Both the position numbers and the translations under genes were made by a program. This document shows positions 1-64,000 of a DNA stretch of 64,000 nucleotides, in pieces (the stretch's first letter is position 1; each line of letters opens with the position of its first letter). Under the pieces are notes generated by a model, which was not told the origin of the DNA, ran no database searches, and saw only the letters and a program-made list of their open reading frames with translations. This DNA comes from Bdellovibrio bacteriovorus (GTDB lineage Bacteria; Bdellovibrionota; Bdellovibrionia; Bdellovibrionales; Bdellovibrionaceae), in NCBI RefSeq assembly GCF_001592735.1, contig NZ_LUKE01000002.1:186001-250000 (forward strand). The letters run 5' to 3'.

Positions 1-11
1 AAGACACTTCC

Positions 12-1772
12 ATGCTAGGAATGCAGCTAAAAATTCTTAGCTTTATGAAATTTTTTGGCTGGGTGTATGCCAAAGATTACTCAACAAAGCTGCAAAATCT
101 TCTTTTAGGAGACATCAATCAAGATTATACGATCGAACATAAGGATCAAGTGTGTTCGTACGCGGAAAATCTGGGGATTAAAATAGACATGACGTCCGAT
201 ATGATCCCTGCAGCGCGCTGGCAAGATCCAGAATTCTTGGACGTTTTAGCCTGCACTTCTATGTATCGCCCGGATGTCTTTAGAAAAGCCATGACACAAT
301 ATTTAGAGTTGCCACAGAATTCCCCAGTGGGCGCATCCAGTCTGAACTTGATGCTCTCCTATAAGGTTCCGACAGCAGATCAGGCAGATATCTTCAAAAC
401 TCTGGTGGGAACTGGGACTTCCCCTATCTCTGAAAAAGCCAAAGGTTACCTATGCTCTTACAGAGTCGAGGGAAAAATGACTTTAGCTTTACCGGAAATC
501 CCACCGGCCCTTTTAAACGACAAAAACTATCTGGACTCAGCGCCTTGTTTTATCAAATTCAATCAACGCATTTTTGAGCAGCTTTTTACCGAGTACACTC
601 AAGCCATCAGAAACAAAAATAAAGATCGCCAGACGCTGATGTTTGACGTCCTGCGCGACTATTCATCGAAGTCTTCAGATATTTCTAATAATACGGCTCA
701 GCTCATGTTAAATGCAGCAGACAGTTCAGATGCCAAAATTTCTCAAGATATGGAATGGCTCATGATATACTACTTCGAAAATACTTCTTCAAAGTTTTCG
801 CCGTCTATTGTTCAGCAGATCGCAAAAAAGGCTTTGAAAAAGTTTGATCAGCTTCAGTATCAAGAGAGCTATGAAACAAACCTTGTACAAATCATGATGA
901 ATCAAAATAAAGAATATGGATGTTCTGTATTAAAAGAAAAGGCCCTTCAGGAAATCCCCAAAAACATCGCCGTTGCGGCACAAACTCTGAACTTCGCTGT
1001 CGATCATTGTCGCGAGAGTTTCAATGACGACACTTTGGCCACGTTTTTATCAACCTTAGCAAAGAAAAAGTCGACAGTACTGCGAGCCGGAAATCTTAAG
1101 AATTTAACAACCGCCATCAGTTTAAACTCCAACTATAACGGTCCGAATGAATATATCAGAATCCGTGACTGGAAGGAGCTATTGGCTCTGACAAGCCTTC
1201 TTGCGGAATCTTTTGAAAAAGGCGGCGAAGTTTTAGAACCAGAGGATATGCTTAAAGTCACCGACATGACCGTGGTTCGTCCACAAATTATCGAACAAGC
1301 TCTAAAAGGAAATGCGTCCGCTTTTGGTTTGATTAAGACTTTTTCCATCCAGGATGCCCGACTTAAAGAAGCGCTGGTCGCACAGATAAAGAAATCAACA
1401 TTAAAACATGCTGATGATTCTGGTAAACTCTCCGTCCTAATGACTTTAGATTCGTCCGCGGGCACAAAATTGCTTATGGAGCTATCGTTAAAGGATTCTA
1501 AATCAGCGCAAGAAATTTCTTGGATCAGTGTGGATCACAAAACATTTTGGCAACACCTTAAAGCCACCTTAGGCCGTGCGGATCTTAATGACAACGCGAA
1601 GGCGGAATATCTTAAAGCCGTCACCAAATTTTATATTGATGGCGCGGTGAAGGCCTCCATCCAAGAGGTCGATAAGCTGCTTAAAACTCAACAGCCGCGT
1701 GCGGTTCAACAGTTATTAAAAGCGTTAAAGGAACAATTAACGGAACGCGCGGCTGATGAAGAAATAATTTAG
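12..1772 (+). CDS. Large hypothetical protein, possibly 5'-truncated by the window edge
   Basis: A 586-residue reading frame with sustained coding character. I recognise no catalytic motif. The chain is rich in Lys, Leu, Ala, Glu and Asp and looks mostly helical in its second half, which would fit a scaffold of helical repeats, but no repeat unit is clear enough to name. The frame stays open upstream of the first ATG to the window edge (codons GAC ACT TCC), so the true start may lie outside and the N-terminus given here is provisional. A hydrophobic stretch near residues 4-20 could be a signal or only the core of a longer protein. It converges on an exported kinase-like gene across a shared terminator. 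Confidence 0.6.
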   Translation: MLGMQLKILSFMKFFGWVYAKDYSTKLQNLLLGDINQDYTIEHKDQVCSYAENLGIKIDMTSDMIPAARWQDPEFLDVLACTSMYRPDVFRKAMTQYLELPQNSPVGASSLNLMLSYKVPTADQADIFKTLVGTGTSPISEKAKGYLCSYRVEGKMTLALPEIPPALLNDKNYLDSAPCFIKFNQRIFEQLFTEYTQAIRNKNKDRQTLMFDVLRDYSSKSSDISNNTAQLMLNAADSSDAKISQDMEWLMIYYFENTSSKFSPSIVQQIAKKALKKFDQLQYQESYETNLVQIMMNQNKEYGCSVLKEKALQEIPKNIAVAAQTLNFAVDHCRESFNDDTLATFLSTLAKKKSTVLRAGNLKNLTTAISLNSNYNGPNEYIRIRDWKELLALTSLLAESFEKGGEVLEPEDMLKVTDMTVVRPQIIEQALKGNASAFGLIKTFSIQDARLKEALVAQIKKSTLKHADDSGKLSVLMTLDSSAGTKLLMELSLKDSKSAQEISWISVDHKTFWQHLKATLGRADLNDNAKAEYLKAVTKFYIDGAVKASIQEVDKLLKTQQPRAVQQLLKALKEQLTERAADEEII

Positions 1773-1804
1773 GATGCGACCGTACTGAGCAGGCATATAA
1801 ACAC

Positions 1805-1824
1805 GGAGCCCGCAAGTGGGCTCC
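1805..1824. terminator. Bidirectional hairpin between convergent genes
   Basis: Perfect 7-bp stem GGAGCCC / GGGCTCC with a six-base loop, between the converging stops at 1772 and 1855. No long T tract follows on either side, so the strength is uncertain. Confidence 0.55.
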
Positions 1825-1854
1825 GAAGATAGAAGAGAACTAAAAATTTCATAT

Positions 1855-3678
1855 CTATTTAAATCCTAAAGGTGCTTCCACAGGATATTCATAAGGCTTC
1901 AAATCATCAAAATTATGATTATTGAGTCCTTCATCCCACGGAAGATGCGGTCCTTTCGGAATACCACTATCACCCAGCTCGCTACGAGCTTTTCGGATCG
2001 CCGCCACCGCTTTATCTTTTCTTTCTAAGAACTCTTTACGTTCTTGAACGGTCAAATCTTTGGTGACCATTTTCCATTCGGCCAAAGAAGTCTTTTCTAA
2101 CTTTTCCGCAGCGTGTTTTGTAAGACCCAGACCACCGAAGTTGGCGACTTCATATTTTTGCTCATTTTTTAAATGGCGAAGTTGTTCTTCCAATTTCTTT
2201 AACTTAGAACCTTGAAACACTCCTTGAGATTTTGCAATCTCCGCATTTGTTTCAGCAATCTGCTTATCAAGTGAGGCCTTTCTTTCTAGGATCATGTTCA
2301 CGCGATCCGGGAAATTCGGGCCCTCGTATCTTCTTTCCTTGCTAAAGGATAGTCTATGGCCAAAGGCAATCGGTCGACCTTCATGGTAAAAGAAATTATC
2401 AACATCACGCCCGGGGTTCATAGTCAGATAATCTTGAAGAAGCAAAAAGTCTGGATTGTTAAAGTTACCCCAAGTCGGAGCACTTCGTGTGTTTTCAACA
2501 AAAAACTGAATAGATCCATCTTGATCTCCCAATTTCTTTTTTACCGTGAGCGGAACCTGGTTTAAGCCTAAGTGCTTATTGACGTTATAAGTTGCCACTT
2601 CACGAGACGCTCGGCCTTTTATATTGGGCTTCCAAATCCCTTGCATGCCATTATCTAAAGTCACTAGCTGCGCTCCACCGGGCGAAACTTCTTTGGCACT
2701 GCTAGGGATGATTTTTGCTTTGCTAAAATCGGCAATCAGTTTTTGCTCAATCTTATCAGCAGCCGCCACCTTCCCTCGCTCGCGCAGTCGCCACGCGGCG
2801 ACTTGAGGATTCGGAACTGAAGCGGTCACAATTTTTTTAGGCCCAATAGAAGTCACTGCCGCGACTTCAGAGACTTCGCCTGCTTTTCTTGCTTTCAATG
2901 CAAGACTGGCCCATTTACTACCTTTGATGACCACACCTGGTGCGGCAGCAATGATCGTGGGATCGACAATACTCGCCACAGCGTAACACGCCATATGCGC
3001 ATAACCAGCCGAATTATAACAGGCATATTTCACGCCCAACTCTTTCATTTTGGCTTCGGCCATGGCCTTTAAAGCTGATGCTGAAAAGTCAAAGCCTCGT
3101 CCATCGCTTTTTGGCATTTGATAGCCCGCTTTTTCAATTTCTTCGCGGTAAGACTTATCTTGAAGTGCTAAGGCGCGAACCTTGTCGCGTTTTCTTGCCA
3201 GATCCCCGGCATAAACGTCTTCCAGTTGCTTAGTATCGACACACGGATATTGAATGCTGCCGTCTTTGTTTTTACATGAAAAGAAAGCTTCTTTAGCCAG
3301 GTTGCGTTTACATTCCATATCCGCATCACAAGCCTCGATGGCTTTAGCACTGTAAGTAAGAAGATCTAAAATTTCGGTCCAATTTTCAATACCCGCTTCT
3401 TTACAAGCTTGCATCCACGTGACCTTTTCAGCTTCTGGTTTGCTGCAGTCCTTGGCATATTTAAGGTCGTCAGGATTTTCCTTAAACCAGGCCTGGCATT
3501 CCTGGGTCATCTTCTGCGCATCACAACCAAACTCTGCAATTTCTTGGATCGCCGATTTTTTGGATGAGGTTAGACAATTAAGACAGATACCGCCTTCAGA
3601 TTCTGTGGCATTCGCCGTAAAGCCCTGAAGAGCCAAAGTACCAAAAACAAAAATGATTTTAAGTAGAGATTGTTTCAT
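1855..3678 (-). CDS. Exported protein with a HipA/FAM20-like kinase-fold region
   Basis: 607 residues. An N-terminal signal peptide (residues 1-24, hydrophobic core then ATA) predicts export. A Cys-rich region follows (paired Cys to about residue 235), which fits an oxidising periplasm. Around residues 325-450 the pattern resembles bacterial FAM20C/HipA/PI4K-like kinases: GIWKPN (ATP-binding Lys), then SREVATYNVNKHLGLNQVP (the 'REvAay.l...LGl..VP' signature), then QDYLTMNPGRDVDNFF, which matches the 'N.DR..gN' catalytic loop, then IAFGHRLSF where active relatives have 'aiDhg..F'. The metal-binding Asp thus appears to be Gly, so it may be a pseudokinase. The C-terminal part is a charged coiled coil (about 470-570). 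The kinase resemblance is my reading of motifs, not a search result. Single gene with its own start near a GGGG ribosome site. Confidence 0.65.
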   Translation of the reverse strand: MKQSLLKIIFVFGTLALQGFTANATESEGGICLNCLTSSKKSAIQEIAEFGCDAQKMTQECQAWFKENPDDLKYAKDCSKPEAEKVTWMQACKEAGIENWTEILDLLTYSAKAIEACDADMECKRNLAKEAFFSCKNKDGSIQYPCVDTKQLEDVYAGDLARKRDKVRALALQDKSYREEIEKAGYQMPKSDGRGFDFSASALKAMAEAKMKELGVKYACYNSAGYAHMACYAVASIVDPTIIAAAPGVVIKGSKWASLALKARKAGEVSEVAAVTSIGPKKIVTASVPNPQVAAWRLRERGKVAAADKIEQKLIADFSKAKIIPSSAKEVSPGGAQLVTLDNGMQGIWKPNIKGRASREVATYNVNKHLGLNQVPLTVKKKLGDQDGSIQFFVENTRSAPTWGNFNNPDFLLLQDYLTMNPGRDVDNFFYHEGRPIAFGHRLSFSKERRYEGPNFPDRVNMILERKASLDKQIAETNAEIAKSQGVFQGSKLKKLEEQLRHLKNEQKYEVANFGGLGLTKHAAEKLEKTSLAEWKMVTKDLTVQERKEFLERKDKAVAAIRKARSELGDSGIPKGPHLPWDEGLNNHNFDDLKPYEYPVEAPLGFK

Positions 3679-3785
3679 GCCCCTGTATCGGCAAGAGACT
3701 TCCTCACCTTAATGACAGGTAACCGGACACCCGCTAAAAACGCTTCAATGTTTATAAACGGTAAACAATTAGCAAGCCCTAGGTA

Positions 3786-3810
3786 GGGCGCCACGCGATC
3801 GGTGACGCCC
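3786..3810 (-). terminator. Hairpin just downstream of the small exported gene
   Basis: GGGCGCCAC / GTGACGCCC forms a nine-position stem with one G-U pair, starting nine bases after the stop of the minus-strand gene. No strong T tract follows. Confidence 0.4.
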
Positions 3811-3819
3811 TCTAAATGA

Positions 3820-4278
3820 CTATTTTGCCAGGCAAGAAATCTTAACGGACTGGGATCTGTAAGATTTTGCTTCTAGCTCGCATTGAAGAAGAACTGAAGA
3901 AAAACGAGCCGTATTTGAACGATATTCGTTATTTTCGTCAAAGTTCGTTGATTGCCCTTCGAGATAAGGAATGACCACTAAAAAAGCACGACTTTCGAAG
4001 CTATCCACGGGATGGCCATTGATGACCTGGTCTGTCTGCACAACCTGGATGGCGTCTAAAGACGTGACTTGCATATTTTCTAGCGCTTTTTGGATCGTAC
4101 TTCCCTTGATGTGGCTTTGCTTAACGACGTAGGTCTTCACTGACTCTGCTCTTAATCTTTCGATCGCATCTATACTGTTTTCAGAGGAACCAATCTGCCC
4201 CGGACCAGCAAAAACAACGCTTGCCGTTAACATCGCGACAGCCATCACAAGACATTTTGTTTGATTTAGGATTTTCAT
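3820..4278 (-). CDS. Small exported protein, 'AGxGxIGS' N-terminus
   Basis: 152 residues. The signal peptide is clear: Lys-rich start, hydrophobic MAVAMLTASVVF, cleavage likely after FAG or FA. The mature chain begins GPGQIGSSENS and has two Cys near the C-terminus (LLQCELEAK and KISCLAK) that could form a disulfide. No enzymatic motif is visible. It is divergent from the TIGR02147-type regulator at 4528 with a 249-bp shared upstream region. The mature N-terminus resembles that of the exported protein at 11888, which also sits beside a TIGR02147 regulator. Function unknown. Confidence 0.7.
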   Translation of the reverse strand: MKILNQTKCLVMAVAMLTASVVFAGPGQIGSSENSIDAIERLRAESVKTYVVKQSHIKGSTIQKALENMQVTSLDAIQVVQTDQVINGHPVDSFESRAFLVVIPYLEGQSTNFDENNEYRSNTARFSSVLLQCELEAKSYRSQSVKISCLAK

Positions 4279-4445
4279 AAAATCTCCATTCTTATCAGAT
4301 TAATGAAGTCTGTCTCACCTTGGTGGAAACTTCCTTTACTATGGAAGCGATCATTGCAACCCTTAGTCCGTCTAAAAACTGATTAGGAAACCTCTGGCCA
4401 GAGATATTCTGTTTAAGTTATCGTCATAATCTCTCTTTTTGGGGC

Positions 4446-4471
4446 CTCGTGCAGCGGGAGCTGCACACGAG
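4446..4471. promoter_or_regulatory. Inverted repeat upstream of a TIGR02147 regulator
   Basis: CTCGTG-CAGC / GCTG-CA-CACGAG, a ten-bp stem broken by a two-base bulge, in the divergent region and about 56 bases before the ATG at 4528. It could be an operator or a leader hairpin; position and symmetry are the only evidence. Confidence 0.35.
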
Positions 4472-4527
4472 AACTCTTTGACCTCTTTATTTTCTAGTGT
4501 TGGAATTCTTTTGAAAAGGACTATGAC

Positions 4528-5361
4528 ATGAAAGAATCCACCCTAAAAGTGCCTGTGGTCTTTGACTATCTTGATGTGCTTGCCTATTTAAAGGCTTATT
4601 ACAGCTTCCGCAAAAAAAACCAAAAGCAGTTTTCTTATCAAACGTGGAGCACGGAGCTTAATTTTAAGAGTCGATCTTTTTTGCGAATGATCGTAACTGG
4701 CAAAAAGAAAGTCACTCCAAAGCTGGCAGAAAGTATCGCGCAAAATAATTTCCAAACCAAAGCCGAGAAGGACTATTTTCATTACTTAGTAAAGCACTCT
4801 CAAAGCGCTTCTGCCCGTGAACGGGATCTGTATGCCCAGAAAATGATTGAACTCATCCGCAAACAAACACGTTCGGAAGTGATCAAAGATTCCGATGACT
4901 TTATCTCGCATCCTATTTTACCGCGAATGTTGTCTTTATTTAGCTATAAAGACTTTGAACCTACCGCCACCAATTTCGCCAGAGTTTTGAATATAAATAT
5001 AGCCGACACGCTGGTAGCCCTGGAACTCTTGCAACGCATGGGCCTTGCCAAAAATGAGGGGGATCGCTGGCTCTCTCACGTGGTGACCTTCAAAGTTCCC
5101 GACAACTTCGGCAGCTTTAATCTCACAAAATTTCATGAAAAAAGCCTGGCCGAAGCAATGAAGGCTTTCGAACTTCCGACGGAAGTTCGCCGTTATAAGA
5201 GTCTTCTTTTACCGATGGATACCGAGGGACTTAAAAAATATTTTGAGCTTTTAGATAATTTTTCTGCTGAACAAATGTCCCGTTTTAACTCCGCGACCTG
5301 CCAGGGTAAAAGAGTTTTCCAAGCGAACTTTAATATTTATCCGGTGACGGAGACTCTATAA
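4528..5361 (+). CDS. TIGR02147/DUF4423-family regulator
   Basis: 277 residues of the TIGR02147 family, a putative DNA-binding family abundant in Bdellovibrio and Fibrobacter. The N-terminal 75 residues form the HTH-like part (FDYLDVLAYLKAYYSFRK, then SFLRMIVTGKKKVTPK). The middle carries a second winged-helix-like segment (LPRMLSLFSYKDFEPTA). The C-terminal DUF4423 domain ends in the usual RVFQANFNIYPVTE. It is closely similar along its length to the regulator at 10791, so the two look like paralogues. The start is preceded by AAAAGGA. The likely role is control of the divergent exported protein gene at 3820 or of itself; that is inference. Confidence 0.85.
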   Translation: MKESTLKVPVVFDYLDVLAYLKAYYSFRKKNQKQFSYQTWSTELNFKSRSFLRMIVTGKKKVTPKLAESIAQNNFQTKAEKDYFHYLVKHSQSASARERDLYAQKMIELIRKQTRSEVIKDSDDFISHPILPRMLSLFSYKDFEPTATNFARVLNINIADTLVALELLQRMGLAKNEGDRWLSHVVTFKVPDNFGSFNLTKFHEKSLAEAMKAFELPTEVRRYKSLLLPMDTEGLKKYFELLDNFSAEQMSRFNSATCQGKRVFQANFNIYPVTETL

Positions 5362-5390
5362 ACATAATCAGATGTAGTCCCCGCCCTGGA

Positions 5391-5412
5391 GCAAGGCCCT
5401 CATGGGCCTTGC
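5391..5412. terminator. Bidirectional terminator between convergent genes
   Basis: Perfect 9-bp stem GCAAGGCCC / GGGCCTTGC with a four-base loop TCAT, followed by TTTATT on the plus strand. It lies between the stops at 5361 and 5417. Confidence 0.75.
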
Positions 5413-5416
5413 TTTA

Positions 5417-5752
5417 TTAGTCACCAATCTGAACGTCATCGACCAGTTCGGCAAATTTAGAACCGTTCGGCAGATTTTTAATGCATACGTATACTTGATA
5501 AAGTGCGGAGCCGTGATAGCTTGGCTTGTTGGCATAAGCTGTCACAAGAACCGGGCAAGACGCCGAGGTCTCATTTAAATATTTATAGCCCCAGATATCA
5601 TCAGGGGTCATATCGAAGCGATCATCACCCTGCCCTTGCGAGTAGATTTTGATAACTTCTTCTTGAACTAAAATCTGATCTTGGGATGAAACTTGAGCTT
5701 GGGCGATATTCACTAAAAATATCAATCCTAAAAAAGCGGAGACGAATTTCAT
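5417..5752 (-). CDS. Small exported protein of unknown function
   Basis: 111 residues with a typical signal peptide (MKFVSAFLGLIFLVNIAQAQ, cleavage after AQA). The mature part is about 90 residues, acidic, with two Cys (SCPVLV and VYVCIKN) about 28 residues apart that may form a disulfide. The start is preceded by AAAGGA at good distance. No family recognised. It ends against a bidirectional terminator and converges on the TIGR02147 regulator at 4528. Confidence 0.65.
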   Translation of the reverse strand: MKFVSAFLGLIFLVNIAQAQVSSQDQILVQEEVIKIYSQGQGDDRFDMTPDDIWGYKYLNETSASCPVLVTAYANKPSYHGSALYQVYVCIKNLPNGSKFAELVDDVQIGD

Positions 5753-5867
5753 ATTTTTTCCTTTGCGTTAATGGAATGGCGTCAATCTAAACAACTCCAT
5801 TTCAAAAATCGAGTCAGGATTCGGTCTAAGGAATAAAACAATCGTAACAGGGAAATAAATTCAGCTT

Positions 5868-5888
5868 AACGTCTGAAACTTAGACGTT
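5868..5888 (-). terminator. Hairpin downstream of the KH-protein gene
   Basis: Perfect 7-bp inverted repeat AACGTCT / AGACGTT with a seven-base loop, about 22 bases past the stop of the minus-strand gene at 5911. There is no strong T tract, so it could be a weak terminator or a protein site. Confidence 0.35.
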
Positions 5889-5910
5889 TAATTCTTATAA
5901 ACAGTTTTCA

Positions 5911-6240
5911 TTAAAAAAATCTGTCTTCATCCTTAATCGAGATGATCGCGCGAAACCCCCGTACAGAGGCCATCGCCCCCACCAGAGTGCGAAGCGCGCC
6001 AATATTTTTTCCTTTAGATCCGAGCAATCGGCCAAAATGTTGTTGTTGCGCAATATCCACAAGGTACAGCGTGGTTTTTTCGCCCAACTTGATTTCGACA
6101 GAATATCCTTCGGAAGCACCAATGACCAATCCAATACTTCGCTCTAACGCCTCTCGAATTTCTTCGCGCACTTTCGACAGATCTTCGGAGACACTGGGCG
6201 ATTTAACAATTCGAACGACTTTGACGGCGGACTCACTCAT
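5911..6240 (-). CDS. KH-domain RNA-binding protein (KhpA/YlqC-like)
   Basis: 109 residues. The C-terminal half is a KH domain with the GxxG loop in context: GRLLGSKGKNIGALRTLV, followed by a last strand (GFRAIISIKDEDRFF). This is the hallmark of the KhpA/YlqC family, small RNA-binding proteins implicated elsewhere in cell-division and small-RNA control. The N-terminal 45 residues (VREEIREALERSIGLVIGA, then SVEIKLGEKTTLYLVDI) are longer than in the classical 75-80 residue KhpA. A good ribosome site (GAGAGGT) precedes the ATG. It is a monocistronic gene here, not beside ffh/rpsP as KhpA often is. Confidence 0.75.
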   Translation of the reverse strand: MSESAVKVVRIVKSPSVSEDLSKVREEIREALERSIGLVIGASEGYSVEIKLGEKTTLYLVDIAQQQHFGRLLGSKGKNIGALRTLVGAMASVRGFRAIISIKDEDRFF

Positions 6241-6431
6241 TACGACCTCTCACTTATTTTTAAGCTTGCTGAATAGTTGGCGTAAAATACACAAAAGAAA
6301 ATGGCCCTGATCTTCATAGTGATTATTTTTTATAAACGTAAAGCTCGGTCGGCTGCCGACCAAAGAAATCACGAAAATCTTTATTCGTCGTCATTGAATT
6401 CCGAAGAATATTATCGAACGGAGCGCTGTTT

Positions 6432-7175
6432 ATGAAAAATCACGTTTTGGGACTCTTAGCTTCAGTCCTTATTTACTGCGGCTTGGGATTTTTATCGGGC
6501 TGTAACTCGGGTTACTCTTCGTTTTTAAAGGGATCCATCGCTGAACTAACACCAACACCACCTCCGTCGGAAGAAGAAGAACTCCCCTCTGTCACTTACG
6601 CCAAACTTCCTCGTTTCGGGGTTGTCACCAGAGATTTTCGCGGAAACAATACATCCACTCCCATCACCCCTGAACAAAATCTGCAAATGCTCCACGATAT
6701 TGGAGCCCAAATGGTTCGTCTCGACGTCGCATGGGCCGTTGTTGAAAAAAGCGTGGGCGTTTATGATTTCTCAAACTTAGACCGCTCCTTTTTACCTATG
6801 CGAGCTAAAGGCCTTAAGCTGATGCTAATCTTAGACTATGGCCATCCTACTCACACAGGTGCGTGGAACGCTCCTCCAAAAACAGCCGCGCAATTAGCAA
6901 AATGGTCGGCCTATGTGACCGCTGTGGCAGAGCACTATCATGGTGACGACATCATGTACGAAGTTTGGAATGAACCCAATTTATCAGGATATTGGGGAGG
7001 TTCCCCCAGCGCTGCGGAATACGTCGCCGTCTTAGATGCCGCCACGGCCGCAATTCGCGCCGTGCGCCCGGAGGCTTACATCATCACCGGGGGCCTTTCG
7101 CCCGCAGGTGAAGAAAATGCCCCCAACAGACCAGAAACTCTTCTGACCGTTAAAAACAGAATTAAAATTTTATAA
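6432..7175 (+). pseudogene. Truncated glycoside hydrolase lipoprotein (clan-A TIM barrel, first half)
   Basis: 247 residues. A lipoprotein signal is plain (hydrophobic core, lipobox LSGC at Cys 24). The chain then follows a GH5/GH39-like barrel: GVVTRDF, MVRLDVAWAVVE, LKLMLILDYG, and the acid/base motif YEVWNEPN with its catalytic Glu. The frame stops soon after EAYIITGGLSP, about half-way through the barrel, with an unrelated AT-rich tail. The second half, which would supply the catalytic nucleophile, is absent in all frames downstream that I could read. It is therefore probably inactive and the remnant of a deletion. A short intact carbohydrate-binding protein is the alternative. Confidence 0.6.
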
Positions 7176-7217
7176 ATACAAATACTCGGAAGTATTCTTA
7201 GAGAGCTTGACGACTTG

Positions 7218-7424
7218 ATGGCTCCTTATAACAAAATGAACTGTGGTGAGCTTGTAGCACAATACGACCGCGCCCAATTTCAACGAAAAGAGACTTGCAA
7301 GCAGATCATCGAAGCTCAAAAAGTGCAAATCCGTAACATTTCTGCCGGAAAATACTCAAGCATCTCAGAGGCCAATCGCAAGCTAGATGCTTTGTACAAC
7401 CGTTATGATCGCGAATGTAAGTAA
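7218..7424 (+). CDS. Small hypothetical protein with three cysteines
   Basis: 68 residues from the ATG at 7218 (a TTG directly upstream is also possible). Charged and helical, with Cys in NCGELV, ETCKQII and the C-terminal RECK. No signal peptide and only a weak ribosome site, so it could be the tail of a gene whose 5' part was lost in the same event that truncated the neighbouring glycosidase. No family recognised. Confidence 0.4.
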   Translation: MAPYNKMNCGELVAQYDRAQFQRKETCKQIIEAQKVQIRNISAGKYSSISEANRKLDALYNRYDRECK

Positions 7425-7549
7425 ATAAAAAAGCTAAGGGGGCGGCGCCACCGCTCCCACCTTAAAGGCCGGGACTAGTTTTCGTGGTTTAACTGGTCTT
7501 TGCGTCCAATGTATTGGCATAATAGACCTATCCACCCAAAGTAGGTCAA

Positions 7550-7810
7550 ATGAATGTAGATTGGGACTCTTGGCTTAAGCTCCTGTCCGTCAAAGGACAT
7601 ATTTACGTTGAAATTTTCGCTCATGATCATCGTTATTACTTTTTTAAATTAGAACGAAACGCCGCCATCACGAACGGCGCCGATCTATTAAAGATGATCG
7701 CGGATTATTATCCCCAAGCCAAGCCATCAAGCAGTCCCACCCGTGGCATCAACCCCACGCTGGTACTAAAAGAATCAGATCTTTTTATTTTCCGCCGCTC
7801 TGCGAGTTAA
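7550..7810 (+). CDS. Small hypothetical protein
   Basis: 86 residues, no signal peptide or membrane segment, aromatic-rich first half (VEIFAHDHRYYFFKLE) and a basic end (FIFRRSAS). Its ribosome site is poor (AAGTAGGTCAA). It is followed at nine bases by a strong terminator, which supports a real transcribed unit. No family recognised. Confidence 0.5.
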   Translation: MNVDWDSWLKLLSVKGHIYVEIFAHDHRYYFFKLERNAAITNGADLLKMIADYYPQAKPSSSPTRGINPTLVLKESDLFIFRRSAS

Positions 7811-7818
7811 AGTAAAAA

Positions 7819-7847
7819 AAAGCCATGCAGTCTCCGCGCATGGCTTT
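7819..7847. terminator. Strong bidirectional terminator
   Basis: Perfect 10-bp stem AAAGCCATGC / GCATGGCTTT with a nine-base loop. On the minus strand it runs into a T-rich tract (the plus strand shows AGTAAAAAAAA to its left), and on the plus strand into TTCTT. It serves the converging genes that end at 7810 and 7879. Confidence 0.85.
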
Positions 7848-7878
7848 CTTCTAAGTTAATTTTTTAAATCTATTCGGA

Positions 7879-7998
7879 CTATGTTCCGCCGCGAATCAAG
7901 AATAGGATGATCAAGATCGGAACTGGAATGCCCAGTGCCCATAAAAGAATCCATCCGATAGCGCCTTTAGTATTATTCACAACATCTAGAGCTTTCAT
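7879..7998 (-). CDS. 39-residue single-span membrane protein
   Basis: A short gene of 40 codons with a near-perfect ribosome site (GGAGGAG six bases before ATG). The product is 39 residues: a polar N-terminus (MKALDVVNNTKGA) and one hydrophobic segment, about residues 14-35, containing WILLWALGIP and ILIILFL, then RGGT. It lies 30 bp downstream of, and on the same strand as, the membrane protein gene at 8029, so the two are probably cotranscribed and the small protein may be a partner in the membrane. I believe similar small proteins occur in other proteobacteria but cannot check this. Confidence 0.75.
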   Translation of the reverse strand: MKALDVVNNTKGAIGWILLWALGIPVPILIILFLIRGGT

Positions 7999-8028
7999 GG
8001 CTCCTCCTTCATTATTAAAATCTTTAAT

Positions 8029-8823
8029 TTAAACTTTTCTGCGATAGTCAGGAGAATCTAATTGGCAACGCTTATTACAAACAGCACCCAACATTCCACC
8101 TAAAACAGAGCCGATCATTGCTAGCACGATGCCGACAAATAAACTCCAACCCACGGCTTTAAGCGTTGTTGCCGCTGCTTTGCGAGTTTCTTCCATCGCT
8201 TGATCCATTTTAGCTTTAGCCGCCGCGATTTTTTGATCTGCTTCTTGTGGCGAAATGCCCGCTTGATATGCTAGATAATTTTTAGCACTCTCTTGATCGC
8301 CGCGAATCAGTCTTGAAGCCACACCACGAACAACGTCTTTGGCGTCAGACTTCAGTTTAAGATCGCCCATATTATCCGTGACGATATCTTCCACCAACGG
8401 ACTTTGAGTTGCAGCAGCTGCCCCAGCCCCTGCCACGGCCACAGAAGCACCCAAAGCACTTCCAGCAACTTTACCGATCGTTCCAAGGCCCGACATTGTT
8501 TGGCAAAGAACAATAATTAAAAATAAAGCCCCCACCAAAAGACCTTGCATCACCCCCACAACATCCACCACACGGCGAGAGATACGCGAAGAGTAATAAC
8601 CACCCACAAAGGTCGCTAGCACCAATGCTACGATAATGCTCACACCCGCAAAGATGCCTGCATTTTTAGCTGAAGCTCCGTCGTCCAAGCCAATTCCACC
8701 AAACGCCATTGACAAAGCTAGCACGCCTGCAAAGGTGATGATGGAAATCGCCAGACCCGCTAAAGCCGAACGCCAGCAAACAAGATGTTTATGTGTATGT
8801 TCTGTCGAAGAATCGTAGACCAT
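8029..8823 (-). CDS. Multi-span membrane protein of unknown function
   Basis: 264 residues. Membrane segments appear at about 20-42, 54-73, 89-110 and 222-246, with an Ala/Gly-rich segment about 117-138. A soluble charged stretch lies between about 140 and 215 (AKDVVRGVASRLIRGDQESAKNYLAYQAG). The glycine-zipper-like segments (GMLGA near the C-terminus and GSALGASVAVAGAG in the middle) are typical of proteins that pack tightly in membranes. His residues cluster at the N-terminus (EHTHKH). It is cotranscribed with the 39-residue membrane protein. I cannot assign a family. Confidence 0.65.
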   Translation of the reverse strand: MVYDSSTEHTHKHLVCWRSALAGLAISIITFAGVLALSMAFGGIGLDDGASAKNAGIFAGVSIIVALVLATFVGGYYSSRISRRVVDVVGVMQGLLVGALFLIIVLCQTMSGLGTIGKVAGSALGASVAVAGAGAAAATQSPLVEDIVTDNMGDLKLKSDAKDVVRGVASRLIRGDQESAKNYLAYQAGISPQEADQKIAAAKAKMDQAMEETRKAAATTLKAVGWSLFVGIVLAMIGSVLGGMLGAVCNKRCQLDSPDYRRKV

Positions 8824-9102
8824 TTTTGTGAATCCTTTTTAAGAGTTAAAAAGCTAATCATTAGCCAAATAAACTCCAAAGCAAAAGGAAGGCCAGGGTG
8901 TTTCAGAGGGAGAAAGTACTAATAATCCCAGAAATGGGGCATAACTTCTAAAACTGAGGGACATAATTCCTATTTTTAAAAATTTTGTCTCACCCTGAAA
9001 CAATCCCGATGACCTCTTCATTAAAACTTAACAATCAGCCTCCCGAAATATTTCGCAAGACCGAATAGTGGTTAGGACTTCTTTCACAGCCAAAGGAAAA
9101 TC

Positions 9103-10563
9103 ATGAACGTCGGTCTAAGTTTGAAAACAAAACTTCTTATCTTATGTATGTTTCTAACGCTAGTGGTTGTGGGAGTGGGCGTGATCGGTTACATGGGTAT
9201 CCAAACGCTTTCAAAAGACACCGTGAAAATAGCCAAACAATCTTTGCCAAGCATCAGACTGTCAGACGAAATGTTTCTGAATTACCGACGCGTTCGCATT
9301 ACGTTAAGAACGCTGGGTCTCCCGGGATTGTCTAAAACCGATGCAGATCACGCGGTGGCGGATGCCAAAGATGCTATCGAACAATATGAAGCCAAAGCCG
9401 CTGCCTACGCAGCCAAAGAGATGTCAAAGGAAGAGGCTGAGCTTTATAAACGAGTGACTGAGGCCTGGAGCAACTTTAAAAAAGTGGGTGGCGAGGTCCT
9501 TGAACTTTATGCGAAAGCGACCCCAGAAAGCCACGAGCAAATGATTGAAATCTTTAAGACCACCTGCCCTACCATGGCCCATGAATACACGGCCGCCATT
9601 GAAGGTCTGGTCACTTACCATCAAAACAACGCCGATCATTGGACCACTGAGGCCATCAATGACGCCAATCGCACAAATCAGATTACACTAATCATTATAG
9701 TTTTAGGGGCTTTCTTAGGAATGGGAGCCGGCTCCGTCTTTGCCAATCAAATATCTAAAATCATTATTAAGATTGCTTCTAAAATTCAAAATGGGGCCGA
9801 AAACGTTGCGGCCGCCTCAAGACAGATCTCAGAAAGTGCGGCGACTCTTTCAACCGCCACATCTCAACAAGCCGCTTCGGTCGAAGAAACCAGTGCCACG
9901 ATGGAAGAATTGACCTCGATGGTGACTTTAAACTCTAATAATGCCAAAGAAGCCACTCGCCTTGCACAGGACACACAAAATATCGCTGTTCAAGGTGAAA
10001 TAGAAATTAAACATCTGGTCGCCTCTATCCAAGAGATAGCTGCTGACTCTAAAAAAATTGAAGAGATCACATCCGTTATTGACGATATCGCATTTCAAAC
10101 AAATCTTCTGGCCCTGAATGCCGCCGTTGAAGCCGCGCGCGCGGGCGAGCAAGGAAAAGGTTTCGCCGTCGTCGCTGATGCCGTCCGTACCCTCGCTCAA
10201 AGAAGTGGTGTTGCAGCCAAAGACATCTCCACTCTCATTCATACAAGTGTCGCAAAAATTGAAGCCGGGAGCGCCAAAGCATCTCAGAGCGGTGTAGTTC
10301 TAACGAACATCGTTCAAGCGGTAAAAAAAGTGACAGATCTTAACGGCGAAATATCTAACGCCAGCCAAGAGCAAGCTAACGGCATCGCCCAAATCAGCAC
10401 CGCCGTAAATCAGCTTGATCATGTGACCCAGGAAAACTCTGCTGCGGCGACAGAAGCAGCAAGCTCGTCAGAGCAACTGGATCTTCAAGCCCAAAATTTA
10501 CGCGAGGGCGTCGCGAATCTGCATCAGATCATTACGGGAAGCCCCCTTAAAGAGTCAGCTTAA
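9103..10563 (+). CDS. Methyl-accepting chemotaxis protein
   Basis: 486 residues. First membrane span about 9-31, a periplasmic helical sensor about 35-190 resembling the four-helix-bundle type, and a second span about 193-214. No convincing HAMP signature is visible. The signalling domain follows, with the conserved hairpin tip around residue 330-365: [20 protein letters not shown] then [18 protein letters not shown]. There is no CheR-binding pentapeptide at the C-terminus. A good ribosome site (AAAGGA) precedes the ATG. It is a single gene; the ligand cannot be told from the sequence. Confidence 0.93.
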
Positions 10564-10790
10564 AATCACGGAACTGAAGCGCTGACAAGTCTTCCTCGGC
10601 CCTCTTAGCCAGGAAGACACGCACAGACTGGTATTGTAACCACTAACCGCGCATTCCGGAAAGAACACCAGATCCGTCCCGCGTGCAGCTAAAGCTCTTA
10701 AAGCTCTCAAAGAGTCCAGTTTTATTACCGTGCTCTGCTGGGAGCACAGCATTGAGTTAACAAACAAAAGATAAACGTAAATAATTTGGC

Positions 10791-11654
10791 ATGACTCAAG
10801 AAAAAGTAAAGCTGCCGGATGTATTTGGATATTTAAGCCTTCTTAAATTTCTTCAAGACTATTATCAAGCCCGCAAATCCGCCGAACCAGGATTTTCTTA
10901 TGACGTGTGGGCGACGGAACTGGGTTTTCAAAGTCGATCTTATCTGCGCATGGTCCTTATCGGCCGAAAAAAAGTGTCCGAGGGGTTTATCGAAAAATTC
11001 AACGGTGCCCAAGGTTGGTCCCAGGCAGAAGCTTCTTACTTTTCCATTTTAGCAAAATACAATCAAAGCACCCTGGCCTCTGAAAAACAGCTTTACGGCA
11101 ACAAGCTCATTCAAATTCTAAAAAGTTTCTCTGAACGAAAAACTGTTAAGGACGCGGTCGAATTTTTATCTAAACCTTTGTATGCCCGTCTTTTAGTGAT
11201 GTTAAGCTTTGAGGACATCACCCCCACGGACACCACTTTTGCCCGACTGCTTGGTACCAGTGTCGAGGAAATCAACTCAGCCTTGCAAGTATTAGAGTCT
11301 TTGAAGCTAGCAACTGCTTCTAATGTTGATACAGAGGTTCACTGGCGCCCCAACCAAACAAACTTCGATGTTCCAGATTCCGTAGGCAGTGTTCCCCTAA
11401 TGCATTTTCATAAAACGAGCCTGCAGGATTCTATGGAAGCTTTTGATCAGCCCAAAGACTTACGCCGATTTAAAAGTTTGCTATTACCTTTATCGGCGGA
11501 AGAAATGATACTTTTTCATCAAATGACAGACGAATTTATTTCTCAGCTTTCTGCCCGATTTCAGTCCAATACCTACTCTTCTCGCCGGCTTTTCCAGGTC
11601 AATTTGAACGTGTTTTCAGTGGCCGAACCCCGGGATAAAAAAGAAGCCCCCTAA
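10791..11654 (+). CDS. TIGR02147/DUF4423-family regulator (paralogue of 4528)
   Basis: 287 residues, aligned along its whole length with the regulator at 4528: FGYLSLLKFLQDYYQARK, SYDVWATELGFQSRSYLRMV with GRKKVSE in the HTH region, TPTDTTFARLLGTSVEEIN in the middle, and a C-terminal DUF4423 end RRLFQVNLNVFSVAE. It lies upstream of, and on the same strand as, the exported protein gene at 11888. The order regulator then 'AGNGTIGS' exported protein mirrors the divergent pair 3820/4528. No convincing ribosome site; the ATG is preceded by AATTTGGC. Confidence 0.83.
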   Translation: MTQEKVKLPDVFGYLSLLKFLQDYYQARKSAEPGFSYDVWATELGFQSRSYLRMVLIGRKKVSEGFIEKFNGAQGWSQAEASYFSILAKYNQSTLASEKQLYGNKLIQILKSFSERKTVKDAVEFLSKPLYARLLVMLSFEDITPTDTTFARLLGTSVEEINSALQVLESLKLATASNVDTEVHWRPNQTNFDVPDSVGSVPLMHFHKTSLQDSMEAFDQPKDLRRFKSLLLPLSAEEMILFHQMTDEFISQLSARFQSNTYSSRRLFQVNLNVFSVAEPRDKKEAP

Positions 11655-11887
11655 TCTCCAATCTCGCTCGCCAAATGTGCTCCTCTGGGGGCACAATGAT
11701 CCTTCTTGAGACCTAATTAGACATCTCCGTAAAAAAACTACTCAGAACGCTGATGCCTAAACCAATCTAATCGCCTTGAGGCACGGCATTACCATTGCAC
11801 TCTGCCCTCTTCAAACTTTGAGACTTCGAACCTCCGCATGACTTTTGCGTGTTGGCGACCTCTCGCAAACAAACAAAGGAACTTTTT

Positions 11888-12475
11888 ATGAAAGTTATGA
11901 AGACATTGCTATTAGCGCCCCTGTTTATTTTGGCTACCCACGTCGCCCTAGCGGGTAACGGCACCATTGGTTCATTTTCAAGGTCAGCTCCGTCTCAAAA
12001 TGCCAAGCTGCCGGTAAAAATGGGAGTTAGATCTTTGCCCGTTCGCCAGGTTGAAAGTGATGGACTTGCAAGATCGGGCCAAATCGGCACTTCCGCTGAG
12101 CTTTTTTATATCAAAAACTCAGGATTTAAAAATTACTCTGAATATGAAGTTTATCTAAATCTAAGTCCCAAATTTAAATCCGAAAAAATCCGTTGCGACA
12201 GAGAAGACGATTTTTGCAATGCGCACTTTTACGTCTCTGGAAATAAAGTCATTGCGTGGATCACTAAATCTAATTACGACAACGGAAAATCAGAACAGGC
12301 CAACGTTCAGATTGGTACAATCAACCGCGCCGGAGATGTGACACTCATCCGCCCCATCGTCGAAGCTAAGCTCAACAAACCCACAAGTGCAAATGCCTTA
12401 AGAGGCATGATCACTGGCTTCGGCCCCGGCATGGGCGGTGGTTCACCGGGTTCTTTAAGCGTTTACATCAAATAA
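11888..12475 (+). CDS. Exported protein, 'AGxGxIGS' N-terminus
   Basis: 195 residues from the ATG at 11888, chosen because AAAGGA lies just upstream and a proper signal peptide (MKVMKTLLLAPLFILATHVALA) starts there; an in-frame GTG at 11849 would add 13 charged residues. The mature chain starts GNGTIGSFSRS, has two Cys in KIRCDREDDFC followed by NAHFYVSG, and ends in a Gly-rich stretch. It looks like a beta-rich periplasmic or surface protein. It lies 233 bp after the TIGR02147 regulator. The opposing histidine kinase gene ends 15 bp beyond it. Function unknown. Confidence 0.72.
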   Translation: MKVMKTLLLAPLFILATHVALAGNGTIGSFSRSAPSQNAKLPVKMGVRSLPVRQVESDGLARSGQIGTSAELFYIKNSGFKNYSEYEVYLNLSPKFKSEKIRCDREDDFCNAHFYVSGNKVIAWITKSNYDNGKSEQANVQIGTINRAGDVTLIRPIVEAKLNKPTSANALRGMITGFGPGMGGGSPGSLSVYIK

Positions 12476-12490
12476 ACCGCGAGGCTTATC

Positions 12491-15007
12491 TCATCGCAGC
12501 CGTCTTAAGACGTCAAATAACGAAGTTCGATTGATCGGCTTAGCCAAAAAATCAGAAAAACCAGATTGAAGAGCGCGCTCGCGCTCTTCAATCATGGCGT
12601 GAGCCGTCAAAGCAACGATAGGTCCGGCATAACCTTGAGCCCTTAAGGCTTGAGTCACTTCGTGGCCGTCCATTTTGGGCATCTGAATGTCCATTAAAAT
12701 AAAATCAAATCGAGTTTCTAAGGCTTTTACCATGCCCTCTTGCCCGTCAATGGCGCGTTCTATGGCAGCCCCGGCGTTACGCAAGTATAAATTAAAAAGT
12801 GTCTGGTTATCTTCAGAATCATCGACCACTAAAATCCGCGTGCCGTCCAGCCATAGCTCAGAATTTATCAAAGGAACGGGGGCGGCCAATTCCGAATTAA
12901 AAGACCCCGGGGCCGCTAATTCGTTAACGACCTCGGGACAAATAGACACTTTGAAAGTGCTCCCTTGACCAGGAATGCTTTCAATCAAGTCAAATGTTCC
13001 TCCCAGGGCTTCGGCCAACCTTCGTGTGAGGACCAGCCCCAAGCCGGTGCCGCCAAATTTTCGAGTGGTCGAAACATCGGCCTGATGAAAGGCTTGAAAC
13101 AGATGCTCTTTTTGTTCTGAAGAAATTCCCACACCCGTATCTGCAACAAGAAATTCTAAATTTCCTTTTTCAAATTGCACCCGAACTTTGACTTCCCCTT
13201 TGTCCGTAAACTTAATGGCATTGCCAACGACGTTGTTTAAGATCTGTCTTAATCTTGTCGGATCACTCTTAATGGCCCCTGGGATTTTATCTGATTGCAG
13301 TTCAAAACAAATCCCCTTTTCCTTGGCTCGGAATTCCATCAACGAGCTAAAGTCCGCCAGCAGATCGGGCAAAGAAAATTCGATATGTTCAATCAACATT
13401 TTACCAGCTTCAACTTTGGATAAATCCAAGATGTCGTCGATGATTCGCAACAAATGACTTGAATTGCGATCAATGACATTAAGATACTCGTCCATTTCTT
13501 CCTTGGTAAAGTCTTCGGATCTTAACAATTCACAAAATCCCATGATAGCCCCTAAGGGCGAGCGGATCTCATGGGACATATTCGCTAAAAACGCGCTCTT
13601 AGCACTGTTGGCCTTGTGGGCTTCGTCTTTAGACTCCATGAGTTCTTTTTCTAACATCTTTCTTTCCGTTACATCCAGGGCGGTGGCCACAATCCCATAA
13701 ATCTTACCGTTAGAATCTTGCAAGGCTTGATAAGAAAAACGCACGTAAAAAAGTTTCTTCCGCCCATCGGGCTGCACGAACTCTAACGGTGTATCACCTG
13801 AATAAAAGGGTTCTCCGCTTTGATAAACTTGATCTAAAAGCTTAATTAACCCTTGTGCCGCGGCTTCGGGAACAGCTTCCGCCACGGATCTGCCGCGATG
13901 ATCTGTTCTCCCCCCTAACAATTTATCATGGGCTTCGTTGGTAAATGCATATTTGTGATCAGGGCCCTCAAAAAGTGCGACCCCCACGGGCATCAAGGTC
14001 AGCGACGACTCCAAACGATAGCGGGCATCGGCAACAATTTGATTGGCATTGACCACCGTCTGACGGTGAATGACTTGTTCCGTGACGTCATGGGCTGCGA
14101 CTAAGATGCCTTCTATATTTCCATCCACGTCGCGGGTGGCTTGATAGGAAAAATTTAAAAAAAATGGCTTTAAAGATCCATCTTTCTGGGTCAATTGGAC
14201 CTTGGTTTCATTCCCATGATAAGGTTGACCCGTTTGAAAAACGCCATCCAGAATTTTACCAAAACCTTGTTCCACGGTTTCAGGCAAAACTTCAGCCAAA
14301 GTTTTTCCCACGACCTTTTTGCCGCCGACAAGATTTTTATACGCGGTATTTGCAAAACGGAAGGTGTGATCTTGACCCGTTAAAATGGCAATCGGCTCTG
14401 GCGTTTGCTCTAAGATGCGCATAAAGGTTTCACGTTCCAAAGAAGCCAGCTCGTCCGCGGCAACCTTTGCAATTTCTAAATCCTTTTGTGCCTGCAAAGC
14501 TTTTTCTGATTTTTTTGAAAGCACGCGCATTTCAAGCAAGGTCATCACTTGTTCGGCTAAAATACCAAGAGCTGATTCCTGATCTGGAGTCAGCTTTCTG
14601 GGAGCGTGATCGATCACGCACAATGTTCCGATCTGTTCCCCTGAAGGGGACTTTAGCAGGGCGCCCGCATAAAATAAAAATTTAGATTCGATCACCAGGG
14701 GATTATCCGCAAAGCGCGCATCTTGGCTCGCATCGGGGATTTCAAAAACTTTTTTTTGCTGTAAAATAGCGTGACCACAAAAGGAAATTTCACGTGAAGT
14801 TTCCTTTGCTTCGATACCCACGCGGGATTTAAACCATTGCCGTTTTTCATCGACCAAAGAAACCAAAGCAATGGGGGTTCCACAGATCATAGAAGCCAGG
14901 CTTGTGATATTATCAAAAAGCTTTTCGCCCTCCGTGTCTAGGATATCATAGGACTTTAAAGCTTCAATTCTTTGCTGTTCATTGGGGGGAAACTTAGGCG
15001 GCTGAAT
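12491..15007 (-). CDS. Hybrid sensor histidine kinase (GAF-PAS-PAS-HisKA-HATPase-REC), probable ATT start
   Basis: 838 residues if it starts at the ATT at 15007. Order: GAF (about 20-165, starting NEQQRIEALKSYDILDT), two PAS domains (about 195-320 and 330-450, each with a 'FRFANTAYKNLVG' or 'YAFTNEAHDKLLG' motif), HisKA with the phospho-His near 479 (MSHEIRSPLG), HATPase with NVVGNAIKF near 595 and GGTGLGLVLTRR, and a REC domain with phospho-Asp near 772 (LMDIQMPKMDG). The first ATG (14890) lies inside the GAF domain. Between the upstream stop (15046) and that ATG the frame has no ATG, GTG or TTG, yet it codes for the conserved GAF N-terminus. CGGAG sits five bases before the ATT. No transmembrane segment: a cytoplasmic sensor with internal output, probably part of a phosphorelay. 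Confidence 0.85.
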   Translation of the reverse strand: MQPPKFPPNEQQRIEALKSYDILDTEGEKLFDNITSLASMICGTPIALVSLVDEKRQWFKSRVGIEAKETSREISFCGHAILQQKKVFEIPDASQDARFADNPLVIESKFLFYAGALLKSPSGEQIGTLCVIDHAPRKLTPDQESALGILAEQVMTLLEMRVLSKKSEKALQAQKDLEIAKVAADELASLERETFMRILEQTPEPIAILTGQDHTFRFANTAYKNLVGGKKVVGKTLAEVLPETVEQGFGKILDGVFQTGQPYHGNETKVQLTQKDGSLKPFFLNFSYQATRDVDGNIEGILVAAHDVTEQVIHRQTVVNANQIVADARYRLESSLTLMPVGVALFEGPDHKYAFTNEAHDKLLGGRTDHRGRSVAEAVPEAAAQGLIKLLDQVYQSGEPFYSGDTPLEFVQPDGRKKLFYVRFSYQALQDSNGKIYGIVATALDVTERKMLEKELMESKDEAHKANSAKSAFLANMSHEIRSPLGAIMGFCELLRSEDFTKEEMDEYLNVIDRNSSHLLRIIDDILDLSKVEAGKMLIEHIEFSLPDLLADFSSLMEFRAKEKGICFELQSDKIPGAIKSDPTRLRQILNNVVGNAIKFTDKGEVKVRVQFEKGNLEFLVADTGVGISSEQKEHLFQAFHQADVSTTRKFGGTGLGLVLTRRLAEALGGTFDLIESIPGQGSTFKVSICPEVVNELAAPGSFNSELAAPVPLINSELWLDGTRILVVDDSEDNQTLFNLYLRNAGAAIERAIDGQEGMVKALETRFDFILMDIQMPKMDGHEVTQALRAQGYAGPIVALTAHAMIEERERALQSGFSDFLAKPINRTSLFDVLRRLR

Positions 15008-15078
15008 AAAGACTCCGATTTTTAGCGCATCATAGTGATGATTCTAAAACAGTCAATGAATACGTAAATGGCAGCGGA

Positions 15079-15384
15079 TTAATCAACCTTAACAATTTTA
15101 AATAAATCTATATTTAAACACACGACCTCTTCGGCGTCACCAAAGCCATCCAATCTTGCCGACAAGGACTTAATAAAGTCCTGCAGTTCGGATCTAAAGA
15201 CCTCAAGACCTTTTTTAGAGACTGAAAAGGGAGCCGTGAACATCAATTCCTCATCCCCGATATTTCCCGCTCGATCCATGGCGCGTAAACGCCAATTTTT
15301 ATGGTGTGACGGCAAATAAACGGATCCTTTTGGAACAAAGGTACGACGCGTGCCCATAAAGTAGCCAACTCTCAATAACTTCAT
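15079..15384 (-). CDS. Standalone C-terminal (DUF4423-like) domain of a TIGR02147-type protein
   Basis: 101 residues that align to the last third of the TIGR02147 proteins in this window: FVPKGSVYLPSHHKNW matches the 'VPDNFGSFNLTKFHEKS' region, APFSVSKKGLEVFRSELQDF matches 'LLPMDTEGLKKYFELLDNF', and CLNIDLFKIVK matches the terminal 'QANFNIYPVTE'. The HTH part is missing. It has its own start with GGAAG just upstream. It may be a decayed regulator or a stand-alone effector-binding domain. The adjacent hybrid kinase gene lies 72 bp downstream on the same strand in the opposite order (this gene first). Confidence 0.55.
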   Translation of the reverse strand: MKLLRVGYFMGTRRTFVPKGSVYLPSHHKNWRLRAMDRAGNIGDEELMFTAPFSVSKKGLEVFRSELQDFIKSLSARLDGFGDAEEVVCLNIDLFKIVKVD

Positions 15385-15425
15385 AACTTCCGGAAGTAAT
15401 TATAACCAAATCTCATTCTCTTCAA

Positions 15426-15450
15426 CCGGGCGCCACACCGCCCGGTTTGT
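15426..15450 (+). terminator. Orphan plus-strand terminator
   Basis: Perfect 7-bp GC stem CCGGGCG / CGCCCGG with a six-base loop, followed on the plus strand by TTTGTTTTT. The T tract points rightward, but every gene from 12491 to 17161 is on the minus strand. See findings. Confidence 0.6.
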
Positions 15451-15570
15451 TTTTCAAAAACTCTGGTCGCAAAATTTTAAAAACCTCAAGTCCAAAAATC
15501 AGGAGGCAGATTTCTTGGCCAGTTTAAATTAGATGTGAATGGCAAACTGGGCAGGTCTTCATTTGGAAAA

Positions 15571-16035
15571 CTATTCGCATCGCCCTTCATTAGTGCAACG
15601 ATATCCCGGAGAACAAGATGAATAGTGGCAGTCCCCCGCAGTCGTGCCAATGCGTTCGCACTTTCCACCTACGCACTGATGCTCGCTCAAACAATGGTAG
15701 TTCCCTGAGCATTCCGGAGCTCTATTATTTGCCTGACGGTCCAAACATAGTCTATACGACCGAGCATACGCACGCATTTCTTGAAGATAGTAATCCTGGG
15801 ATTTGGAAACATATTTTCGAGCATGATTTATAAGTTTTTGTGGACTAGAATATTCATCAGAGACTTTTTGCCAAATCGGTCGAGCTTCTTCTGGAGACAT
15901 CTTTGAAATGCTTAACATTAAGCTATAACCTTCGCGGATTTTTTGGTCACTGAGTGGAGCTCGGCCGCAGTCAGCTTGGGAACTGATAGAAAGAAGAAGC
16001 AGGAGCCCCATTAACAATCCTGAAATATAATTCAT
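15571..16035 (-). CDS. Small exported cysteine-rich protein
   Basis: 154 residues from the ATG at 16035, which has a signal peptide right behind it (MNYISGLLMGLLLLLSISSQA) and GAGGAG just upstream; a further 22 in-frame upstream residues look like leader noise. The mature part has a helical first half (YSLMLSISKMSPEEARPIWQ) and a C-terminal knot of about ten Cys in 50 residues (CSGNYHCLSEHQCVGGKC, then CHYSSCSPGYRC). The spacing resembles short disulfide modules in secreted proteins, but I cannot name a family. No catalytic motif. Confidence 0.65.
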   Translation of the reverse strand: MNYISGLLMGLLLLLSISSQADCGRAPLSDQKIREGYSLMLSISKMSPEEARPIWQKVSDEYSSPQKLINHARKYVSKSQDYYLQEMRAYARSYRLCLDRQANNRAPECSGNYHCLSEHQCVGGKCERIGTTAGDCHYSSCSPGYRCTNEGRCE

Positions 16036-16174
16036 AAAATCTCCTCGCGTTAATGGAGGGACGTATATCAGCTCAAGGGGAAAAGCGAAAGAATAGAGCA
16101 CCCTGGGGGTATTCGGTTAGTAATAAATACTCCATCCAACTCCCCCTTAGAATACAGCGCAGTCCGAAAGATCG

Positions 16175-17161
16175 CTACTGCCCGTTTTTCGCAAGTTCAG
16201 TCTTTATCCATTTAACATAAAATGGAACATAGATGTTCGTGCTCTCGTAATATTTATTAAAAATAGAATGAGGGGGTTCACCGCAAGGCTGATTGGTTCC
16301 TGACGAAATAACCCCGATGACCGTAAGGTTTCCTGCGCCATCGCGTAGGTAGGTAGGACCGCCAGAGTCACCTTTGCAAGTTGTATTTCTAGAATAATAT
16401 ATCAACTTAGCTAAGTCGCCATCTAGGCGTGGGTAGAGCCGTCCTTTTGCCTGAGTGTACAGAAGGGGTTTAAAAAACATAAATTGCTCAAGGTACTCCT
16501 CGATCTCTTGCTTCTGAGTTGCATTCAAATTTTTACTTTTAAGCTTCTGCATCAAGGGACCCGCTTCAGGATCCGTTTTCATATAGTCATAGTTTGAAAT
16601 TCCGTTTTCACCAAATCCACTGACCCAAAGAAGATCTTTTTCGGTGACGACAAGCTTTTCTGACGGCAAGCGCACCGGTTTTGCTCCCGCGATGGGACTT
16701 TCCAAAAATGCCACCGCAATATCCCCTTGAATTTTACTGTAGGTATTTACAGAACCTCGGGCATTCTGAACCTTGAATCTGTCACTCTTAACGACCTTGA
16801 CTATTTTTTTAATAATGTATTTTCCGTGTTCCTTAGAAAAAAAACGCACTCCCACGGAGTCAAATCGAGAAGGCTCATCACTAAAGCAGTGCGCGGCCGT
16901 GAGTATTGCGCGAGGAGCAATGACGGTCCCCGTGCAACCCGGGTTCATCCATGACGGATCTTCCTGATTATAACTCACGACGCTGAAAGTGGACTTCGAT
17001 ATAGGATTATCGGGTTTGACGGCGTTTCCCTGATATACAACGGAGTGAGCCATGCTTTCAGATTGTTGAGGTTCTAACTTAATGTTGGGTACGACCATAG
17101 CATGAGCTACAAAACTTTTACTCAACAGTACCGCCAACAAAATCACCAATGATCGACTCAT
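16175..17161 (-). CDS. Exported trypsin-like serine protease (S1)
   Basis: 328 residues from the ATG at 17161 (ribosome site GAGGAG; an in-frame upstream ATG at 17185 would put eight charged residues before the signal peptide). Signal peptide to about residue 23 (SRSLVILLAVLLSKSFVAHA). The catalytic triad is in place: His in LTAAHC, Asp in GDIAVAFL, Ser in TTCKGDSGGP. A disulfide-type Cys (GCTGTVI) precedes the His. There is an insertion of about 60 residues (MQKLKSKNLNATQKQEIEEY onward) between the Asp and Ser regions. A secreted protease would suit the predatory diet; the substrate is unknown. Confidence 0.88.
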   Translation of the reverse strand: MSRSLVILLAVLLSKSFVAHAMVVPNIKLEPQQSESMAHSVVYQGNAVKPDNPISKSTFSVVSYNQEDPSWMNPGCTGTVIAPRAILTAAHCFSDEPSRFDSVGVRFFSKEHGKYIIKKIVKVVKSDRFKVQNARGSVNTYSKIQGDIAVAFLESPIAGAKPVRLPSEKLVVTEKDLLWVSGFGENGISNYDYMKTDPEAGPLMQKLKSKNLNATQKQEIEEYLEQFMFFKPLLYTQAKGRLYPRLDGDLAKLIYYSRNTTCKGDSGGPTYLRDGAGNLTVIGVISSGTNQPCGEPPHSIFNKYYESTNIYVPFYVKWIKTELAKNGQ

Positions 17162-17371
17162 TTTAGGCTCCTCATTCGACGCCACTATATCAAAAGCTCA
17201 CCTCAAGTTCGCCTGTTACTTTTCTGACGTTGTGACGATCTTCGGCTCTCCAGATTCAATCTATAGGACCTGGCTTCGGCGGTAGGATTCTGTGACAAAA
17301 GGCAGCGACCTCAAAGATGCTCTTCAATAAAAACCGAGGTACATTAAGGCCATCGAATTTTCGGAGGAAGC

Positions 17372-17728
17372 ATGAACGACAACAAAGCCACCCTTGAAGA
17401 AGCGAACGCAGCCATCTCTAAAGGAAACTTTGAAGGGTTTTTGGAATTTTGCGTGGACGATATTATCTGGAATATGATTGGCGATGAATACCTTAAGGGA
17501 AAAGAACAAGTCCGTGCTTGGATGAAAAAGACTTACTCTTCACCGCCTGACTTTAATGCGGCCTCCTGGATCATCCAAGGGGATGTACTGGCAGTCGAAG
17601 GTGACATTACAATTAAAGACACAAATGGAAAGTCTGTTCATTCGAAGTACTGTGACGTTTGGCGATTCAGGGGTGGGAAAATGGCAGAGCTCAATGCTTA
17701 TGCCGTCGAGATCAAGCATTTAGCATAG
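17372..17728 (+). CDS. SnoaL-like / NTF2-fold protein
   Basis: 118 residues, no signal peptide, with the SnoaL-like pattern: a helical start (LEEANAAISKGNFEGFLEFC), then DDIIWNMIGDEYLKGKEQVRAWM, then four beta strands ending CDVWRFRGGKMAELNAYAVE. This alpha+beta cone fold binds small hydrophobic molecules or acts as an isomerase-like enzyme in other proteins. Strong ribosome site (CGGAGGAAGC). Single gene; the role cannot be given. Confidence 0.7.
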   Translation: MNDNKATLEEANAAISKGNFEGFLEFCVDDIIWNMIGDEYLKGKEQVRAWMKKTYSSPPDFNAASWIIQGDVLAVEGDITIKDTNGKSVHSKYCDVWRFRGGKMAELNAYAVEIKHLA

Positions 17729-17852
17729 GAGGTTTTAATGGCTAATCAAAATCCGCGACAAGAAAACACTCGTTAGCCTAGTCTCACCTTTTCGTCAGAG
17801 ATGAGCTTTAAAAAAGGATCCTGTGTTATCTCTTCGGGAGTCGACCTTTAGA

Positions 17853-17929
17853 TGGTCTGCGCGACTGGATTTGAACCAGCGACCTCTTGCACCCCAAGCA
17901 AGTGCTCTACCAAGCTGAGCCACGCGCAG
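17853..17929 (-). tRNA. tRNA-Pro (anticodon GGG)
   Basis: A full cloverleaf reads on the minus strand: acceptor stem CTGCGCG / CGCGCAG, D arm GCTC..GAGC, anticodon stem CTTGC / GCAAG around the loop TTGGGGT (anticodon GGG, reads CCC and CCU), T arm GCTGG / CCAGT with TTCAAAT, discriminator A and an encoded CCA. C1-G72 is usual for bacterial tRNA-Pro. It follows the MerR-type gene, as in the conserved pheST-ihfA-merR-tRNA-Pro order. 77 nt. Confidence 0.95.
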
Positions 17930-17945
17930 ATCGTTTTATAATTTA

Positions 17946-18494
17946 TTAATCAAACATATGACGAATGCGGCGAATATCACTGATCAGATTTTCAACCGAG
18001 TCGTTCATGTTATCTAGCTTATGAATCACTTGGCTCATGTCTTTTTCTTTGCGGACATGGGCTTTGAGTTCTTTCATTGCGTTTCGAGCACCTTCAATCG
18101 AAAAACGATCACGGTGCAAAAGTTTGCGGATCAAAAGCGCATTTTCCACGTCTTTACGCGTGTACATGCGTTGATTATTAGAAGCTTTTTTAGGCTTAAG
18201 AATATCAAACTCGGTTTCCCAATAACGAAGAACGTATTGTTTGATACCAAGAATTTCGGCCACATCGCCGATTTTAAATCCCATCTTATCCGGAATAGCG
18301 TTGATCTCTTCCAACAGCTTGTCATCACAAAGCATCGCGGGAATAGAAAGAGGCGCCGAAGCTGTCAAAGGCATTTCCTTTTCCGCTTCTTCGATGAAAT
18401 CCAAGTGACTGTCCCCTAAAGCTAGCTCCATTTGGGCGCCGTCAGAATCTGACGACGTTTCAAGATCTGCTTCGAGGACTTCAGGATTATTCAT
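17946..18494 (-). CDS. MerR-family transcriptional regulator
   Basis: 182 residues from the ATG at 18494, which overlaps the end of ihfA by eight bases (an earlier in-frame start at 18527 is less likely). After an acidic, low-complexity N-terminus (about 1-60) comes the MerR winged helix at about residues 70-140: KIGDVAEILGIKQYVLRYWE then the wing NNQRMYTRKDVENALLIRKLL. The C-terminal helix (MSQVIHKLDNMNDSVENLI) would pair two subunits in an antiparallel coiled coil. No Cys-rich metal site is visible. This MerR type next to ihfA is common, but the target is not well established. Confidence 0.82.
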   Translation of the reverse strand: MNNPEVLEADLETSSDSDGAQMELALGDSHLDFIEEAEKEMPLTASAPLSIPAMLCDDKLLEEINAIPDKMGFKIGDVAEILGIKQYVLRYWETEFDILKPKKASNNQRMYTRKDVENALLIRKLLHRDRFSIEGARNAMKELKAHVRKEKDMSQVIHKLDNMNDSVENLISDIRRIRHMFD

Positions 18495-18852
18495 TGTCGT
18501 CGTAATCGTCATCGTCATCATCCTCATCTTTTAAGTGAGCATACTCTTCACCATTCAACATCGCCTTCAAGACTTGAGACGGACGGAACGTAAGAACGCG
18601 ACGAGCGGAGATTTTGATTTGCTCACCCGTTTGCGGGTTGCGACCAATTCTTTCGTTTTTTCCACGAACGACAAAGTTACCAAAGCCCGAGATTTTAACT
18701 TTATCCCCGTTTTGCAAAACGTCTTTTAAAGTGTCAAAGCAAAGCTCAACAAGTTCAGACGCTTCCTTTTTCGAGAAACCGATCTTTTGATAGACGTTCT
18801 CTACGATATCGGCCTTAGTCACAGTTGATTTACCTAAGTTTTGGCCCGCCAT
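18487..18852 (-). CDS. ihfA: Integration host factor alpha subunit (HU/IHF family) with acidic tail
   Basis: 121 residues. The body (about 10-100) is a standard HU/IHF fold with KADIVENVYQKIGFSKKEA, GDKVKISGFGNF and the DNA-arm GRNPQTGEQIKISARRVLTFRPS. It has the Pro at the arm tip that kinks DNA. It ends in an unusual tract of 17 residues that are almost all Asp/Glu (DEDDDDDDYDDNE). It lies directly after pheT (about 59 bp) and before merR (overlapping), the usual ihfA place. Ribosome site GGAG. The acidic tail is discussed in findings. Confidence 0.88.
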   Translation of the reverse strand: MAGQNLGKSTVTKADIVENVYQKIGFSKKEASELVELCFDTLKDVLQNGDKVKISGFGNFVVRGKNERIGRNPQTGEQIKISARRVLTFRPSQVLKAMLNGEEYAHLKDEDDDDDDYDDNE

Positions 18853-18911
18853 AATTAGTTTACTCCGTTATATAAGCAAAGCGTATCAACATATTGATAC
18901 TTATCAAGAAT

Positions 18912-21353
18912 TTATCGCACCGAAAGATTAAAATTCTTCTTTAAGCTTTCAAGCACCTTTCCTGTCGTCTCATTGATCTGCGCATCCTGCAGTGTGGCAT
19001 TTTTGTCTTGCAACCAGATACGGATAGCGACGGACTTCTTATCCGCTTCCATCTTTTCACCTTCATACAAGTCAAAAACATCCACATTCACCAATAACGG
19101 CGCTCCCGCCTTGCGAATGTCTTTTAAAACATCGCCGACCTTCAATGATTTCGGCATCACAAACGCGAAATCACGCTCCACCACTTGGAACTTAGAAATA
19201 CTTTGAATGCGATACGGACGAGGTTGACCCTTATAAAGTTGATCTAAATCAAGCTCTGCCAAAGCGGCAGGCACACGGATTTTATTGTCATCCAGTAACA
19301 CCGGATGAAGAGTTCCGATAAAACCCACTTTTTTACCTTCAACCAAAAGCTGCGCGAACTGACCTTGATGCAAGAATCCTGGAACTTCAGCTTTATTGGC
19401 CGGCATCACCCAGGTGTACGATCCAATATTTAAAGACTTCAACAAAACTTCAACCGTTGCTTTAAGTTCAAACACCAACGGAGTTTCTAAAGACTTCGTC
19501 CAAAGATTTTCAGATCTTCCCCAAGCAATCATCGCCAAACGAGAGTTTTCTAAATACCCGCCATCTTCTTTGATTGAAAAAGCATTGCCGATCTCAAACA
19601 AGCGACCCGCCATATTGCCAGCGTGGAAGTTGTAGTTCATGTTTTTAAATAAACCAAAACTTAAAGACGTGCGCATCACGTCCATTTCTTCGTTTAAAGG
19701 ATTCATCAAACGAATCTCTTTAGCCGAAGCCGTTAAACCGGCGGCTTTAAGTGATTCCAATGAACCCAAGAATGCTTTTTCCGCTTTAGATCCCACAAAC
19801 GCAAAGTTAAACGCTTGCTGGAAGCCTTCGGCACGAACCAGTTCACTGGTCGTCCGATTGAGCATAAAGGCTTTATCATGAGCCGAAGGCATTTCTTTAA
19901 ATTCAGGCAGAGCTTCTGGAATATGCTCATAGCCATTTAAGCGCGCATATTCTTCGACCAAATCCATGTCTTGTTCCAAGTCAAAACGGAAGGTCGGTGG
20001 CAAAACTGAAAAACCGTTGCCGGATTTTTCAACCTGACACCCTAAACGCTTCATAAAATCGACAAACTTAAGTTCTTCAGCCTCATAACCTAAGCGGTCA
20101 CTGACTGTTTGGATATCGATACTGACCTTGGCTTTTTTCACGGGATTTGGATAGAAATCATGAGGGTCGCCAAAGGCTTCCCCGCCCGCGACTTGCAAAA
20201 TCAACTGCGTCGCACGGTTTAAACCGCGCAAAGCCCCGTCTGGATCCACGCCCCGAGAAAAGCGGTATCCCGAATCCGTATCAATTCCGTGAGAACGCGA
20301 AGTTTTTCGCGCACTCATTGGCAAAAAGTAAGCGGCTTCCAAAAACACATTGGTAGTTGCTTCAGAAACGCCCGAGTTTTTGCCACCCACAACGCCCGCT
20401 AAACACACCGGACGATTCGCATCGCGAATGGTCAGCTCTTCGCCCGTTAAAGTGATATCTGTCCCATCCAGCGTGGTGAATTTCTCGCCTTTCACGGCTT
20501 TATCAACGATGATTTTCTTTCCACCGATATCGGCAGAATTAAACGCATGCAAAGGCTGCCCCAATTCCATCATCACGTAATTAGTCACGTCGACGATGTT
20601 ATTGATAGAATTCATGCCCACACTTTCTAAGCGTTTCACCAGCCACGATGGCGAAGGACCGACTTTGACTCCCTTGATGTATCTGCCCGTGTAACGAGGA
20701 CACATATCAAAAGCTTTTACTTCTAAAGCGATTTCTTTTTTGGTCGAGCCTGAAGATGTTTTTGGCTCTACAACCGGAGATTTTAATTCCTTACCAAACA
20801 AGCACGCCACTTCGCGGGCTAAGCCAAAATGACTTAAACAATCCGCGCGATTCGGCGTTACTTTTAATTCAAAAGTAATGTCATCATAACCCGCGTATTC
20901 CGCGTAAGGTTTTCCAACCGGCGCATCCGCAGGCAGGATCGCAATCCCGTCAGATTCTTTCGCTAAGCCCAGCTCTTTTAAAGAGCACAGCATTCCCGCA
21001 GAATCAACACCACGCACGGCTGCTTTTTTAATCGCAAAATTCCCGGGCAAAACCGCCCCTGGTAAAGCCACGATCACGCGATCCCCGGTTTTGTGATTTT
21101 GCGCTCCGCAAACGATTTGGTGAACAACACCTTCGCCCGTGGACACACGACACAAAGAAAGTTTATCGGCGTTAGGATGTTTATCTTTTTCTAAGATATG
21201 CCCCACCACCACGTGATGAAAATCCTTCGCGCGATTGGTGATTTCTTCAACCTCTAAGCCTCCCCGAGTTAAAGCTTCCGCTAAAACATCCGGGTTTTGG
21301 AAGAACTCCGTCACATCTACATAATCTTGAAGCCACTTTAAGCTGATTTTCAT
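18912..21353 (-). CDS. pheT: Phenylalanyl-tRNA synthetase beta subunit
   Basis: 813 residues, near the usual 790-800. Domains visible in order: OB-type tRNA-binding domain (from about 45, [20 protein letters not shown]), B3/4 region (about 215-385, with [22 protein letters not shown] just before), B5 ([14 protein letters not shown]...[21 protein letters not shown], about 400-490), catalytic-like core, and the ferredoxin-fold anticodon-binding domain at the C-terminus (about 720-813, starting [13 protein letters not shown]). It pairs with PheS to charge tRNA-Phe. Its ATG overlaps the pheS stop (ATGA), so translation is coupled. Confidence 0.97.
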
Positions 21354-22375
21354 TTTACAAACTGCCTTAAAAATCTAACATCATTTTCGGGGAATAAACG
21401 AATATCTTCGATGCCGTATTTAATGATCGCCATGCGCTCAATTCCAAAACCAAACGCAAAACCTTGCCACTTTGGATATTCAATTTTCGCCGCTTGGAAC
21501 ACTTTGGGATTTACCAAACCACAACCACCGATCTCGATCCAACCTGATTGTTTACACAAAGAACACCCTTTGCCTTTGCAAATCGGACAAGAGCAGTCCA
21601 CTTCGGCTGAAGGTTCAGTGAACGGGAAAAAGCTCGGGCGGAAACGAGTTTTCAGACCTGGCCCAAAAAACTCTCGCACAAAAAAGCTGATCGTCCCTTT
21701 AAGATCCGCCATAGAGACTTTCTCATCCACGCACAAAGCTTCAATCTGATGAAAGTTCGGCAAGTGAGAGATATCACTGTCTGAACGAAACACCGGCCCT
21801 GTACCAATCACGCGCAGGGGAAGTTTTTCGGTTTCTAACGAATGAATCTGGATGGGGGATGTGTGCGTACGCAAAACATGCGATTTATCGATATAAAATG
21901 TGTCTTGCATATCACGCGCGGGATGGTCCGCCGGGATATTGAGAGCTTCAAAGTTATAATAGTCCTTTTCGATCAGGGGTCCGGTGCGGATGCTGTACCC
22001 AAGGCGCGCCATCACGGTGAAGATCTCTTCGGTCACGATGTGCACGGGGTGCTGAGTGCCCTTAAAACGGCTCATCGCTGGCAAAGTCATGTCGATTTCT
22101 TCAGCGGCCATTTTGCTTGAAATCTCTTTTTTCTTTAAAGCTTCTTCAGCCTCTGTATAGGCCTGCTCTAAAAGGGCCTTCACCTCATTCACTTTTTTTC
22201 CAAAAAGGGGTTTCTCTTCCTTAGGAAGAGAGGCCATCTCTTTCATGATTTCGGTTAAGGAACCGCTTTTTCCCAGGTATTGGACCTTCAGGTCATAGAG
22301 TTCTTTAGAGCTAGGAGCCGCTTTAATGGCTGTCAGTGCTGCGTCTTTGATAGATTCTAGTTTGGTCGTCGACAT
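21350..22375 (-). CDS. pheS: Phenylalanyl-tRNA synthetase alpha subunit
   Basis: 341 residues. N-terminal coiled coil (about 1-90, [20 protein letters not shown] at its end), then the class II core: motif 2 in [31 protein letters not shown] and motif 3 in [24 protein letters not shown]. Cys-rich segment [14 protein letters not shown] (about 255-270) is a zinc-ribbon-like insert seen in some PheS. It ends with an ATGA overlap into pheT. First gene of the pheST-ihfA-merR unit, so the promoter lies in the 70-bp gap to the divergent RsmG-like gene. Confidence 0.97.
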
Positions 22376-22488
22376 AGGGTCTCATAATCACCCCAGAACC
22401 TCGTATTTTCAAGGTTTTAGCTTTTACACACGGTGCAGAAAAAAGCTTGAGCTTTCATATCTTTAGTCCTATGGTGACCCGGCTCTTT

Positions 22489-23373
22489 ATGGCGCATAAG
22501 AATAAAACCAATTACAGTCCCTACAAAGCTCGTCAAGAGGCCAAACACAAGGCCATGGGCACTGATCCGTCCCTACTCCGGCAGAGCCGGAGTGAATCAG
22601 GCCAAGGACGCCATAAAAAACCTGAAACCATCTATGAACTGCCAGAAGCCAATGACCGACTTGCTGATGTTTTCCGCAATCATGGGTTTGATATGGTTTC
22701 CCATTCGCAACGCCAACAATTAGCGCACTTTTATCGCCTTTTGATGTTGAATCAGGAAAAAGAGAACTTCACGCGTTTGCTCAAACTTCGCGATGTCGCC
22801 ATTAAACACTTTATCGACTCGATCATCATTTTAAAACACACTGAACTGCAGTTCCCATTGCTAGATGTTGGCACCGGCCCGGGCTTTCCGGGGATTCCGC
22901 TTAAAATCATGTTCCCTGAAGAACAAATTCTTTTAGGAGAAGGTGTGCAGCGCCGTGTGGAGTTCTTAAAGCATGTACGCTCTGAAATGGGTCTAAAAAA
23001 TCTTGATATTTTGGGCCGCAATATCAATCGTCACTGTGTCTACCCGATTCGCGGGGCGATCACGCGTGCGGTGGAAGACATCGGCAATACCTTGGGTAAT
23101 GTGATCAACGGCCTGCAAATTGGCGGGCGCGTTTATTTCATGAAAGGCCCCGGGGTTGATCCAGAAATTGCCGCCGCAAAAAAAGAGTGGTCTGAATACT
23201 ATAAACTTGTTCAAGACGTGGCTTACACTTTGCCAGAGACTCCGCATGAACGTCGCCTTGTCGTGTATGAAAAGATCAAACACCAAGAACTGCCGTTAGA
23301 GGACGAAGGCGAAGAGCTTTTGATGGATGAACTTTCGGGTGAAGAAAAACGCCGTTGGAGCCAGTACAAATGA
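22489..23373 (+). CDS. RsmG-like 16S rRNA methyltransferase
   Basis: About 294 residues from the ATG at 22489; in-frame ATG at 22471 and TTG at 22447 are also possible and no strong ribosome site decides. After a basic N-terminal extension (about 1-80) comes an RsmG-type SAM domain: LLDVGTGPGFPGIPLKIMFPE (motif I), MLNQEKENFTRLLKLRDVAIKHFIDSI (the 'n.t.......v...H..DSl' signature), and RVYFMKGPG. RsmG (GidB) methylates N7 of G527. RsmG is normally about 210 residues; the extension at both ends makes this a longer paralogue, so I leave the symbol out. It overlaps the next gene by four bases (ATGA). Confidence 0.8.
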   Translation: MAHKNKTNYSPYKARQEAKHKAMGTDPSLLRQSRSESGQGRHKKPETIYELPEANDRLADVFRNHGFDMVSHSQRQQLAHFYRLLMLNQEKENFTRLLKLRDVAIKHFIDSIIILKHTELQFPLLDVGTGPGFPGIPLKIMFPEEQILLGEGVQRRVEFLKHVRSEMGLKNLDILGRNINRHCVYPIRGAITRAVEDIGNTLGNVINGLQIGGRVYFMKGPGVDPEIAAAKKEWSEYYKLVQDVAYTLPETPHERRLVVYEKIKHQELPLEDEGEELLMDELSGEEKRRWSQYK

Positions 23374-24497
23374 GCTCTTCGGCATTAAGCATTTCTTTAG
23401 AAATCATTCGTTTGCTTATTCGCAAAGGCGACTTGCACGAAGCCCGCGTCAAAGCGGAAGACGCGATGAAAGACGCGCTGATATTAAAAGACCGCGCGCA
23501 GTGGCTCGAGGCCACGAGATTATTTTTCCAATGCTGCCAAGAACTTGAAGAGCTAGGCTTAGCACAAATTCCAATGGAAGCCGTGATCAGCTTCTTAGTT
23601 TCCGCGCAAGACACCAAACTCCAAGCTCAAGCGGAAACTTTAATCAGCTCTTGGTTACTAGCCTTAGGCAAAAAAGAAGAATGCCACGACTATGTTCAGT
23701 CGGCGATCAACAAAGCCACCGGCATTCAAGATTTTGACACGTTAGCGCGGGCTCTAACAATCTATGCTGCTTCCTTGCTGTATGACGCTCAGAATTTTAA
23801 GACCGCTCTTATTCAATTAGATAAACTCAACACGATCCTCGATGGCCTGCAACAGCCAGAAATGCAGCTGACCGCAAATCTTTTGCGCAGTTATATTTAC
23901 ACCCAAAGAGGCCAAACTGATTTAGCCTTGCCCCTTTTATGGGCGACTTACGAGCAAGCCAAGGTTCACGGTTTTCACCTTTTGATTTCTTCAATCTTAG
24001 CGCAAATTGCTCGCGTCTATCGCGATCAAAAACAGCTTGAAGAATATCGTATTTACGCTGATGTTGCCTTACGAGGCCTAGACAGAGCTAAAACCCCGCG
24101 CGTGTACAAATTGGTTCATGCCTCCTGCCCGCCGCTCAAAGAGCAAAAAGCGTCGCTTTATGATTTCCATATTGATGAGAAATCGCGCACCGTGCGTGAG
24201 CGCAGCAAAGGCAAAATTGATTTTAAAAATCAGCACATCCTTTTTGAAATGGCTTTGTTATTTATTAAAAATCCAGGTCATCGTTTCAACAAGGAAGAGT
24301 TATCAAAATCTATCTGGAATCAAACATATTCCCCAGATCTTCACGATAACCTGATTTACGTTTCCATTAAAAGATTGAGAACATTGCTGGAACCCGATCT
24401 TGAAAGTCCAAAATACATCTTAAGAGATCGCAAAGGTTATTATTTTAATCCCCAATCAATTGTTCAATTTAGAACTTCTGAGGAGGTCACGTTATGA
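23370..24497 (+). CDS. TPR-like protein with C-terminal OmpR-type winged helix
   Basis: 375 residues from the ATG at 23370, which overlaps the previous stop by four bases (ATGA). The first 230 residues are helical pairs of the TPR/SARP type (SISLEIIRLLIRKGDLHEAR, QRGQTDLALPLLWATYEQA). The last 95 hold an OmpR/PhoB-like winged helix: FNKEELSKSIWNQTYSPDLH, DNLIYVSIKRLRTLLEPD, then the wing YILRDRKGYYFNP. This order (TPR then wHTH) is the reverse of most SARP regulators, so it may sense protein partners rather than phosphorylation; there is no receiver domain. Tight operon with the methyltransferase and the exported protein downstream. Confidence 0.78.
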   Translation: MSSSALSISLEIIRLLIRKGDLHEARVKAEDAMKDALILKDRAQWLEATRLFFQCCQELEELGLAQIPMEAVISFLVSAQDTKLQAQAETLISSWLLALGKKEECHDYVQSAINKATGIQDFDTLARALTIYAASLLYDAQNFKTALIQLDKLNTILDGLQQPEMQLTANLLRSYIYTQRGQTDLALPLLWATYEQAKVHGFHLLISSILAQIARVYRDQKQLEEYRIYADVALRGLDRAKTPRVYKLVHASCPPLKEQKASLYDFHIDEKSRTVRERSKGKIDFKNQHILFEMALLFIKNPGHRFNKEELSKSIWNQTYSPDLHDNLIYVSIKRLRTLLEPDLESPKYILRDRKGYYFNPQSIVQFRTSEEVTL

Positions 24498-24940
24498 AAT
24501 CCTTAATCCTGGCACTTTTCCTAGTAGGATTCACTCCGGCGCTTGCTGGTCCGGGTGACGACCCCATCTTTCCTTGGCCAACCGGCATTGAAACAAGACA
24601 GCTGATTGCGGAAGATATCACCGGTGACTGGGTGGCTTATGCTTATTCGGGCATGGATACGTTTTATATTCACTTTGAATCTGAAGCGAGCAGCCCTCAC
24701 CGCATCCAAGTTTTAGTCAAACCCGCAAATAAATCTTATGAGGATGGCAAACCTCGTCTGGGTATCGGCTACTGGGGCCGCCACCTTTTCTGGGGCCATA
24801 TTTCGATGGATGGGGAACGTTACACGCGCATGGTGATTTATCGTGAACATGGTGTCCTAAAAATGCGTATCGAAAAACCTTTCAAACAAGGTTATTACGA
24901 TTTACGTCTTGAAAGATGGCCCTGGGGTAAACCTCTGTGA
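24494..24940 (+). CDS. Small exported protein in a methyltransferase operon
   Basis: 148 residues, translationally coupled on both sides (ATGA at 24494, GTGA at 24937). Signal peptide MKSLILALFLVGFTPALA, mature start GPGDDPIFPWPTG. The mature part is aromatic and beta-rich with many Trp, Tyr and His (LGIGYWGRHLFWGHIS, MVIYREHGVLKMRIE), no Cys. It may be a small beta-sandwich. No family recognised. An exported protein between a regulator and an RNA methyltransferase is an odd context, but the overlaps show they are cotranslated. Confidence 0.7.
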   Translation: MKSLILALFLVGFTPALAGPGDDPIFPWPTGIETRQLIAEDITGDWVAYAYSGMDTFYIHFESEASSPHRIQVLVKPANKSYEDGKPRLGIGYWGRHLFWGHISMDGERYTRMVIYREHGVLKMRIEKPFKQGYYDLRLERWPWGKPL

Positions 24941-25701
24941 TCGAAATAAGCTCTAAAAGCAACGATCACTTTAAGCGTTGGGTCGATATTTCTTCGGCCC
25001 GCGGAATTAAAAAACACGGCGAATTCATCTTGATGGGTGAAAAGCTGATCGAAGAATTTTTAAAAAATCCACACATCAAAGTTAAAGGCGAAATCCTGCA
25101 CGAAGACCTCAAATCTGTGTGCATGGTCACCCCGGCTTTTAAGGGCCAACGCATCCCCATTTACAAGCTTCCCAAAGCGATGTTTAATGAAGTCGATGTT
25201 GTGGGAACTCACTATAATCTTTTGGTGTTAGAAGCCGCCCCCATTGAATCCCTTGCCTCTTCACAAAAAGTGGAAGGTTTAGAAGTTGTCGCTCCGTTAG
25301 GAGATCCCGCCAATCTGGGTGCGATGGCGCGTTCGGCTTTGGCTTTTGGCGCTAGCAAATTGATTTTGACGGAAGAAACCTGCAATCCCTATCACCCGAA
25401 AGCGATTAAAGCTTCCGCTGGCGCCTTATTAAAATTGCCACTTTACAAAACATCCTCATTTTCTAGCTTCTTGCAGAGCAACGAAGAGCTTTTTGCCTTA
25501 GACATGAAGGGCGAAAATGTAGGAAACTTTAAATGGCCCAAAGACTTACGTTTAGCCGTAGGTGAAGAAGGTCCCGGTTTTAGTGGAATGAAAGGTTTAA
25601 AACGTCTTTCAGTTCCGACGTTGGATGTAGAGTCGTTAAACGCCACCGTCGCTGCCAGTATCGCGTTTTTTACGTATGCTTCTCAGCACTCAAAGGTCTG
25701 A
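24937..25701 (+). CDS. SpoU/TrmH-family RNA 2'-O-methyltransferase
   Basis: 254 residues with a GTG start overlapping the previous stop (GTGA). N-terminal substrate-binding domain (about 1-105, ISSARGIKKHGEFILMGEKL), then the SPOUT knot: motif 1 GDPANLGAMARSALAFGA, motif 2 LAVGEEGPGFSG and motif 3 SLNATVAASIAFFTY. The Asn in GDPANLG and the Glu pair fit TrmH/RlmB-type enzymes, which methylate ribose 2'-OH in tRNA or 23S rRNA. The exact target cannot be read from the sequence. Last gene of the operon that begins at 22489. Confidence 0.9.
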   Translation: MIEISSKSNDHFKRWVDISSARGIKKHGEFILMGEKLIEEFLKNPHIKVKGEILHEDLKSVCMVTPAFKGQRIPIYKLPKAMFNEVDVVGTHYNLLVLEAAPIESLASSQKVEGLEVVAPLGDPANLGAMARSALAFGASKLILTEETCNPYHPKAIKASAGALLKLPLYKTSSFSSFLQSNEELFALDMKGENVGNFKWPKDLRLAVGEEGPGFSGMKGLKRLSVPTLDVESLNATVAASIAFFTYASQHSKV

Positions 25702-25726
25702 AAACTTTCAAGCGAAAGGATACCTT

Positions 25727-26089
25727 ATGAAGTCTCTTTTTATCGCTCTAGTCATGATAGGCTCTGTTGCACACGCAAAAAATATCGAATGCTCCCGCAG
25801 CCAAGCGCTCAATATGGTGAAGGCTTCTCAGCCAAAACTCTATAACGACTACCTTGAAATGACCCATCAGCAGGAAGAAGAGATCCTCTCTTTCGGTGAC
25901 TTTAAAAAGGAAACGGAGACTCTTGCCTCTCGTTGTGCGGATGCGGACTGTAAAACCCATGGTTTTTCCAGCCGCTCTTTTGCCGAGCACTCTTGCCAAG
26001 CTTATGTGAACTGCCGCTTTTACGTGGACGTGAATTCCTGCGGCCCTAACGATAAAGCCGCTATTTATTTTGAGATTGATCCGGAATAG
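25727..26089 (+). CDS. Small exported cysteine-containing protein
   Basis: 120 residues from the ATG at 25727, with AAAGGA at good distance and a signal peptide at once (MKSLFIALVMIGSVAHA). An upstream start at 25676 lies inside the SpoU gene and is rejected. The mature part has six Cys (IECSRS, SRCADADCK, HSCQAYVNC, NSCGPN), enough for three disulfides, and ends with ten mostly acidic residues. It runs up to the stop of the convergent methyltransferase with one base between. No family recognised. Confidence 0.65.
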   Translation: MKSLFIALVMIGSVAHAKNIECSRSQALNMVKASQPKLYNDYLEMTHQQEEEILSFGDFKKETETLASRCADADCKTHGFSSRSFAEHSCQAYVNCRFYVDVNSCGPNDKAAIYFEIDPE

Positions 26090-26090
26090 A

Positions 26091-27035
26091 TCAACTTTTT
26101 CTCAAGACCAATCCCACAGCCGCGATTCTTTCCACCTCGCGGTAGGGCTCTTGGGACATTTCTTCTCCAAATATATCAGGATCAATTTCTTCATAACTTA
26201 ATTGATATCCCGTCGGGGGTATTATGTTTTTGACCTCATTTAAAAACATATCTTTTCCGTTGACGATGCAGCTGCCGGTGTAAAGGGCCAGGATGCCGTC
26301 GTGATTTAGACGATTTAGATATCCAAGACTTTCCTGCACGATTTTTAAGGCGATCTCGGCCCCGTACTGGCCGCCGCCATCACGATATTTTCTTTTTTGT
26401 TCATCCATAATGAAGGGTGGATTGGCAATAAGGACATCGGCACCGTGGGGCGCATTTTTTAAAACGTCGGACTGATAAAACTCGACATTCGGGCACGCAT
26501 TTAAAATCGCGTTGGCTTTGGCAAAAACCAGGGCTGATTCGCTGACATCACAAAGGGCTTGGGCGTCGATACGATCACTCAGCGACAAGGCCCCCACGCC
26601 CGATCCACAGCCAATGTCTAAAACTTTGTTACCCGAGGTGATATGACGCTTTAAAAAACTCACAAACCTATAAGAATCAGGTCCGAAAAACACCGACGTT
26701 TCTTGATCCGTGGGAAAAGAAGAGTGAGCGTAAATATTTTTATCCAAAGTTGAAAAGCGAAGGCGGCTTTTTATTTTCCCGTTTTCAGAATCTAATAAAT
26801 CTGAGTTTCGTAAAATTGACACAAGCTCCATCGGCAAGACATCAGGCTTTACACTTCGGTTCCATCCGAAAAATTCTCTCAATGCCAGCTTTGGGTCTTC
26901 AAGATTCATTTTGTTAAAAGGACGCGCCAACACACGACGATGCGTTTCTGGCGTCACGGTCGTAAATTCATAACCTTGCGCGCGCAGATATTCACCCACT
27001 TGAATGACGATTTGAGGATTCATCAAAGTCATCAT
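26091..27035 (-). CDS. Class I SAM-dependent methyltransferase with NPPF motif
   Basis: 314 residues. The SAM core is plain from about residue 135: KVLDIGCGSGVGALSLS (motif I), CDVSESALVFAKANA (motif II), and the active-site NPPF (ADVLIANPPFIMDEQ), the mark of HemK/PrmC and N6-adenine or guanine-N2 (RsmC-like) methyltransferases. The N-terminal 130 residues are a separate domain. The target is uncertain: glutamine in a release factor, or a base in rRNA. It starts directly after the stop of the amidinotransferase-type gene upstream with no gap, so the two are cotranscribed. Confidence 0.8.
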   Translation of the reverse strand: MMTLMNPQIVIQVGEYLRAQGYEFTTVTPETHRRVLARPFNKMNLEDPKLALREFFGWNRSVKPDVLPMELVSILRNSDLLDSENGKIKSRLRFSTLDKNIYAHSSFPTDQETSVFFGPDSYRFVSFLKRHITSGNKVLDIGCGSGVGALSLSDRIDAQALCDVSESALVFAKANAILNACPNVEFYQSDVLKNAPHGADVLIANPPFIMDEQKRKYRDGGGQYGAEIALKIVQESLGYLNRLNHDGILALYTGSCIVNGKDMFLNEVKNIIPPTGYQLSYEEIDPDIFGEEMSQEPYREVERIAAVGLVLRKS

Positions 27036-27995
27036 TTACGAGCTTAGTACGATATCCTGGCAGTGGCGAACTTCAAAACCTGCGCTTTGATTGTAAACAA
27101 GGCGAGTGTCAAAGTCATGAATCCGCGAGACCAGACAAGCGGCACTTCCCCCCGCTAATTGGAATTGATCTAACGGTGAATAGATGACTTTTTTACCCAA
27201 GGCTTCAAGAATGCTTTTTAAGCGTGGCAGATAACTACCCATAACGATGGTGTCATCGACTTCGACCCAATTTAAACCAAACTTCATGGTCTCTTCTTTA
27301 TGGACCGGAATTAAGGAGTGGATGCCGCTGTGACGAAGCGCTTGCCAAGACTCATCCGTGAAAGCTTCTCGACACGCAAATGCGGTCCCGTCGCTTAACA
27401 CAGATAAGGCGACATCGAGGTGATAGAAGTGCGGATCCTTTAATTGCAACGGAATGACCGTGGCATCAAAAAAATGGGAAAGCTCTAAAGAGGCTTTTCG
27501 CTCCGTGCGAAAACCGTAACCCATAAAGACTTTGTTTTCTGCGGGAAATACGACAACATCACCACCTTCAAGATGGCTGCGACTTTGCCCTGCAATCTCG
27601 ACACCCCATTTTTTTAAGTTAAAACGTCTTTGCTCGGATTCTAGCTTACGCTCCGAATGAACAGGTTGCGCAATCAGCGCCGAAAGTCCCTGAGAGCTGC
27701 GTTTTACGATCGCGCTGTCTTTGATAAAAACCGAATCATAAGCACCATGGACGAACGGAAGCATAATCACCTGAGCCCCGGCTTCGCGCAAAGACTGCGC
27801 AAAACGCGTGTGTTGGCTCAGAGCTTTCGCGGGACACGCAGCCCCCACCTTCATGTGAGGATTAATACTCCACGCCACCTGAAAAACGCATTCGTCGTTA
27901 AAATACCCTTTATGTGAATGCACGTGCTGCTGCTCGCAGCTTGATGGACAACAGGGGGCACTTAACAAAAATGTCGGTTGACGGTGAAATTTCAC
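27036..27995 (-). CDS. Amidinotransferase/arginine-deiminase superfamily enzyme (DDAH-like)
   Basis: 319 residues. Pentein-fold motifs in order: VFIKDSAIV, the HLEGGDVVVF loop (about 165), FYHLDVALSVL with the catalytic His (about 222), and AGGSAACLVSR with the catalytic Cys near the end. This order fits dimethylargininase or amidinotransferase-like proteins, which act on guanidines such as arginine or methylarginine. A Cys/His-rich N-terminus (APCCPSSCEQQHVHSH) is unusual and could bind a metal. The next gene on the strand is a methyltransferase with no gap. It is divergent from a diiron-enzyme gene. Confidence 0.82.
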   Translation of the reverse strand: MKFHRQPTFLLSAPCCPSSCEQQHVHSHKGYFNDECVFQVAWSINPHMKVGAACPAKALSQHTRFAQSLREAGAQVIMLPFVHGAYDSVFIKDSAIVKRSSQGLSALIAQPVHSERKLESEQRRFNLKKWGVEIAGQSRSHLEGGDVVVFPAENKVFMGYGFRTERKASLELSHFFDATVIPLQLKDPHFYHLDVALSVLSDGTAFACREAFTDESWQALRHSGIHSLIPVHKEETMKFGLNWVEVDDTIVMGSYLPRLKSILEALGKKVIYSPLDQFQLAGGSAACLVSRIHDFDTRLVYNQSAGFEVRHCQDIVLSS

Positions 27996-28067
27996 GATTC
28001 CTCCTTGAAGCGTTGGTTTTTACAAATGACAAACAGGCTTATAAGCATATTCGGGGCCAATTAAAAA

Positions 28068-29081
28068 ATGGCACAAAGACTGCAACTTGATAAAACCGAG
28101 AGTGATTTATTATTTCTATTTTTTCATTCGGAGGAAAAGATGCAGAGCCTAGAAATTTTTGAAAAATCAAACGACAAAGAAGGACTGGATTTAGGCGCCT
28201 CGCCTGCACAAAGCTTTTCTGATTTAACGGAAATTCACATGCAATTAGCGCGATTTAACCATCATCGTTTGGATCCCCAAGTTCCTTGTGCCCTGTGGAC
28301 TTCAGAGCTAAAAATCGAATCCGCGATGCGCGTTTTGGAAAATAAAATGTTAGAAAAAGAAATCTCTTTTATCAAACCACTGACGGTTGATTTACCCACT
28401 AACGCCAAACTATTCATGCACTGGTTTGAGGAATTGCGCCACAGTGGTCCGGGGCAAAACGACACTCTTTTTGATTGGCTGGAGGAGGCGGCAAACCATG
28501 ACGAAATGACGTGGTTCATCCGTCAAGAAGTCGCCGGTGAAGCGGGCTTTGAAGATTTAACTGCGTTAACACAAATCAAGATGCCCACGCGCCCGAAATT
28601 AGAACTGGCAAGAAACTATTGGGACGAGATGGGACGCGGAAACGAAAAAGGCATGCATGGACCGATGCTTTCAAATTTAGCCAAAGAATTAAATATCGAA
28701 CCGCCGTCACTAGAAGAAACGACGGCAGAGGCCGCAGCCTTGGGCAACATCATGATGGCCATGGCCATGAATCGTCGTTATGCTTATCATTCAGCGGGAG
28801 CACTAGGAGTCATCGAACTGACAGCTCCGGGCCGTGCTTTAAAGGTCTATCACGGACTTAAACGTTTAGGCTTAAGCCCCGAAGCGCAACGCTATTATTT
28901 GATTCATTCAAGTCTTGATATCAAACATTCAGAAGCTTGGAATGCCGAGGTGTTATTACCCCTGGTCACGGAAAATCCCGCACTCGCCTTGCCCATTGCG
29001 GAAGGTGCGCTTTTACGATTGAACGCCGGTCGCCGATGTTTTGAAAGATATCGTAAAGAGCTGTGGGGACCGGCGCACTAG
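28068..29081 (+). CDS. Haem-oxygenase-like diiron enzyme (iron-containing redox enzyme family)
   Basis: 337 residues; the first 100 are variable and the last 230 form a helical bundle with the metal pattern of the haem-oxygenase-like diiron group. Candidate ligands: Glu in WFIRQEVAGEAG, Glu and His in YWDEMGRGNEKGMHGPML, Glu in LGVIELTAPG, and His, Asp, His in YYLIHSSLDIKHSEAW. All six are in the usual order. Members use O2 to cleave or hydroxylate amines and amino acids, including guanidines in SznF. Divergent from the amidinotransferase gene by 72 bp. The substrate is unknown. Confidence 0.8.
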   Translation: MAQRLQLDKTESDLLFLFFHSEEKMQSLEIFEKSNDKEGLDLGASPAQSFSDLTEIHMQLARFNHHRLDPQVPCALWTSELKIESAMRVLENKMLEKEISFIKPLTVDLPTNAKLFMHWFEELRHSGPGQNDTLFDWLEEAANHDEMTWFIRQEVAGEAGFEDLTALTQIKMPTRPKLELARNYWDEMGRGNEKGMHGPMLSNLAKELNIEPPSLEETTAEAAALGNIMMAMAMNRRYAYHSAGALGVIELTAPGRALKVYHGLKRLGLSPEAQRYYLIHSSLDIKHSEAWNAEVLLPLVTENPALALPIAEGALLRLNAGRRCFERYRKELWGPAH

Positions 29082-29099
29082 CGCCAGCACGCGGGATCT

Positions 29100-29777
29100 T
29101 TAGTTCTCTATCATTTTCTTAAGCTCGGAAAAGACTAATGGAAACTCCGTGAATCCATCCGAATCCAAAAAGTGGCCGCCTTTTTTTATGCGATGAAGAG
29201 GCGCCTCTAATTCTTTTGAAAGTCTTGCGGTAATTTCTGGCGCCACGATTTGGTCGTCCTCTGCGACGATCACCACACGTTGAGCCGCGATCTTTTTAAG
29301 ACGGTTCACATCATATTTTTTTGCCGTAAACTCATTGAGCAACGTCAAATTAGGCAATGATTCTGAAAATCCAGAAACACAGATGATACCGCCAATACGC
29401 GTACTTTCAGGAAGTGAGGAAAGATAATTCAAAAGGTTGATGCAGCCAAGGCTGTGCCCCACAAAGTAAGTGTGCTCATTCGGAGTTTTGATTTCCTTTT
29501 TTAGGACTTCATTCCAAGCCGGGGCCTTGGGGCTATTTGTTTCAGGCATTTGCAACACATCGACCTGCCCACCCTCTTTTTCGATTTGTTTTTTTAACCA
29601 CGGAAACCAGTGGCTATCAGGTGACGCCATATAACCATGATTGATAAATACTTTCGCTTGTTTCATTTTTTCGCTCTTATTTGCCGACAGCTGTTTAGAT
29701 TTTGCGATACCCAGATTTGGAATGATGAACAGACCGAGGGTGATAATAAGGGTGGAAAGCTTGCGTTGAATCTTCAT
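29100..29777 (-). CDS. Exported alpha/beta hydrolase (RBBP9/YdeN-like)
   Basis: 225 residues. Signal peptide or anchor to about residue 25 (LSTLIITLGLFIIPNLGIA). The hydrolase fold has the oxyanion start FINHGYMASPDSHWFPWL, the nucleophile elbow FVGHSLGCINLL with catalytic Ser, the acid in VIVAEDDQIVAPEIT, and His in KKGGHFLDSDGF. This matches the RBBP9/YdeN group of small serine hydrolases, which are usually cytoplasmic; the added signal peptide suggests a periplasmic version here. Its start precedes a 230-bp gap with the toxin-antitoxin-like pair. Confidence 0.82.
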   Translation of the reverse strand: MKIQRKLSTLIITLGLFIIPNLGIAKSKQLSANKSEKMKQAKVFINHGYMASPDSHWFPWLKKQIEKEGGQVDVLQMPETNSPKAPAWNEVLKKEIKTPNEHTYFVGHSLGCINLLNYLSSLPESTRIGGIICVSGFSESLPNLTLLNEFTAKKYDVNRLKKIAAQRVVIVAEDDQIVAPEITARLSKELEAPLHRIKKGGHFLDSDGFTEFPLVFSELKKMIEN

Positions 29778-29955
29778 TAGACAATTCTTTCACGAAGCCC
29801 GCGGTTCACGCAACCCTCGCCGCTTGCAGCCATATACATCGAAACTACGGCCCGGACGAATTCTTTAAAAGCCGGATATGGCATACCTTTTATGCACCCT
29901 AAAGCCAGCACCAATAGTGATAGGCCCTATTATATCAGTAAAAATGCACAAATTT

Positions 29956-29987
29956 TCATTAATAAAGTTAATGACTTTTTTAATGAC
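29956..29987. promoter_or_regulatory. Palindrome and direct repeat upstream of the DUF4258/HTH pair
   Basis: TCATTAA-TAAAG-TTAATGA is a perfect 7-bp inverted repeat, and its right arm plus one base (TTAATGAC) is repeated at 29980. The cluster ends about 17 bases before the ATG at 30005. It fits an operator for autoregulation by the HTH protein of the pair. Confidence 0.5.
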
Positions 29988-30004
29988 TTAGTATAGGATT
30001 TTAA

Positions 30005-30247
30005 ATGTCTATTATTGACATCATCAAGGATGACCTCGTCTCTGGTAACTTTAGACTTACCCTTCACGCTCGACAACGCATGGATCAGCGCCGGGTTACT
30101 TTGCAGGATATTCGCATCTGTGCAAAAGATGGCGAGATCTTTGTAGATGGGGATGAGTTTAATCTTATCGGATTAGATTTGGAGGATCGTGATCTTACGG
30201 TCGTGTGTGCTTACCGTCACGGAACTTTGATCGTCACGGTTAAATAG
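30005..30247 (+). CDS. DUF4258-like small protein, possible toxin of a TA pair
   Basis: 80 residues: an N-terminal helix, then RLTLHARQRMDQRRVTLQDI, which matches the DUF4258 signature 'SLHARQRMaeRgIs..dI', then beta strands DLTVVCAYRHGTLIVTVK. DUF4258 proteins resemble RelE/MqsR-type folds and are often the toxin partner of an HTH antitoxin. The next gene, 11 bp downstream, encodes an HTH protein. No direct toxic motif is visible. The ATG follows TATAGGATTTTAA, a weak ribosome site. Confidence 0.6.
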   Translation: MSIIDIIKDDLVSGNFRLTLHARQRMDQRRVTLQDIRICAKDGEIFVDGDEFNLIGLDLEDRDLTVVCAYRHGTLIVTVK

Positions 30248-30257
30248 GAGAGAAAAT

Positions 30258-30698
30258 ATGGCGCAGGCAAAAAAACATACTATTCGAATCGAAAATTTTT
30301 GTGGTTTTGAATATCTTATTGCTGAAAACGTCCCGGCTTATGAGGATAAAAAATACGGCACCGTCATTAACATGGACCCTGCAGACATGGAGATAATTGC
30401 TGCCACAGCCATCATCGAAAATAACTATCCTATTCGCGGCAAAGAAGTTCATCTTTTCCGCAGCGTTCTGGATTTATCACTGGAGCGCTTCGCAGGTATC
30501 TTTGGGCTTTCCGGCGCGGGTGTTCTTAAATGGGAAAAGTCCCCTTTAAAACGCCTTGATCTTGCCAACGAATGGATGATTCGCTCGTTCATGTCAGAAA
30601 AACTAAATCTAAAAAAGCAGTGCCTATTTTCCGAAGCCATGAAGGTGGAAGACTCTAAAGTCAAGCAATCCCATTCGATCAAGCTTCGCGCTTCCTAA
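30258..30698 (+). CDS. HTH protein, possible antitoxin (MqsA/Xre-like)
   Basis: 146 residues with AGGAGAG before the ATG. N-terminal region to about 70 ends AIIENNYPIRGKEVHLFR. The HTH follows: VLDLSLERFAGIFGLSGAGVLKWEKSPL (about 75-102), the layout of MqsA-type and Xre antitoxins, where 'lr..lgls......WE.g'. The N-terminus has 'YLIAENVPAYEDKKYG' and no Cys pairs, so the MqsA zinc site is absent. The pair DUF4258/HTH and the palindromes upstream suggest a toxin-antitoxin module; other uses of the pair are possible. Confidence 0.6.
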   Translation: MAQAKKHTIRIENFCGFEYLIAENVPAYEDKKYGTVINMDPADMEIIAATAIIENNYPIRGKEVHLFRSVLDLSLERFAGIFGLSGAGVLKWEKSPLKRLDLANEWMIRSFMSEKLNLKKQCLFSEAMKVEDSKVKQSHSIKLRAS

Positions 30699-30742
30699 GG
30701 GCGCATTATCGCTTACAACTTACCATCCTGAACCGGAGGGCC

Positions 30743-31117
30743 CTATTTATTGGAAAAACGCTTCATTGCTTTTCTGGAACCTTGAACACACCCTGTTCTC
30801 ACTCGTTGAGTAACACACTCGTCATTTGAACACACACTGGCCCATGCATTAATAAAGATATTTCTATTTCTACAGTTAGGGGTGTCAAAAGCGAGGACCA
30901 CCTCAAGAGCATCCGTTTTATTTACCTCGTCATAGCTTCGTTTAACGTCAAAGGAGCGAATTTTATAAAAGTCATCCTCTTCCATAAACTCCACCAAAGA
31001 TTGAACGGCCCACTGTTTCGCCACTGAATCAGTAAGCCAACTAGGGAAGTGAGGACCCGCGCTTGAGTGCGCCGATGCAGAAAATAATAAAACGAATACG
31101 GATAAAAGCACTTTCAT
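30743..31117 (-). CDS. Small exported protein
   Basis: 124 residues from the ATG at 31117, preceded by GGAGGG, with a signal peptide MKVLLSVFVLLFSASAHSSA. An earlier start at 31150 would place 11 residues before it. The mature part has four Cys (TPNCRN, ASVCSNDEC, TGCVQG) and a helical start (VAKQWAVQSLVEFMEEDDF). The C-terminus is basic (KAMKRFSNK). No family recognised. It converges on the HTH gene at 30258. Confidence 0.65.
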   Translation of the reverse strand: MKVLLSVFVLLFSASAHSSAGPHFPSWLTDSVAKQWAVQSLVEFMEEDDFYKIRSFDVKRSYDEVNKTDALEVVLAFDTPNCRNRNIFINAWASVCSNDECVTQRVRTGCVQGSRKAMKRFSNK

Positions 31118-31175
31118 CAACCCTCCAAGTCTTATGATTTTTGTCACCATCTTAACCCCGTCTCATACCTGAGCG

Positions 31176-31628
31176 CTACTTAACCGCGACGAAGATATTC
31201 ACCGCGCCCCCTGGTTGCTCTGGATACAACTCAAAATCAAAAGAGTATTTTCTTTGAATCTCGCTAGATTTTTCTAAAGCCCAGATTTGTTGCCAACCTT
31301 GAACAACAACTTCGGGCATAGCCCCGACAGCGCAAGGAAAAACTTGGTACTTTTGTTCCGGAATTTGAATGACCTCTAACCCCCCAGGCACATCCGTCGC
31401 TTTAGAAACTTTCATTCCCAACATCACCGAATACGGGCCTGAGGAATCTGTTTCATAGTCATGGTAAACGCTTAAAATTTCGCCAGAAAGTTTATTAGGA
31501 ATCTTTTCAGCAATATTATTTGCAAAAAACTGATTCCATAACGAAGCGATGCGAGCCACCCCGTTCATTTCATCAACGTTTGAAGTGCGTGTTTTAATTC
31601 CGACAACGGTAAAGCTTTTTTCGTTCAT
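31176..31628 (-). CDS. GyrI-like/effector-binding domain protein
   Basis: 150 residues that follow the GyrI-like (AraC/SOUL-type) ligand-binding fold: FTVVGIKTRTSN at the start, then ASLWNQFFANNIAEKIPNK, then SVYHDYETDSSGPYSVMLGM, ending YSFDFELYPEQPGGAVNIFV. Such proteins bind hydrophobic cations or drugs and occur alone or fused to AraC HTH domains. No HTH is present here, so it is probably a stand-alone binding protein. Its ATG lies in a weak ribosome-site context, 18 bp after the stop of the exported protein at 31647; the two are on the same strand. Confidence 0.75.
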   Translation of the reverse strand: MNEKSFTVVGIKTRTSNVDEMNGVARIASLWNQFFANNIAEKIPNKLSGEILSVYHDYETDSSGPYSVMLGMKVSKATDVPGGLEVIQIPEQKYQVFPCAVGAMPEVVVQGWQQIWALEKSSEIQRKYSFDFELYPEQPGGAVNIFVAVK

Positions 31629-31646
31629 GAACTCAAGTCGCCTTCT

Positions 31647-32006
31647 TTAGAATTTCAATGTCTCAATTTTTTGCTGCAGTTCTGACAACCGCCTCCATTC
31701 TTCTGCGGTGAATGTCTCACTTAAATTTAATGAGTTCTTTTCTCCGCATTTTCCATGACTATTTTTGACGAGGTCGAAATATTTTTGGGCTTCATTATGG
31801 CCCGAGTTTCTCATCGCCAAAAGATAGCCGTGCACTTGACCAAGAAACCAGCACGTTGCTGGGCCATTTTTATCTTCGATCGCGGGCTTCATAAATTTAG
31901 AAAGAGCTTGCGCGGTACTCATTTTTAGCTCACTTTTCGATTCAGCCGCGAACACTAAAGATGCAGAACACAGCAGAGTCGCCAAAAAACAAATGACTTT
32001 ATTCAC
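31647..32006 (-). CDS. Small exported protein, Rap1a-like pattern possible
   Basis: 119 residues with a clear signal peptide (MNKVICFLATLLCSASLVFA). The mature chain is helical: a stretch ending TCWFLGQVHGYLLAMRNSG, then a second Cys in NSHGKCGEKN. The 'C.f..g.v.Gy' piece recalls Rap1a/Tai immunity proteins, which have a similar Cys pair, but the rest is too divergent to claim it. It lies 18 bp upstream of the GyrI-like gene on the same strand, so the two are probably cotranscribed. Confidence 0.6.
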   Translation of the reverse strand: MNKVICFLATLLCSASLVFAAESKSELKMSTAQALSKFMKPAIEDKNGPATCWFLGQVHGYLLAMRNSGHNEAQKYFDLVKNSHGKCGEKNSLNLSETFTAEEWRRLSELQQKIETLKF

Positions 32007-32440
32007 AAAACATCTCCGTCCTTAAAATCTTGAATCTAGTTACGCACTTCTTCACAACCTTGGGCGATGTGCTCTTTACTGAACACTATAACGGGCCAAT
32101 CGAAAGAATATTTTATTAAACATCCCCATGAAGACTCAATGGTATTGGTCCACGTGGGAGCTATCAATAAGCAAATACTTTAGAACACCGCAAAATCAGA
32201 ATAGAACGCCAGGGATTTGGCTCATCAAATCTGGAGTTTTTAGGTTACCCAGAGAACGAGGTGTCGAAGCATTGGACAGCTGCGCCACCCCTATCATCAT
32301 ACCCTCTGGGTCTCTCGACGAGCCGTTTCTAAAATATAAACACCCCCATTTTTTGATGCAGTCCCATGATTCATCAAGAAAGCAAAGAAGCATCCGAAAA
32401 GACCTAAATCGCCAATGATATTTTTAGCACGGAGTTTTTT
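32007..32440. other. 434-bp gap with no supported gene
   Basis: Divergent region between the exported protein gene (minus) and the glucanase (plus). A 96-codon plus-strand frame at 32128-32418 exists but has no good ribosome site and an unlikely product composition, and a minus-strand frame at 32196 is tRNA-like by chance (see rejected). I see no hairpin worth naming. GGAG precedes the glucanase ATG. Confidence 0.4.
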
Positions 32441-33385
32441 ATGAAATTGAAAATGCCTTCACCAAAATCTTTGCTAGCGGGCTCCGGGGCCTTGTGCATG
32501 ATCGTTTTATTTAATAACTGCAGCGGGGGATATCAAACGCAAGACACCTCGTCCCTCTCATCATCCAATTCGACATCGGAAACTCAATGCACCGATCCTA
32601 CCGGTTTTAAAGAAACCAAAGGTCAGAACGTCGCTCCCTCAAAACCTGATGCCGATGGGTATATGATGGTTTGGCGCGATGAGTTTGATGGATCCGAACT
32701 GAATTTGAAATACTGGGAGTACGAAATTGACGGCGACGGCGGCGGAAACAACGAGCTGCAATACTACACTGACAGCCCTAAAAATACTTCGGTGAAAAAT
32801 GGCCTGCTTACCTTGAAGCTGATTAAAGAAGATGTGAATCGATTCGGAAAAATCTATTCTCACTCCTCGTCCCGTATTCGCAGCAAAGGCCGGGCGTCGT
32901 GGCGTTACGGCAAGTTTGAAATTCGCGCCAAAATTTCAAAAGGAGTGGGCGTTTGGCCAGCGATTTGGATGCTTCCAGAAAGCGAAGTTTACGGTTCTTG
33001 GCCCTTAAGCGGAGAAATTGACATCTTAGAAATCAGAGGCCGAGAGCCTCAAACTTTGATGGGTACTTTGCACTTTGGACAGCCTTGGCCCAACAACCAA
33101 TGGACCGACGGTCGATACTCCCTTAGCGGGACGGATTTTAGCGAAGGCTTCCATGTGTTCAGCGTGGTTTGGGAGCCCGAACTTATCAAGTGGTATGTGG
33201 ACGGTGTATTATACTCAACCAAAACACCGGCCGATCTTCGCGGACAACCTTGGCGTTTTGATCAGAATTTTTATTTAATCTTGAATCTCGCTTTTGGTGG
33301 CGGATTCGATAACAATCAGGCGGATCTTGCAATCACTGAGTCAAACCTTTACATCGACTATGTGCGAGTCTACCAGAAAAAATAA
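32441..33385 (+). CDS. GH16 beta-glucanase lipoprotein
   Basis: 314 residues. Lipobox FNNC at Cys 27 after a hydrophobic core (SGALCMIVLFNNC), then a Ser-rich linker. The GH16 domain runs from about residue 73 to the end: WRDEFDGSELNLKYW, then SRIRSKGRASWRYGKFEIRA, the catalytic signature GEIDILEIRG (the two Glu as nucleophile and acid/base), and the C-terminal VWEPELIKWYVDGVL and YIDYVRVYQ. Enzymes of this type cut beta-1,3 or beta-1,3-1,4 glucans. The lipid anchor would hold it on the outer membrane, perhaps to use prey or environmental polysaccharide. Confidence 0.92.
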   Translation: MKLKMPSPKSLLAGSGALCMIVLFNNCSGGYQTQDTSSLSSSNSTSETQCTDPTGFKETKGQNVAPSKPDADGYMMVWRDEFDGSELNLKYWEYEIDGDGGGNNELQYYTDSPKNTSVKNGLLTLKLIKEDVNRFGKIYSHSSSRIRSKGRASWRYGKFEIRAKISKGVGVWPAIWMLPESEVYGSWPLSGEIDILEIRGREPQTLMGTLHFGQPWPNNQWTDGRYSLSGTDFSEGFHVFSVVWEPELIKWYVDGVLYSTKTPADLRGQPWRFDQNFYLILNLAFGGGFDNNQADLAITESNLYIDYVRVYQKK

Positions 33386-33568
33386 ATTTGTTAGCAAGAG
33401 GCCGGCGCATGCGCGCCCCTCATCTTTCACAGTAAAAGCCTTAACAGCTCATTCACTTGCCCCGCACTCAATCCGGTGGCGCGACTTACTTGAAATGTTT
33501 CTAAACGCGAGAGATGCCCGCACCTTGGATGAATTGCCTAGGATAACTTACTGTGTTAACTAGTATAA

Positions 33569-34063
33569 ATGGACTTCGGCAGTTTAGTTTTGTCTCCAAT
33601 AAAATCCACAGACATCAACGACCTTTTTCAAGTCTGCCAGGATGATAATCTTCGCAAATTCCTTATGGAAGGCATGGAAATGTCCATGGACGACTGCGAA
33701 CAGCTAATAGCTTCGAACGACCTGTTTTTAACAAAAAATCCAATCGGTTTATATCTGGTAAGACTGAATGACAAAACCATCGGCTATGGCGGCTTTAAAG
33801 AGACTTTTCCTCAAAGTGAAAACGTGGATTTTATGTATGCTCTGACGGGCGAATTTTTCGGAAAAGGCTTAGGCTCAGAAATCGCCCAAAGACTCTTAGG
33901 TCTTTATAAAAACTCTGGCAGCCCAAAAAAGATAACGGCCGTGGTGAACGCCGAAAATAAAGCCTCAATAAGAATTTTAGAAAAGAATAACTTTATTCAC
34001 CAGGGTAAAGCCCCTGGTGAACTGAGCCACTTAGAGTATTATATTAATGCCAAAAATCCCTAA
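33569..34063 (+). CDS. GNAT-family acetyltransferase (RimJ/RimL-like)
   Basis: 164 residues: LSPIKSTDINDLFQVC at the start, FLTKNPIGLYLVRLNDKTIGYGGF (strand 4 area), VDFMYALTGEFFGKGLGSEIAQRLLG (acetyl-CoA loop, here GKGLGS, near the usual R/QxxGxG/A), and KITAVVNAENKASIRILEKNNF (the RimJ/L 'Nh.aSi.vleK.GF' signature). The role could be N-terminal or small-molecule acetylation. Weak ribosome site before the ATG. Confidence 0.85.
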   Translation: MDFGSLVLSPIKSTDINDLFQVCQDDNLRKFLMEGMEMSMDDCEQLIASNDLFLTKNPIGLYLVRLNDKTIGYGGFKETFPQSENVDFMYALTGEFFGKGLGSEIAQRLLGLYKNSGSPKKITAVVNAENKASIRILEKNNFIHQGKAPGELSHLEYYINAKNP

Positions 34064-34088
34064 AAATGATCTTGAGAAAAGATTTGTT

Positions 34089-34916
34089 TCAGTTGCTAGA
34101 CGGATCATTACCACAAACTAACTTCTGACAATCTTTTTCATTAAGGCCTTTTTTCAATTCACCTTTTTGAATCATTTGTAAACACTCTTGCCGACACTGC
34201 TCTGTAACAACGACCGGTTTTAGCTCAGCCAATTTATAGGCTTTCGCAATTTGCTCAGCTTCAAGTGGATCATCACCGTAGGGGTAACTCCCATACCAAT
34301 GCCCCCATGAATCTTTATGTAAGCCCGATGCTTCCTGACTCCACCCAGCTATTCTTTGCATAGTTTCCAACGAAAAAAGTCGTACACCTTCAGTTGCACT
34401 TACAATATTAGCTTTAGCAACCGCTTCCGACTGAGGGGGACCGACAATCTTCTTGGTTCCCCTATTTATAATTTTTAACCCATTCACAGAGTCTGTTTTT
34501 TTATAGACTTGTTCCGCCGAAATAACAGAATGCTCGATCTCCAAGACAGCCAATTCTTTCCATCTTAATTTTATTTCCGGCGTACCAGTAACAACAAGGA
34601 CATCGACTTCTTTTGAGCCATCTAGCAGAAAAACCCTGGTGGCATAGTCAACTGTGGCACCACAGTTTCTGACTTCTGCTTTGGCCGTAAACTTCCCATT
34701 GGGAGCAGCTACGCTGCTGATTGGATCAACAATGCAGACTCCCGCGGGACTCGTTTTTTTACCTTTCAGGGTGAGCATCAAATTCTTCGGGTCGCTTTCC
34801 TCATGGAAATACCCGACGACCTTACCCGAAGCATCTTTTGCCTCGACCCGTTTATTCTGTGCATAGGAATAGATGAACCCGAACGAACAGATGAAAAATC
34901 CGATGGCAAACTTCAT
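34089..34916 (-). CDS. Exported protein of unknown function
   Basis: 275 residues with a signal peptide MKFAIGFFICSFGFIYSYAQ. The mature part first looks beta-rich (VVGYFHEESDPKNLMLTL, VDYATRVFLLDGSKEVDVLV), then has a Trp/Tyr/Gly patch (HKDSWGHWYGSYPYGDD) and ends with a Cys-rich helix (TEQCRQECLQMI, EKDCQKLVC). Two Cys (ICVDPI-like AGVCIVD and VRNCGATVD) earlier. No enzyme motif. It sits 35 bp downstream of mvk on the same strand, so it could share the mevalonate transcript, but the link is probably accidental. Confidence 0.65.
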   Translation of the reverse strand: MKFAIGFFICSFGFIYSYAQNKRVEAKDASGKVVGYFHEESDPKNLMLTLKGKKTSPAGVCIVDPISSVAAPNGKFTAKAEVRNCGATVDYATRVFLLDGSKEVDVLVVTGTPEIKLRWKELAVLEIEHSVISAEQVYKKTDSVNGLKIINRGTKKIVGPPQSEAVAKANIVSATEGVRLFSLETMQRIAGWSQEASGLHKDSWGHWYGSYPYGDDPLEAEQIAKAYKLAELKPVVVTEQCRQECLQMIQKGELKKGLNEKDCQKLVCGNDPSSN

Positions 34917-34951
34917 AAGATGACTCCAACTTCAGACCGCAATGGCGGTCT

Positions 34952-35836
34952 TTAACAAGGAATTAACTGCGGCAAAACACTCGCTGGCGGAGTCGTGCTC
35001 CACAGCGACAGAACATACCCGCCGCCGCCAGAACCGGTGGGCTTTACCGCGGCAGCGCCTTGATCTTTTAGCCACTGGATGTGTTTGGCGGGCTCGCCTT
35101 CGTTTAAGTTCCATTCTTCAAAACAAGAGGCAGCAAGTTCAATAGCTTTTACTAATTGTCCAAAGCCTTCTTTTTCATTCGTATGTAAAGCACGATCGGC
35201 GATTTGTACGGCTTCGGCCATGCGGGCGTCGATCTTTTGCCCCTTTTCGGGGTTAGCAGCTAATAAGCCTTTTACTTTATTTACGGCATCTAAGGTGACG
35301 CCGCGTTTTCCGGAATAAGAAATATACCACTTCGGTTGCCATGAGGGATTGATCGGCGTTCTTTCGCCACTACGAGTGAACTTAATGCCCTGGCCTGAAA
35401 GGGCGACAGCAATATCCACCCCACTGCTTTCACCGTGAAAGATATTTTCTAATTGGCGCGAGAACTCATAAAATTCGGATTCTGCCACATAACCTAAAAA
35501 CCCCAGCCAGCGCACCAAGGCCACACAAAGTGCGGCGGACGCCCCCATCCCCGCGCCCACAGGCAGTGAGGATTCCAAAGTCAACTGGCCCTTTAAGGAC
35601 GCTTTATCAACGCCTTTCATTTCACAGGCTTTATCCAAAACGGTCCATACCAGAAGTTTTAACTCCACACCGTGATCACCGTTTAATTGCACATCAAGAT
35701 TTGTGTTCGTTTGATTGTATGTCAGATTTAAAGAACGATTTAAGATTGGCACAACGAGCGCGGGCGACCCACGCAAAACCGCGTGTTCGCCCAACAAGAT
35801 GCATTTACCAAAAGCCTGACATTCAAAAGTGGCCAC
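34952..35836 (-). CDS. mvk: Mevalonate kinase (GHMP family)
   Basis: 294 residues, GTG start overlapping the mvaD stop by one base. GHMP motifs: FGKCILLGEHAVLRGSPAL (motif 1), LPVGAGMGASAALCVALV (ATP loop, motif 2) and KPTGSGGGGYVLSL (motif 3). It phosphorylates mevalonate to mevalonate-5-phosphate with ATP. Length is a little short of the usual 300-330. Last gene of the operon fni-mvaA-pmk-mvaD-mvk, in which every other gene of the lower mevalonate pathway is also present. Confidence 0.9.
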   Translation of the reverse strand: MATFECQAFGKCILLGEHAVLRGSPALVVPILNRSLNLTYNQTNTNLDVQLNGDHGVELKLLVWTVLDKACEMKGVDKASLKGQLTLESSLPVGAGMGASAALCVALVRWLGFLGYVAESEFYEFSRQLENIFHGESSGVDIAVALSGQGIKFTRSGERTPINPSWQPKWYISYSGKRGVTLDAVNKVKGLLAANPEKGQKIDARMAEAVQIADRALHTNEKEGFGQLVKAIELAASCFEEWNLNEGEPAKHIQWLKDQGAAAVKPTGSGGGGYVLSLWSTTPPASVLPQLIPC

Positions 35837-36816
35837 TAGTGCACGCCCGCTTTCACGCCTTCAAAAGCCAAAGTTTTATATTCCTTGCTAAAAAGATCGC
35901 GGTACATTTCAAAAGATTTTTTCTGATCATTACGGAAAAGCATATGCACATTGGCGCCGGCATCCATGGTTACTAACGGCCCGTCTTGCCATTTTTTCCA
36001 CAAGGCTTCGCAGTCTGCTAAAACTTTCTTAGAGGCGTCGGTCATATAACTAAATGCCGGCTGACTTGTTTCAAAAAGACGGTGCATGTCAATAAACTCA
36101 TCCCACACAATTTGGCGAGCCATGTGCCAGTCATCAAAACACAAAGATTGAATCAGATCTCGTAAGCGCATTTCCGCACGTTCCACCCGACCGTCAAATC
36201 TTGGACTGGTGGTCACCAGTTTATGAGCTTCGGAACTTGAAACTTCTTTTTTTGACGCCTCAACCACGACGACAATGTGGTGCATATCTGCATGAGGGAT
36301 ATTCATCGGTTGCGCGTACTCTTCTTGCCACAATGACCAGGGGCTAAATAAGGAACGACAGGAAGAGCCCGATCCTTGACGAGAAAGCTCTGACAAAACA
36401 CGCTTATCTGTTCCCCACCCATGAGGTTTGATTTGTTGAAACATTTCTGCCGCCGCCAAAGTCAAAGCCGCAAAACTGGAAGCCGAACTGGCAAGACCGC
36501 AGTCCGAAGGAAAATTGTTTCCGGATTCAATCAAGAAACTGCCGGTGACTTCCCATTTTGATTTCAAATTTTGGAAATGTTTTAAAAAGCGTTGCTGTCC
36601 TTTTTCAGACAGTTCTAATTTTTCTAAATCTTCGCGCACCAAGGGCTTCCACTGATCCGCGGGACCCTCGATAGGTGTCACGCGCACAAAGGTTCTTAAA
36701 TTTTCTAAGGTATAAGACAAAGAGGCGTTTGTGGGTTTATTGCCACTGTTTTCAATCTTTCCCATGTATTTGATAAGCGCGATATTTGACGGGGCAGAGA
36801 CTAAAACAGGTTTCAT
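35836..36816 (-). CDS. mvaD: Diphosphomevalonate decarboxylase
   Basis: 326 residues. APSNIALIKYMGK at the start and the ATP loop SDCGLASSASSFAALTLAA are the family signature. SGSSCRSLFSPWSLW and the C-terminal TMDAGANVHMLF (normally TxDAGPNV) hold the residues that bind and decarboxylate the diphosphate. Product is isopentenyl diphosphate. GHMP superfamily. Overlaps pmk by four bases and mvk by one, so translation is coupled across the three kinases. Confidence 0.93.
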   Translation of the reverse strand: MKPVLVSAPSNIALIKYMGKIENSGNKPTNASLSYTLENLRTFVRVTPIEGPADQWKPLVREDLEKLELSEKGQQRFLKHFQNLKSKWEVTGSFLIESGNNFPSDCGLASSASSFAALTLAAAEMFQQIKPHGWGTDKRVLSELSRQGSGSSCRSLFSPWSLWQEEYAQPMNIPHADMHHIVVVVEASKKEVSSSEAHKLVTTSPRFDGRVERAEMRLRDLIQSLCFDDWHMARQIVWDEFIDMHRLFETSQPAFSYMTDASKKVLADCEALWKKWQDGPLVTMDAGANVHMLFRNDQKKSFEMYRDLFSKEYKTLAFEGVKAGVH

Positions 36817-37712
36817 AGGTTTCCTCGAACTTGCAGACCAGCGGCGATATCTTTATTTGAAGCAAGCATTTTCAGGCCATTAATTTCACAGTACTGCTTC
36901 ACACCCTGGCTAAAATCTTTTTTGGTAATAACTAACACAACATCCGCCCCCAAAGCGCCGCAACCTTTGGCCGCGCGCACCCCGGGAATGCTTTGTAAAT
37001 CACTTAATAAGTTTAAAGTCGGTTCACAGGTAAAATTTAAATCTTTTAGCGCTTTTGCATAAGACTTAATCCCATCAATGAACTGATTTTCATTGGCGGA
37101 ATCAAATGACTCTTTGATTTTACTAAAAGCGAATTCCAAATTTGCGGTGTCGAATTTCTTAAGCATTCTCAAATGCTCATGGGTCGCCACCTTATTGCCC
37201 GTGTGAATCAAATAAAAATCTAAGCCCGTGAACGGCCAGCTTTTGACATTAATCAACCCCTGACGCTTTTCAAAAAACGTCAAAGACCCTTTCAGCTGCC
37301 CAACGACATCCGCCCCGCTAGGGCGCAATCCTTGCCCATTCCAAGCGACTTGATAGTACTCTTCAAGGATGTGCTTAAAGTCCAAGATTTTTTCCATATC
37401 TTGCTGAGCAGCCTCTTTATAAAGCCATAAAGCATACACCGACAAAAACTGCGCCGTCGATGCACCGAAGCCGCCAATCCCCTTATGAGGATCTTGAAAA
37501 GCGATATCCAGCTTTGCAAAATAATCGGTGTGCTTGCGGATAAACAAACCCGCCGGAGAATTTTGATGAAGTCCTTCAACTTCCCCCTTGCCCGGTTTTG
37601 CGGTCAGCTCAAAACAAGGTTGCGACAAGAATAATAGCGCCGGTCCCTCGTTTAAGGCTAAGTACTCACCCGCTAAAAATGTTTTTCCAGGGACAGCAAA
37701 GACCAGTGACAC
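36813..37712 (-). CDS. Phosphomevalonate kinase (GHMP family)
   Basis: 299 residues. Motif 1 AVPGKTFLAGEYLALNEGPALL, ATP loop IGGFGASTAQFLSVYALW and C-terminal GCGALGADVVLVITK place it in the GHMP kinases. Its place between mvaA and mvaD, and the lack of any other candidate, make it the phosphomevalonate kinase (Mvk-p to diphosphomevalonate). The chain is shorter than Gram-positive MvaK2 (about 360), and the sequence is divergent, so the substrate is inferred from context. Overlaps mvaD by four bases. Confidence 0.82.
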   Translation of the reverse strand: MSLVFAVPGKTFLAGEYLALNEGPALLFLSQPCFELTAKPGKGEVEGLHQNSPAGLFIRKHTDYFAKLDIAFQDPHKGIGGFGASTAQFLSVYALWLYKEAAQQDMEKILDFKHILEEYYQVAWNGQGLRPSGADVVGQLKGSLTFFEKRQGLINVKSWPFTGLDFYLIHTGNKVATHEHLRMLKKFDTANLEFAFSKIKESFDSANENQFIDGIKSYAKALKDLNFTCEPTLNLLSDLQSIPGVRAAKGCGALGADVVLVITKKDFSQGVKQYCEINGLKMLASNKDIAAGLQVRGNL

Positions 37713-37723
37713 GACCGGTCCCT

Positions 37724-39034
37724 TTACTGAGGATGAGAAGACGCGCGCGTTGCAGAGTCGCGAAGCTCTTTAAGCACGTCAATCGCGTTGCTTAAAGAAA
37801 TGCGCTTACGAACGGCTAAGATTTCTTCTAATTTCTTTTGCACCATGGGGATTTCACGTTCTTCAGCGCCCGCACCTAAAGCTAAATTCTTAGTGTGCAG
37901 TTTCATGTGGCCTTCGATAATTCCAACCGTCGTTAAGGCTTTTAAAGCTCCAAGGTTTTGTACCAAACCCACCGCGGCAATCACGCGTGAAAGTTCATTT
38001 GCCGACTTAGTGCCTAACATTTTCATGCACATCATGGCGGTCGGATGAAGAGTGGTGACACCACCCACAGTTCCAACAATCAAAGGAGCTTCAAAGACAC
38101 CTTTAAGTCCCCCCTCACCATCTCGGAACCAACGAGTGATCGAACGATATTGACCATCACGAGCCGCATAGGCGTGAATACCCGCTTCCACTGCGCGCCA
38201 GTCGTTGCCGGTCGCAATCAAGATAGGATCAATGCCGTTTAAAACACCTTTATTGTTTGTGGCCGCACGATACGGATCTTGCTGCGCAAACAAAGAGGCT
38301 TCTTCAATTTTTTCCGCCAAATCGGCATCAATAGTTTTAATGTGCACAACGGCACGCGTGATTTTTGAATCCACCAGATTTGAAAGAATGCACATCGTGA
38401 CTTTTTCAGATGTGAATTGTTCAATCGGTTCTTTTAAGAACTCACAAACCTGGTTCATGATGTTCGCACCCATCGCATCGCACGGATCCATCAATACGTG
38501 CACGACGGCCATATCTGTCCCGTCACCGCGAGGAACTCGGCGCACTTGAATGTCTTTAACCCCACCACCGCGACGAACAAGGCCAAAGGCCACTTCGCGA
38601 TTGGCGATTTCAATCATAAAGTTTTTTTGCGATAAAAGCTGTTTTTCAAATTTCGCGAAGTCTTTAACCTTCGCGCATTGAATTTGGCCGATGATATCAC
38701 TGCCCACCACTTCCGTGGTAATGCTGCCGGTTTCACGAATCCATTTCGCCGATTTACAAACCGCCGCCACGATCGAAGTTTCTTCCACCGCCATCGGGAT
38801 CACAAAGTCTTTGCCATCAATATTGAAATTGGTTGCTACGCCCAACGGCAGCTGAAAATAACCGATCACATTTTCGATAAATTTTTCACCCAAAGTGGTG
38901 TCTTTAAGACCGCCACGCGAAAGATAGTCGGCTTCAGAAGAAGTTAAAGCACCGACTTCTTGCAGAGCTTGCAAACGCTCTTCTTTTGAAAGTTTTGAAA
39001 ATCCTTTGAAGATGCCTTGAAGTTCTTTATTCAT
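37724..39034 (-). CDS. mvaA: HMG-CoA reductase, class II (degradative-type)
   Basis: 436 residues, the usual size of class II bacterial reductases. It has the CoA/NAD-site features: the N-terminal helical domain to about 80, the ENVIGYFQLPLGVATNF stretch, DPCDAMGANIMN (the DAMGxN motif), and VGTVGGVTTLHPTAMM. It reduces HMG-CoA to mevalonate; class II enzymes usually prefer NADH or NADPH in operon-bound biosynthetic sets. Overlaps fni by four bases and ends 11 bp before pmk. HMG-CoA synthase and acetoacetyl-CoA thiolase are not in the window. Confidence 0.93.
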   Translation of the reverse strand: MNKELQGIFKGFSKLSKEERLQALQEVGALTSSEADYLSRGGLKDTTLGEKFIENVIGYFQLPLGVATNFNIDGKDFVIPMAVEETSIVAAVCKSAKWIRETGSITTEVVGSDIIGQIQCAKVKDFAKFEKQLLSQKNFMIEIANREVAFGLVRRGGGVKDIQVRRVPRGDGTDMAVVHVLMDPCDAMGANIMNQVCEFLKEPIEQFTSEKVTMCILSNLVDSKITRAVVHIKTIDADLAEKIEEASLFAQQDPYRAATNNKGVLNGIDPILIATGNDWRAVEAGIHAYAARDGQYRSITRWFRDGEGGLKGVFEAPLIVGTVGGVTTLHPTAMMCMKMLGTKSANELSRVIAAVGLVQNLGALKALTTVGIIEGHMKLHTKNLALGAGAEEREIPMVQKKLEEILAVRKRISLSNAIDVLKELRDSATRASSHPQ

Positions 39035-40104
39035 GATAGGACCTTCCCGCGTGAAAGTTCAGCCAGATTTTTCGAACCAGTACAGAACAGCGCTATCTTA
39101 AGCTCAAGTTCCAACTTTTGCAAAAGCTCTTCCAGAGCGCGATCGCCTTTTAAAGCCGCTTCCAAGAAGGGTTTTGCTAATCCTACTTTAACTGCGCCTA
39201 GAGCAATTAGTTTAGCGGCATCCAAACCATTTCTAACGCCTCCAGAAGCCCATACTTCATATGAAACGCGAGCTTCTTTGGCATTTAGCATCGCTTGAGT
39301 CGTGCTAACACCCCAGTTTGCAAAAGTTTGTCCGACTTTGTGAAGCACTTGATCTTCTTCAGATCGGTAAGCTTCAACTCGTCCCCAGTGAGTACCACCT
39401 TTGCCACTGACATCGACAGCAAAAACGCCAGTGCTATCCAAACGTTTCAATGTTTCGACTGAAAAGCCACAGCCTACTTCTTTGACGATCACCGGAACCC
39501 CGATGATGCGTACCAGATTTTCTATGGCTTCTAAGCTATTTTTAAAATCCGTGGTGCCTTCCGGCTGTAAGGCTTCTTGCAACGGATTGACGTGAACAAA
39601 CAGTCCCAGCGCTTCGGTGGAGTCCACCAAACGACGAACCGAATCAATAGGTGATTTAATTAATTGCGCAATCCCGATATTGCCAATCAGGCGCGCCTTA
39701 GGGGCTTGTTTACGAACACGACTCCACTCTTCCGCGGCAGAGGTGTCGACCAGCTCGCGACGTTGAGACCCAACCCCCATAAGAATTTGACGGCTGTCGC
39801 TTAAGCGCGCCAAAGCTTCATTGATCTGGTGCCCGTTTTCATGGCCCGCAGTCATTGACGAAATAAAGATGGGAGAAGAAAGAGAAACAGATGTCTTATT
39901 AAAAACAAAAGAGGTCGAAATATCGACCTCTTTAAAATTCAAGTTAGGCAAAGCCTCATGAATCAATTCGACCGAGTCTAGTCCGTTTTGTCCCAAAGTT
40001 TGTGATCTTGGATCCAGCGCGATCCTAATATGATCACGCTTTCTTTGTTCAAATAACCTTGTTTGCACTCCGACTTCGTCGGAGTAAGGACCAGACTCTT
40101 TCAT
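39031..40104 (-). CDS. fni: Isopentenyl-diphosphate delta-isomerase, type 2 (FMN)
   Basis: 357 residues of the type 2 IDI fold: DSVELIHEALPNLNFKEVDI, IFISSMTAGHENGHQINEAL (FMN site), GNIGIAQL, PVIVKEVGCGFSVETL and GVRNGLDAAKLIALGA. It interconverts IPP and DMAPP with FMN and NADPH. The start is 16 bp after rplT and the gene overlaps mvaA by four bases, so the mevalonate genes are probably on the rpmI-rplT transcript. First gene of the mevalonate unit. Confidence 0.93.
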   Translation of the reverse strand: MKESGPYSDEVGVQTRLFEQRKRDHIRIALDPRSQTLGQNGLDSVELIHEALPNLNFKEVDISTSFVFNKTSVSLSSPIFISSMTAGHENGHQINEALARLSDSRQILMGVGSQRRELVDTSAAEEWSRVRKQAPKARLIGNIGIAQLIKSPIDSVRRLVDSTEALGLFVHVNPLQEALQPEGTTDFKNSLEAIENLVRIIGVPVIVKEVGCGFSVETLKRLDSTGVFAVDVSGKGGTHWGRVEAYRSEEDQVLHKVGQTFANWGVSTTQAMLNAKEARVSYEVWASGGVRNGLDAAKLIALGAVKVGLAKPFLEAALKGDRALEELLQKLELELKIALFCTGSKNLAELSRGKVLS

Positions 40105-40120
40105 CTGATGAGCCTTATGC

Positions 40121-40468
40121 TTACGCTAGAGCGTGTTTGCAAAGAGCTGCGAATGCTGCTGCATCATTAACTGCAAGGTCCGCCATGATCTTACGATCAA
40201 CTTGGATCCCCGCTTTAATCAAGCCACCGATCAAACGAGAATATGTAGTTCCGTTCAAACGAGCTGCTGCATTGATACGTTGATTCCACAAAGTGCGGAA
40301 AGTACGTTTTTTAACTTTACGGTCACGGTAGGCGAAAGCCATACCACGGTCATTTTTCTCTACCGCGTGGATGTACGCGCGAGAACCTGCTGAATAGTAA
40401 CCTTTTGCTCTTTTAAGAACTTTTTTGTGACGAGCACGATTTGTTTTACCACTTTTTACACGAGCCAT
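40121..40468 (-). CDS. rplT: 50S ribosomal protein L20
   Basis: 115 residues, standard length (117 in E. coli). N-terminal basic extension [20 protein letters not shown] and the folded part [20 protein letters not shown]-like region ([18 protein letters not shown]). Translated from the same message as rpmI 51 bp upstream. In other bacteria L20 represses its own operon by binding the leader; no leader pseudoknot is worked out here. The next gene is fni, not pheS, so the usual operon has been rearranged. Confidence 0.97.
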
Positions 40469-40519
40469 TTTCGATACCTCTAAATATTTACGAGAAAGAC
40501 GTTATTTTTAAAATTGAAA

Positions 40520-40711
40520 TTAGAATACTAAGCAACGACGAACTTGAAGCATGTTTGCATCTTCAACGTATGATGTTTTGCCTAGTTGTCTTTTCGTTTT
40601 AGAGCTCATGTGAGAGTTCAAGTGACGCATGCGAGTGCTTTTCTTTTTCACTTTACCGCTCGCAGTAAGTTTCATGCGTTTTTTGGCGCCTGAATGAGTG
40701 CGCATTTTCAT
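40520..40711 (-). CDS. rpmI: 50S ribosomal protein L35
   Basis: 63 residues from the ATG at 40711 (MKMRTHSGAKKRMKLTASGK), a normal L35 size; an upstream ATG would add 12 unlike residues. Strongly basic, with the C-terminal DANMLQVRRCLVF. In most bacteria infC lies directly upstream; here infC is 21 kb away, and the 150 bp upstream of rpmI are a separate promoter region. Confidence 0.95.
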   Translation of the reverse strand: MKMRTHSGAKKRMKLTASGKVKKKSTRMRHLNSHMSSKTKRQLGKTSYVEDANMLQVRRCLVF

Positions 40712-40894
40712 ATTAAATACCTTCCACCAATAAGGCGTCGGCTCCACTCTTGGATCCGCTCTTAACCATTGCCTTTGTCAGTCGTTTGTACGGACTCATG
40801 GTTTTAGGTGCAAGCGGGGTCAAAATCAAGCTTTTTTAAGGGTTTAGATCTTTCCCGGTAGACTCTTCCAAACGATTATATAAGACTTGGGCTG

Positions 40895-41935
40895 ATGAAA
40901 CACGAAATCACCCCCGAAATTTTAGAAAATTTCCGCGCCTACGACATGAATCACTTTAAAATCCAAACCCTGGTGCTGGAAAGTGAGGTTCTAAAACACA
41001 ACCCACTTTGCGACCCGTCGCGTCGATACAATCCGGTCTTAGTACCCAAGGTGACGGGCCCCTGGCCGGTGGTGGTGGTCTTAGCCGGATTTTCCTCAAA
41101 CGCCCCTTTTTATCTGAACGGTAAATTTAACGAAGCCAATGCGGTTCAAGTGATTGATCAAGCGGTCGCTCGCGGTGAAGCCCCTGAGGCTTTGTACATT
41201 TTTGTGGATGCATTGACGTCTTGGGGCGGATCGCAATTTATCAATTCAGCGGCGACCGGTCGTTACGAAGACTATATTATGACGGAACTGGTCCCGGCGA
41301 TTCAGGGAAAATACGCCGTTTCCGACAAACCCGCGGACTGGTGTGTAACGGGCGGATCTAGCGGTGGCTACGGGGCCCTTTATTTGGGCAGCAAGCATCC
41401 AGAAGTTTTTGGAAAAATAGGTGCCATTGCCCCTGATTCGTTTTTTGAAGCAAGCCTTTTGCCTGACATTTATCAGGCCTTACCGCTGTGGGAAAAGTAC
41501 CAAGAGTCGGGACTCAAAGCCCTCGAAGAGCTGCGCAATGGGCGCTTGATGAAAAATAAAAACTGGCACAACCTTCTTAATGCCTTCGGGATGGCGGCTT
41601 GTTATGCGGCGAAAGGCACGCATGGAGATTTTGAATTTCCAGTCCATGCGAAAACGGGAGAAAGAAATCCCGAAATCTGGCAGCGTTACCTCGAAAAAGA
41701 CCCTGTGCACTTCTTACCGCAACGAATAGGTCATTTAAAAAAGCTTTCGGGGATTTATCTGGATGTCGGCACTCGCGATAATTTTCACTTACAATATGGC
41801 GTAAGACAGATCGTCAATATCCTTAAGAAAAACTCGATAGATCACGACATCGTCGAATTTGACGGCACTCATTTTGATATTTCAGAGCGCCGTTTAGAAG
41901 TTTGGAAATGGCTAGTAAGTATATGGCGCAATTAA
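40895..41935 (+). CDS. Alpha/beta hydrolase esterase
   Basis: 346 residues, no signal peptide. The nucleophile elbow is CVTGGSSGGYGALYLGSKHP with Ser in GGSSGG; the acid is likely Asp in LDVGTRDNFHL and the His in FDGTHFDIS. This is the putative-esterase (Esterase D/feruloyl-type) group, in which the 'PYVGSKHPEVFG' part is typical. Substrate unknown. Its last 24 bases overlap the end of the convergent exported protein gene. Confidence 0.82.
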   Translation: MKHEITPEILENFRAYDMNHFKIQTLVLESEVLKHNPLCDPSRRYNPVLVPKVTGPWPVVVVLAGFSSNAPFYLNGKFNEANAVQVIDQAVARGEAPEALYIFVDALTSWGGSQFINSAATGRYEDYIMTELVPAIQGKYAVSDKPADWCVTGGSSGGYGALYLGSKHPEVFGKIGAIAPDSFFEASLLPDIYQALPLWEKYQESGLKALEELRNGRLMKNKNWHNLLNAFGMAACYAAKGTHGDFEFPVHAKTGERNPEIWQRYLEKDPVHFLPQRIGHLKKLSGIYLDVGTRDNFHLQYGVRQIVNILKKNSIDHDIVEFDGTHFDISERRLEVWKWLVSIWRN

Positions 41936-42670
41936 GGGGCGCTGTAACTGCGACGTCTTAACGATTTTACGAATGCCACGCTGTATAAGCACCACGCGAC
42001 CGTCCCGGTTGATTTCAACAAGCTTTCCGCGGTTACGCATATAAATGACGACATCACCAATGCAAAACCCGTTCACGCAGTTGCCCTGGCGAACGGCGGT
42101 CGGCTGCGCTTGTACGGAGCGATCCATTTCATAACTTGACGTGGCGGAGGCATTTACCTCGACCGGCGCTTTCCATAAAGTCAGTTTCGGCAAAACATTT
42201 TCACTGACCGCGGTGACGATAATCTCGGCATCATCAGAAAAAGCTTCGCCCAGCAATTGAACTTCTTTGATGTTTTCATTCAAACTGAAGTTTTCCGAAC
42301 TATAAAGTGTCGACGCTTCTAAAACACCGGTGGCACGATATTTTGAGATCTCGATGCGGTTTCCGGATTCAGTCACGAGCCACGCTTCACGCACACGCGC
42401 TTTTCCAAACGCCATCCTTAGATCCATTTTTTGCAAGCGCGCCACAGGCTCTAAAAGCACGCGGTATTGGGTGCCCTCTTCTTTGCGTGACATTCGTCCC
42501 AAACGTAAAGACCCCGCATACTGAACGTCGGACATATCAAACGGAAGGACTTGCGCTGGAGTGATGGAAGCTCCACCCCCTGGTTCTGGCAAATCATAAA
42601 CTTGCGCATAAGCCCAGCCTTGAGTCAGACTGATCGCGACAAGACTGCTGATAATAACGGATGTTTTCAT
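41912..42670 (-). CDS. Exported protein of unknown function, beta-rich
   Basis: 252 residues with a signal peptide MKTSVIISSLVAISLTQGWAYA. The mature part has strands with Tyr, Arg and Leu (YAGSLRLGRMSRKEEGTQY, AWLVTESGNRIEISKYRAT), two nearby Cys (GNCVNGFCIGDVVIY) that may form a disulfide, and a basic end with a 'GKLVEINRDGRVVLIQRGI' repeat-like stretch. It may be a periplasmic beta-sandwich. Not a recognised family. Converges on the esterase with a 24-base overlap of the 3' ends. Confidence 0.65.
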   Translation of the reverse strand: MKTSVIISSLVAISLTQGWAYAQVYDLPEPGGGASITPAQVLPFDMSDVQYAGSLRLGRMSRKEEGTQYRVLLEPVARLQKMDLRMAFGKARVREAWLVTESGNRIEISKYRATGVLEASTLYSSENFSLNENIKEVQLLGEAFSDDAEIIVTAVSENVLPKLTLWKAPVEVNASATSSYEMDRSVQAQPTAVRQGNCVNGFCIGDVVIYMRNRGKLVEINRDGRVVLIQRGIRKIVKTSQLQRPLIAPYTY

Positions 42671-42769
42671 GCCTGTATTAGTACCGCTAAAGCTAAGAAT
42701 GAATCCATAAAGGAATCTCTCATCCGAAGATTTTTCTTAACTGTCAAAACTTTGAACGAATTCAAATTT

Positions 42770-42794
42770 AAAGGCCACGCATTGCGTGGCCTTT
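42770..42794. terminator. Strong terminator hairpin
   Basis: Perfect 11-bp stem AAAGGCCACGC / GCGTGGCCTTT with a three-base loop, 10 bases past the stop of the minus-strand gene at 42805, which runs into it. The minus strand then reads AAATTTGAATT, with few T. It probably ends that transcript. Confidence 0.75.
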
Positions 42795-42804
42795 AAAGTC
42801 TTTC

Positions 42805-42996
42805 CTAAGCTTTACTGCTTTTGCTCGAGGAAGAAGAGGATGACGGGTTTTTCTCCACACTCACCTCTTCTGATTGCGAGTCGTGTTTAGGATTGAGCTG
42901 ATGATTGTGCGCCTGCTGACGTTGCGCCTTTAGATCACCGGCATAGCGTTTACTTGTTTGGCTGAATCCTTTGTTTTTATTATGGCCTGAAGACAT
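42805..42996 (-). CDS. 63-residue hydrophilic Ser-rich protein
   Basis: 63 residues, very hydrophilic and basic in the first two thirds (KNKGFSQTSKRYAGDLKAQR), with a tail of Ser and Lys (SSSSSSSKSSKA). There is no hydrophobic core, so it is probably disordered, perhaps a nucleic-acid or envelope-associated protein. It has GGAGG upstream of the ATG and a strong terminator after it, so transcription is likely. Function unknown. Confidence 0.6.
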   Translation of the reverse strand: MSSGHNKNKGFSQTSKRYAGDLKAQRQQAHNHQLNPKHDSQSEEVSVEKNPSSSSSSSKSSKA

Positions 42997-43193
42997 AATT
43001 TCCTCCTTGGTTTCATGTGCCTAGCAACAAGGAGATATTTTGCAAAACAAACGCCAGTCCCAAGGCCTCACCTATTACAGCTCAAATGATTGATTGACTG
43101 GTCCGGGGGCATTTCTCCTCTAAAAGATGCCCCAAACGCGACACGAATTATAATATATTATATCTTTCCGGGCCGATCGGGGTTACCGAACCA

Positions 43194-43221
43194 TTGACAC
43201 TTACTTAGGCGGTCCAATAAT
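43194..43221 (+). promoter_or_regulatory. Sigma-70-like promoter of the third TIGR02147 regulator
   Basis: TTGACA at 43194-43199 (perfect -35) and AATAAT at 43216-43221 (five of six -10 positions) with a 16-base spacer, 27 bases before the ATG at 43248. This short leader fits the gene start. Confidence 0.5.
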
Positions 43222-43247
43222 CCCACCAGTCATGGGGGATTAAAAAA

Positions 43248-44018
43248 ATGAAATGGCATGCGGAACTCATCGAGATCATTCGAAAGGATTTCGCGGATCG
43301 TAAAGAAAAGAATCCGCGTTTTTCCCTTCGTTCTTATGCGCAGCGCTTAGGTTTGTCTTCGGGTTCTTTATCAGACCTGCTGAACGAAAAGCGCAACTGG
43401 CAAGTCTCTAAACTTAGAGCCGCCGAAATCACCGAGAAACTTTCTTTAAGTGAAAAAGCTCGCAATAAGCTTTTACTTAAAATGGATTTACAACCGAAGT
43501 TTCAAAAAAGCGAGATCACAAAAGAAAATTACGACATGTTAACTGACTGGACGTATTATCCCATTCTGTTTTCTTTTGATCTGCCCGCCGAGCATCGCAC
43601 CCCTGAAATCATCGCCCGCAAATTAGGTGTCCCTGTACAAAAAGTTGAAAGCGTAATTGAAGACCTGATCCGACGTAAGTTCTTAATACGTAATCACTTG
43701 AACCAAGTTTGTCGTCCTGAGACCTTCTTAACCACAACGGACAGTGACCCCGAAGTCGCCCAAGCACCCCCGGGAGCCTTAGTTAGAAAACATCATGAAA
43801 TCAGTCTGGATCTAGCCAAACGCGCATTAAATGAACAGCCTTCCGAAGTCCGCGACATCACCTCGCTGACTTTTGCTGGCAATAAACAGCAGCTTTTGGC
43901 CTTACGTGAAGAAATCCGCAAGCTTTACGACAAAGCTTCGACCATCGCCACCTTAGAGCAAGAGCCCGACACGGTTTACCGACTTTCAGTTCAACTTTTC
44001 CCAGTGGAGTTCCCATGA
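43248..44018 (+). CDS. TIGR02147/DUF4423-family regulator (third copy, different subtype)
   Basis: 256 residues with the same layout as the copies at 4528 and 10791, but clearly diverged. HTH part: FSLRSYAQRLGLSSGSLSDLL with LNEKRNWQVSKL; middle wing: RTPEIIARKLGVPVQKVESV; C-terminal domain from about 175 (HHEISLDLAKRALNEQPSEV), ending DTVYRLSVQLFPVEFP. Its stop overlaps the ATG of an exported protein gene by four bases (ATGA), so that protein is translated from the same message. That direct coupling supports a working pair. Confidence 0.83.
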   Translation: MKWHAELIEIIRKDFADRKEKNPRFSLRSYAQRLGLSSGSLSDLLNEKRNWQVSKLRAAEITEKLSLSEKARNKLLLKMDLQPKFQKSEITKENYDMLTDWTYYPILFSFDLPAEHRTPEIIARKLGVPVQKVESVIEDLIRRKFLIRNHLNQVCRPETFLTTTDSDPEVAQAPPGALVRKHHEISLDLAKRALNEQPSEVRDITSLTFAGNKQQLLALREEIRKLYDKASTIATLEQEPDTVYRLSVQLFPVEFP

Positions 44019-45037
44019 TCCGTACCAGCTTGAGCTTAATTTCGTTTTTATTTTCGTCTTTTGCCTTTGCCAATGGTTTTGTAGGTAATGCGGGAAGTGG
44101 CATCGCCATCAATGGTGCGATATTTGTGCAAGACCTTTATTCAGTCAGCGCGCATTTAAATCCTTATATTGGCCCTTCCGTGGACTTGCGTTTGGCGGGA
44201 CTTAAAAGATTTTCGTTTCCCGTTCCTGAAAAACTGCTTTTACAAAAGTTGACGGATTTAAATAAGGCCGTTCCTCGCCTAGGGGACGTTTTAATTCTGG
44301 CCATGAATGAATATGACTGGATTTTGGTAGACGAAGAGCTTGTCCTTTTAAATGAAGGCGATGATCCGGTGGCTCTTCCTGCAGGGGCCGAACGTGTTCA
44401 ATTGGCCAATCGTCTTCAAGGTTTGATTCGAATCAATAGCCACGGCTGGAGCAAGCTTGACGAGGCCAACAAGGTGGCCTTGTTAATTCATGAAGCCGTC
44501 TATAGTCTATTAACACCGAACTTGATTCAGGGCGCACAAAGTGCACGTCATCTTACGGGACAATTTTTCTTAATGACTTTTTCCGGATCAAATCTAGCAA
44601 AGAAGATCCGCGAGACACCAGATCTTCTGGGACTCAATATTCCGACGTCCAAAGCTTCCTCACCGGGCGCCTTGGTTTCGACAAAGATTGAGGTCATAAA
44701 GCAAGACGGCACTTTAAAACTGTCACGCCTTCAACAGCTCTATTATAAATCTTATGAGAAGGAACGATTTAGAAGATTCCTAACCGCTGACTGCCAAAAT
44801 TCTTATGAGGATCTTTTGGCTCAAGAGGGAAAGGCTCTCGCACTGACGTTTATTTTAAGCGCAGATTATTTAAAAGCAAAACCTTACACGTACAAGGTGT
44901 CAGAAAACGAGTCCCAGATGGCCGTTAATATTGACATTATTCAGAGCGACACCACCTTCGTCACCAATCTTACTAAATCAGTGAAGGACTGCGTTGATTT
45001 CGGTGAAATGGGGTTTGTGCACACACTTTCTCAATAG
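44015..45037 (+). CDS. Exported protein coupled to a TIGR02147 regulator
   Basis: 340 residues, ATGA overlap with the regulator. Signal peptide SLSLISFLFSSFAFA, mature start NGFVGNAGSG, similar in feel to 'AGNGTIGS' proteins of the other two regulator sets. The middle has LLIHEAVYSLL (about 162), a 'HEA.Y' piece that recalls zinc-peptidase helices, and a conserved look downstream (ARHLTGQFFLMTFSG), but no second His pair is visible. Two Cys near the end (LTADCQNSY, VKDCVDF). No family assigned. Confidence 0.65.
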   Translation: MIRTSLSLISFLFSSFAFANGFVGNAGSGIAINGAIFVQDLYSVSAHLNPYIGPSVDLRLAGLKRFSFPVPEKLLLQKLTDLNKAVPRLGDVLILAMNEYDWILVDEELVLLNEGDDPVALPAGAERVQLANRLQGLIRINSHGWSKLDEANKVALLIHEAVYSLLTPNLIQGAQSARHLTGQFFLMTFSGSNLAKKIRETPDLLGLNIPTSKASSPGALVSTKIEVIKQDGTLKLSRLQQLYYKSYEKERFRRFLTADCQNSYEDLLAQEGKALALTFILSADYLKAKPYTYKVSENESQMAVNIDIIQSDTTFVTNLTKSVKDCVDFGEMGFVHTLSQ

Positions 45038-45045
45038 CAAAACCA

Positions 45046-45079
45046 GGGACCTCAAAACAGAGGTCCCTTCGGGGGACCT
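45046..45079. terminator. Overlapping hairpins between convergent genes
   Basis: GGGACCTC / GAGGTCCC (45046-45067) and AGGTCCC / GGGACCT (45061-45079, loop TTCGG) share the middle arm and can form only one at a time. They lie between the stops at 45037 and 45078. The same seven-base element thus occurs three times in alternating orientation. Confidence 0.55.
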
Positions 45080-45755
45080 ATTGACCTAACATTTGATTGC
45101 GAGTGGTCTCGCAATCAGACTTAAATGTAAAATCACGGATGATCTTTCCGTTATAGTCAATCATCTTCACTCTGCCAACATCGCTGACACAAGCTAGCCC
45201 TGAAGAGATTTGCGCCAAGCTTTCGTTGCAATCAGATTTAAAAGTGAATTTATAGATCTTCTTGCCTTCAACTAAATCAAACAGCTCCACATTGCCCACA
45301 TCACTGGTGCAAGCAAAGCCATCATTCTGATTTTGAAGTGCATCGATACAGTCCGATTTAAAGGTCATTTTCTTAACCACACCCACTCGCGCTGACAAAA
45401 TATTGACTTGCCCCACATTCGAAGAGCACATCAAATCACCTTGTCTGGTTTCTAGAGTGGCAGTGCAATCGCTTTTAAAGGTAAAATCCAAAATCTTCTT
45501 ACCCCAGGTGTTGAACATTGCCACTTTACCTATATCACTGGTGCAAAATAAACCGCGATCCATAGTTTCTAAAGCGGCGGAACAATCTGAAGCAAAAGTA
45601 AACTCTTTCACCAAACGCCCTTGGCTATTTACAAGGCTTTTGCCATCGCAAAAAACTTGTGGGGCACGTTGACGCCCGCCCCATTTATTTTTAGCTTGTC
45701 CCATCACAGGGATCATCGTGGACACCAACAAAAGACCCATCACGGCTTTTTTCAT
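45078..45755 (-). CDS. Exported five-repeat cysteine protein
   Basis: 225 residues. Signal peptide MKKAVMGLLLVSTMIPVMGQA. Five repeats of about 38 residues follow, each with FTFKSDC or MTFKSDC near one end and 'CxSDxGxV.....' in the middle: FTFASDCSAALETMDRG, FTFKSDCTATLETRQGD, MTFKSDCIDALQNQNDG, FTFKSDCNESLAQISSG, FTFKSDCETTRNQMLG. Each repeat has two Cys, which pair in the oxidising envelope. It looks like a small repeat solenoid or binding protein. Good ribosome site (AAGGAG). Function unknown. Confidence 0.7.
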   Translation of the reverse strand: MKKAVMGLLLVSTMIPVMGQAKNKWGGRQRAPQVFCDGKSLVNSQGRLVKEFTFASDCSAALETMDRGLFCTSDIGKVAMFNTWGKKILDFTFKSDCTATLETRQGDLMCSSNVGQVNILSARVGVVKKMTFKSDCIDALQNQNDGFACTSDVGNVELFDLVEGKKIYKFTFKSDCNESLAQISSGLACVSDVGRVKMIDYNGKIIRDFTFKSDCETTRNQMLGQ

Positions 45756-45967
45756 AAATACTCCTTATATATTGATGGGCTGTTTATAAAAGATAAACCC
45801 CCGATCTCGCCACCGAAACCACCCTCATCTGGAAAAAGACTATATATGTCTTGAACTTTGACAGGTCCCCGAAACTTCAGTTCAGGGAGCCAAATTGCGT
45901 CACCTCCATGAAATTTCGATGAGGTCCCACTCCTCAAGTCCTCTAAAACTCTGATGAACAGTGGCAT
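45752..45967 (-). CDS. Possible small protein upstream of the repeat protein
   Basis: 71 codons on the minus strand. Its stop overlaps the ATG of the repeat protein by four bases (ATGA), and AGGAG stands eight bases before its own ATG. Product is soluble with several Gly and Phe (PDEGGFGGEIGGLSF). It fills most of the gap that should hold the promoter of the gliding operon, which weakens the case. Could be a real leader gene or chance. Confidence 0.3.
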   Translation of the reverse strand: MPLFIRVLEDLRSGTSSKFHGGDAIWLPELKFRGPVKVQDIYSLFPDEGGFGGEIGGLSFINSPSIYKEYL

Positions 45968-46014
45968 TTTAGTTGCTCCTAAGCCCGCAGGATTAACCGT
46001 GGAGGTTTATTAAT

Positions 46015-46704
46015 ATGGAATTCGTACTATCGTTAGCACGTGGATTCACGTCAGCAGATGCATTTTGGATGTGGGCTATTTTGGCCGCTCAAATCGTTTC
46101 TATCGCAATTATTGCGGAAAGAAGTGTGGCTCTTTTCGGTGCTCGTAAGATCAATCAAAAAGACCTTTCTAAGCTTTTGGCCGAAGACATTAAGGCCGGA
46201 AACCTAGATAAAGCTCTTCGTCGCGCTATGCAAATGGGCAAAAACGAACCTTTGGGCGTTGTTGCTTCCGCTGGCATTCAAGCAGCTCTAGATATGGGCG
46301 GCAAAGAAGAAATCCAACTTAAAATGGATGAAGTTCTACTAGAAGAAAACTCTCGCGTTGAAAAACGCATTGGTTTCTTGGCGATGTTTGCCAACGTAGC
46401 AACTTTGATTGGTCTATTAGGTACAATCACGGGTCTTATTCACTCTTTTGCGGGTATCGCCAATGCCAATCCAGCAGAAAAAGCTGCGATCTTGTCAGCC
46501 GGTATCTCTTTAGCGATGAATACAACGGCTTACGGTCTTATCGTTGCGGTTCCAGCCCTGATCATGTACGCGGTTTTACAAAACCGTGCGTCTCGTTTAA
46601 CAGATGACCTTAATAAAGGTGCACTGAATCTTTTCATCCAGTTGGGCTTTCATTATGAGCCAGTAACTGCTGAAGAGAAAACTAGCAAAAAATCTGCGAA
46701 GTAA
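46015..46704 (+). CDS. aglR: MotA/TolQ/ExbB proton-channel protein (AglR-like)
   Basis: 229 residues, a TolQ/ExbB homologue with three spans: about 16-37, 113-135 and 152-180, the last two carrying IGFLAMFANVATLIGLLGTITGLIHSF and ISLAMNTTAYGLIVAVPALI. TolQ-like proteins form a proton channel with a TolR/ExbD partner; here two such partners follow. GGAGG lies 12 bases before the ATG. First gene of the gliding operon. Named by analogy with the Myxococcus Agl motor; the symbol is inferred from family and context. Confidence 0.8.
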   Translation: MEFVLSLARGFTSADAFWMWAILAAQIVSIAIIAERSVALFGARKINQKDLSKLLAEDIKAGNLDKALRRAMQMGKNEPLGVVASAGIQAALDMGGKEEIQLKMDEVLLEENSRVEKRIGFLAMFANVATLIGLLGTITGLIHSFAGIANANPAEKAAILSAGISLAMNTTAYGLIVAVPALIMYAVLQNRASRLTDDLNKGALNLFIQLGFHYEPVTAEEKTSKKSAK

Positions 46705-46728
46705 TTCGCGCTAAACCGGGAGTTCACC

Positions 46729-47178
46729 ATGGATCACGATAAGGATCTGAACTTTGAAATTAATATTCTTCCGATTCTAGACATCTTGTCAGTGCTCATC
46801 TGCTTTTTGCTTTTGACCGCTGTATGGGTGCAAATCGGAACTCTTGATACTCGACAGGCCATTGGCGACAACTCCACGGCAGGGGCCGAAAATCCCCCGT
46901 CTCTTTGGATCACTGTCGACACTCAAGGCGCGGTTCAGCTTTCAATGCGTGATCTTCCCAATAAGAAGACTTACGAAGAGCAAATCCGTAGTTCTGGCCG
47001 TGGTGTGAACTGGGAAGTATTGGAAGCAAAAATCCAGGCTTTAAAACAACAATGGCCGGATCTTAAAACCGGCGTTGTTCGCCCTGAAGCTCAAGCGTCC
47101 TACGGTGATGTGATCCGCATTATGGATCAGCTTAAAAAATTCCAATTTGAAGGAGTGGGACTTTCCCCACTTGGATAG
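46729..47178 (+). CDS. ExbD/TolR-like motor subunit (AglS/AglQ-like)
   Basis: 149 residues. A single N-terminal span with the proton-path Asp: LPILDILSVLICFLLL (about 13-30), then a periplasmic domain with WITVDTQGAVQLSM and LKTGVVRPEAQASYG. This is the ExbD/TolR type. It follows the TolQ-like gene by 24 bp and precedes a second ExbD. In the Myxococcus gliding motor, AglR is joined by AglQ and AglS, both of this kind. Confidence 0.85.
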   Translation: MDHDKDLNFEINILPILDILSVLICFLLLTAVWVQIGTLDTRQAIGDNSTAGAENPPSLWITVDTQGAVQLSMRDLPNKKTYEEQIRSSGRGVNWEVLEAKIQALKQQWPDLKTGVVRPEAQASYGDVIRIMDQLKKFQFEGVGLSPLG

Positions 47179-47187
47179 GACATTTTT

Positions 47188-47679
47188 ATGAAATCCTCTT
47201 CCTTTGCGGATAAAAATAAAAAATCGCCTTTGGGTTCACTCATGAACCTAAAGCCGGGAATTAAAGGCAAAAAGAAAGGCGTGCGTGATTTAGCTCTCGC
47301 GCTTCCTTTAACTTCGTTGATCGATGCGTTTTCGATCATCGTTATCTATCTTTTGATCGGAACCCAAACCACAGGTCAAGAAGCAGATCTTCCTAAGAAT
47401 CTGACTTTACCAATGGCAGAACACTCTGTCGGTCTGGATAAAGAGACGACGACTTTGACCATTCAAAAAGGTGTTTACCGTTTGAATGATCAAGTGGTTC
47501 CGGTGCGCGTTTTGGCGCAAAAGCTTTCAGAAATTAAGAAAGCTTCTAAAGAAGACATGACAGAACTTTTGGTTCAAGCCGATCAAGAAATGAAGTTTGA
47601 AGATTTGGATCCTTTGCTTAAAGCAAGCAGCCAATCAGGCTTCGAAAAAATGAAATTTGCGGTGGTACCTTCAAAATGA
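47188..47679 (+). CDS. Second ExbD/TolR-like motor subunit
   Basis: 163 residues, with a long basic cytoplasmic start (SLMNLKPGIKGKKKG) before the span LTSLIDAFSIIVIYLLIG carrying the Asp. The periplasmic part has QADLPKNLTLPMAEHSVGL and VLAQKLSEIKK. It partners with the TolQ-like protein at 46015 and the ExbD at 46729. Ends with an ATGA overlap into the next gene. Confidence 0.85.
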   Translation: MKSSSFADKNKKSPLGSLMNLKPGIKGKKKGVRDLALALPLTSLIDAFSIIVIYLLIGTQTTGQEADLPKNLTLPMAEHSVGLDKETTTLTIQKGVYRLNDQVVPVRVLAQKLSEIKKASKEDMTELLVQADQEMKFEDLDPLLKASSQSGFEKMKFAVVPSK

Positions 47680-50636
47680 AAACACTCAACGACATCCTAA
47701 CCCTAGCAGCCTTTGTGACTGGCATTTTAGCTCCTAACGGGGCTTTTGCCGATAAAATGAACGCCGACACGCAGGATCTCGTGATCAAAAAAATGGAGCG
47801 TGTCCTGTCGGCGATGGATAAAAACGAAAGTTCTTATCTGTCTAGTCAACAGCGTCTAGCCGACTTGTTGTCGGAGCGTGCCCGCATGCGTTTTATGCTG
47901 GAAGTTGAAGCCAACTGTAACGGCTGTAAGGGCTCTCAAGCCGATCGTTTAAAAGCGGTTGGCATTTATGAATCCCTGCTTAAAGATGTCAAAATCAATG
48001 AGCACGGTCCCATTCTTTTCCAATTGGCTCACTTGTATGAAATGGCCGGTCAAAACGATAAAGCTATTAGCTTGTATGAATCTATCGTTAAAGACGCCAA
48101 AAAGAAAAACATCAACCCTGCCATCGTGACTCGTTCACGCGTGGGTTTGGGTGATTTGTTATTTGCTAAAGGCAAATTCAAAGAAGCTCGCGAAAACTAT
48201 CTCGTCGCTTTAAAAGACTCTAAATTAGAAAACCGCTCTTTGACGGTTTATAACTTAGCTTGGTGTGAATTTAACACGGACAACCTCAAAGGCGCCATTG
48301 CCACTTTAGAAACCTTGCTTAAAACTCCCCAAAAAATCACTCGGGATACAGATGAAGGCAGCCGTTATGATGGCGCTTTCCATACTGATATTATGCGCGA
48401 TTTAGGAACGTTCTATACCAAACAAGACGTGACTTCTAAAGAAATCAACAGCTTTGAAGCTTTAGCCCCCGCTGAAAAGCGCAAAGATTTGTTATTGTAT
48501 TTTGCCAAAGAAACAGATCGCATCGGTCAAAAAAAGGCCGCGCGCGAAATCATGAACCGTTATTTGGCTGACACTACTTTGACTAAAGAAGAGCGCATTG
48601 ATGCTTCCGTGCAAATGGCGCAAATCAGCTATGACCAAGGGGAAACAGCGGCTTCTATCGCCGCTTTTGCTAAAGCTGCTGCCGACATCCAAAAGAATGG
48701 CTGCAAAAATGGCAAATGTGACGAGTTCCAAAAATCTATGAAGCGCTTCGTAACTGAGCTTCATAGATCTAAAAAGTTAAAACCAGATCAAGATCTTTTG
48801 AACGCTTATGTTACATACACCAACACCTTCCCGGCTGATAAGGAAATGGTTTTGCGGGGTGCTTCGGTCGCAACGGAAATGAATAACTATGCGGTCGCCA
48901 TTCAATTTAATCGCATCATCAGCGAAAATAAGGCGTTTGATCAAAAAGACCGCACAGAGGCATTGCAAAATGAAGTTTCAGTGGCGGAACGCTCTAAAAA
49001 CCCCACCATGCAGCGTGAAGCTTATCTGCATTACTTAAAATATGCTGATGAGGGTCCTAAGGCGTTTGAAGTTCGTTACCAATTGGCTTACTTAAGCTAT
49101 TCACAAAAACAATTTCAAGACGCCGCAGGTGCTTTTGAAGACTTAGCTAAAGACAAAAAAGGCACGCCGGATCTTCGCAAAAAAGCCGCGGATCTTTCTT
49201 TAGATGCTTTGGCTCAAGTTAAAAACGAAAAGGCTTTAGAAGCCTTGGCTTGGGATTATTCTGTTATTTTTCCTCAACACAACAAAGAGTACTCGCAAAT
49301 CGCGCGTCGTACTTTGATGAACAATGTAGCTCGCACCGCCAATGATGCCGCGGCCGATAAATCTGCTTTGAAATCATCGTTAAATGCTTTGGATGACCGT
49401 AAAATCCAAAACGCCTCGCCTGCTGAAAAAATCTTGTTCTATAAAAATCAAAGTGTTTTGGCATTGAAAGTAGAAGATGAAAAGACTTATATCACGTCTT
49501 TAAATGCCCTTCTTGCCATCCCCTCTTTGTCTAAAGAAGAGCGTTTGCAGGCCTTAGAGCAACTAACAAGCTATTACGAAAAGCGTTTGGATTTCCAAAA
49601 TGCTTACGCCACAGCTTCGCGCATTAACAATCCTAAAATCTCTGAGAAGGAAAAAGAATTCCGTTTAGGAACCTTGGCGGACCTTGGTGGAATGGATGCT
49701 TCTAAGCACTATCGCCGTGCTTTAAAGGCCGGTCTTGCGGGTGAACGCGCTTATGTCGTGCGCACGCGTTTGGTGTTGTTGTCATCTTCACCGGTTAAAG
49801 AACTTAAAGAACAAGCCAAAGTTCTTAAACAAAAACCTTCGATGCTGAATGAAACAGTTCTTTTGGTTTACGGTAAAACTGGCGATGCCAAAGGTCTTTC
49901 CGCTATCACAGGCATGAAGGAAATGCGTAAGCAATCGGCAGTGAATTTCATTGCTAAGCAGTACTTTTACGAAAAAGTGGGTCGTGAAGCGAATAAAATT
50001 GCTCAGCATAAACTGAACACTAAAAACGACCGTGTCTTGCAAAAATCTTTGACCGACAGAATCTTGCTTTTAAAGCGAGCTGACAAATTGCTTGAAGAAA
50101 GCTTGGCCTTAAAAGATGTGACTGCCCAAATGTTGGCATTAAACGTCGTTTCTGTCGAAAACTTGCGTATGGTTCAAGACTTAGCTGGCCTCCCCCTACC
50201 AGCCGGTCTTTCCGAGAAGGAAAAGGCTCAGTATCTGGGACTGCTTAAAAATCAATCTCGCCCTTACTTGATGAAAGCGCGTGTGGCCCAAGCCAAAGAA
50301 CAAGAAATTTGGACTCGCTCTAATGCTTTAGCTATGACCATTAAGGACTACCAAACGGCGCGTCCTGAGTTAAAGCCCCTATTGGGTCGTGAGCTTTCAT
50401 TATTGAATCAAGTGCCAGGTAAAGGCCCTATGAAGTCAGCCTTAGAAGACGCTTTATCTGAGCGCCCATTTTCGTCACGTGACCTGGTGTCTGCGCGCAA
50501 AGCTGTGGCGCAATCACCGTCAGATTTGAAGGAAATTGAAAACTTGAAAATGATTGAGACAAAAATCGGCCACCCTCTTATGCCTGCTTACCTGGAAGCG
50601 CGTATAAGCCACTTACAGAGAGGAAAAAGCCTATGA
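47676..50636 (+). CDS. Large exported TPR protein of the gliding apparatus
   Basis: 986 residues with a signal peptide (LNDILTLAAFVTGILAPNGAFA). Several TPR units follow: PILFQLAHLYEMAGQNDKAI, VGLGDLLFAKGKFKEAR and VYNLAWCEFNTDNLKGAIA between 110 and 230, with more weak repeats to the end. A Cys pair (ANCNGCKG) is near residue 86. Large TPR proteins of the GltD/GltE/GltI kind hold the periplasmic part of the Agl-Glt complex together. Exact orthology is not clear. It overlaps the next gene by four bases. Confidence 0.72.
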   Translation: MKTLNDILTLAAFVTGILAPNGAFADKMNADTQDLVIKKMERVLSAMDKNESSYLSSQQRLADLLSERARMRFMLEVEANCNGCKGSQADRLKAVGIYESLLKDVKINEHGPILFQLAHLYEMAGQNDKAISLYESIVKDAKKKNINPAIVTRSRVGLGDLLFAKGKFKEARENYLVALKDSKLENRSLTVYNLAWCEFNTDNLKGAIATLETLLKTPQKITRDTDEGSRYDGAFHTDIMRDLGTFYTKQDVTSKEINSFEALAPAEKRKDLLLYFAKETDRIGQKKAAREIMNRYLADTTLTKEERIDASVQMAQISYDQGETAASIAAFAKAAADIQKNGCKNGKCDEFQKSMKRFVTELHRSKKLKPDQDLLNAYVTYTNTFPADKEMVLRGASVATEMNNYAVAIQFNRIISENKAFDQKDRTEALQNEVSVAERSKNPTMQREAYLHYLKYADEGPKAFEVRYQLAYLSYSQKQFQDAAGAFEDLAKDKKGTPDLRKKAADLSLDALAQVKNEKALEALAWDYSVIFPQHNKEYSQIARRTLMNNVARTANDAAADKSALKSSLNALDDRKIQNASPAEKILFYKNQSVLALKVEDEKTYITSLNALLAIPSLSKEERLQALEQLTSYYEKRLDFQNAYATASRINNPKISEKEKEFRLGTLADLGGMDASKHYRRALKAGLAGERAYVVRTRLVLLSSSPVKELKEQAKVLKQKPSMLNETVLLVYGKTGDAKGLSAITGMKEMRKQSAVNFIAKQYFYEKVGREANKIAQHKLNTKNDRVLQKSLTDRILLLKRADKLLEESLALKDVTAQMLALNVVSVENLRMVQDLAGLPLPAGLSEKEKAQYLGLLKNQSRPYLMKARVAQAKEQEIWTRSNALAMTIKDYQTARPELKPLLGRELSLLNQVPGKGPMKSALEDALSERPFSSRDLVSARKAVAQSPSDLKEIENLKMIETKIGHPLMPAYLEARISHLQRGKSL

Positions 50637-50899
50637 AATCAATAATCTCGTTGGCCCTGATCTTGCTATTCTCCACAGTGACTTTCGCCGGAAAAACGGC
50701 CCAAAAGGCCGAAACTTCGGGAGCAAAAAAACCTCGTTTGAGCACTTCCTTTAAGTTTGATGGAAGTGCCTTAAGAGGGAAATACAACAGCTCCATGAGT
50801 ACCGCGGCGACAGTCGAGAACGATAAACTCTTGGATGATCTCCTTAAAGGACGAACGCAGTTTGCGGACCGTCTCGATAAGGAGACTGAACGTAACTAA
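50633..50899 (+). CDS. Small exported protein in the gliding operon
   Basis: 88 residues, ATGA overlap with the large TPR gene. Signal peptide MKSIISLALILLFSTVTFA, then a basic, Ser/Lys-rich mature part (KKPRLSTSFKFDGSALRGKY) and a charged C-terminal helix (LLDDLLKGRTQFADRLDKE). Cotranscribed and co-translated with its neighbours, so it is probably a small periplasmic member of the complex. No family recognised. Confidence 0.7.
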   Translation: MKSIISLALILLFSTVTFAGKTAQKAETSGAKKPRLSTSFKFDGSALRGKYNSSMSTAATVENDKLLDDLLKGRTQFADRLDKETERN

Positions 50900-50912
50900 A
50901 GGAACCTAACAT

Positions 50913-52142
50913 ATGAGTACTGCGAAACTAGTGATTCTCGAAAACACTCTAGGACAAAAAGTTCGCACCTTTGCGGTAAACTCGGACAACTTGAACCTAG
51001 TTTATTTGAAAGACAAAAGACGTATCGAAGCGTGTGCTCAATTGCAGGATCTGGATAACGAGGGAATTGAATATTCCTTGGTTAAAAAGCTTAAGCTTTC
51101 GCAAATCTCTGAAGACGGAGTTGAAATCCAAGGCCTCGGCCGCCTCCGTCTTTTCTCTGAATCAGCTAAAAACAGCCCTACTTATGTTTTGGCTGAAGAA
51201 CAAGACGACGAAAAATTAAAACTCTTCGTTAAAAACACCGCCATCGGTCACGTGGCCGCGGTGGCTTTGCTTTTAATCGCTTCATGGGTTTCTGCTCATT
51301 ACTTTACTAAAGCTCAAGAGCCTCAATTAGTGACAATCACTCTGCCTCAAGAGGTTAAAAAAGAAACTCCTAAACCAGAAACTCGTCAAACGGTGAAAGT
51401 TTCTGAAAAGAAAATCAAGCCGACGAACAAAGTCGTTAAAAAAGTCGTAAAAACTCACACTTTAGTTAAACGTACGGCAAAAGCAGTCGCTCCGGCAAAA
51501 GACGTTCGCCGTATCGGTGCTTTAGCGGCCTTAGGTGGACTTAAAAACGGTCACAAAGGTGCTGAAGGCCTTGATATGAATTCACTTAAAAACATCCGCG
51601 CTGCCGGCACAGGTGCTGGTGGTGGCGGTATCGGTAACGCCGGTCGCGGTGGTGCTAAGGGTTACCTTTCTGGTTCTGGCTTGATTGCTGGCAGCCCGGG
51701 TGAAGGGGCTCGTGCACAAGGTGCGGGCGGTTACGGAACTCGTGGTTCTGGTGGTGGTCGTGCCGGTTACGGTAAGATCTCTTTAGTCGGTGGTACATCG
51801 GCTGTCAGCCTTCCACTTGATGATGAAGCTTCTGTTGAAGGTGGATTAGATCGCGATCAAATCATCGCGGTTATCAACCGTAACAAAGGTCAAATCGTTT
51901 ATTGTTATGAAAAAGGCTTGCAAGCCGCTCCACAAATTGGTGGTCGCGTGGCAGTGAGTTTTGTGATTGGCGCTGCGGGACGTATCACTGTCGCTTCAGT
52001 GGCGGAGTCTTCTTTAAATTCGAAAATGGTTGAAAATTGTATGCTTGCGAAGATGCGCAATTGGCAATTCCCTCGCCCCGTGGGCAAGGTCAATGTCGAT
52101 GTCCTTTATCCGTTTGAGTTAGCTCGCGTGAGCAGTCGCTAG
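50913..52142 (+). CDS. AgmX/PglI-like TonB-type protein (GltG/GltJ-like)
   Basis: 409 residues. A cytoplasmic N-terminal domain (about 1-105), a single span AIGHVAAVALLLIASWVSA (about 110-130), a periplasmic Lys/Pro stretch, a Gly-rich linker (about 230-290), and a C-terminal AgmX/PglI-type domain: IIAVINRNKGQIVYCYEKGL, VAVSFVIGAAGRITVASV and NCMLAKMRNWQFPRP. This C-terminal fold is TonB-like and is known from Myxococcus gliding proteins. It would carry force from the TolQR-type motor across the periplasm. The N-terminal region looks like a small beta domain, not a GYF domain. Confidence 0.8.
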   Translation: MSTAKLVILENTLGQKVRTFAVNSDNLNLVYLKDKRRIEACAQLQDLDNEGIEYSLVKKLKLSQISEDGVEIQGLGRLRLFSESAKNSPTYVLAEEQDDEKLKLFVKNTAIGHVAAVALLLIASWVSAHYFTKAQEPQLVTITLPQEVKKETPKPETRQTVKVSEKKIKPTNKVVKKVVKTHTLVKRTAKAVAPAKDVRRIGALAALGGLKNGHKGAEGLDMNSLKNIRAAGTGAGGGGIGNAGRGGAKGYLSGSGLIAGSPGEGARAQGAGGYGTRGSGGGRAGYGKISLVGGTSAVSLPLDDEASVEGGLDRDQIIAVINRNKGQIVYCYEKGLQAAPQIGGRVAVSFVIGAAGRITVASVAESSLNSKMVENCMLAKMRNWQFPRPVGKVNVDVLYPFELARVSSR

Positions 52143-52154
52143 GAGAAATGATTT

Positions 52155-53513
52155 ATGAAAAGTAATAAAACAGCATTTACAGCTTTATTGTCTTTAAGTC
52201 TTTTGGCTGCCGGCTGCGGTGAGTACTCTAAATCTCCAGAAGGAGATATGAACGAACTTCGCCAGTGGCAACAAGAACAAAATGGCAAAAACAACGGTCC
52301 GGTGATTAAATACGTCGACAAACCTGTCGAACAACCACCGCAAATCGTTTACCGTGAACAAGCTAAAGTCGGTCGTGATGCGATCATCATTTCTACGGGC
52401 ACACTGATGACTTTCAGTGAAGGTGTTAAAACATCCTACCCGATCCGCACCGCCATCACGGTGCCGGGGGTAAAAATCAGACTTAAGGCTGCAAACTTCC
52501 CTAAAGATATTCCTTTAGAGGAATCTAAAACGGAACCAGGCGTTTTCGTTTTAACTTGGACGCCTGACTTTTACACAATTCCATCAGGCGAAACCCATAA
52601 AACGTTTATCGCTAAAGTTATTCCAGAGATCATCGCGGGCGATGCCAAAGTTGTTGAGGCTTTGCGTGGTTTAGATCTTTCTCAAGACTTCACGGTTCAA
52701 GTATTACCGACTCAAGAACTTCCAAGTGCTTTGACGGTTTCTGGTCTTGAAGCGGAAGTGATGGAAGGAACTGTGGTTCCTTTCTCTGTGACGGTGAAAG
52801 TTCCAGGTGTTGATGATAAATCAGCGGAAAAACCGACCTTGGAAGTTTCTTATGATAAAATCAGCGTGACTGAAGGCAATAGCTTCCTTGAAATGGATGG
52901 CACTCGCCACGTGACTCCGGATGCCACTAAAAAGTCTGCTGAATACCTTGGCAATTACCAGTGGAAATTCAGTCTTTTGTTTGATACTCAAAAAATGTCT
53001 CGCCAAACACAGTTGGCTAAAGATGGTTCTGAGATGGCTAATGCTGACGGCACCCGCGTTCGCTTTAGTTTAAAAGCTAAAGGCGGTCGTGATCTTTCGA
53101 CGCCTGTGAAATTGGTTCAGGTTAAAATCAAAGCTTTACCAAAGGTAGAAGCAGAACCTACTCCGACAACAGAAACGACGGTCACTCCGGCAGAAACTAA
53201 AAAAGAAGAAACAAAAGCTGAAACGACTCCCGCTAAAAAAGAAGAAGTCACTACGAGATCAGCAAAAGTGGACACTGCAAAAGCAGCGGAAGCTGCTAAG
53301 AAAGTAGCAGATGCTAAAAAGGCGGCTGATGCAAAGAAAGCCGCGGACGCTAAAAAAGCGGCTGATGCTAAAAAAGCAGCCGACGCGAAGAAAGCGGCGG
53401 ACGCTAAAAAGGCCGCCGATGCAAAAAAAGCCGCTGACGCTAAAAAAGATACCAAAACTACAACCACTACAAAAAAGAAAACCACAACGACTGCTAAGAA
53501 GGAGACTAAATAA
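52155..53513 (+). CDS. Lipoprotein with an alanine/lysine repeat tail
   Basis: 452 residues. Lipobox LAAGC at Cys 17. The first 330 residues look beta-rich and may be two Ig-like domains (IRTAITVPGVKIRLKAANFP, TVSGLEAEVMEGTVVPFSVT). The last 70 are an extreme tail: eight copies of (A/V)ADAKK, then Lys/Thr only. Such a tail is a helical or unfolded stalk. Partner in the operon are an outer-membrane barrel and a VWA lipoprotein. In Myxococcus a lipoprotein (GltK) is part of the outer-membrane complex, which may be the match. Confidence 0.72.
   Translation: MKSNKTAFTALLSLSLLAAGCGEYSKSPEGDMNELRQWQQEQNGKNNGPVIKYVDKPVEQPPQIVYREQAKVGRDAIIISTGTLMTFSEGVKTSYPIRTAITVPGVKIRLKAANFPKDIPLEESKTEPGVFVLTWTPDFYTIPSGETHKTFIAKVIPEIIAGDAKVVEALRGLDLSQDFTVQVLPTQELPSALTVSGLEAEVMEGTVVPFSVTVKVPGVDDKSAEKPTLEVSYDKISVTEGNSFLEMDGTRHVTPDATKKSAEYLGNYQWKFSLLFDTQKMSRQTQLAKDGSEMANADGTRVRFSLKAKGGRDLSTPVKLVQVKIKALPKVEAEPTPTTETTVTPAETKKEETKAETTPAKKEEVTTRSAKVDTAKAAEAAKKVADAKKAADAKKAADAKKAADAKKAADAKKAADAKKAADAKKAADAKKDTKTTTTTKKKTTTTAKKETK
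53304..53447 (+). repeat. Eight tandem 18-bp units coding (A/V)ADAKK
   Basis: One VADAKK unit followed by seven AADAKK units. Codons vary between units (GCG, GCC, GCT, GCA; AAA, AAG; GAT, GAC), so the protein repeat is kept while the DNA has drifted. It is inside the lipoprotein gene. It also opens long ORFs in other frames that are not genes. Confidence 0.95.
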
Positions 53514-54256
53514 TGAAAACGATGAAAATCCTCTTAACAGCTCTTCTCGTTTGCTCTTTTGTTCAAACTGCACAAGCGGCGGGCAAAAAGTCTGCGCCTA
53601 AACAAATCAATGCCTCTGAAGACATTGATACCTTAGGTGGTAACAAAGACCTTATGGATATGGCAGGCCGTATTCAATCAACCAGCCGTTCACGTATCGT
53701 GCAAGAGCGCATCGTGGATCGTCGCAACAAAGTTGAGTTCGGTCTTTCTTACGGCGGCATCATGGGTGGTGACGCTTATCTAAGAACTCAAAGCATTGGT
53801 TTTTCGATGGACTACCACATCACTCCTCGTTGGTCGATCGGTGGCCGTTATTATGATTTCGGGTCCAGCCTCACTCCAGAAGGAGAAAGAATCAAAAAAG
53901 CTTCCGAAGAAGCAAAAGCCAATGGTGGCGTTGCCAACCCATTTAACGTCGACACTCCACAAAGTGCGATGATGGCTGTTGTAAACTGGTACCCAATTTA
54001 CGGCAAAACTAGTTTCCTAGATTTAGGTGTCACTCAGTTTGACCTTTACTTGCTTGCTGGCGGTGGTTCTATTGAACTTTCAAGTGGCAACACCGATCTT
54101 TATACTGCGGGTTTGGGTGTGGGTGCTTGGATGTCTCGTCATCTTTCCATCCGCTCTGAAATCCGTTACCAAAAATATGATGATATGCCAGACCGCACGG
54201 TGGCTCGCTCTGTAGATACAGCGGCGGCGACAATTTCGATCGGATGGATCTTATGA
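53513..54256 (+). CDS. Outer-membrane beta-barrel protein of the gliding operon
   Basis: 247 residues, one-base overlap (TAATG) with the lipoprotein. Signal peptide KTMKILLTALLVCSFVQTAQA, then alternating amphipathic strands typical of a small barrel (EFGLSYGGIMGGDAYLRTQ, RWSIGGRYYDFGSSL, HLSIRSEIRYQKYDD), ending AATISIGWIL, a normal barrel end. In Myxococcus GltA, GltB and GltH are barrels of this sort. It pairs with the TPR protein and VWA lipoprotein downstream. Confidence 0.78.
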   Translation: MKTMKILLTALLVCSFVQTAQAAGKKSAPKQINASEDIDTLGGNKDLMDMAGRIQSTSRSRIVQERIVDRRNKVEFGLSYGGIMGGDAYLRTQSIGFSMDYHITPRWSIGGRYYDFGSSLTPEGERIKKASEEAKANGGVANPFNVDTPQSAMMAVVNWYPIYGKTSFLDLGVTQFDLYLLAGGGSIELSSGNTDLYTAGLGVGAWMSRHLSIRSEIRYQKYDDMPDRTVARSVDTAAATISIGWIL

Positions 54257-55296
54257 TAAAATCAGTTCGCTTTGTTACAGCCACAGCTCTTATGTTCGCG
54301 ATGAGCACCCCTGCTTTCGCGACCGAGCGCGTGTCTGTAAAAGAGTGGGCTCAGAAGTGGGCTGACTCTTTAAACACTAAAAAGGCGTTGGCGTTTAGCA
54401 CCGCAGACCTAGAACAGAAAACTCTAGGTTTTTGCAGTGATTGCGATAACAAAACTTTAATGACCAAAGCCCGAAAGGATTTTGAAGCGGGTAAATACGA
54501 TCAAGCGATCAGCTCTTATAACAAGATTCCTCGTGCCAATACCTATTGGTTAGACGCCGTGGAAGAAAAAGGCTGGGCTTTTTTCCGTAAAGGCGAATTT
54601 GAAAAAACTTTGGCGCAAACTAAGACCTTGCTTGCTCCTCAGTTTGCGGAAATCACGAATACCGAAGCTTACCTTCTGCAATCTTTAAGTCAGTTAAAGA
54701 TTTGTGATTACAAAGGTGTTTTTGAAACGCACCAGGCTTTTAAAGAAAAACAAAAAGCTCGTATCATGGAAGTTCAAGCCTTAGCAAAATCGGGCTGGAA
54801 TGACTCTTTGACGAAATTTTTGAAAAAAGCTGATAAGTTTCCGTTATCCATGGAGGACATGGGTGACAGCGTTACGAAACTGCCTTTGAACATTTACAAA
54901 GACATCGAGTTTCAAAAACAGGTTTTAAGATTTAAAGCTTCCGAAAAAGGAATCGTCTTTGCAGATTCAAAGAACAAATCTGTCGTTGCTAAGTTAGAAA
55001 AAATCAACGACGCCGCTTTTAAAGCGCTTAAAAACAGAGTGCAAGAACTGGCTCAAGAAGAAACGAACGAGAACTTTAAAATCATTCAGAAGTTAAATCT
55101 GGTTGAAGTGGAAGCCATCCAACGCGTTCACACCGATCAAGCTTTAACCGATGAAATGTACGCGAAAAAAACATTCAACAAGGTTGATTCGGACAAATTA
55201 GTATTTATGGATGACGGTCGCCCTTGGATTGATGAACTTGATAAGTTTGAGGTCGCAACGAAATCTTGCGCTCAAGGACTTAGGAGGAAGATGTGA
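54253..55296 (+). CDS. Exported TPR-like protein of the gliding operon
   Basis: 347 residues from the ATG at 54253 (ATGA overlap; an ATG nine bases earlier is in frame but adds residues before the signal). Signal peptide IKSVRFVTATALMFAMSTPAFA. TPR-like helices appear at LMTKARKDFEAGKYDQAISSYN and AVEEKGWAFFRKGEFEKTL. Cys pair in CSDCDN (about 59-62). This fits GltC-type periplasmic TPR proteins. It ends in a GTGA overlap with the VWA gene. Confidence 0.75.
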   Translation: MIKSVRFVTATALMFAMSTPAFATERVSVKEWAQKWADSLNTKKALAFSTADLEQKTLGFCSDCDNKTLMTKARKDFEAGKYDQAISSYNKIPRANTYWLDAVEEKGWAFFRKGEFEKTLAQTKTLLAPQFAEITNTEAYLLQSLSQLKICDYKGVFETHQAFKEKQKARIMEVQALAKSGWNDSLTKFLKKADKFPLSMEDMGDSVTKLPLNIYKDIEFQKQVLRFKASEKGIVFADSKNKSVVAKLEKINDAAFKALKNRVQELAQEETNENFKIIQKLNLVEVEAIQRVHTDQALTDEMYAKKTFNKVDSDKLVFMDDGRPWIDELDKFEVATKSCAQGLRRKM

Positions 55297-56519
55297 GACA
55301 TTTAACTGCCGCCGCTATATATATCGCGGCATTCCTTTTATTTGCCGCTTGCAGCCCTGAGTCGTCTTCGTACATCTCTCAACGTCCGGTGCAAAACGAG
55401 ACGATTGAGTCACCGAAATACGACAAACTGCCAGAACAAACCTTTGAATGGGTGACTTTAGACGGTGGCCAAAGCCAACTGGATTTCAACCCGCAATTGG
55501 ATATCTTGTTTGTGACGGACAATTCAGAAAGCATGAAGGGTGCGCAAGAGAATTTGTTCAAAAATATGGACAAATTCACTCGCAGCATCACTAAAAACAA
55601 AATGATCGATTACCATGTCGGAGTGATTTCGACGTGGGACGGTTCGGAAGCTTACCTTAAAGCGAATCAAAAATATGGTATTGGCGAGCTTCGCTATATT
55701 AAAGATAGCAAAGGCCAAAGCTATAACCGTCGTTTCGTGATCAAAACAGATTCTAAAGATATCTTAGCGTCGACTTTAAAAATCGGTGCGGTTCCTTTAG
55801 CTCAAGGTGGTCCAGAGAATGAGGAGTTCTTCTCTCCCCTTTCGGCGGCCATTCAGAAAACCGGTCGTGGGGCGGCGAATGAAGAGTTCTTCCGCGAGAA
55901 CGCTCAATTGGTTGTGATCTTTTTGACCGATGCGGATGATTCAGCCTCCGGTGACCCAAAAGATATCGTGAAAGAATTGATCGCCTTCAAGGGCGGACGT
56001 AAAGATAAAGTTTCTATTTACGGTGTTTTGGTGAATAAAAAGGACAAAGATGACACGAAGGACTGGGCGTTACGCGTTCACCCTAAATATCACCCTGAGT
56101 GCTTTAAAAAAGAAGGCAAAAAACAAGTTCAGATTTCAGGATGTGGTCCTTTCGGTCCAGAGCGTATCGAAGCGGCGATTTTAGAAGCCAATAAGTATGA
56201 CGGAACACCGGCAGAAATCCTAAAGAAATTCATCGTCAATATCAATTCCGCAAACTTCGGTACGGAATTGGGTTCGGTGGGTGATTCGATTTCGATCAAA
56301 ACTTTGCGCAAAGAAATCTTCTTGGGAAACTTGGCGCCAAGATCTGTTGACGGCAAACCGTTAATCAAGGTCAGCTATGGCAAACAAGTGATCAACCAAG
56401 GTAAAGGTGGTTGGTTGTACAACGCTGAAAACAACTCGGTTGTTCTTTCTGGCGATATTGACTACCAATACGTTGAGGGTGCGAAATTCACCGTTCAAGT
56501 CAGCCCACTGACTTACTAG
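55293..56519 (+). CDS. VWA-domain lipoprotein (CglB-like)
   Basis: 408 residues, GTG start overlapping the previous stop, AGGAGG upstream. Lipobox FAAC at Cys 20. The von Willebrand A domain begins near 60: LDILFVTDNSESMKGAQENL holds the MIDAS DxSxS metal site, and QLVVIFLTDADDSASGDP the later acidic metal residues. Cys in ECFKKEGK and SGCGPFGPE. In Myxococcus the VWA lipoprotein CglB binds the substrate during gliding. This is the last gene of the operon and is followed by a strong terminator. Confidence 0.82.
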   Translation: MRHLTAAAIYIAAFLLFAACSPESSSYISQRPVQNETIESPKYDKLPEQTFEWVTLDGGQSQLDFNPQLDILFVTDNSESMKGAQENLFKNMDKFTRSITKNKMIDYHVGVISTWDGSEAYLKANQKYGIGELRYIKDSKGQSYNRRFVIKTDSKDILASTLKIGAVPLAQGGPENEEFFSPLSAAIQKTGRGAANEEFFRENAQLVVIFLTDADDSASGDPKDIVKELIAFKGGRKDKVSIYGVLVNKKDKDDTKDWALRVHPKYHPECFKKEGKKQVQISGCGPFGPERIEAAILEANKYDGTPAEILKKFIVNINSANFGTELGSVGDSISIKTLRKEIFLGNLAPRSVDGKPLIKVSYGKQVINQGKGGWLYNAENNSVVLSGDIDYQYVEGAKFTVQVSPLTY

Positions 56520-56545
56520 ATTCAAAATTCAAATTTGAATCTCTA

Positions 56546-56579
56546 AAAACCCCGGCCACACACCGGGGTTTTATTTTTT
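56546..56579 (+). terminator. Terminator of the gliding operon
   Basis: AAAACCCCGG / CCGGGGTTTT, a ten-bp stem with a seven-base loop, followed by ATTTTTTT. It lies 27 bases after the stop of the VWA gene and also faces the convergent gene that ends at 56571. Confidence 0.9.
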
Positions 56580-57317
56580 TAGCTTGATCACCGTCAGCGC
56601 GTTGACGTTCGATCGGACATCACGATCATTAATCCACAGATAACCATCTTCACAAACTCTTTGAAACTCGGGCGCATAAAGAGCGCAACTTTTTCCCCAA
56701 GAGTTTCTTAGTTTAAACTCACAGGTCTGCGTGTTATCGTTCCAGCGCATCCCCACAATACTGCTTTCATGCAAATTATCAAAACTTGGCTGCGCAGCTC
56801 TTCCTTTCTCAAGAAAAGTCGTACTGTACCCGATGCTGACAGGATTGCCCGCTTTCAGAAATGACGCCAGCTTGTTAGAAATCTCATGCATTCTAGGCAC
56901 GCTCGTCAAGGACCATTGTTCGATCTCCATGGGTTTCATGGGAACGCGCGGAGAACACAGGCCATCGATATTTTTTCGCAGCTCTTTAAGGGACTCGTTA
57001 TTAAGCTGATCAACCCAAGCCGCCGCGCCATTAAACATATCATACCCTTTCGGCGCGCATAGCTGCATATAAGCCTCCTCAGAGGGAGCTTTAGGCAAAG
57101 GCATCCACTTTCTTTCGTATTTATCCCGGTCCCGTTTTCCACCAAGCTTTACGGTCTTGGTGTTTTGTCCCATGAGTGCAAGAGTTCGCTCTCCAAGGTA
57201 ATAATTAACTCCATTATCGACCAAAGAGCCTTCAGATTTAAGTTGGCTTTCAAGGCAGGCTCCGCGTCCGTTAGCCTGATAAGCCAACGTGGCTAGCCCC
57301 TTGCCTTCTCCTGCCAA
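56571..57317 (-). pseudogene. Decayed papain-like (C1-type) peptidase remnant
   Basis: About 248 residues from a TTG, but no signal peptide and no upstream frame (a stop lies three codons before). The C-terminal part has a papain-like signature: LHESSIVGMRWND (His), then CEFKLRNSWGKSC (Asn in the RNSWG motif), then CEDGYLWINDRD. The N-terminal half, where the catalytic Cys and signal peptide should be, is missing. Cys residues and a middle region (RGACLESQLKSEG, MQLCAPKGY) remain. It looks like a truncated exported cysteine peptidase, probably inactive. Confidence 0.55.
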
Positions 57318-57492
57318 ACCCCTTTAGATCGACTTTTTTGGTATCAATTTTAGATCTTTATTTCATGTTTTTAGCCATTTTATCGAAATTTGGATCATTT
57401 TTTGATACCTTCGGAAACGCCGTTGCGGGCCTTGGCAAGTTCGGGCACTTTCATTTTCAAGCAGTCATGCTTAAAAAACAAGGAGCTAGAAA

Positions 57493-57630
57493 ATGAGAAC
57501 AATGCTTTTGATGATCGTTTCTTTAGGACACAAAGTTATCAACGGAAACTGCGAATTCAGCACCCCTTCTTATCACCGTTTCAATGTTTTAGGTGGTGGC
57601 GCTTTCGTGGTGAGTGAACAACAAGATTAA
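57493..57630 (+). CDS. 45-residue small protein upstream of an HTH regulator
   Basis: A 46-codon frame with a strong ribosome site (AAGGAG nine bases before ATG), ending 21 bp before the HTH gene at 57652. Product begins with a short hydrophobic stretch (MRTMLLMIVSLGHKVI), has one Cys (NGNCEFS), then SYHRFNVLGGGAFVVSEQQD. The strong ribosome site and position suggest it is translated. It may be a leader, a small signal or a partner of the regulator. No relatives known to me. Confidence 0.55.
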   Translation: MRTMLLMIVSLGHKVINGNCEFSTPSYHRFNVLGGGAFVVSEQQD

Positions 57631-57651
57631 TCTTAAAAAAAAGGCACTAAG

Positions 57652-58461
57652 ATGAGCAACTTTAAATCAGAACAAATCAAGACCGTGATCAAGGATCTTT
57701 TAAAAAAGAAAAAACTGACTTACGAAAACGTCGCCGAAGAACTTGAGTGCTCGGTGCCGACCGTGAAGCGCATTTTAGGCCCTGAAGAGTTAAGCCTTCC
57801 CCGTTTGCTTCAGCTTTGTGAACTTTTAGATGTAACTTTCGGGGAAATTGAAACCCTTATCCACATCAAAAAAGACGACCAAGAAGAGTTCACTTTGCCA
57901 CAACAAGAATTCTTGGCTAAGAACTCTTCGTACCTAGCTTATTTTATCGCGCTGTATTCCTTCACTCCGGAACAAATTGCCGAAAAATATAAGCTAAACG
58001 CACGTTCAACAGACAAATACCTGCTTCAGCTTGAAAAGCTCGAGCTGATCAAAGTCACCGGTAAGCTGCGCGTAAAGCCGGCGTTTAAAAACCTTCCAGG
58101 GCTAGGTCATGGAGTTTTGGCCAAAGCATACTATCGAAATTTTATTAGCAAAGGCGCAGAATTCTTTATTCAGAATATCTCTGACGAGCTAAGTGCTTAC
58201 AACCCTAAGTCCGAAGATAAGATACCTAAAGGCTTTAGCATGAATGCCACCAAAGTCAGTCGCGAGTCTTACACGAAGTTCGTGCATGAACAAAATAAAG
58301 CCCGCGAAGCCTTTATGAAGCTTGCTTCTTACGAAGAAAAATCTTTACCGGAATCCGAGCTGCAGACGATGGTCATCATGCACGCTTTCACCATCGTGGA
58401 TAACGAAGACAAAGTACTTAAAATCGTTGAGAACACTTTAGGAGAAATTAAAAACCTTTAG
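57652..58461 (+). CDS. HTH transcriptional regulator (Xre-like N-terminus)
   Basis: 269 residues. The N-terminal HTH (about 8-62) reads IKDLLKKKKLTYENVAEELECSVPTVKRIL, then LLQLCELLDVTFGEIETL, a lambda-repressor-like fold. A second HTH-like segment lies near 103-132 (FTPEQIAEKYKLNARSTDKYLLQL). The C-terminal 130 residues are helical and do not match a family I know. A 45-residue ORF precedes it by 21 bp. An inverted repeat GGTATCAA...TTGATACC (57340-57347 and 57402-57409) lies further upstream and could be an operator. Confidence 0.75.
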   Translation: MSNFKSEQIKTVIKDLLKKKKLTYENVAEELECSVPTVKRILGPEELSLPRLLQLCELLDVTFGEIETLIHIKKDDQEEFTLPQQEFLAKNSSYLAYFIALYSFTPEQIAEKYKLNARSTDKYLLQLEKLELIKVTGKLRVKPAFKNLPGLGHGVLAKAYYRNFISKGAEFFIQNISDELSAYNPKSEDKIPKGFSMNATKVSRESYTKFVHEQNKAREAFMKLASYEEKSLPESELQTMVIMHAFTIVDNEDKVLKIVENTLGEIKNL

Positions 58462-58475
58462 TTTGAAGTTTAAAC

Positions 58476-58913
58476 CTAAACTTCCAAAATCAAAGTCACG
58501 GGGCCGTCATTAAGAAGATCCACCTTCATGTCGCCCCCGAAGACGCCACCCAGGGTTTTAACCCCTTCTGCACGACTTAGCTGCAATGATTTTTCATAAA
58601 GGACTTTAGCGGCATCAGGTTTTTCGGCATTCACAAAACTGGGCCGACTGCCGCGGCTGACATCACCCAATAATGTGAATTGAGAAACGATCAGATGCTC
58701 TCCTTGGATATCTTTAACAGACAAGTTCATCTTGCCTTCGGCATCAGGAAAAATTCGCAAAGCACAGATCTTTGTTATCATCTTTTTAAGCTGTTCTTCA
58801 CTATCACCTTGAGCGATCCCCAAGAGTGTTAATAAACCCGGGCCAATTGAGGAAATCAATTGCCCATCCACGGTGACACTGGCTCTTTTAGCTCTTTGAA
58901 CGACGGCTTTCAT
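58476..58913 (-). CDS. dtd: D-aminoacyl-tRNA deacylase
   Basis: 145 residues, usual length. Conserved motifs: [20 protein letters not shown] (the SQFTL signature) and, at the end, [13 protein letters not shown] (the Gly-Pro motif that reads chirality). It removes D-amino acids from tRNA. Converges on the HTH regulator 14 bp away, and its stop region overlaps a small inverted repeat. Single gene with its own start. Confidence 0.95.
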
Positions 58914-58944
58914 GCCCTAGGATTCTAAGATAAAAAAATACGCT

Positions 58945-59886
58945 TTACAACGACGCGCAGGATGCTGCCGGATTATAAACAGGCCAAGATGTCGTATCAG
59001 TATCAGTCAATCCCATTTCTGGGTGAGCACGTCCCAAAAATCCCTCTTGAACCATGACTTCTCGCACGGGCACTAAGAGATCTGAGAAATCATTGACCCC
59101 TAAAAAGGTGTCTTTATTAATAACCCAAGCACTTTCAGGGGAAGGATGAATTAGGGCCAAGCACTGTCCGTTTTCAAAGCAGCCGTTCTGGTCTGGCGTT
59201 GAATTCATGCCGACCTCAATACTTTCCCCGCGTCGATCCAAGATCTCACAACCCGCAGCATCCCTTAAGATCCCTTCACGAGTGATAAATCCGCCATCTA
59301 AAGAGAACTGGGTCTCTTCTTCGCATCGTCGTACAAACAATCCATTTTGCGAAGCCACGTTAAGGATTCCCTGCTTAGAAGGGCTTTCTATTTCTGCGCC
59401 ATAAATAATGCCGGAAAAAATAGCTTCAACTTCACGGCTAAAGTTGCGACAGTCCCGCATCCCCAAAACTTTCATGTTATTATCGACAAACACCTCAGAA
59501 AAAGTTCCTTTGCCGCACCCTTCGCTATGAATCTGAATTCGGTGTGCTTCCACTTCATTTTTAATATTGGTCATAGAAAATGCCCTTAAACGCATTTCAC
59601 CCTGCAACGGAATATCCAGATTTTTTTCTTTAAGCAGACAATAGTATTTATCTAAACCCGAAAACTCTTGTTGATCTACGGTCGTCGCGGGCCTGCGCTC
59701 TGGCGCTTTTTCTGGAACCAAATCCTCAGCCTTCACTTCAAGCGCAGGAATTAAAGGAACTGACTCGGGGGCAAGGATTTCGCTCGCCGAAGTTTCCTTT
59801 GTCGTTTTTTCTTCAAAATTTTGGATTTTATAAAAAAGAATCGCCGAGCCGAGTATCGCTGAAACTAACAACACTTTTTTCTGCAT
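58945..59886 (-). CDS. Membrane-anchored or exported protein of unknown function
   Basis: 313 residues. N-terminal hydrophobic segment KVLLVSAILGSAILFYKI (about 4-21) anchors it, followed by an acidic Pro-rich linker. The rest is extracytoplasmic, with several Cys (YYCLLKEKN, SEGCGKGTF, MRDCRNFS, FVRRCEEET) and a repeated look (RREGILRDAAGCEI, DQNGCFENGQCLAL). It may be a disulfide-stabilised beta protein. No family recognised. Lies 31 bp upstream of dtd on the same strand, so possible cotranscription. Confidence 0.65.
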   Translation of the reverse strand: MQKKVLLVSAILGSAILFYKIQNFEEKTTKETSASEILAPESVPLIPALEVKAEDLVPEKAPERRPATTVDQQEFSGLDKYYCLLKEKNLDIPLQGEMRLRAFSMTNIKNEVEAHRIQIHSEGCGKGTFSEVFVDNNMKVLGMRDCRNFSREVEAIFSGIIYGAEIESPSKQGILNVASQNGLFVRRCEEETQFSLDGGFITREGILRDAAGCEILDRRGESIEVGMNSTPDQNGCFENGQCLALIHPSPESAWVINKDTFLGVNDFSDLLVPVREVMVQEGFLGRAHPEMGLTDTDTTSWPVYNPAASCASL

Positions 59887-59965
59887 TTAGAAAGGCTAGC
59901 AGCAAGAATGCCTTTTTCAGAGGGGAAAATCGTCAGGTATCAAAATGAGACCCTGGAATTTTGAC

Positions 59966-59988
59966 GCCTGTCGAGGGGATCGACAGGC
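59966..59988 (-). terminator. Hairpin downstream of the CHASE2-like kinase
   Basis: Perfect 9-bp stem GCCTGTCGA / TCGACAGGC with loop GGGGA, about 10 bases past the stop of the minus-strand kinase gene. No T tract follows, so it may be rho-dependent or an RNA end structure. Confidence 0.5.
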
Positions 59989-59997
59989 TTAAAACCC

Positions 59998-62139
59998 TTA
60001 GACAGTGAACTCCACCCGTGTGGTGTCGGTAAATAGCAGTTCTTCGAATTGCGCTTTGGTGAAGATAATATCCGCTAAACGCCCGGCCATGTCGTGAATC
60101 TCTGCATTGTTACCTAAAGAGGTGCACAGGACCTTTTGCACAGACTTGCCTTGCAGGGACTCTAAAACTTGAAAGCCCGTTTTGTCCGAATTCTCAAAAA
60201 TAAGATCCGTGATCACCGTCCCAGATACTTCACCTTTGTATTTTTCAAATTCATCCGGTGACGAGTACCCGACCACGTGAGCCCCTAAGTCTTGTAAGCG
60301 CTTTAGCCATCTTTCGCGAACGGTGTTGTTATCTTCAAGTAAAATCACATTGCGATGAAGGTGCAAAACTTGTGGCACAAGACCGCTAGAAAAAGTTAAA
60401 AGAAAATGCGCGCCTGGAGTCTTATCTTGCAAGACCGCATCGCCGCTCAGTCCCTTGAAAGTCTCACGCACTTGCCACAAACCTAAACCCGAACCATCGG
60501 CTTTATTGTGAGTTTCGCCGCGCTCAAAAATCCGTGCTCGAATTTCTGCCGGCACTCCGGGACCATTATCGCTGAGCTCAATTTCAATCATGCCGTCTTT
60601 GACCTTCTTAACATTCAAGCGCACTTCGACCGGGACATTTTTAGCCGCCGCCTCTAATGAGTTATTAAGCATGTTTGAAATCGCACGTTCTATCGCCGTC
60701 GGGTCTGAGGTCTTTACCAAAACATCTGGAGGGCACTGCAGGTGAATCTTTAAACGTGTCCACGATTTTTCGTAAGCGTCTTTAAGTTCGGCTAAAACTT
60801 CTGACAAGTTTAAAACTTGCGCCGCAGCCCCTTCATACAATCCGCCGCTGCGGAATTTCTTTAACAGATCATCGGAAATACGATGCAGGCGCACGATGGA
60901 TTTATCAATCAGATCGGCGGCTTCCGGATTTATGTTGCCTTTGTATTCGTTGGCAATCATCAACGCCGTTAACGGCGAGCGCATATCATGCGCCACTTGC
61001 GTGGCGATTTTAAGACCTTGTTCGGCGCGCGCGGATTTAACAACTAAGTTTGAACGCAAACGCTGCATTTCCAAATCGGCCACTTGACGGTCGCGCAGAC
61101 GCAAGTGACGAATCAAAAGCAAAGGTGCTATGAAAAAATGCGCCAGCATCAAAACAAAAGGAACTTCAAGCAGAAACAAAAGCTTATTAAAGAAGTACAA
61201 ACTTGCAAAAGCGATCACAAAATAAGACAGGATCACGGCCCCACCCCAGAGTGTCGCCGCCACCGGACTTAAGAAAAGAACTCCACACAGATACGCAAAC
61301 ACGAAAATGAAGGCAAAAATCTGCCGTGATGTGCGCATAAATCTGTCCACGGCATCTTTTTGAATCAAAGTCTCTAAATCCAAAGCCACGCGCTGGGAAA
61401 GCGTCATGTAATCGCCACTGATGGCCGATCCCCATCCATCGTCATTCATCACATCATCTAATCCAAGAATAAGGATCTGACCTTCCACGCTTTTTGGCAG
61501 CTGGTTTAACAAAATAATTGGAGCGACTGCGGGATGACGATAACGAAGATGAGTTTGCAGACTGATCTCCCAAGGATAGGTGGGAAAGTCTTCGACCTTC
61601 GATGAAATGCCATACTTACCTAAGACACCCATCAAAGGATGATCAATGCTTGGATCATTGACGTCATAATCAATAATCAATCTGCGCGTCATCCCGTCAC
61701 TACCGCGATCTTGAGTTAACGGAATAAAAACATGCTGAGTTTTTTTAAAGTCGGGATGCTGAGCCAGACTTAAAGGATCTTTATCAGGATAGTTTGAGTA
61801 AAAATATAAATTCGGGTGACCCGAGGCGAACTTCACGAACTCTTGAATTTCAGCACTTGAGGCATTTTTCAATGGCAGCGGTAAAGTCGAAATGACAAAA
61901 AGAGGCTTTTGATCTAAAAGCACCTGCAGATTTTTTTGAATGGCCGCGAAGTTTTCAGGGATGGCCGATCCGACAACCGCGACTTTTCCCGAAGGGGCGG
62001 GGCGCGGTAAGGTGAGCATCATAAAATCATTGAGCTTTGCTCCGACTGAAATACCCCAGTCTTGCAGAAAATTACTTACCAGCGGATGGATCATTAAGAA
62101 GCTGATTAAAAGGCATCCTAAAAGTTTCTTTTTCATCAC
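59998..62139 (-). CDS. CHASE2-like membrane hybrid histidine kinase with C-terminal receiver
   Basis: 713 residues. First span about 6-22, then a CHASE2-like periplasmic sensor (about 30-270; VAVVGSAIPENFAAIQKNLQ, TRRLIIDYDVND), three closely spaced spans about 273-345 ending HFFIAPLLLIRHL, HisKA with VAHDMRSPLTALM near residue 387, HATPase with NMLNNSLEAA, DNGPGVP and GSGLGLWQV, and a receiver domain at about 600-713 with LEDN, ITDLIFENS (phospho-Asp) and FTKAQF (Lys). All receiver key residues are present. It precedes infC in the opposite order on the same strand but is separated by a terminator. Confidence 0.85.
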   Translation of the reverse strand: MMKKKLLGCLLISFLMIHPLVSNFLQDWGISVGAKLNDFMMLTLPRPAPSGKVAVVGSAIPENFAAIQKNLQVLLDQKPLFVISTLPLPLKNASSAEIQEFVKFASGHPNLYFYSNYPDKDPLSLAQHPDFKKTQHVFIPLTQDRGSDGMTRRLIIDYDVNDPSIDHPLMGVLGKYGISSKVEDFPTYPWEISLQTHLRYRHPAVAPIILLNQLPKSVEGQILILGLDDVMNDDGWGSAISGDYMTLSQRVALDLETLIQKDAVDRFMRTSRQIFAFIFVFAYLCGVLFLSPVAATLWGGAVILSYFVIAFASLYFFNKLLFLLEVPFVLMLAHFFIAPLLLIRHLRLRDRQVADLEMQRLRSNLVVKSARAEQGLKIATQVAHDMRSPLTALMIANEYKGNINPEAADLIDKSIVRLHRISDDLLKKFRSGGLYEGAAAQVLNLSEVLAELKDAYEKSWTRLKIHLQCPPDVLVKTSDPTAIERAISNMLNNSLEAAAKNVPVEVRLNVKKVKDGMIEIELSDNGPGVPAEIRARIFERGETHNKADGSGLGLWQVRETFKGLSGDAVLQDKTPGAHFLLTFSSGLVPQVLHLHRNVILLEDNNTVRERWLKRLQDLGAHVVGYSSPDEFEKYKGEVSGTVITDLIFENSDKTGFQVLESLQGKSVQKVLCTSLGNNAEIHDMAGRLADIIFTKAQFEELLFTDTTRVEFTV

Positions 62140-62160
62140 AAGGCTTTCTTCAAAAAAGAA

Positions 62161-62180
62161 AAGCCGGGTTTCCCCGGCTT
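62161..62180 (-). terminator. Rho-independent terminator after infC
   Basis: AAGCCGGG / CCCGGCTT stem with a short loop; on the minus strand it is followed by TTCTTTTTTGAAG. It lies seven bases past the infC stop, so thrS-infC ends here and not at rpmI. Confidence 0.85.
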
Positions 62181-62186
62181 TGACAT

Positions 62187-62858
62187 TTAGTCTTCGTCTT
62201 CCTCAACCTCTTCAAGGTCGGCAAGCTCTTTGGTGTCTTGCTTCGACTTGTTCGGGTGAAGTTTTTGGTATTCTTTGATCTTAAGTGGATCTGGGCCCAA
62301 CATTAAGAACATGTTCTTACCTTCCATTTTTGGCTGAGATTCAATCATCGCCAAATCATTCACGAACTCGATACACTTTTTCATGACTTCCATACCCAGC
62401 TCTTGATGGGCCATTTCACGTCCCATGAATCTGAGGCTGACTTTCACTTTGTCGCCATCAAGCAAGAATCGGCGCGCATGGTTCATCTTCGTTTCAAAGT
62501 CATGTTGATCTGTGCGCGGACGCATCTGGATCTCTTTGATCGTTACGACAGTTTGTTTTTTACGAGCCGCTGTGGCTTGTTTTTTCTTTTCGTACTTCCA
62601 CTTGCCGTAATCCATGATTTTACAAGTTGGAGGACTTGCCGTAGGAGCAATCTCTAGGAGATCCAATCCACGATCTTCAGCGATGCGAAGAGCTTCAGGC
62701 ACCGTCATCACGCCCAACATATTACCTTCATCATCGATCACGCGGATTTGTTGCGCACGGATCTCACGGTTTACACGCAAAGAGTCTTTAGAGTCTTTCT
62801 TGTTACGGTCAAAGCGTCCACCGCCACCGCCTCTAAAATTACCTTCGAACTTGCTAAT
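62187..62858 (-). CDS. infC: Translation initiation factor IF-3, ATT start
   Basis: About 223 residues from the ATT at 62858, with GGAGGT five bases before it. The internal TTG at 62780 would start at the core (RVNREIRAQQIRVIDDEGNM) and lacks a ribosome site. The ATT start adds a basic Gly/Arg extension (FRGGGGGRFDRNKK). IF3 core: NREIRAQQIRVIDDEGN, DLLEIAPTASPPTCKIMDYG (N-domain), and KVKVSLRFMGREMAHQELG (C-domain). An AUU start is the known device by which IF3 represses its own gene. C-terminal acidic tail (LEEVEEDED) is extra. Lies 20 bp after thrS. Confidence 0.92.
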   Translation of the reverse strand: MSKFEGNFRGGGGGRFDRNKKDSKDSLRVNREIRAQQIRVIDDEGNMLGVMTVPEALRIAEDRGLDLLEIAPTASPPTCKIMDYGKWKYEKKKQATAARKKQTVVTIKEIQMRPRTDQHDFETKMNHARRFLLDGDKVKVSLRFMGREMAHQELGMEVMKKCIEFVNDLAMIESQPKMEGKNMFLMLGPDPLKIKEYQKLHPNKSKQDTKELADLEEVEEDED

Positions 62859-62878
62859 GGGAAACCTCCGGGTTTCGT

Positions 62879-64000
62879 TTATGTGGTTGCAGGCTTCATA
62901 AGTGATGCCTGTAACAGTCTTTGGTTAATATCGTTTACAATCATTTCCTTCACATGCTCAACACTCAAGCCCTTATGTTCAGAGCCGTCGCGCAAGCGAA
63001 GTGACACCGTTCTGCTCTCTGCTTCCTTGTCACCTACGATAATCATGTAAGGGACTTTTTGCAGCTGAGCCTCGCGGATTTTATAGTTTAGTTTCTCATT
63101 TCTGCGATCAAACTCAACCCGAACTTTATCAGCCTTAAGTAGAGTCATTAACTCATCACAGAATCCATTCACACGATCGGTGACGTTTAAGATGCTGACT
63201 TGAACAGGGGCCAACCAAGGAGGCAAGTGGCCCGCCGTGTGCTCTAAGTAAACCCCGATGAAACGTTCTAAAGAGCCTAAAATCGCTCTGTGTAACATGA
63301 CAGGACGGTGCTCTTTATTGTCCTCACCCGTGTATTTCAAATCAAAGGCTTGAGGCAAGTTCGGATCCACTTGCAGAGTTCCCAACTGCCAAGGACGGCT
63401 TAAAGCATCGACAAACATAATATCGAGCTTCGGACCGTAAAAGGCGCCATCGCCGGGATTGATTTCAAACGGAAGATTCAAAGTTTTCAAAGCTTCCGCC
63501 AAAGCACCTTCGGCCATGTCCCAATACTCTTCGCTTCCCATTCTGTTTTCTGGGCGCGTAGACAGGAAGATCTTATAGTTACTCATGCCCAATTTGTCGT
63601 AAACACGATTGAGCAATTGCATGAATTTGGCGATCTCTTCTTGCAGCTGATCCAAACGACAGAAAATATGCGCATCGTCTTGGCAGAAGGTACGAACACG
63701 AGTCAAACCGTGCATCGCTCCTGATTTTTCATAGCGATGCAGTCGACCAAAGTCGGCCATCTTGACAGGCAAATCACGATAAGAATACTTGTCAGAGTTG
63801 AAAAGCAAACAATGCGAAGGACAGTTCATCGGTTTAGAGGCAAAATCACGCTCGTCCACCTTGGTGAAGAACATGTTCTCTTTATAATTTTGATAGTGAC
63901 CTGACGTATGGAACAAGTTCACGTCAAAAATTTGCGGGGTGATCACCTCTTGATAGCCCGTTTCCATATACAACTCACGCAAGTAAGTTTGCAAAGCGGT
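62879..64000 (-). CDS. thrS: Threonyl-tRNA synthetase, C-terminal part (cut by window edge)
   Basis: About 373 residues remain and the frame continues past the window edge. The class II core reads YMETGYQEVITPQIFDVNLF, then PMNCPSHCLLFNS (zinc-site Cys), RVRTFCQDDAHIFC (motif 2), HRAILGSLERFIGVYLEHTAG (motif 3), and the anticodon domain from APVQVSILNVTDRVNGFC. The N-terminal editing and TGS domains lie outside. It is followed by infC at 20 bp with the infC ribosome site in the gap. Confidence 0.95.
   Translation of the reverse strand, partial: TALQTYLRELYMETGYQEVITPQIFDVNLFHTSGHYQNYKENMFFTKVDERDFASKPMNCPSHCLLFNSDKYSYRDLPVKMADFGRLHRYEKSGAMHGLTRVRTFCQDDAHIFCRLDQLQEEIAKFMQLLNRVYDKLGMSNYKIFLSTRPENRMGSEEYWDMAEGALAEALKTLNLPFEINPGDGAFYGPKLDIMFVDALSRPWQLGTLQVDPNLPQAFDLKYTGEDNKEHRPVMLHRAILGSLERFIGVYLEHTAGHLPPWLAPVQVSILNVTDRVNGFCDELMTLLKADKVRVEFDRRNEKLNYKIREAQLQKVPYMIIVGDKEAESRTVSLRLRDGSEHKGLSVEHVKEMIVNDINQRLLQASLMKPATT

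Follow-up and report, generated by a model that had tools for sequence, protein, structure and literature searches.

Where does translation begin in a long open frame whose conserved N-terminus lies upstream of its first ordinary start codon? The question is raised by a kinase gene in the window, which is the whole stretch of 64,000 nucleotides of DNA from the predatory bacterium Bdellovibrio bacteriovorus that was analysed. On the minus strand, the kinase frame opens after the TAG at 15046-15044 and runs to a stop at 12491, and from the upstream stop to the ATG at 14890, the first canonical codon, it contains no ATG, GTG, or TTG, just as an earlier note on this DNA had claimed. To our knowledge, few established bacterial genes have AUU starts, and the kinase is presented here as a fresh candidate for this small known class, its proposed start at an ATT being credible and well placed.

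The kinase frame and its candidate start codons

12491..15007, minus strand: hybrid histidine kinase of 838 aa, GAF-PAS-PAS-HisKA-HATPase_c-REC (open frame from ATT 15007; Pfam domains above curated cut-offs)
15005..15007, minus strand: candidate start codon ATT (aligned without gaps to a canonical start in most homologs)
14888..14890, minus strand: first canonical in-frame ATG, judged not to be the start (residue 40, within the GAF match)

The frame encodes IQPPKFPPNEQQRIEALKSYDILDT on translation, and the protein was classed as a hybrid histidine kinase on finding PF00512 (HisKA), PF02518 (HATPase_c), and PF00072 (receiver) in a single chain, each above the Pfam cut-offs. The gene body is apparently intact, with whole domains, no other damage across the 838 codons, and a native-like GC3 of 0.451. 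A separate observation is that the coding sequence of the receiver domain contains an inverted repeat with perfect 13-bp arms, GATTGAAGAGCGC-GAGC-GCGCTCTTCAATC, with T-rich bases after it (12564-12593, minus strand).

The strongest evidence on the start is the register of homologs. Sequences homologous to the N-terminal GAF region (n = 107, from the family, order, and phylum) were set against the kinase without gaps, and, with the caveat that counts of start positions among them are not independent because the homologs are related to each other, a canonical start was aligned exactly with ATT 15007 in 89 (82 ATG, 4 GTG, and 3 TTG), while no alternative offset in the range -10 to +20 accounted for more than 10 of the 107. 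In 72 of the homologs, the region from the upstream stop to codon +12 offers just one canonical start, and in 59 of these it falls at the ATT 15007 codon. The typical N-terminus of the relatives, MKKAPIPxNExxRL...ILDT, has its counterpart in (M)QPPKFPPNEQQRI...ILDT when the kinase is read from the ATT. In the two paralogs that this genome contains, the start is an ATG, in one (L002) exactly in register with ATT 15007 and in the other (L053) one codon earlier. Taken together with a Shine-Dalgarno (SD)-like site and the lack of normal starts, this register makes ATT 15007 the very probable start of the kinase.

As the first canonical codon, ATG 14890 is the choice expected of a gene caller, and initiation there would yield a protein of 799 aa. 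This alternative is nevertheless highly improbable, since the codon has no SD-like site (-1.5 kcal/mol) and the homologs start upstream of the corresponding position. AUU starts are missed by gene callers, and a kinase called from ATG 14890 would lose 39 residues from its sensor domain, among them the beginning of the GAF match, which spans residues 28-156.

Candidate initiation signals and comparison with infC

15013..15016, minus strand: SD-like GGAG, 5 nt 5' of the ATT (read from the sequence; duplex with the anti-SD at -6.1 kcal/mol)
15029..15056, minus strand: promoter-like TTGACT-16-TATGAT (a consensus match only, 10/12)
62187..62858, minus strand: infC, encoding IF3, with an ATT start (PF05198 match; GGAGG before the ATT)

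The earlier note had placed CGGAG five bases 5' of the ATT and an infC gene with an ATT start in the same window; both were confirmed, the former as CGGAG at 15017-15013, TCTTT, and ATT at 15007-15005, and the latter at 62858 on the minus strand. The duplex energy of the kinase site is matched by about 6% of random positions and, among 35 genes of the window, ranks close to the upper third. Among seven candidate codons, canonical and near-cognate, from the stop to 14890, an SD-like site was found solely at ATT 15007, the energies at the other non-canonical candidates being about 0; ATC 15019, ATT 14968, and the other near-cognates were rejected as kinase starts for want of such a site. A frameshift concealing a normal start was likewise rejected, as the other two upstream frames contain none in register.

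Promoter-like sites equal in quality to that upstream of the kinase number seven in the 64 kb, both strands included, and the chance of finding one at the kinase position is about 0.0006, a figure to be taken as a guide only, as the placement range was chosen after the site was seen. A transcript starting 7 bases past the -10 hexamer would have a leader some 16 nt long, with the GGAG inside it. In another upstream frame, ATGATGCGCTAA closes immediately and overlaps the -10-like hexamer; the upstream ATGATG, ending at a TAA, would because of this overlap be absent from the proposed transcript.

The infC gene served as a positive control, given that in both E. coli and Bdellovibrio it resembles the kinase in having an SD ahead of an AUU initiation codon; its AUU start underlies the autoregulation of infC. 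In the window, the infC ATT is preceded by GGAGG at -10.2 kcal/mol, and the ATT together with a GGAGG-type site is in place in every one of the 23 genus genomes that gave a match, so a conserved functional ATT is easily visible in the present data. The kinase differs in both respects, its weaker GGAG preceding an ATT that was seen in one gene of one genome only. As to the annotation of infC itself, the first canonical codon in its frame is TTG 62780, and placing the start there would be a misannotation.

Origin of the ATT and its likely effect on kinase synthesis

None of the 107 homologs lacks a normal start codon, and on this evidence the kinase ATT is not a family trait. Because both paralogs also begin with ATG, the simplest history would be a one-base change from ATG to ATT (or an error of assembly). 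The account that we favour, and to which we attach considerable confidence, combines the upstream promoter, the GGAG, weak initiation at ATT 15007, and this one-base origin. The ancestral ATG would have become ATT by a single substitution in this lineage; the kinase would be transcribed from the promoter just upstream (15056-15029), and the ribosome would bind the GGAG and initiate with fMet at the ATT with reduced efficiency, giving the predicted N-terminus fMet-QPPKFPPNEQQR. By analogy, IF3 may restrain this start as it would any AUU, with the level of the kinase rising if IF3 activity falls.

AUU starts are weak, and non-canonical starts are repressed by IF3. Lower initiation at the kinase ATT would be expected on general grounds, and sensitivity to IF3 from the chemistry of the codon, but such expectations are no evidence for a regulatory circuit. 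Given the rare ATT in place of the ATG of its relatives, the kinase is therefore probably made at low levels, in analogy with other such genes, and if it is truly made from AUU, it would be a natural example of a signalling gene whose start codon keeps expression low. In S. aureus, AUU and AUA starts yield about 10% of the AUG output in poor medium, and the AUA start of citZ is limited to the NCTC 8325 lineage (PMC13009471); as with the kinase, the non-canonical start is restricted to one lineage and the gene looks normal in other respects. The AUU start of E. coli pcnB, the same codon as in the kinase, limits expression according to Binns and Masters 2002 as cited in PMC13009471, and Streptomyces sigR, like the kinase, is involved in signalling and begins at a non-canonical codon, in this case a GTC through which IF3 represses it (PMC5472188). 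The AUA of citZ was tested with reporters, the effect in pcnB was, as cited, established experimentally, and IF3 repression of sigR was proved by experiment, whereas that of the kinase is a predicted start.

Alternatively, the change from ATG may be a recent and unselected down-mutation, leaving the kinase poorly made or nearly silent and perhaps decaying, which we hold to be a tentative but appreciable possibility. It overlaps with the favoured account, in which the weak start may or may not be selected. The retention of a normal start by every homolog and the ordinary, non-extended SD of the kinase both point this way, but the intact 838-codon frame and domains fit either function or a very recent change, and in other bacteria an AUU preceded by an SD does still support initiation, as the S. 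aureus output attests.

An error of sequencing or assembly, the real codon at 15007 being ATG, GTG, or TTG, would look identical, for the ATT differs by one base from the ancestral ATG and occurs in a single genome. We consider it unlikely, however, as substitution errors are generally rare in polished assemblies, the assembly, in 9 contigs, has a completeness of 100%, and the kinase frame shows no other damage.

The earlier note had gone further and read the locus as an IF3-controlled sensor, in which a selected AUU start would make kinase synthesis track free IF3 and so tie phosphorelay sensing to translation capacity. The ATT start stands on its anatomy and homology; the IF3-controlled relay does not, the ATT having been seen in only one gene of one genome, with normal starts in the 107 homologs and an ordinary 4-base SD. 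Precedents are found in infC autoregulation and in the IF3-repressed GTC of sigR, and the infC of this window has a conserved ATT. Yet no ortholog was found to share the kinase ATT and its SD is not an extended one, both of which argue against a long-selected switch, no homolog has a non-canonical start, and the authors of the sigR study could not show stress-dependent relief of repression even there (PMC5472188). A selected switch of this kind is thus very unlikely, and any link between kinase synthesis and IF3, drawn by analogy, is speculation; if IF3 did set the kinase level, the gene would be a further case, beside sigR, in which the fidelity of initiation tunes signalling.

Genomic setting of the kinase

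Searches of 23 other genus genomes and of the phylum gave no ortholog of the kinase, a scan of GTDB contigs returned distant kinases only, and a pattern search of viral contigs for an ortholog found none. At the DNA level, the kinase has no counterpart in the genus except short kinase-like matches. The window genes between about 1.8 and 17.2 kb have no match in the corresponding regions of three genus relatives. This matchless segment covers at least 15 kb (about 1857-17185) and stops abruptly at the stretch from 17.9 to 25.7 kb, which is syntenic; the kinase therefore lies in an accessory segment, a setting that favours the down-mutation. Elsewhere in the window, a second stretch without match in the three relatives spans about 26-35 kb.

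15079..15384, minus strand: 101-aa C-terminal remnant of a TIGR02147/DUF4423-type regulator, directly upstream of the kinase (similarity search within the genome)

The 101-aa open frame aligns at 47% identity with residues 252-342, the C-terminal third, of a frame of 342 aa at another place in the genome, and is taken to be a truncated remnant because the N-terminal part was sought upstream of it and not found. Its fusion to, or coupling with, the kinase was rejected, as this truncated frame ends 71 bases upstream. The remnant beside the kinase shows that genes have been lost at this locus, and the down-mutation reading thereby stays alive. Further upstream, between the gene at 15571-16101 and the kinase locus, lies a terminator-like hairpin of 9 pairs (15424-15447), after which the minus strand carries TTGAAG-15-TATAAT.
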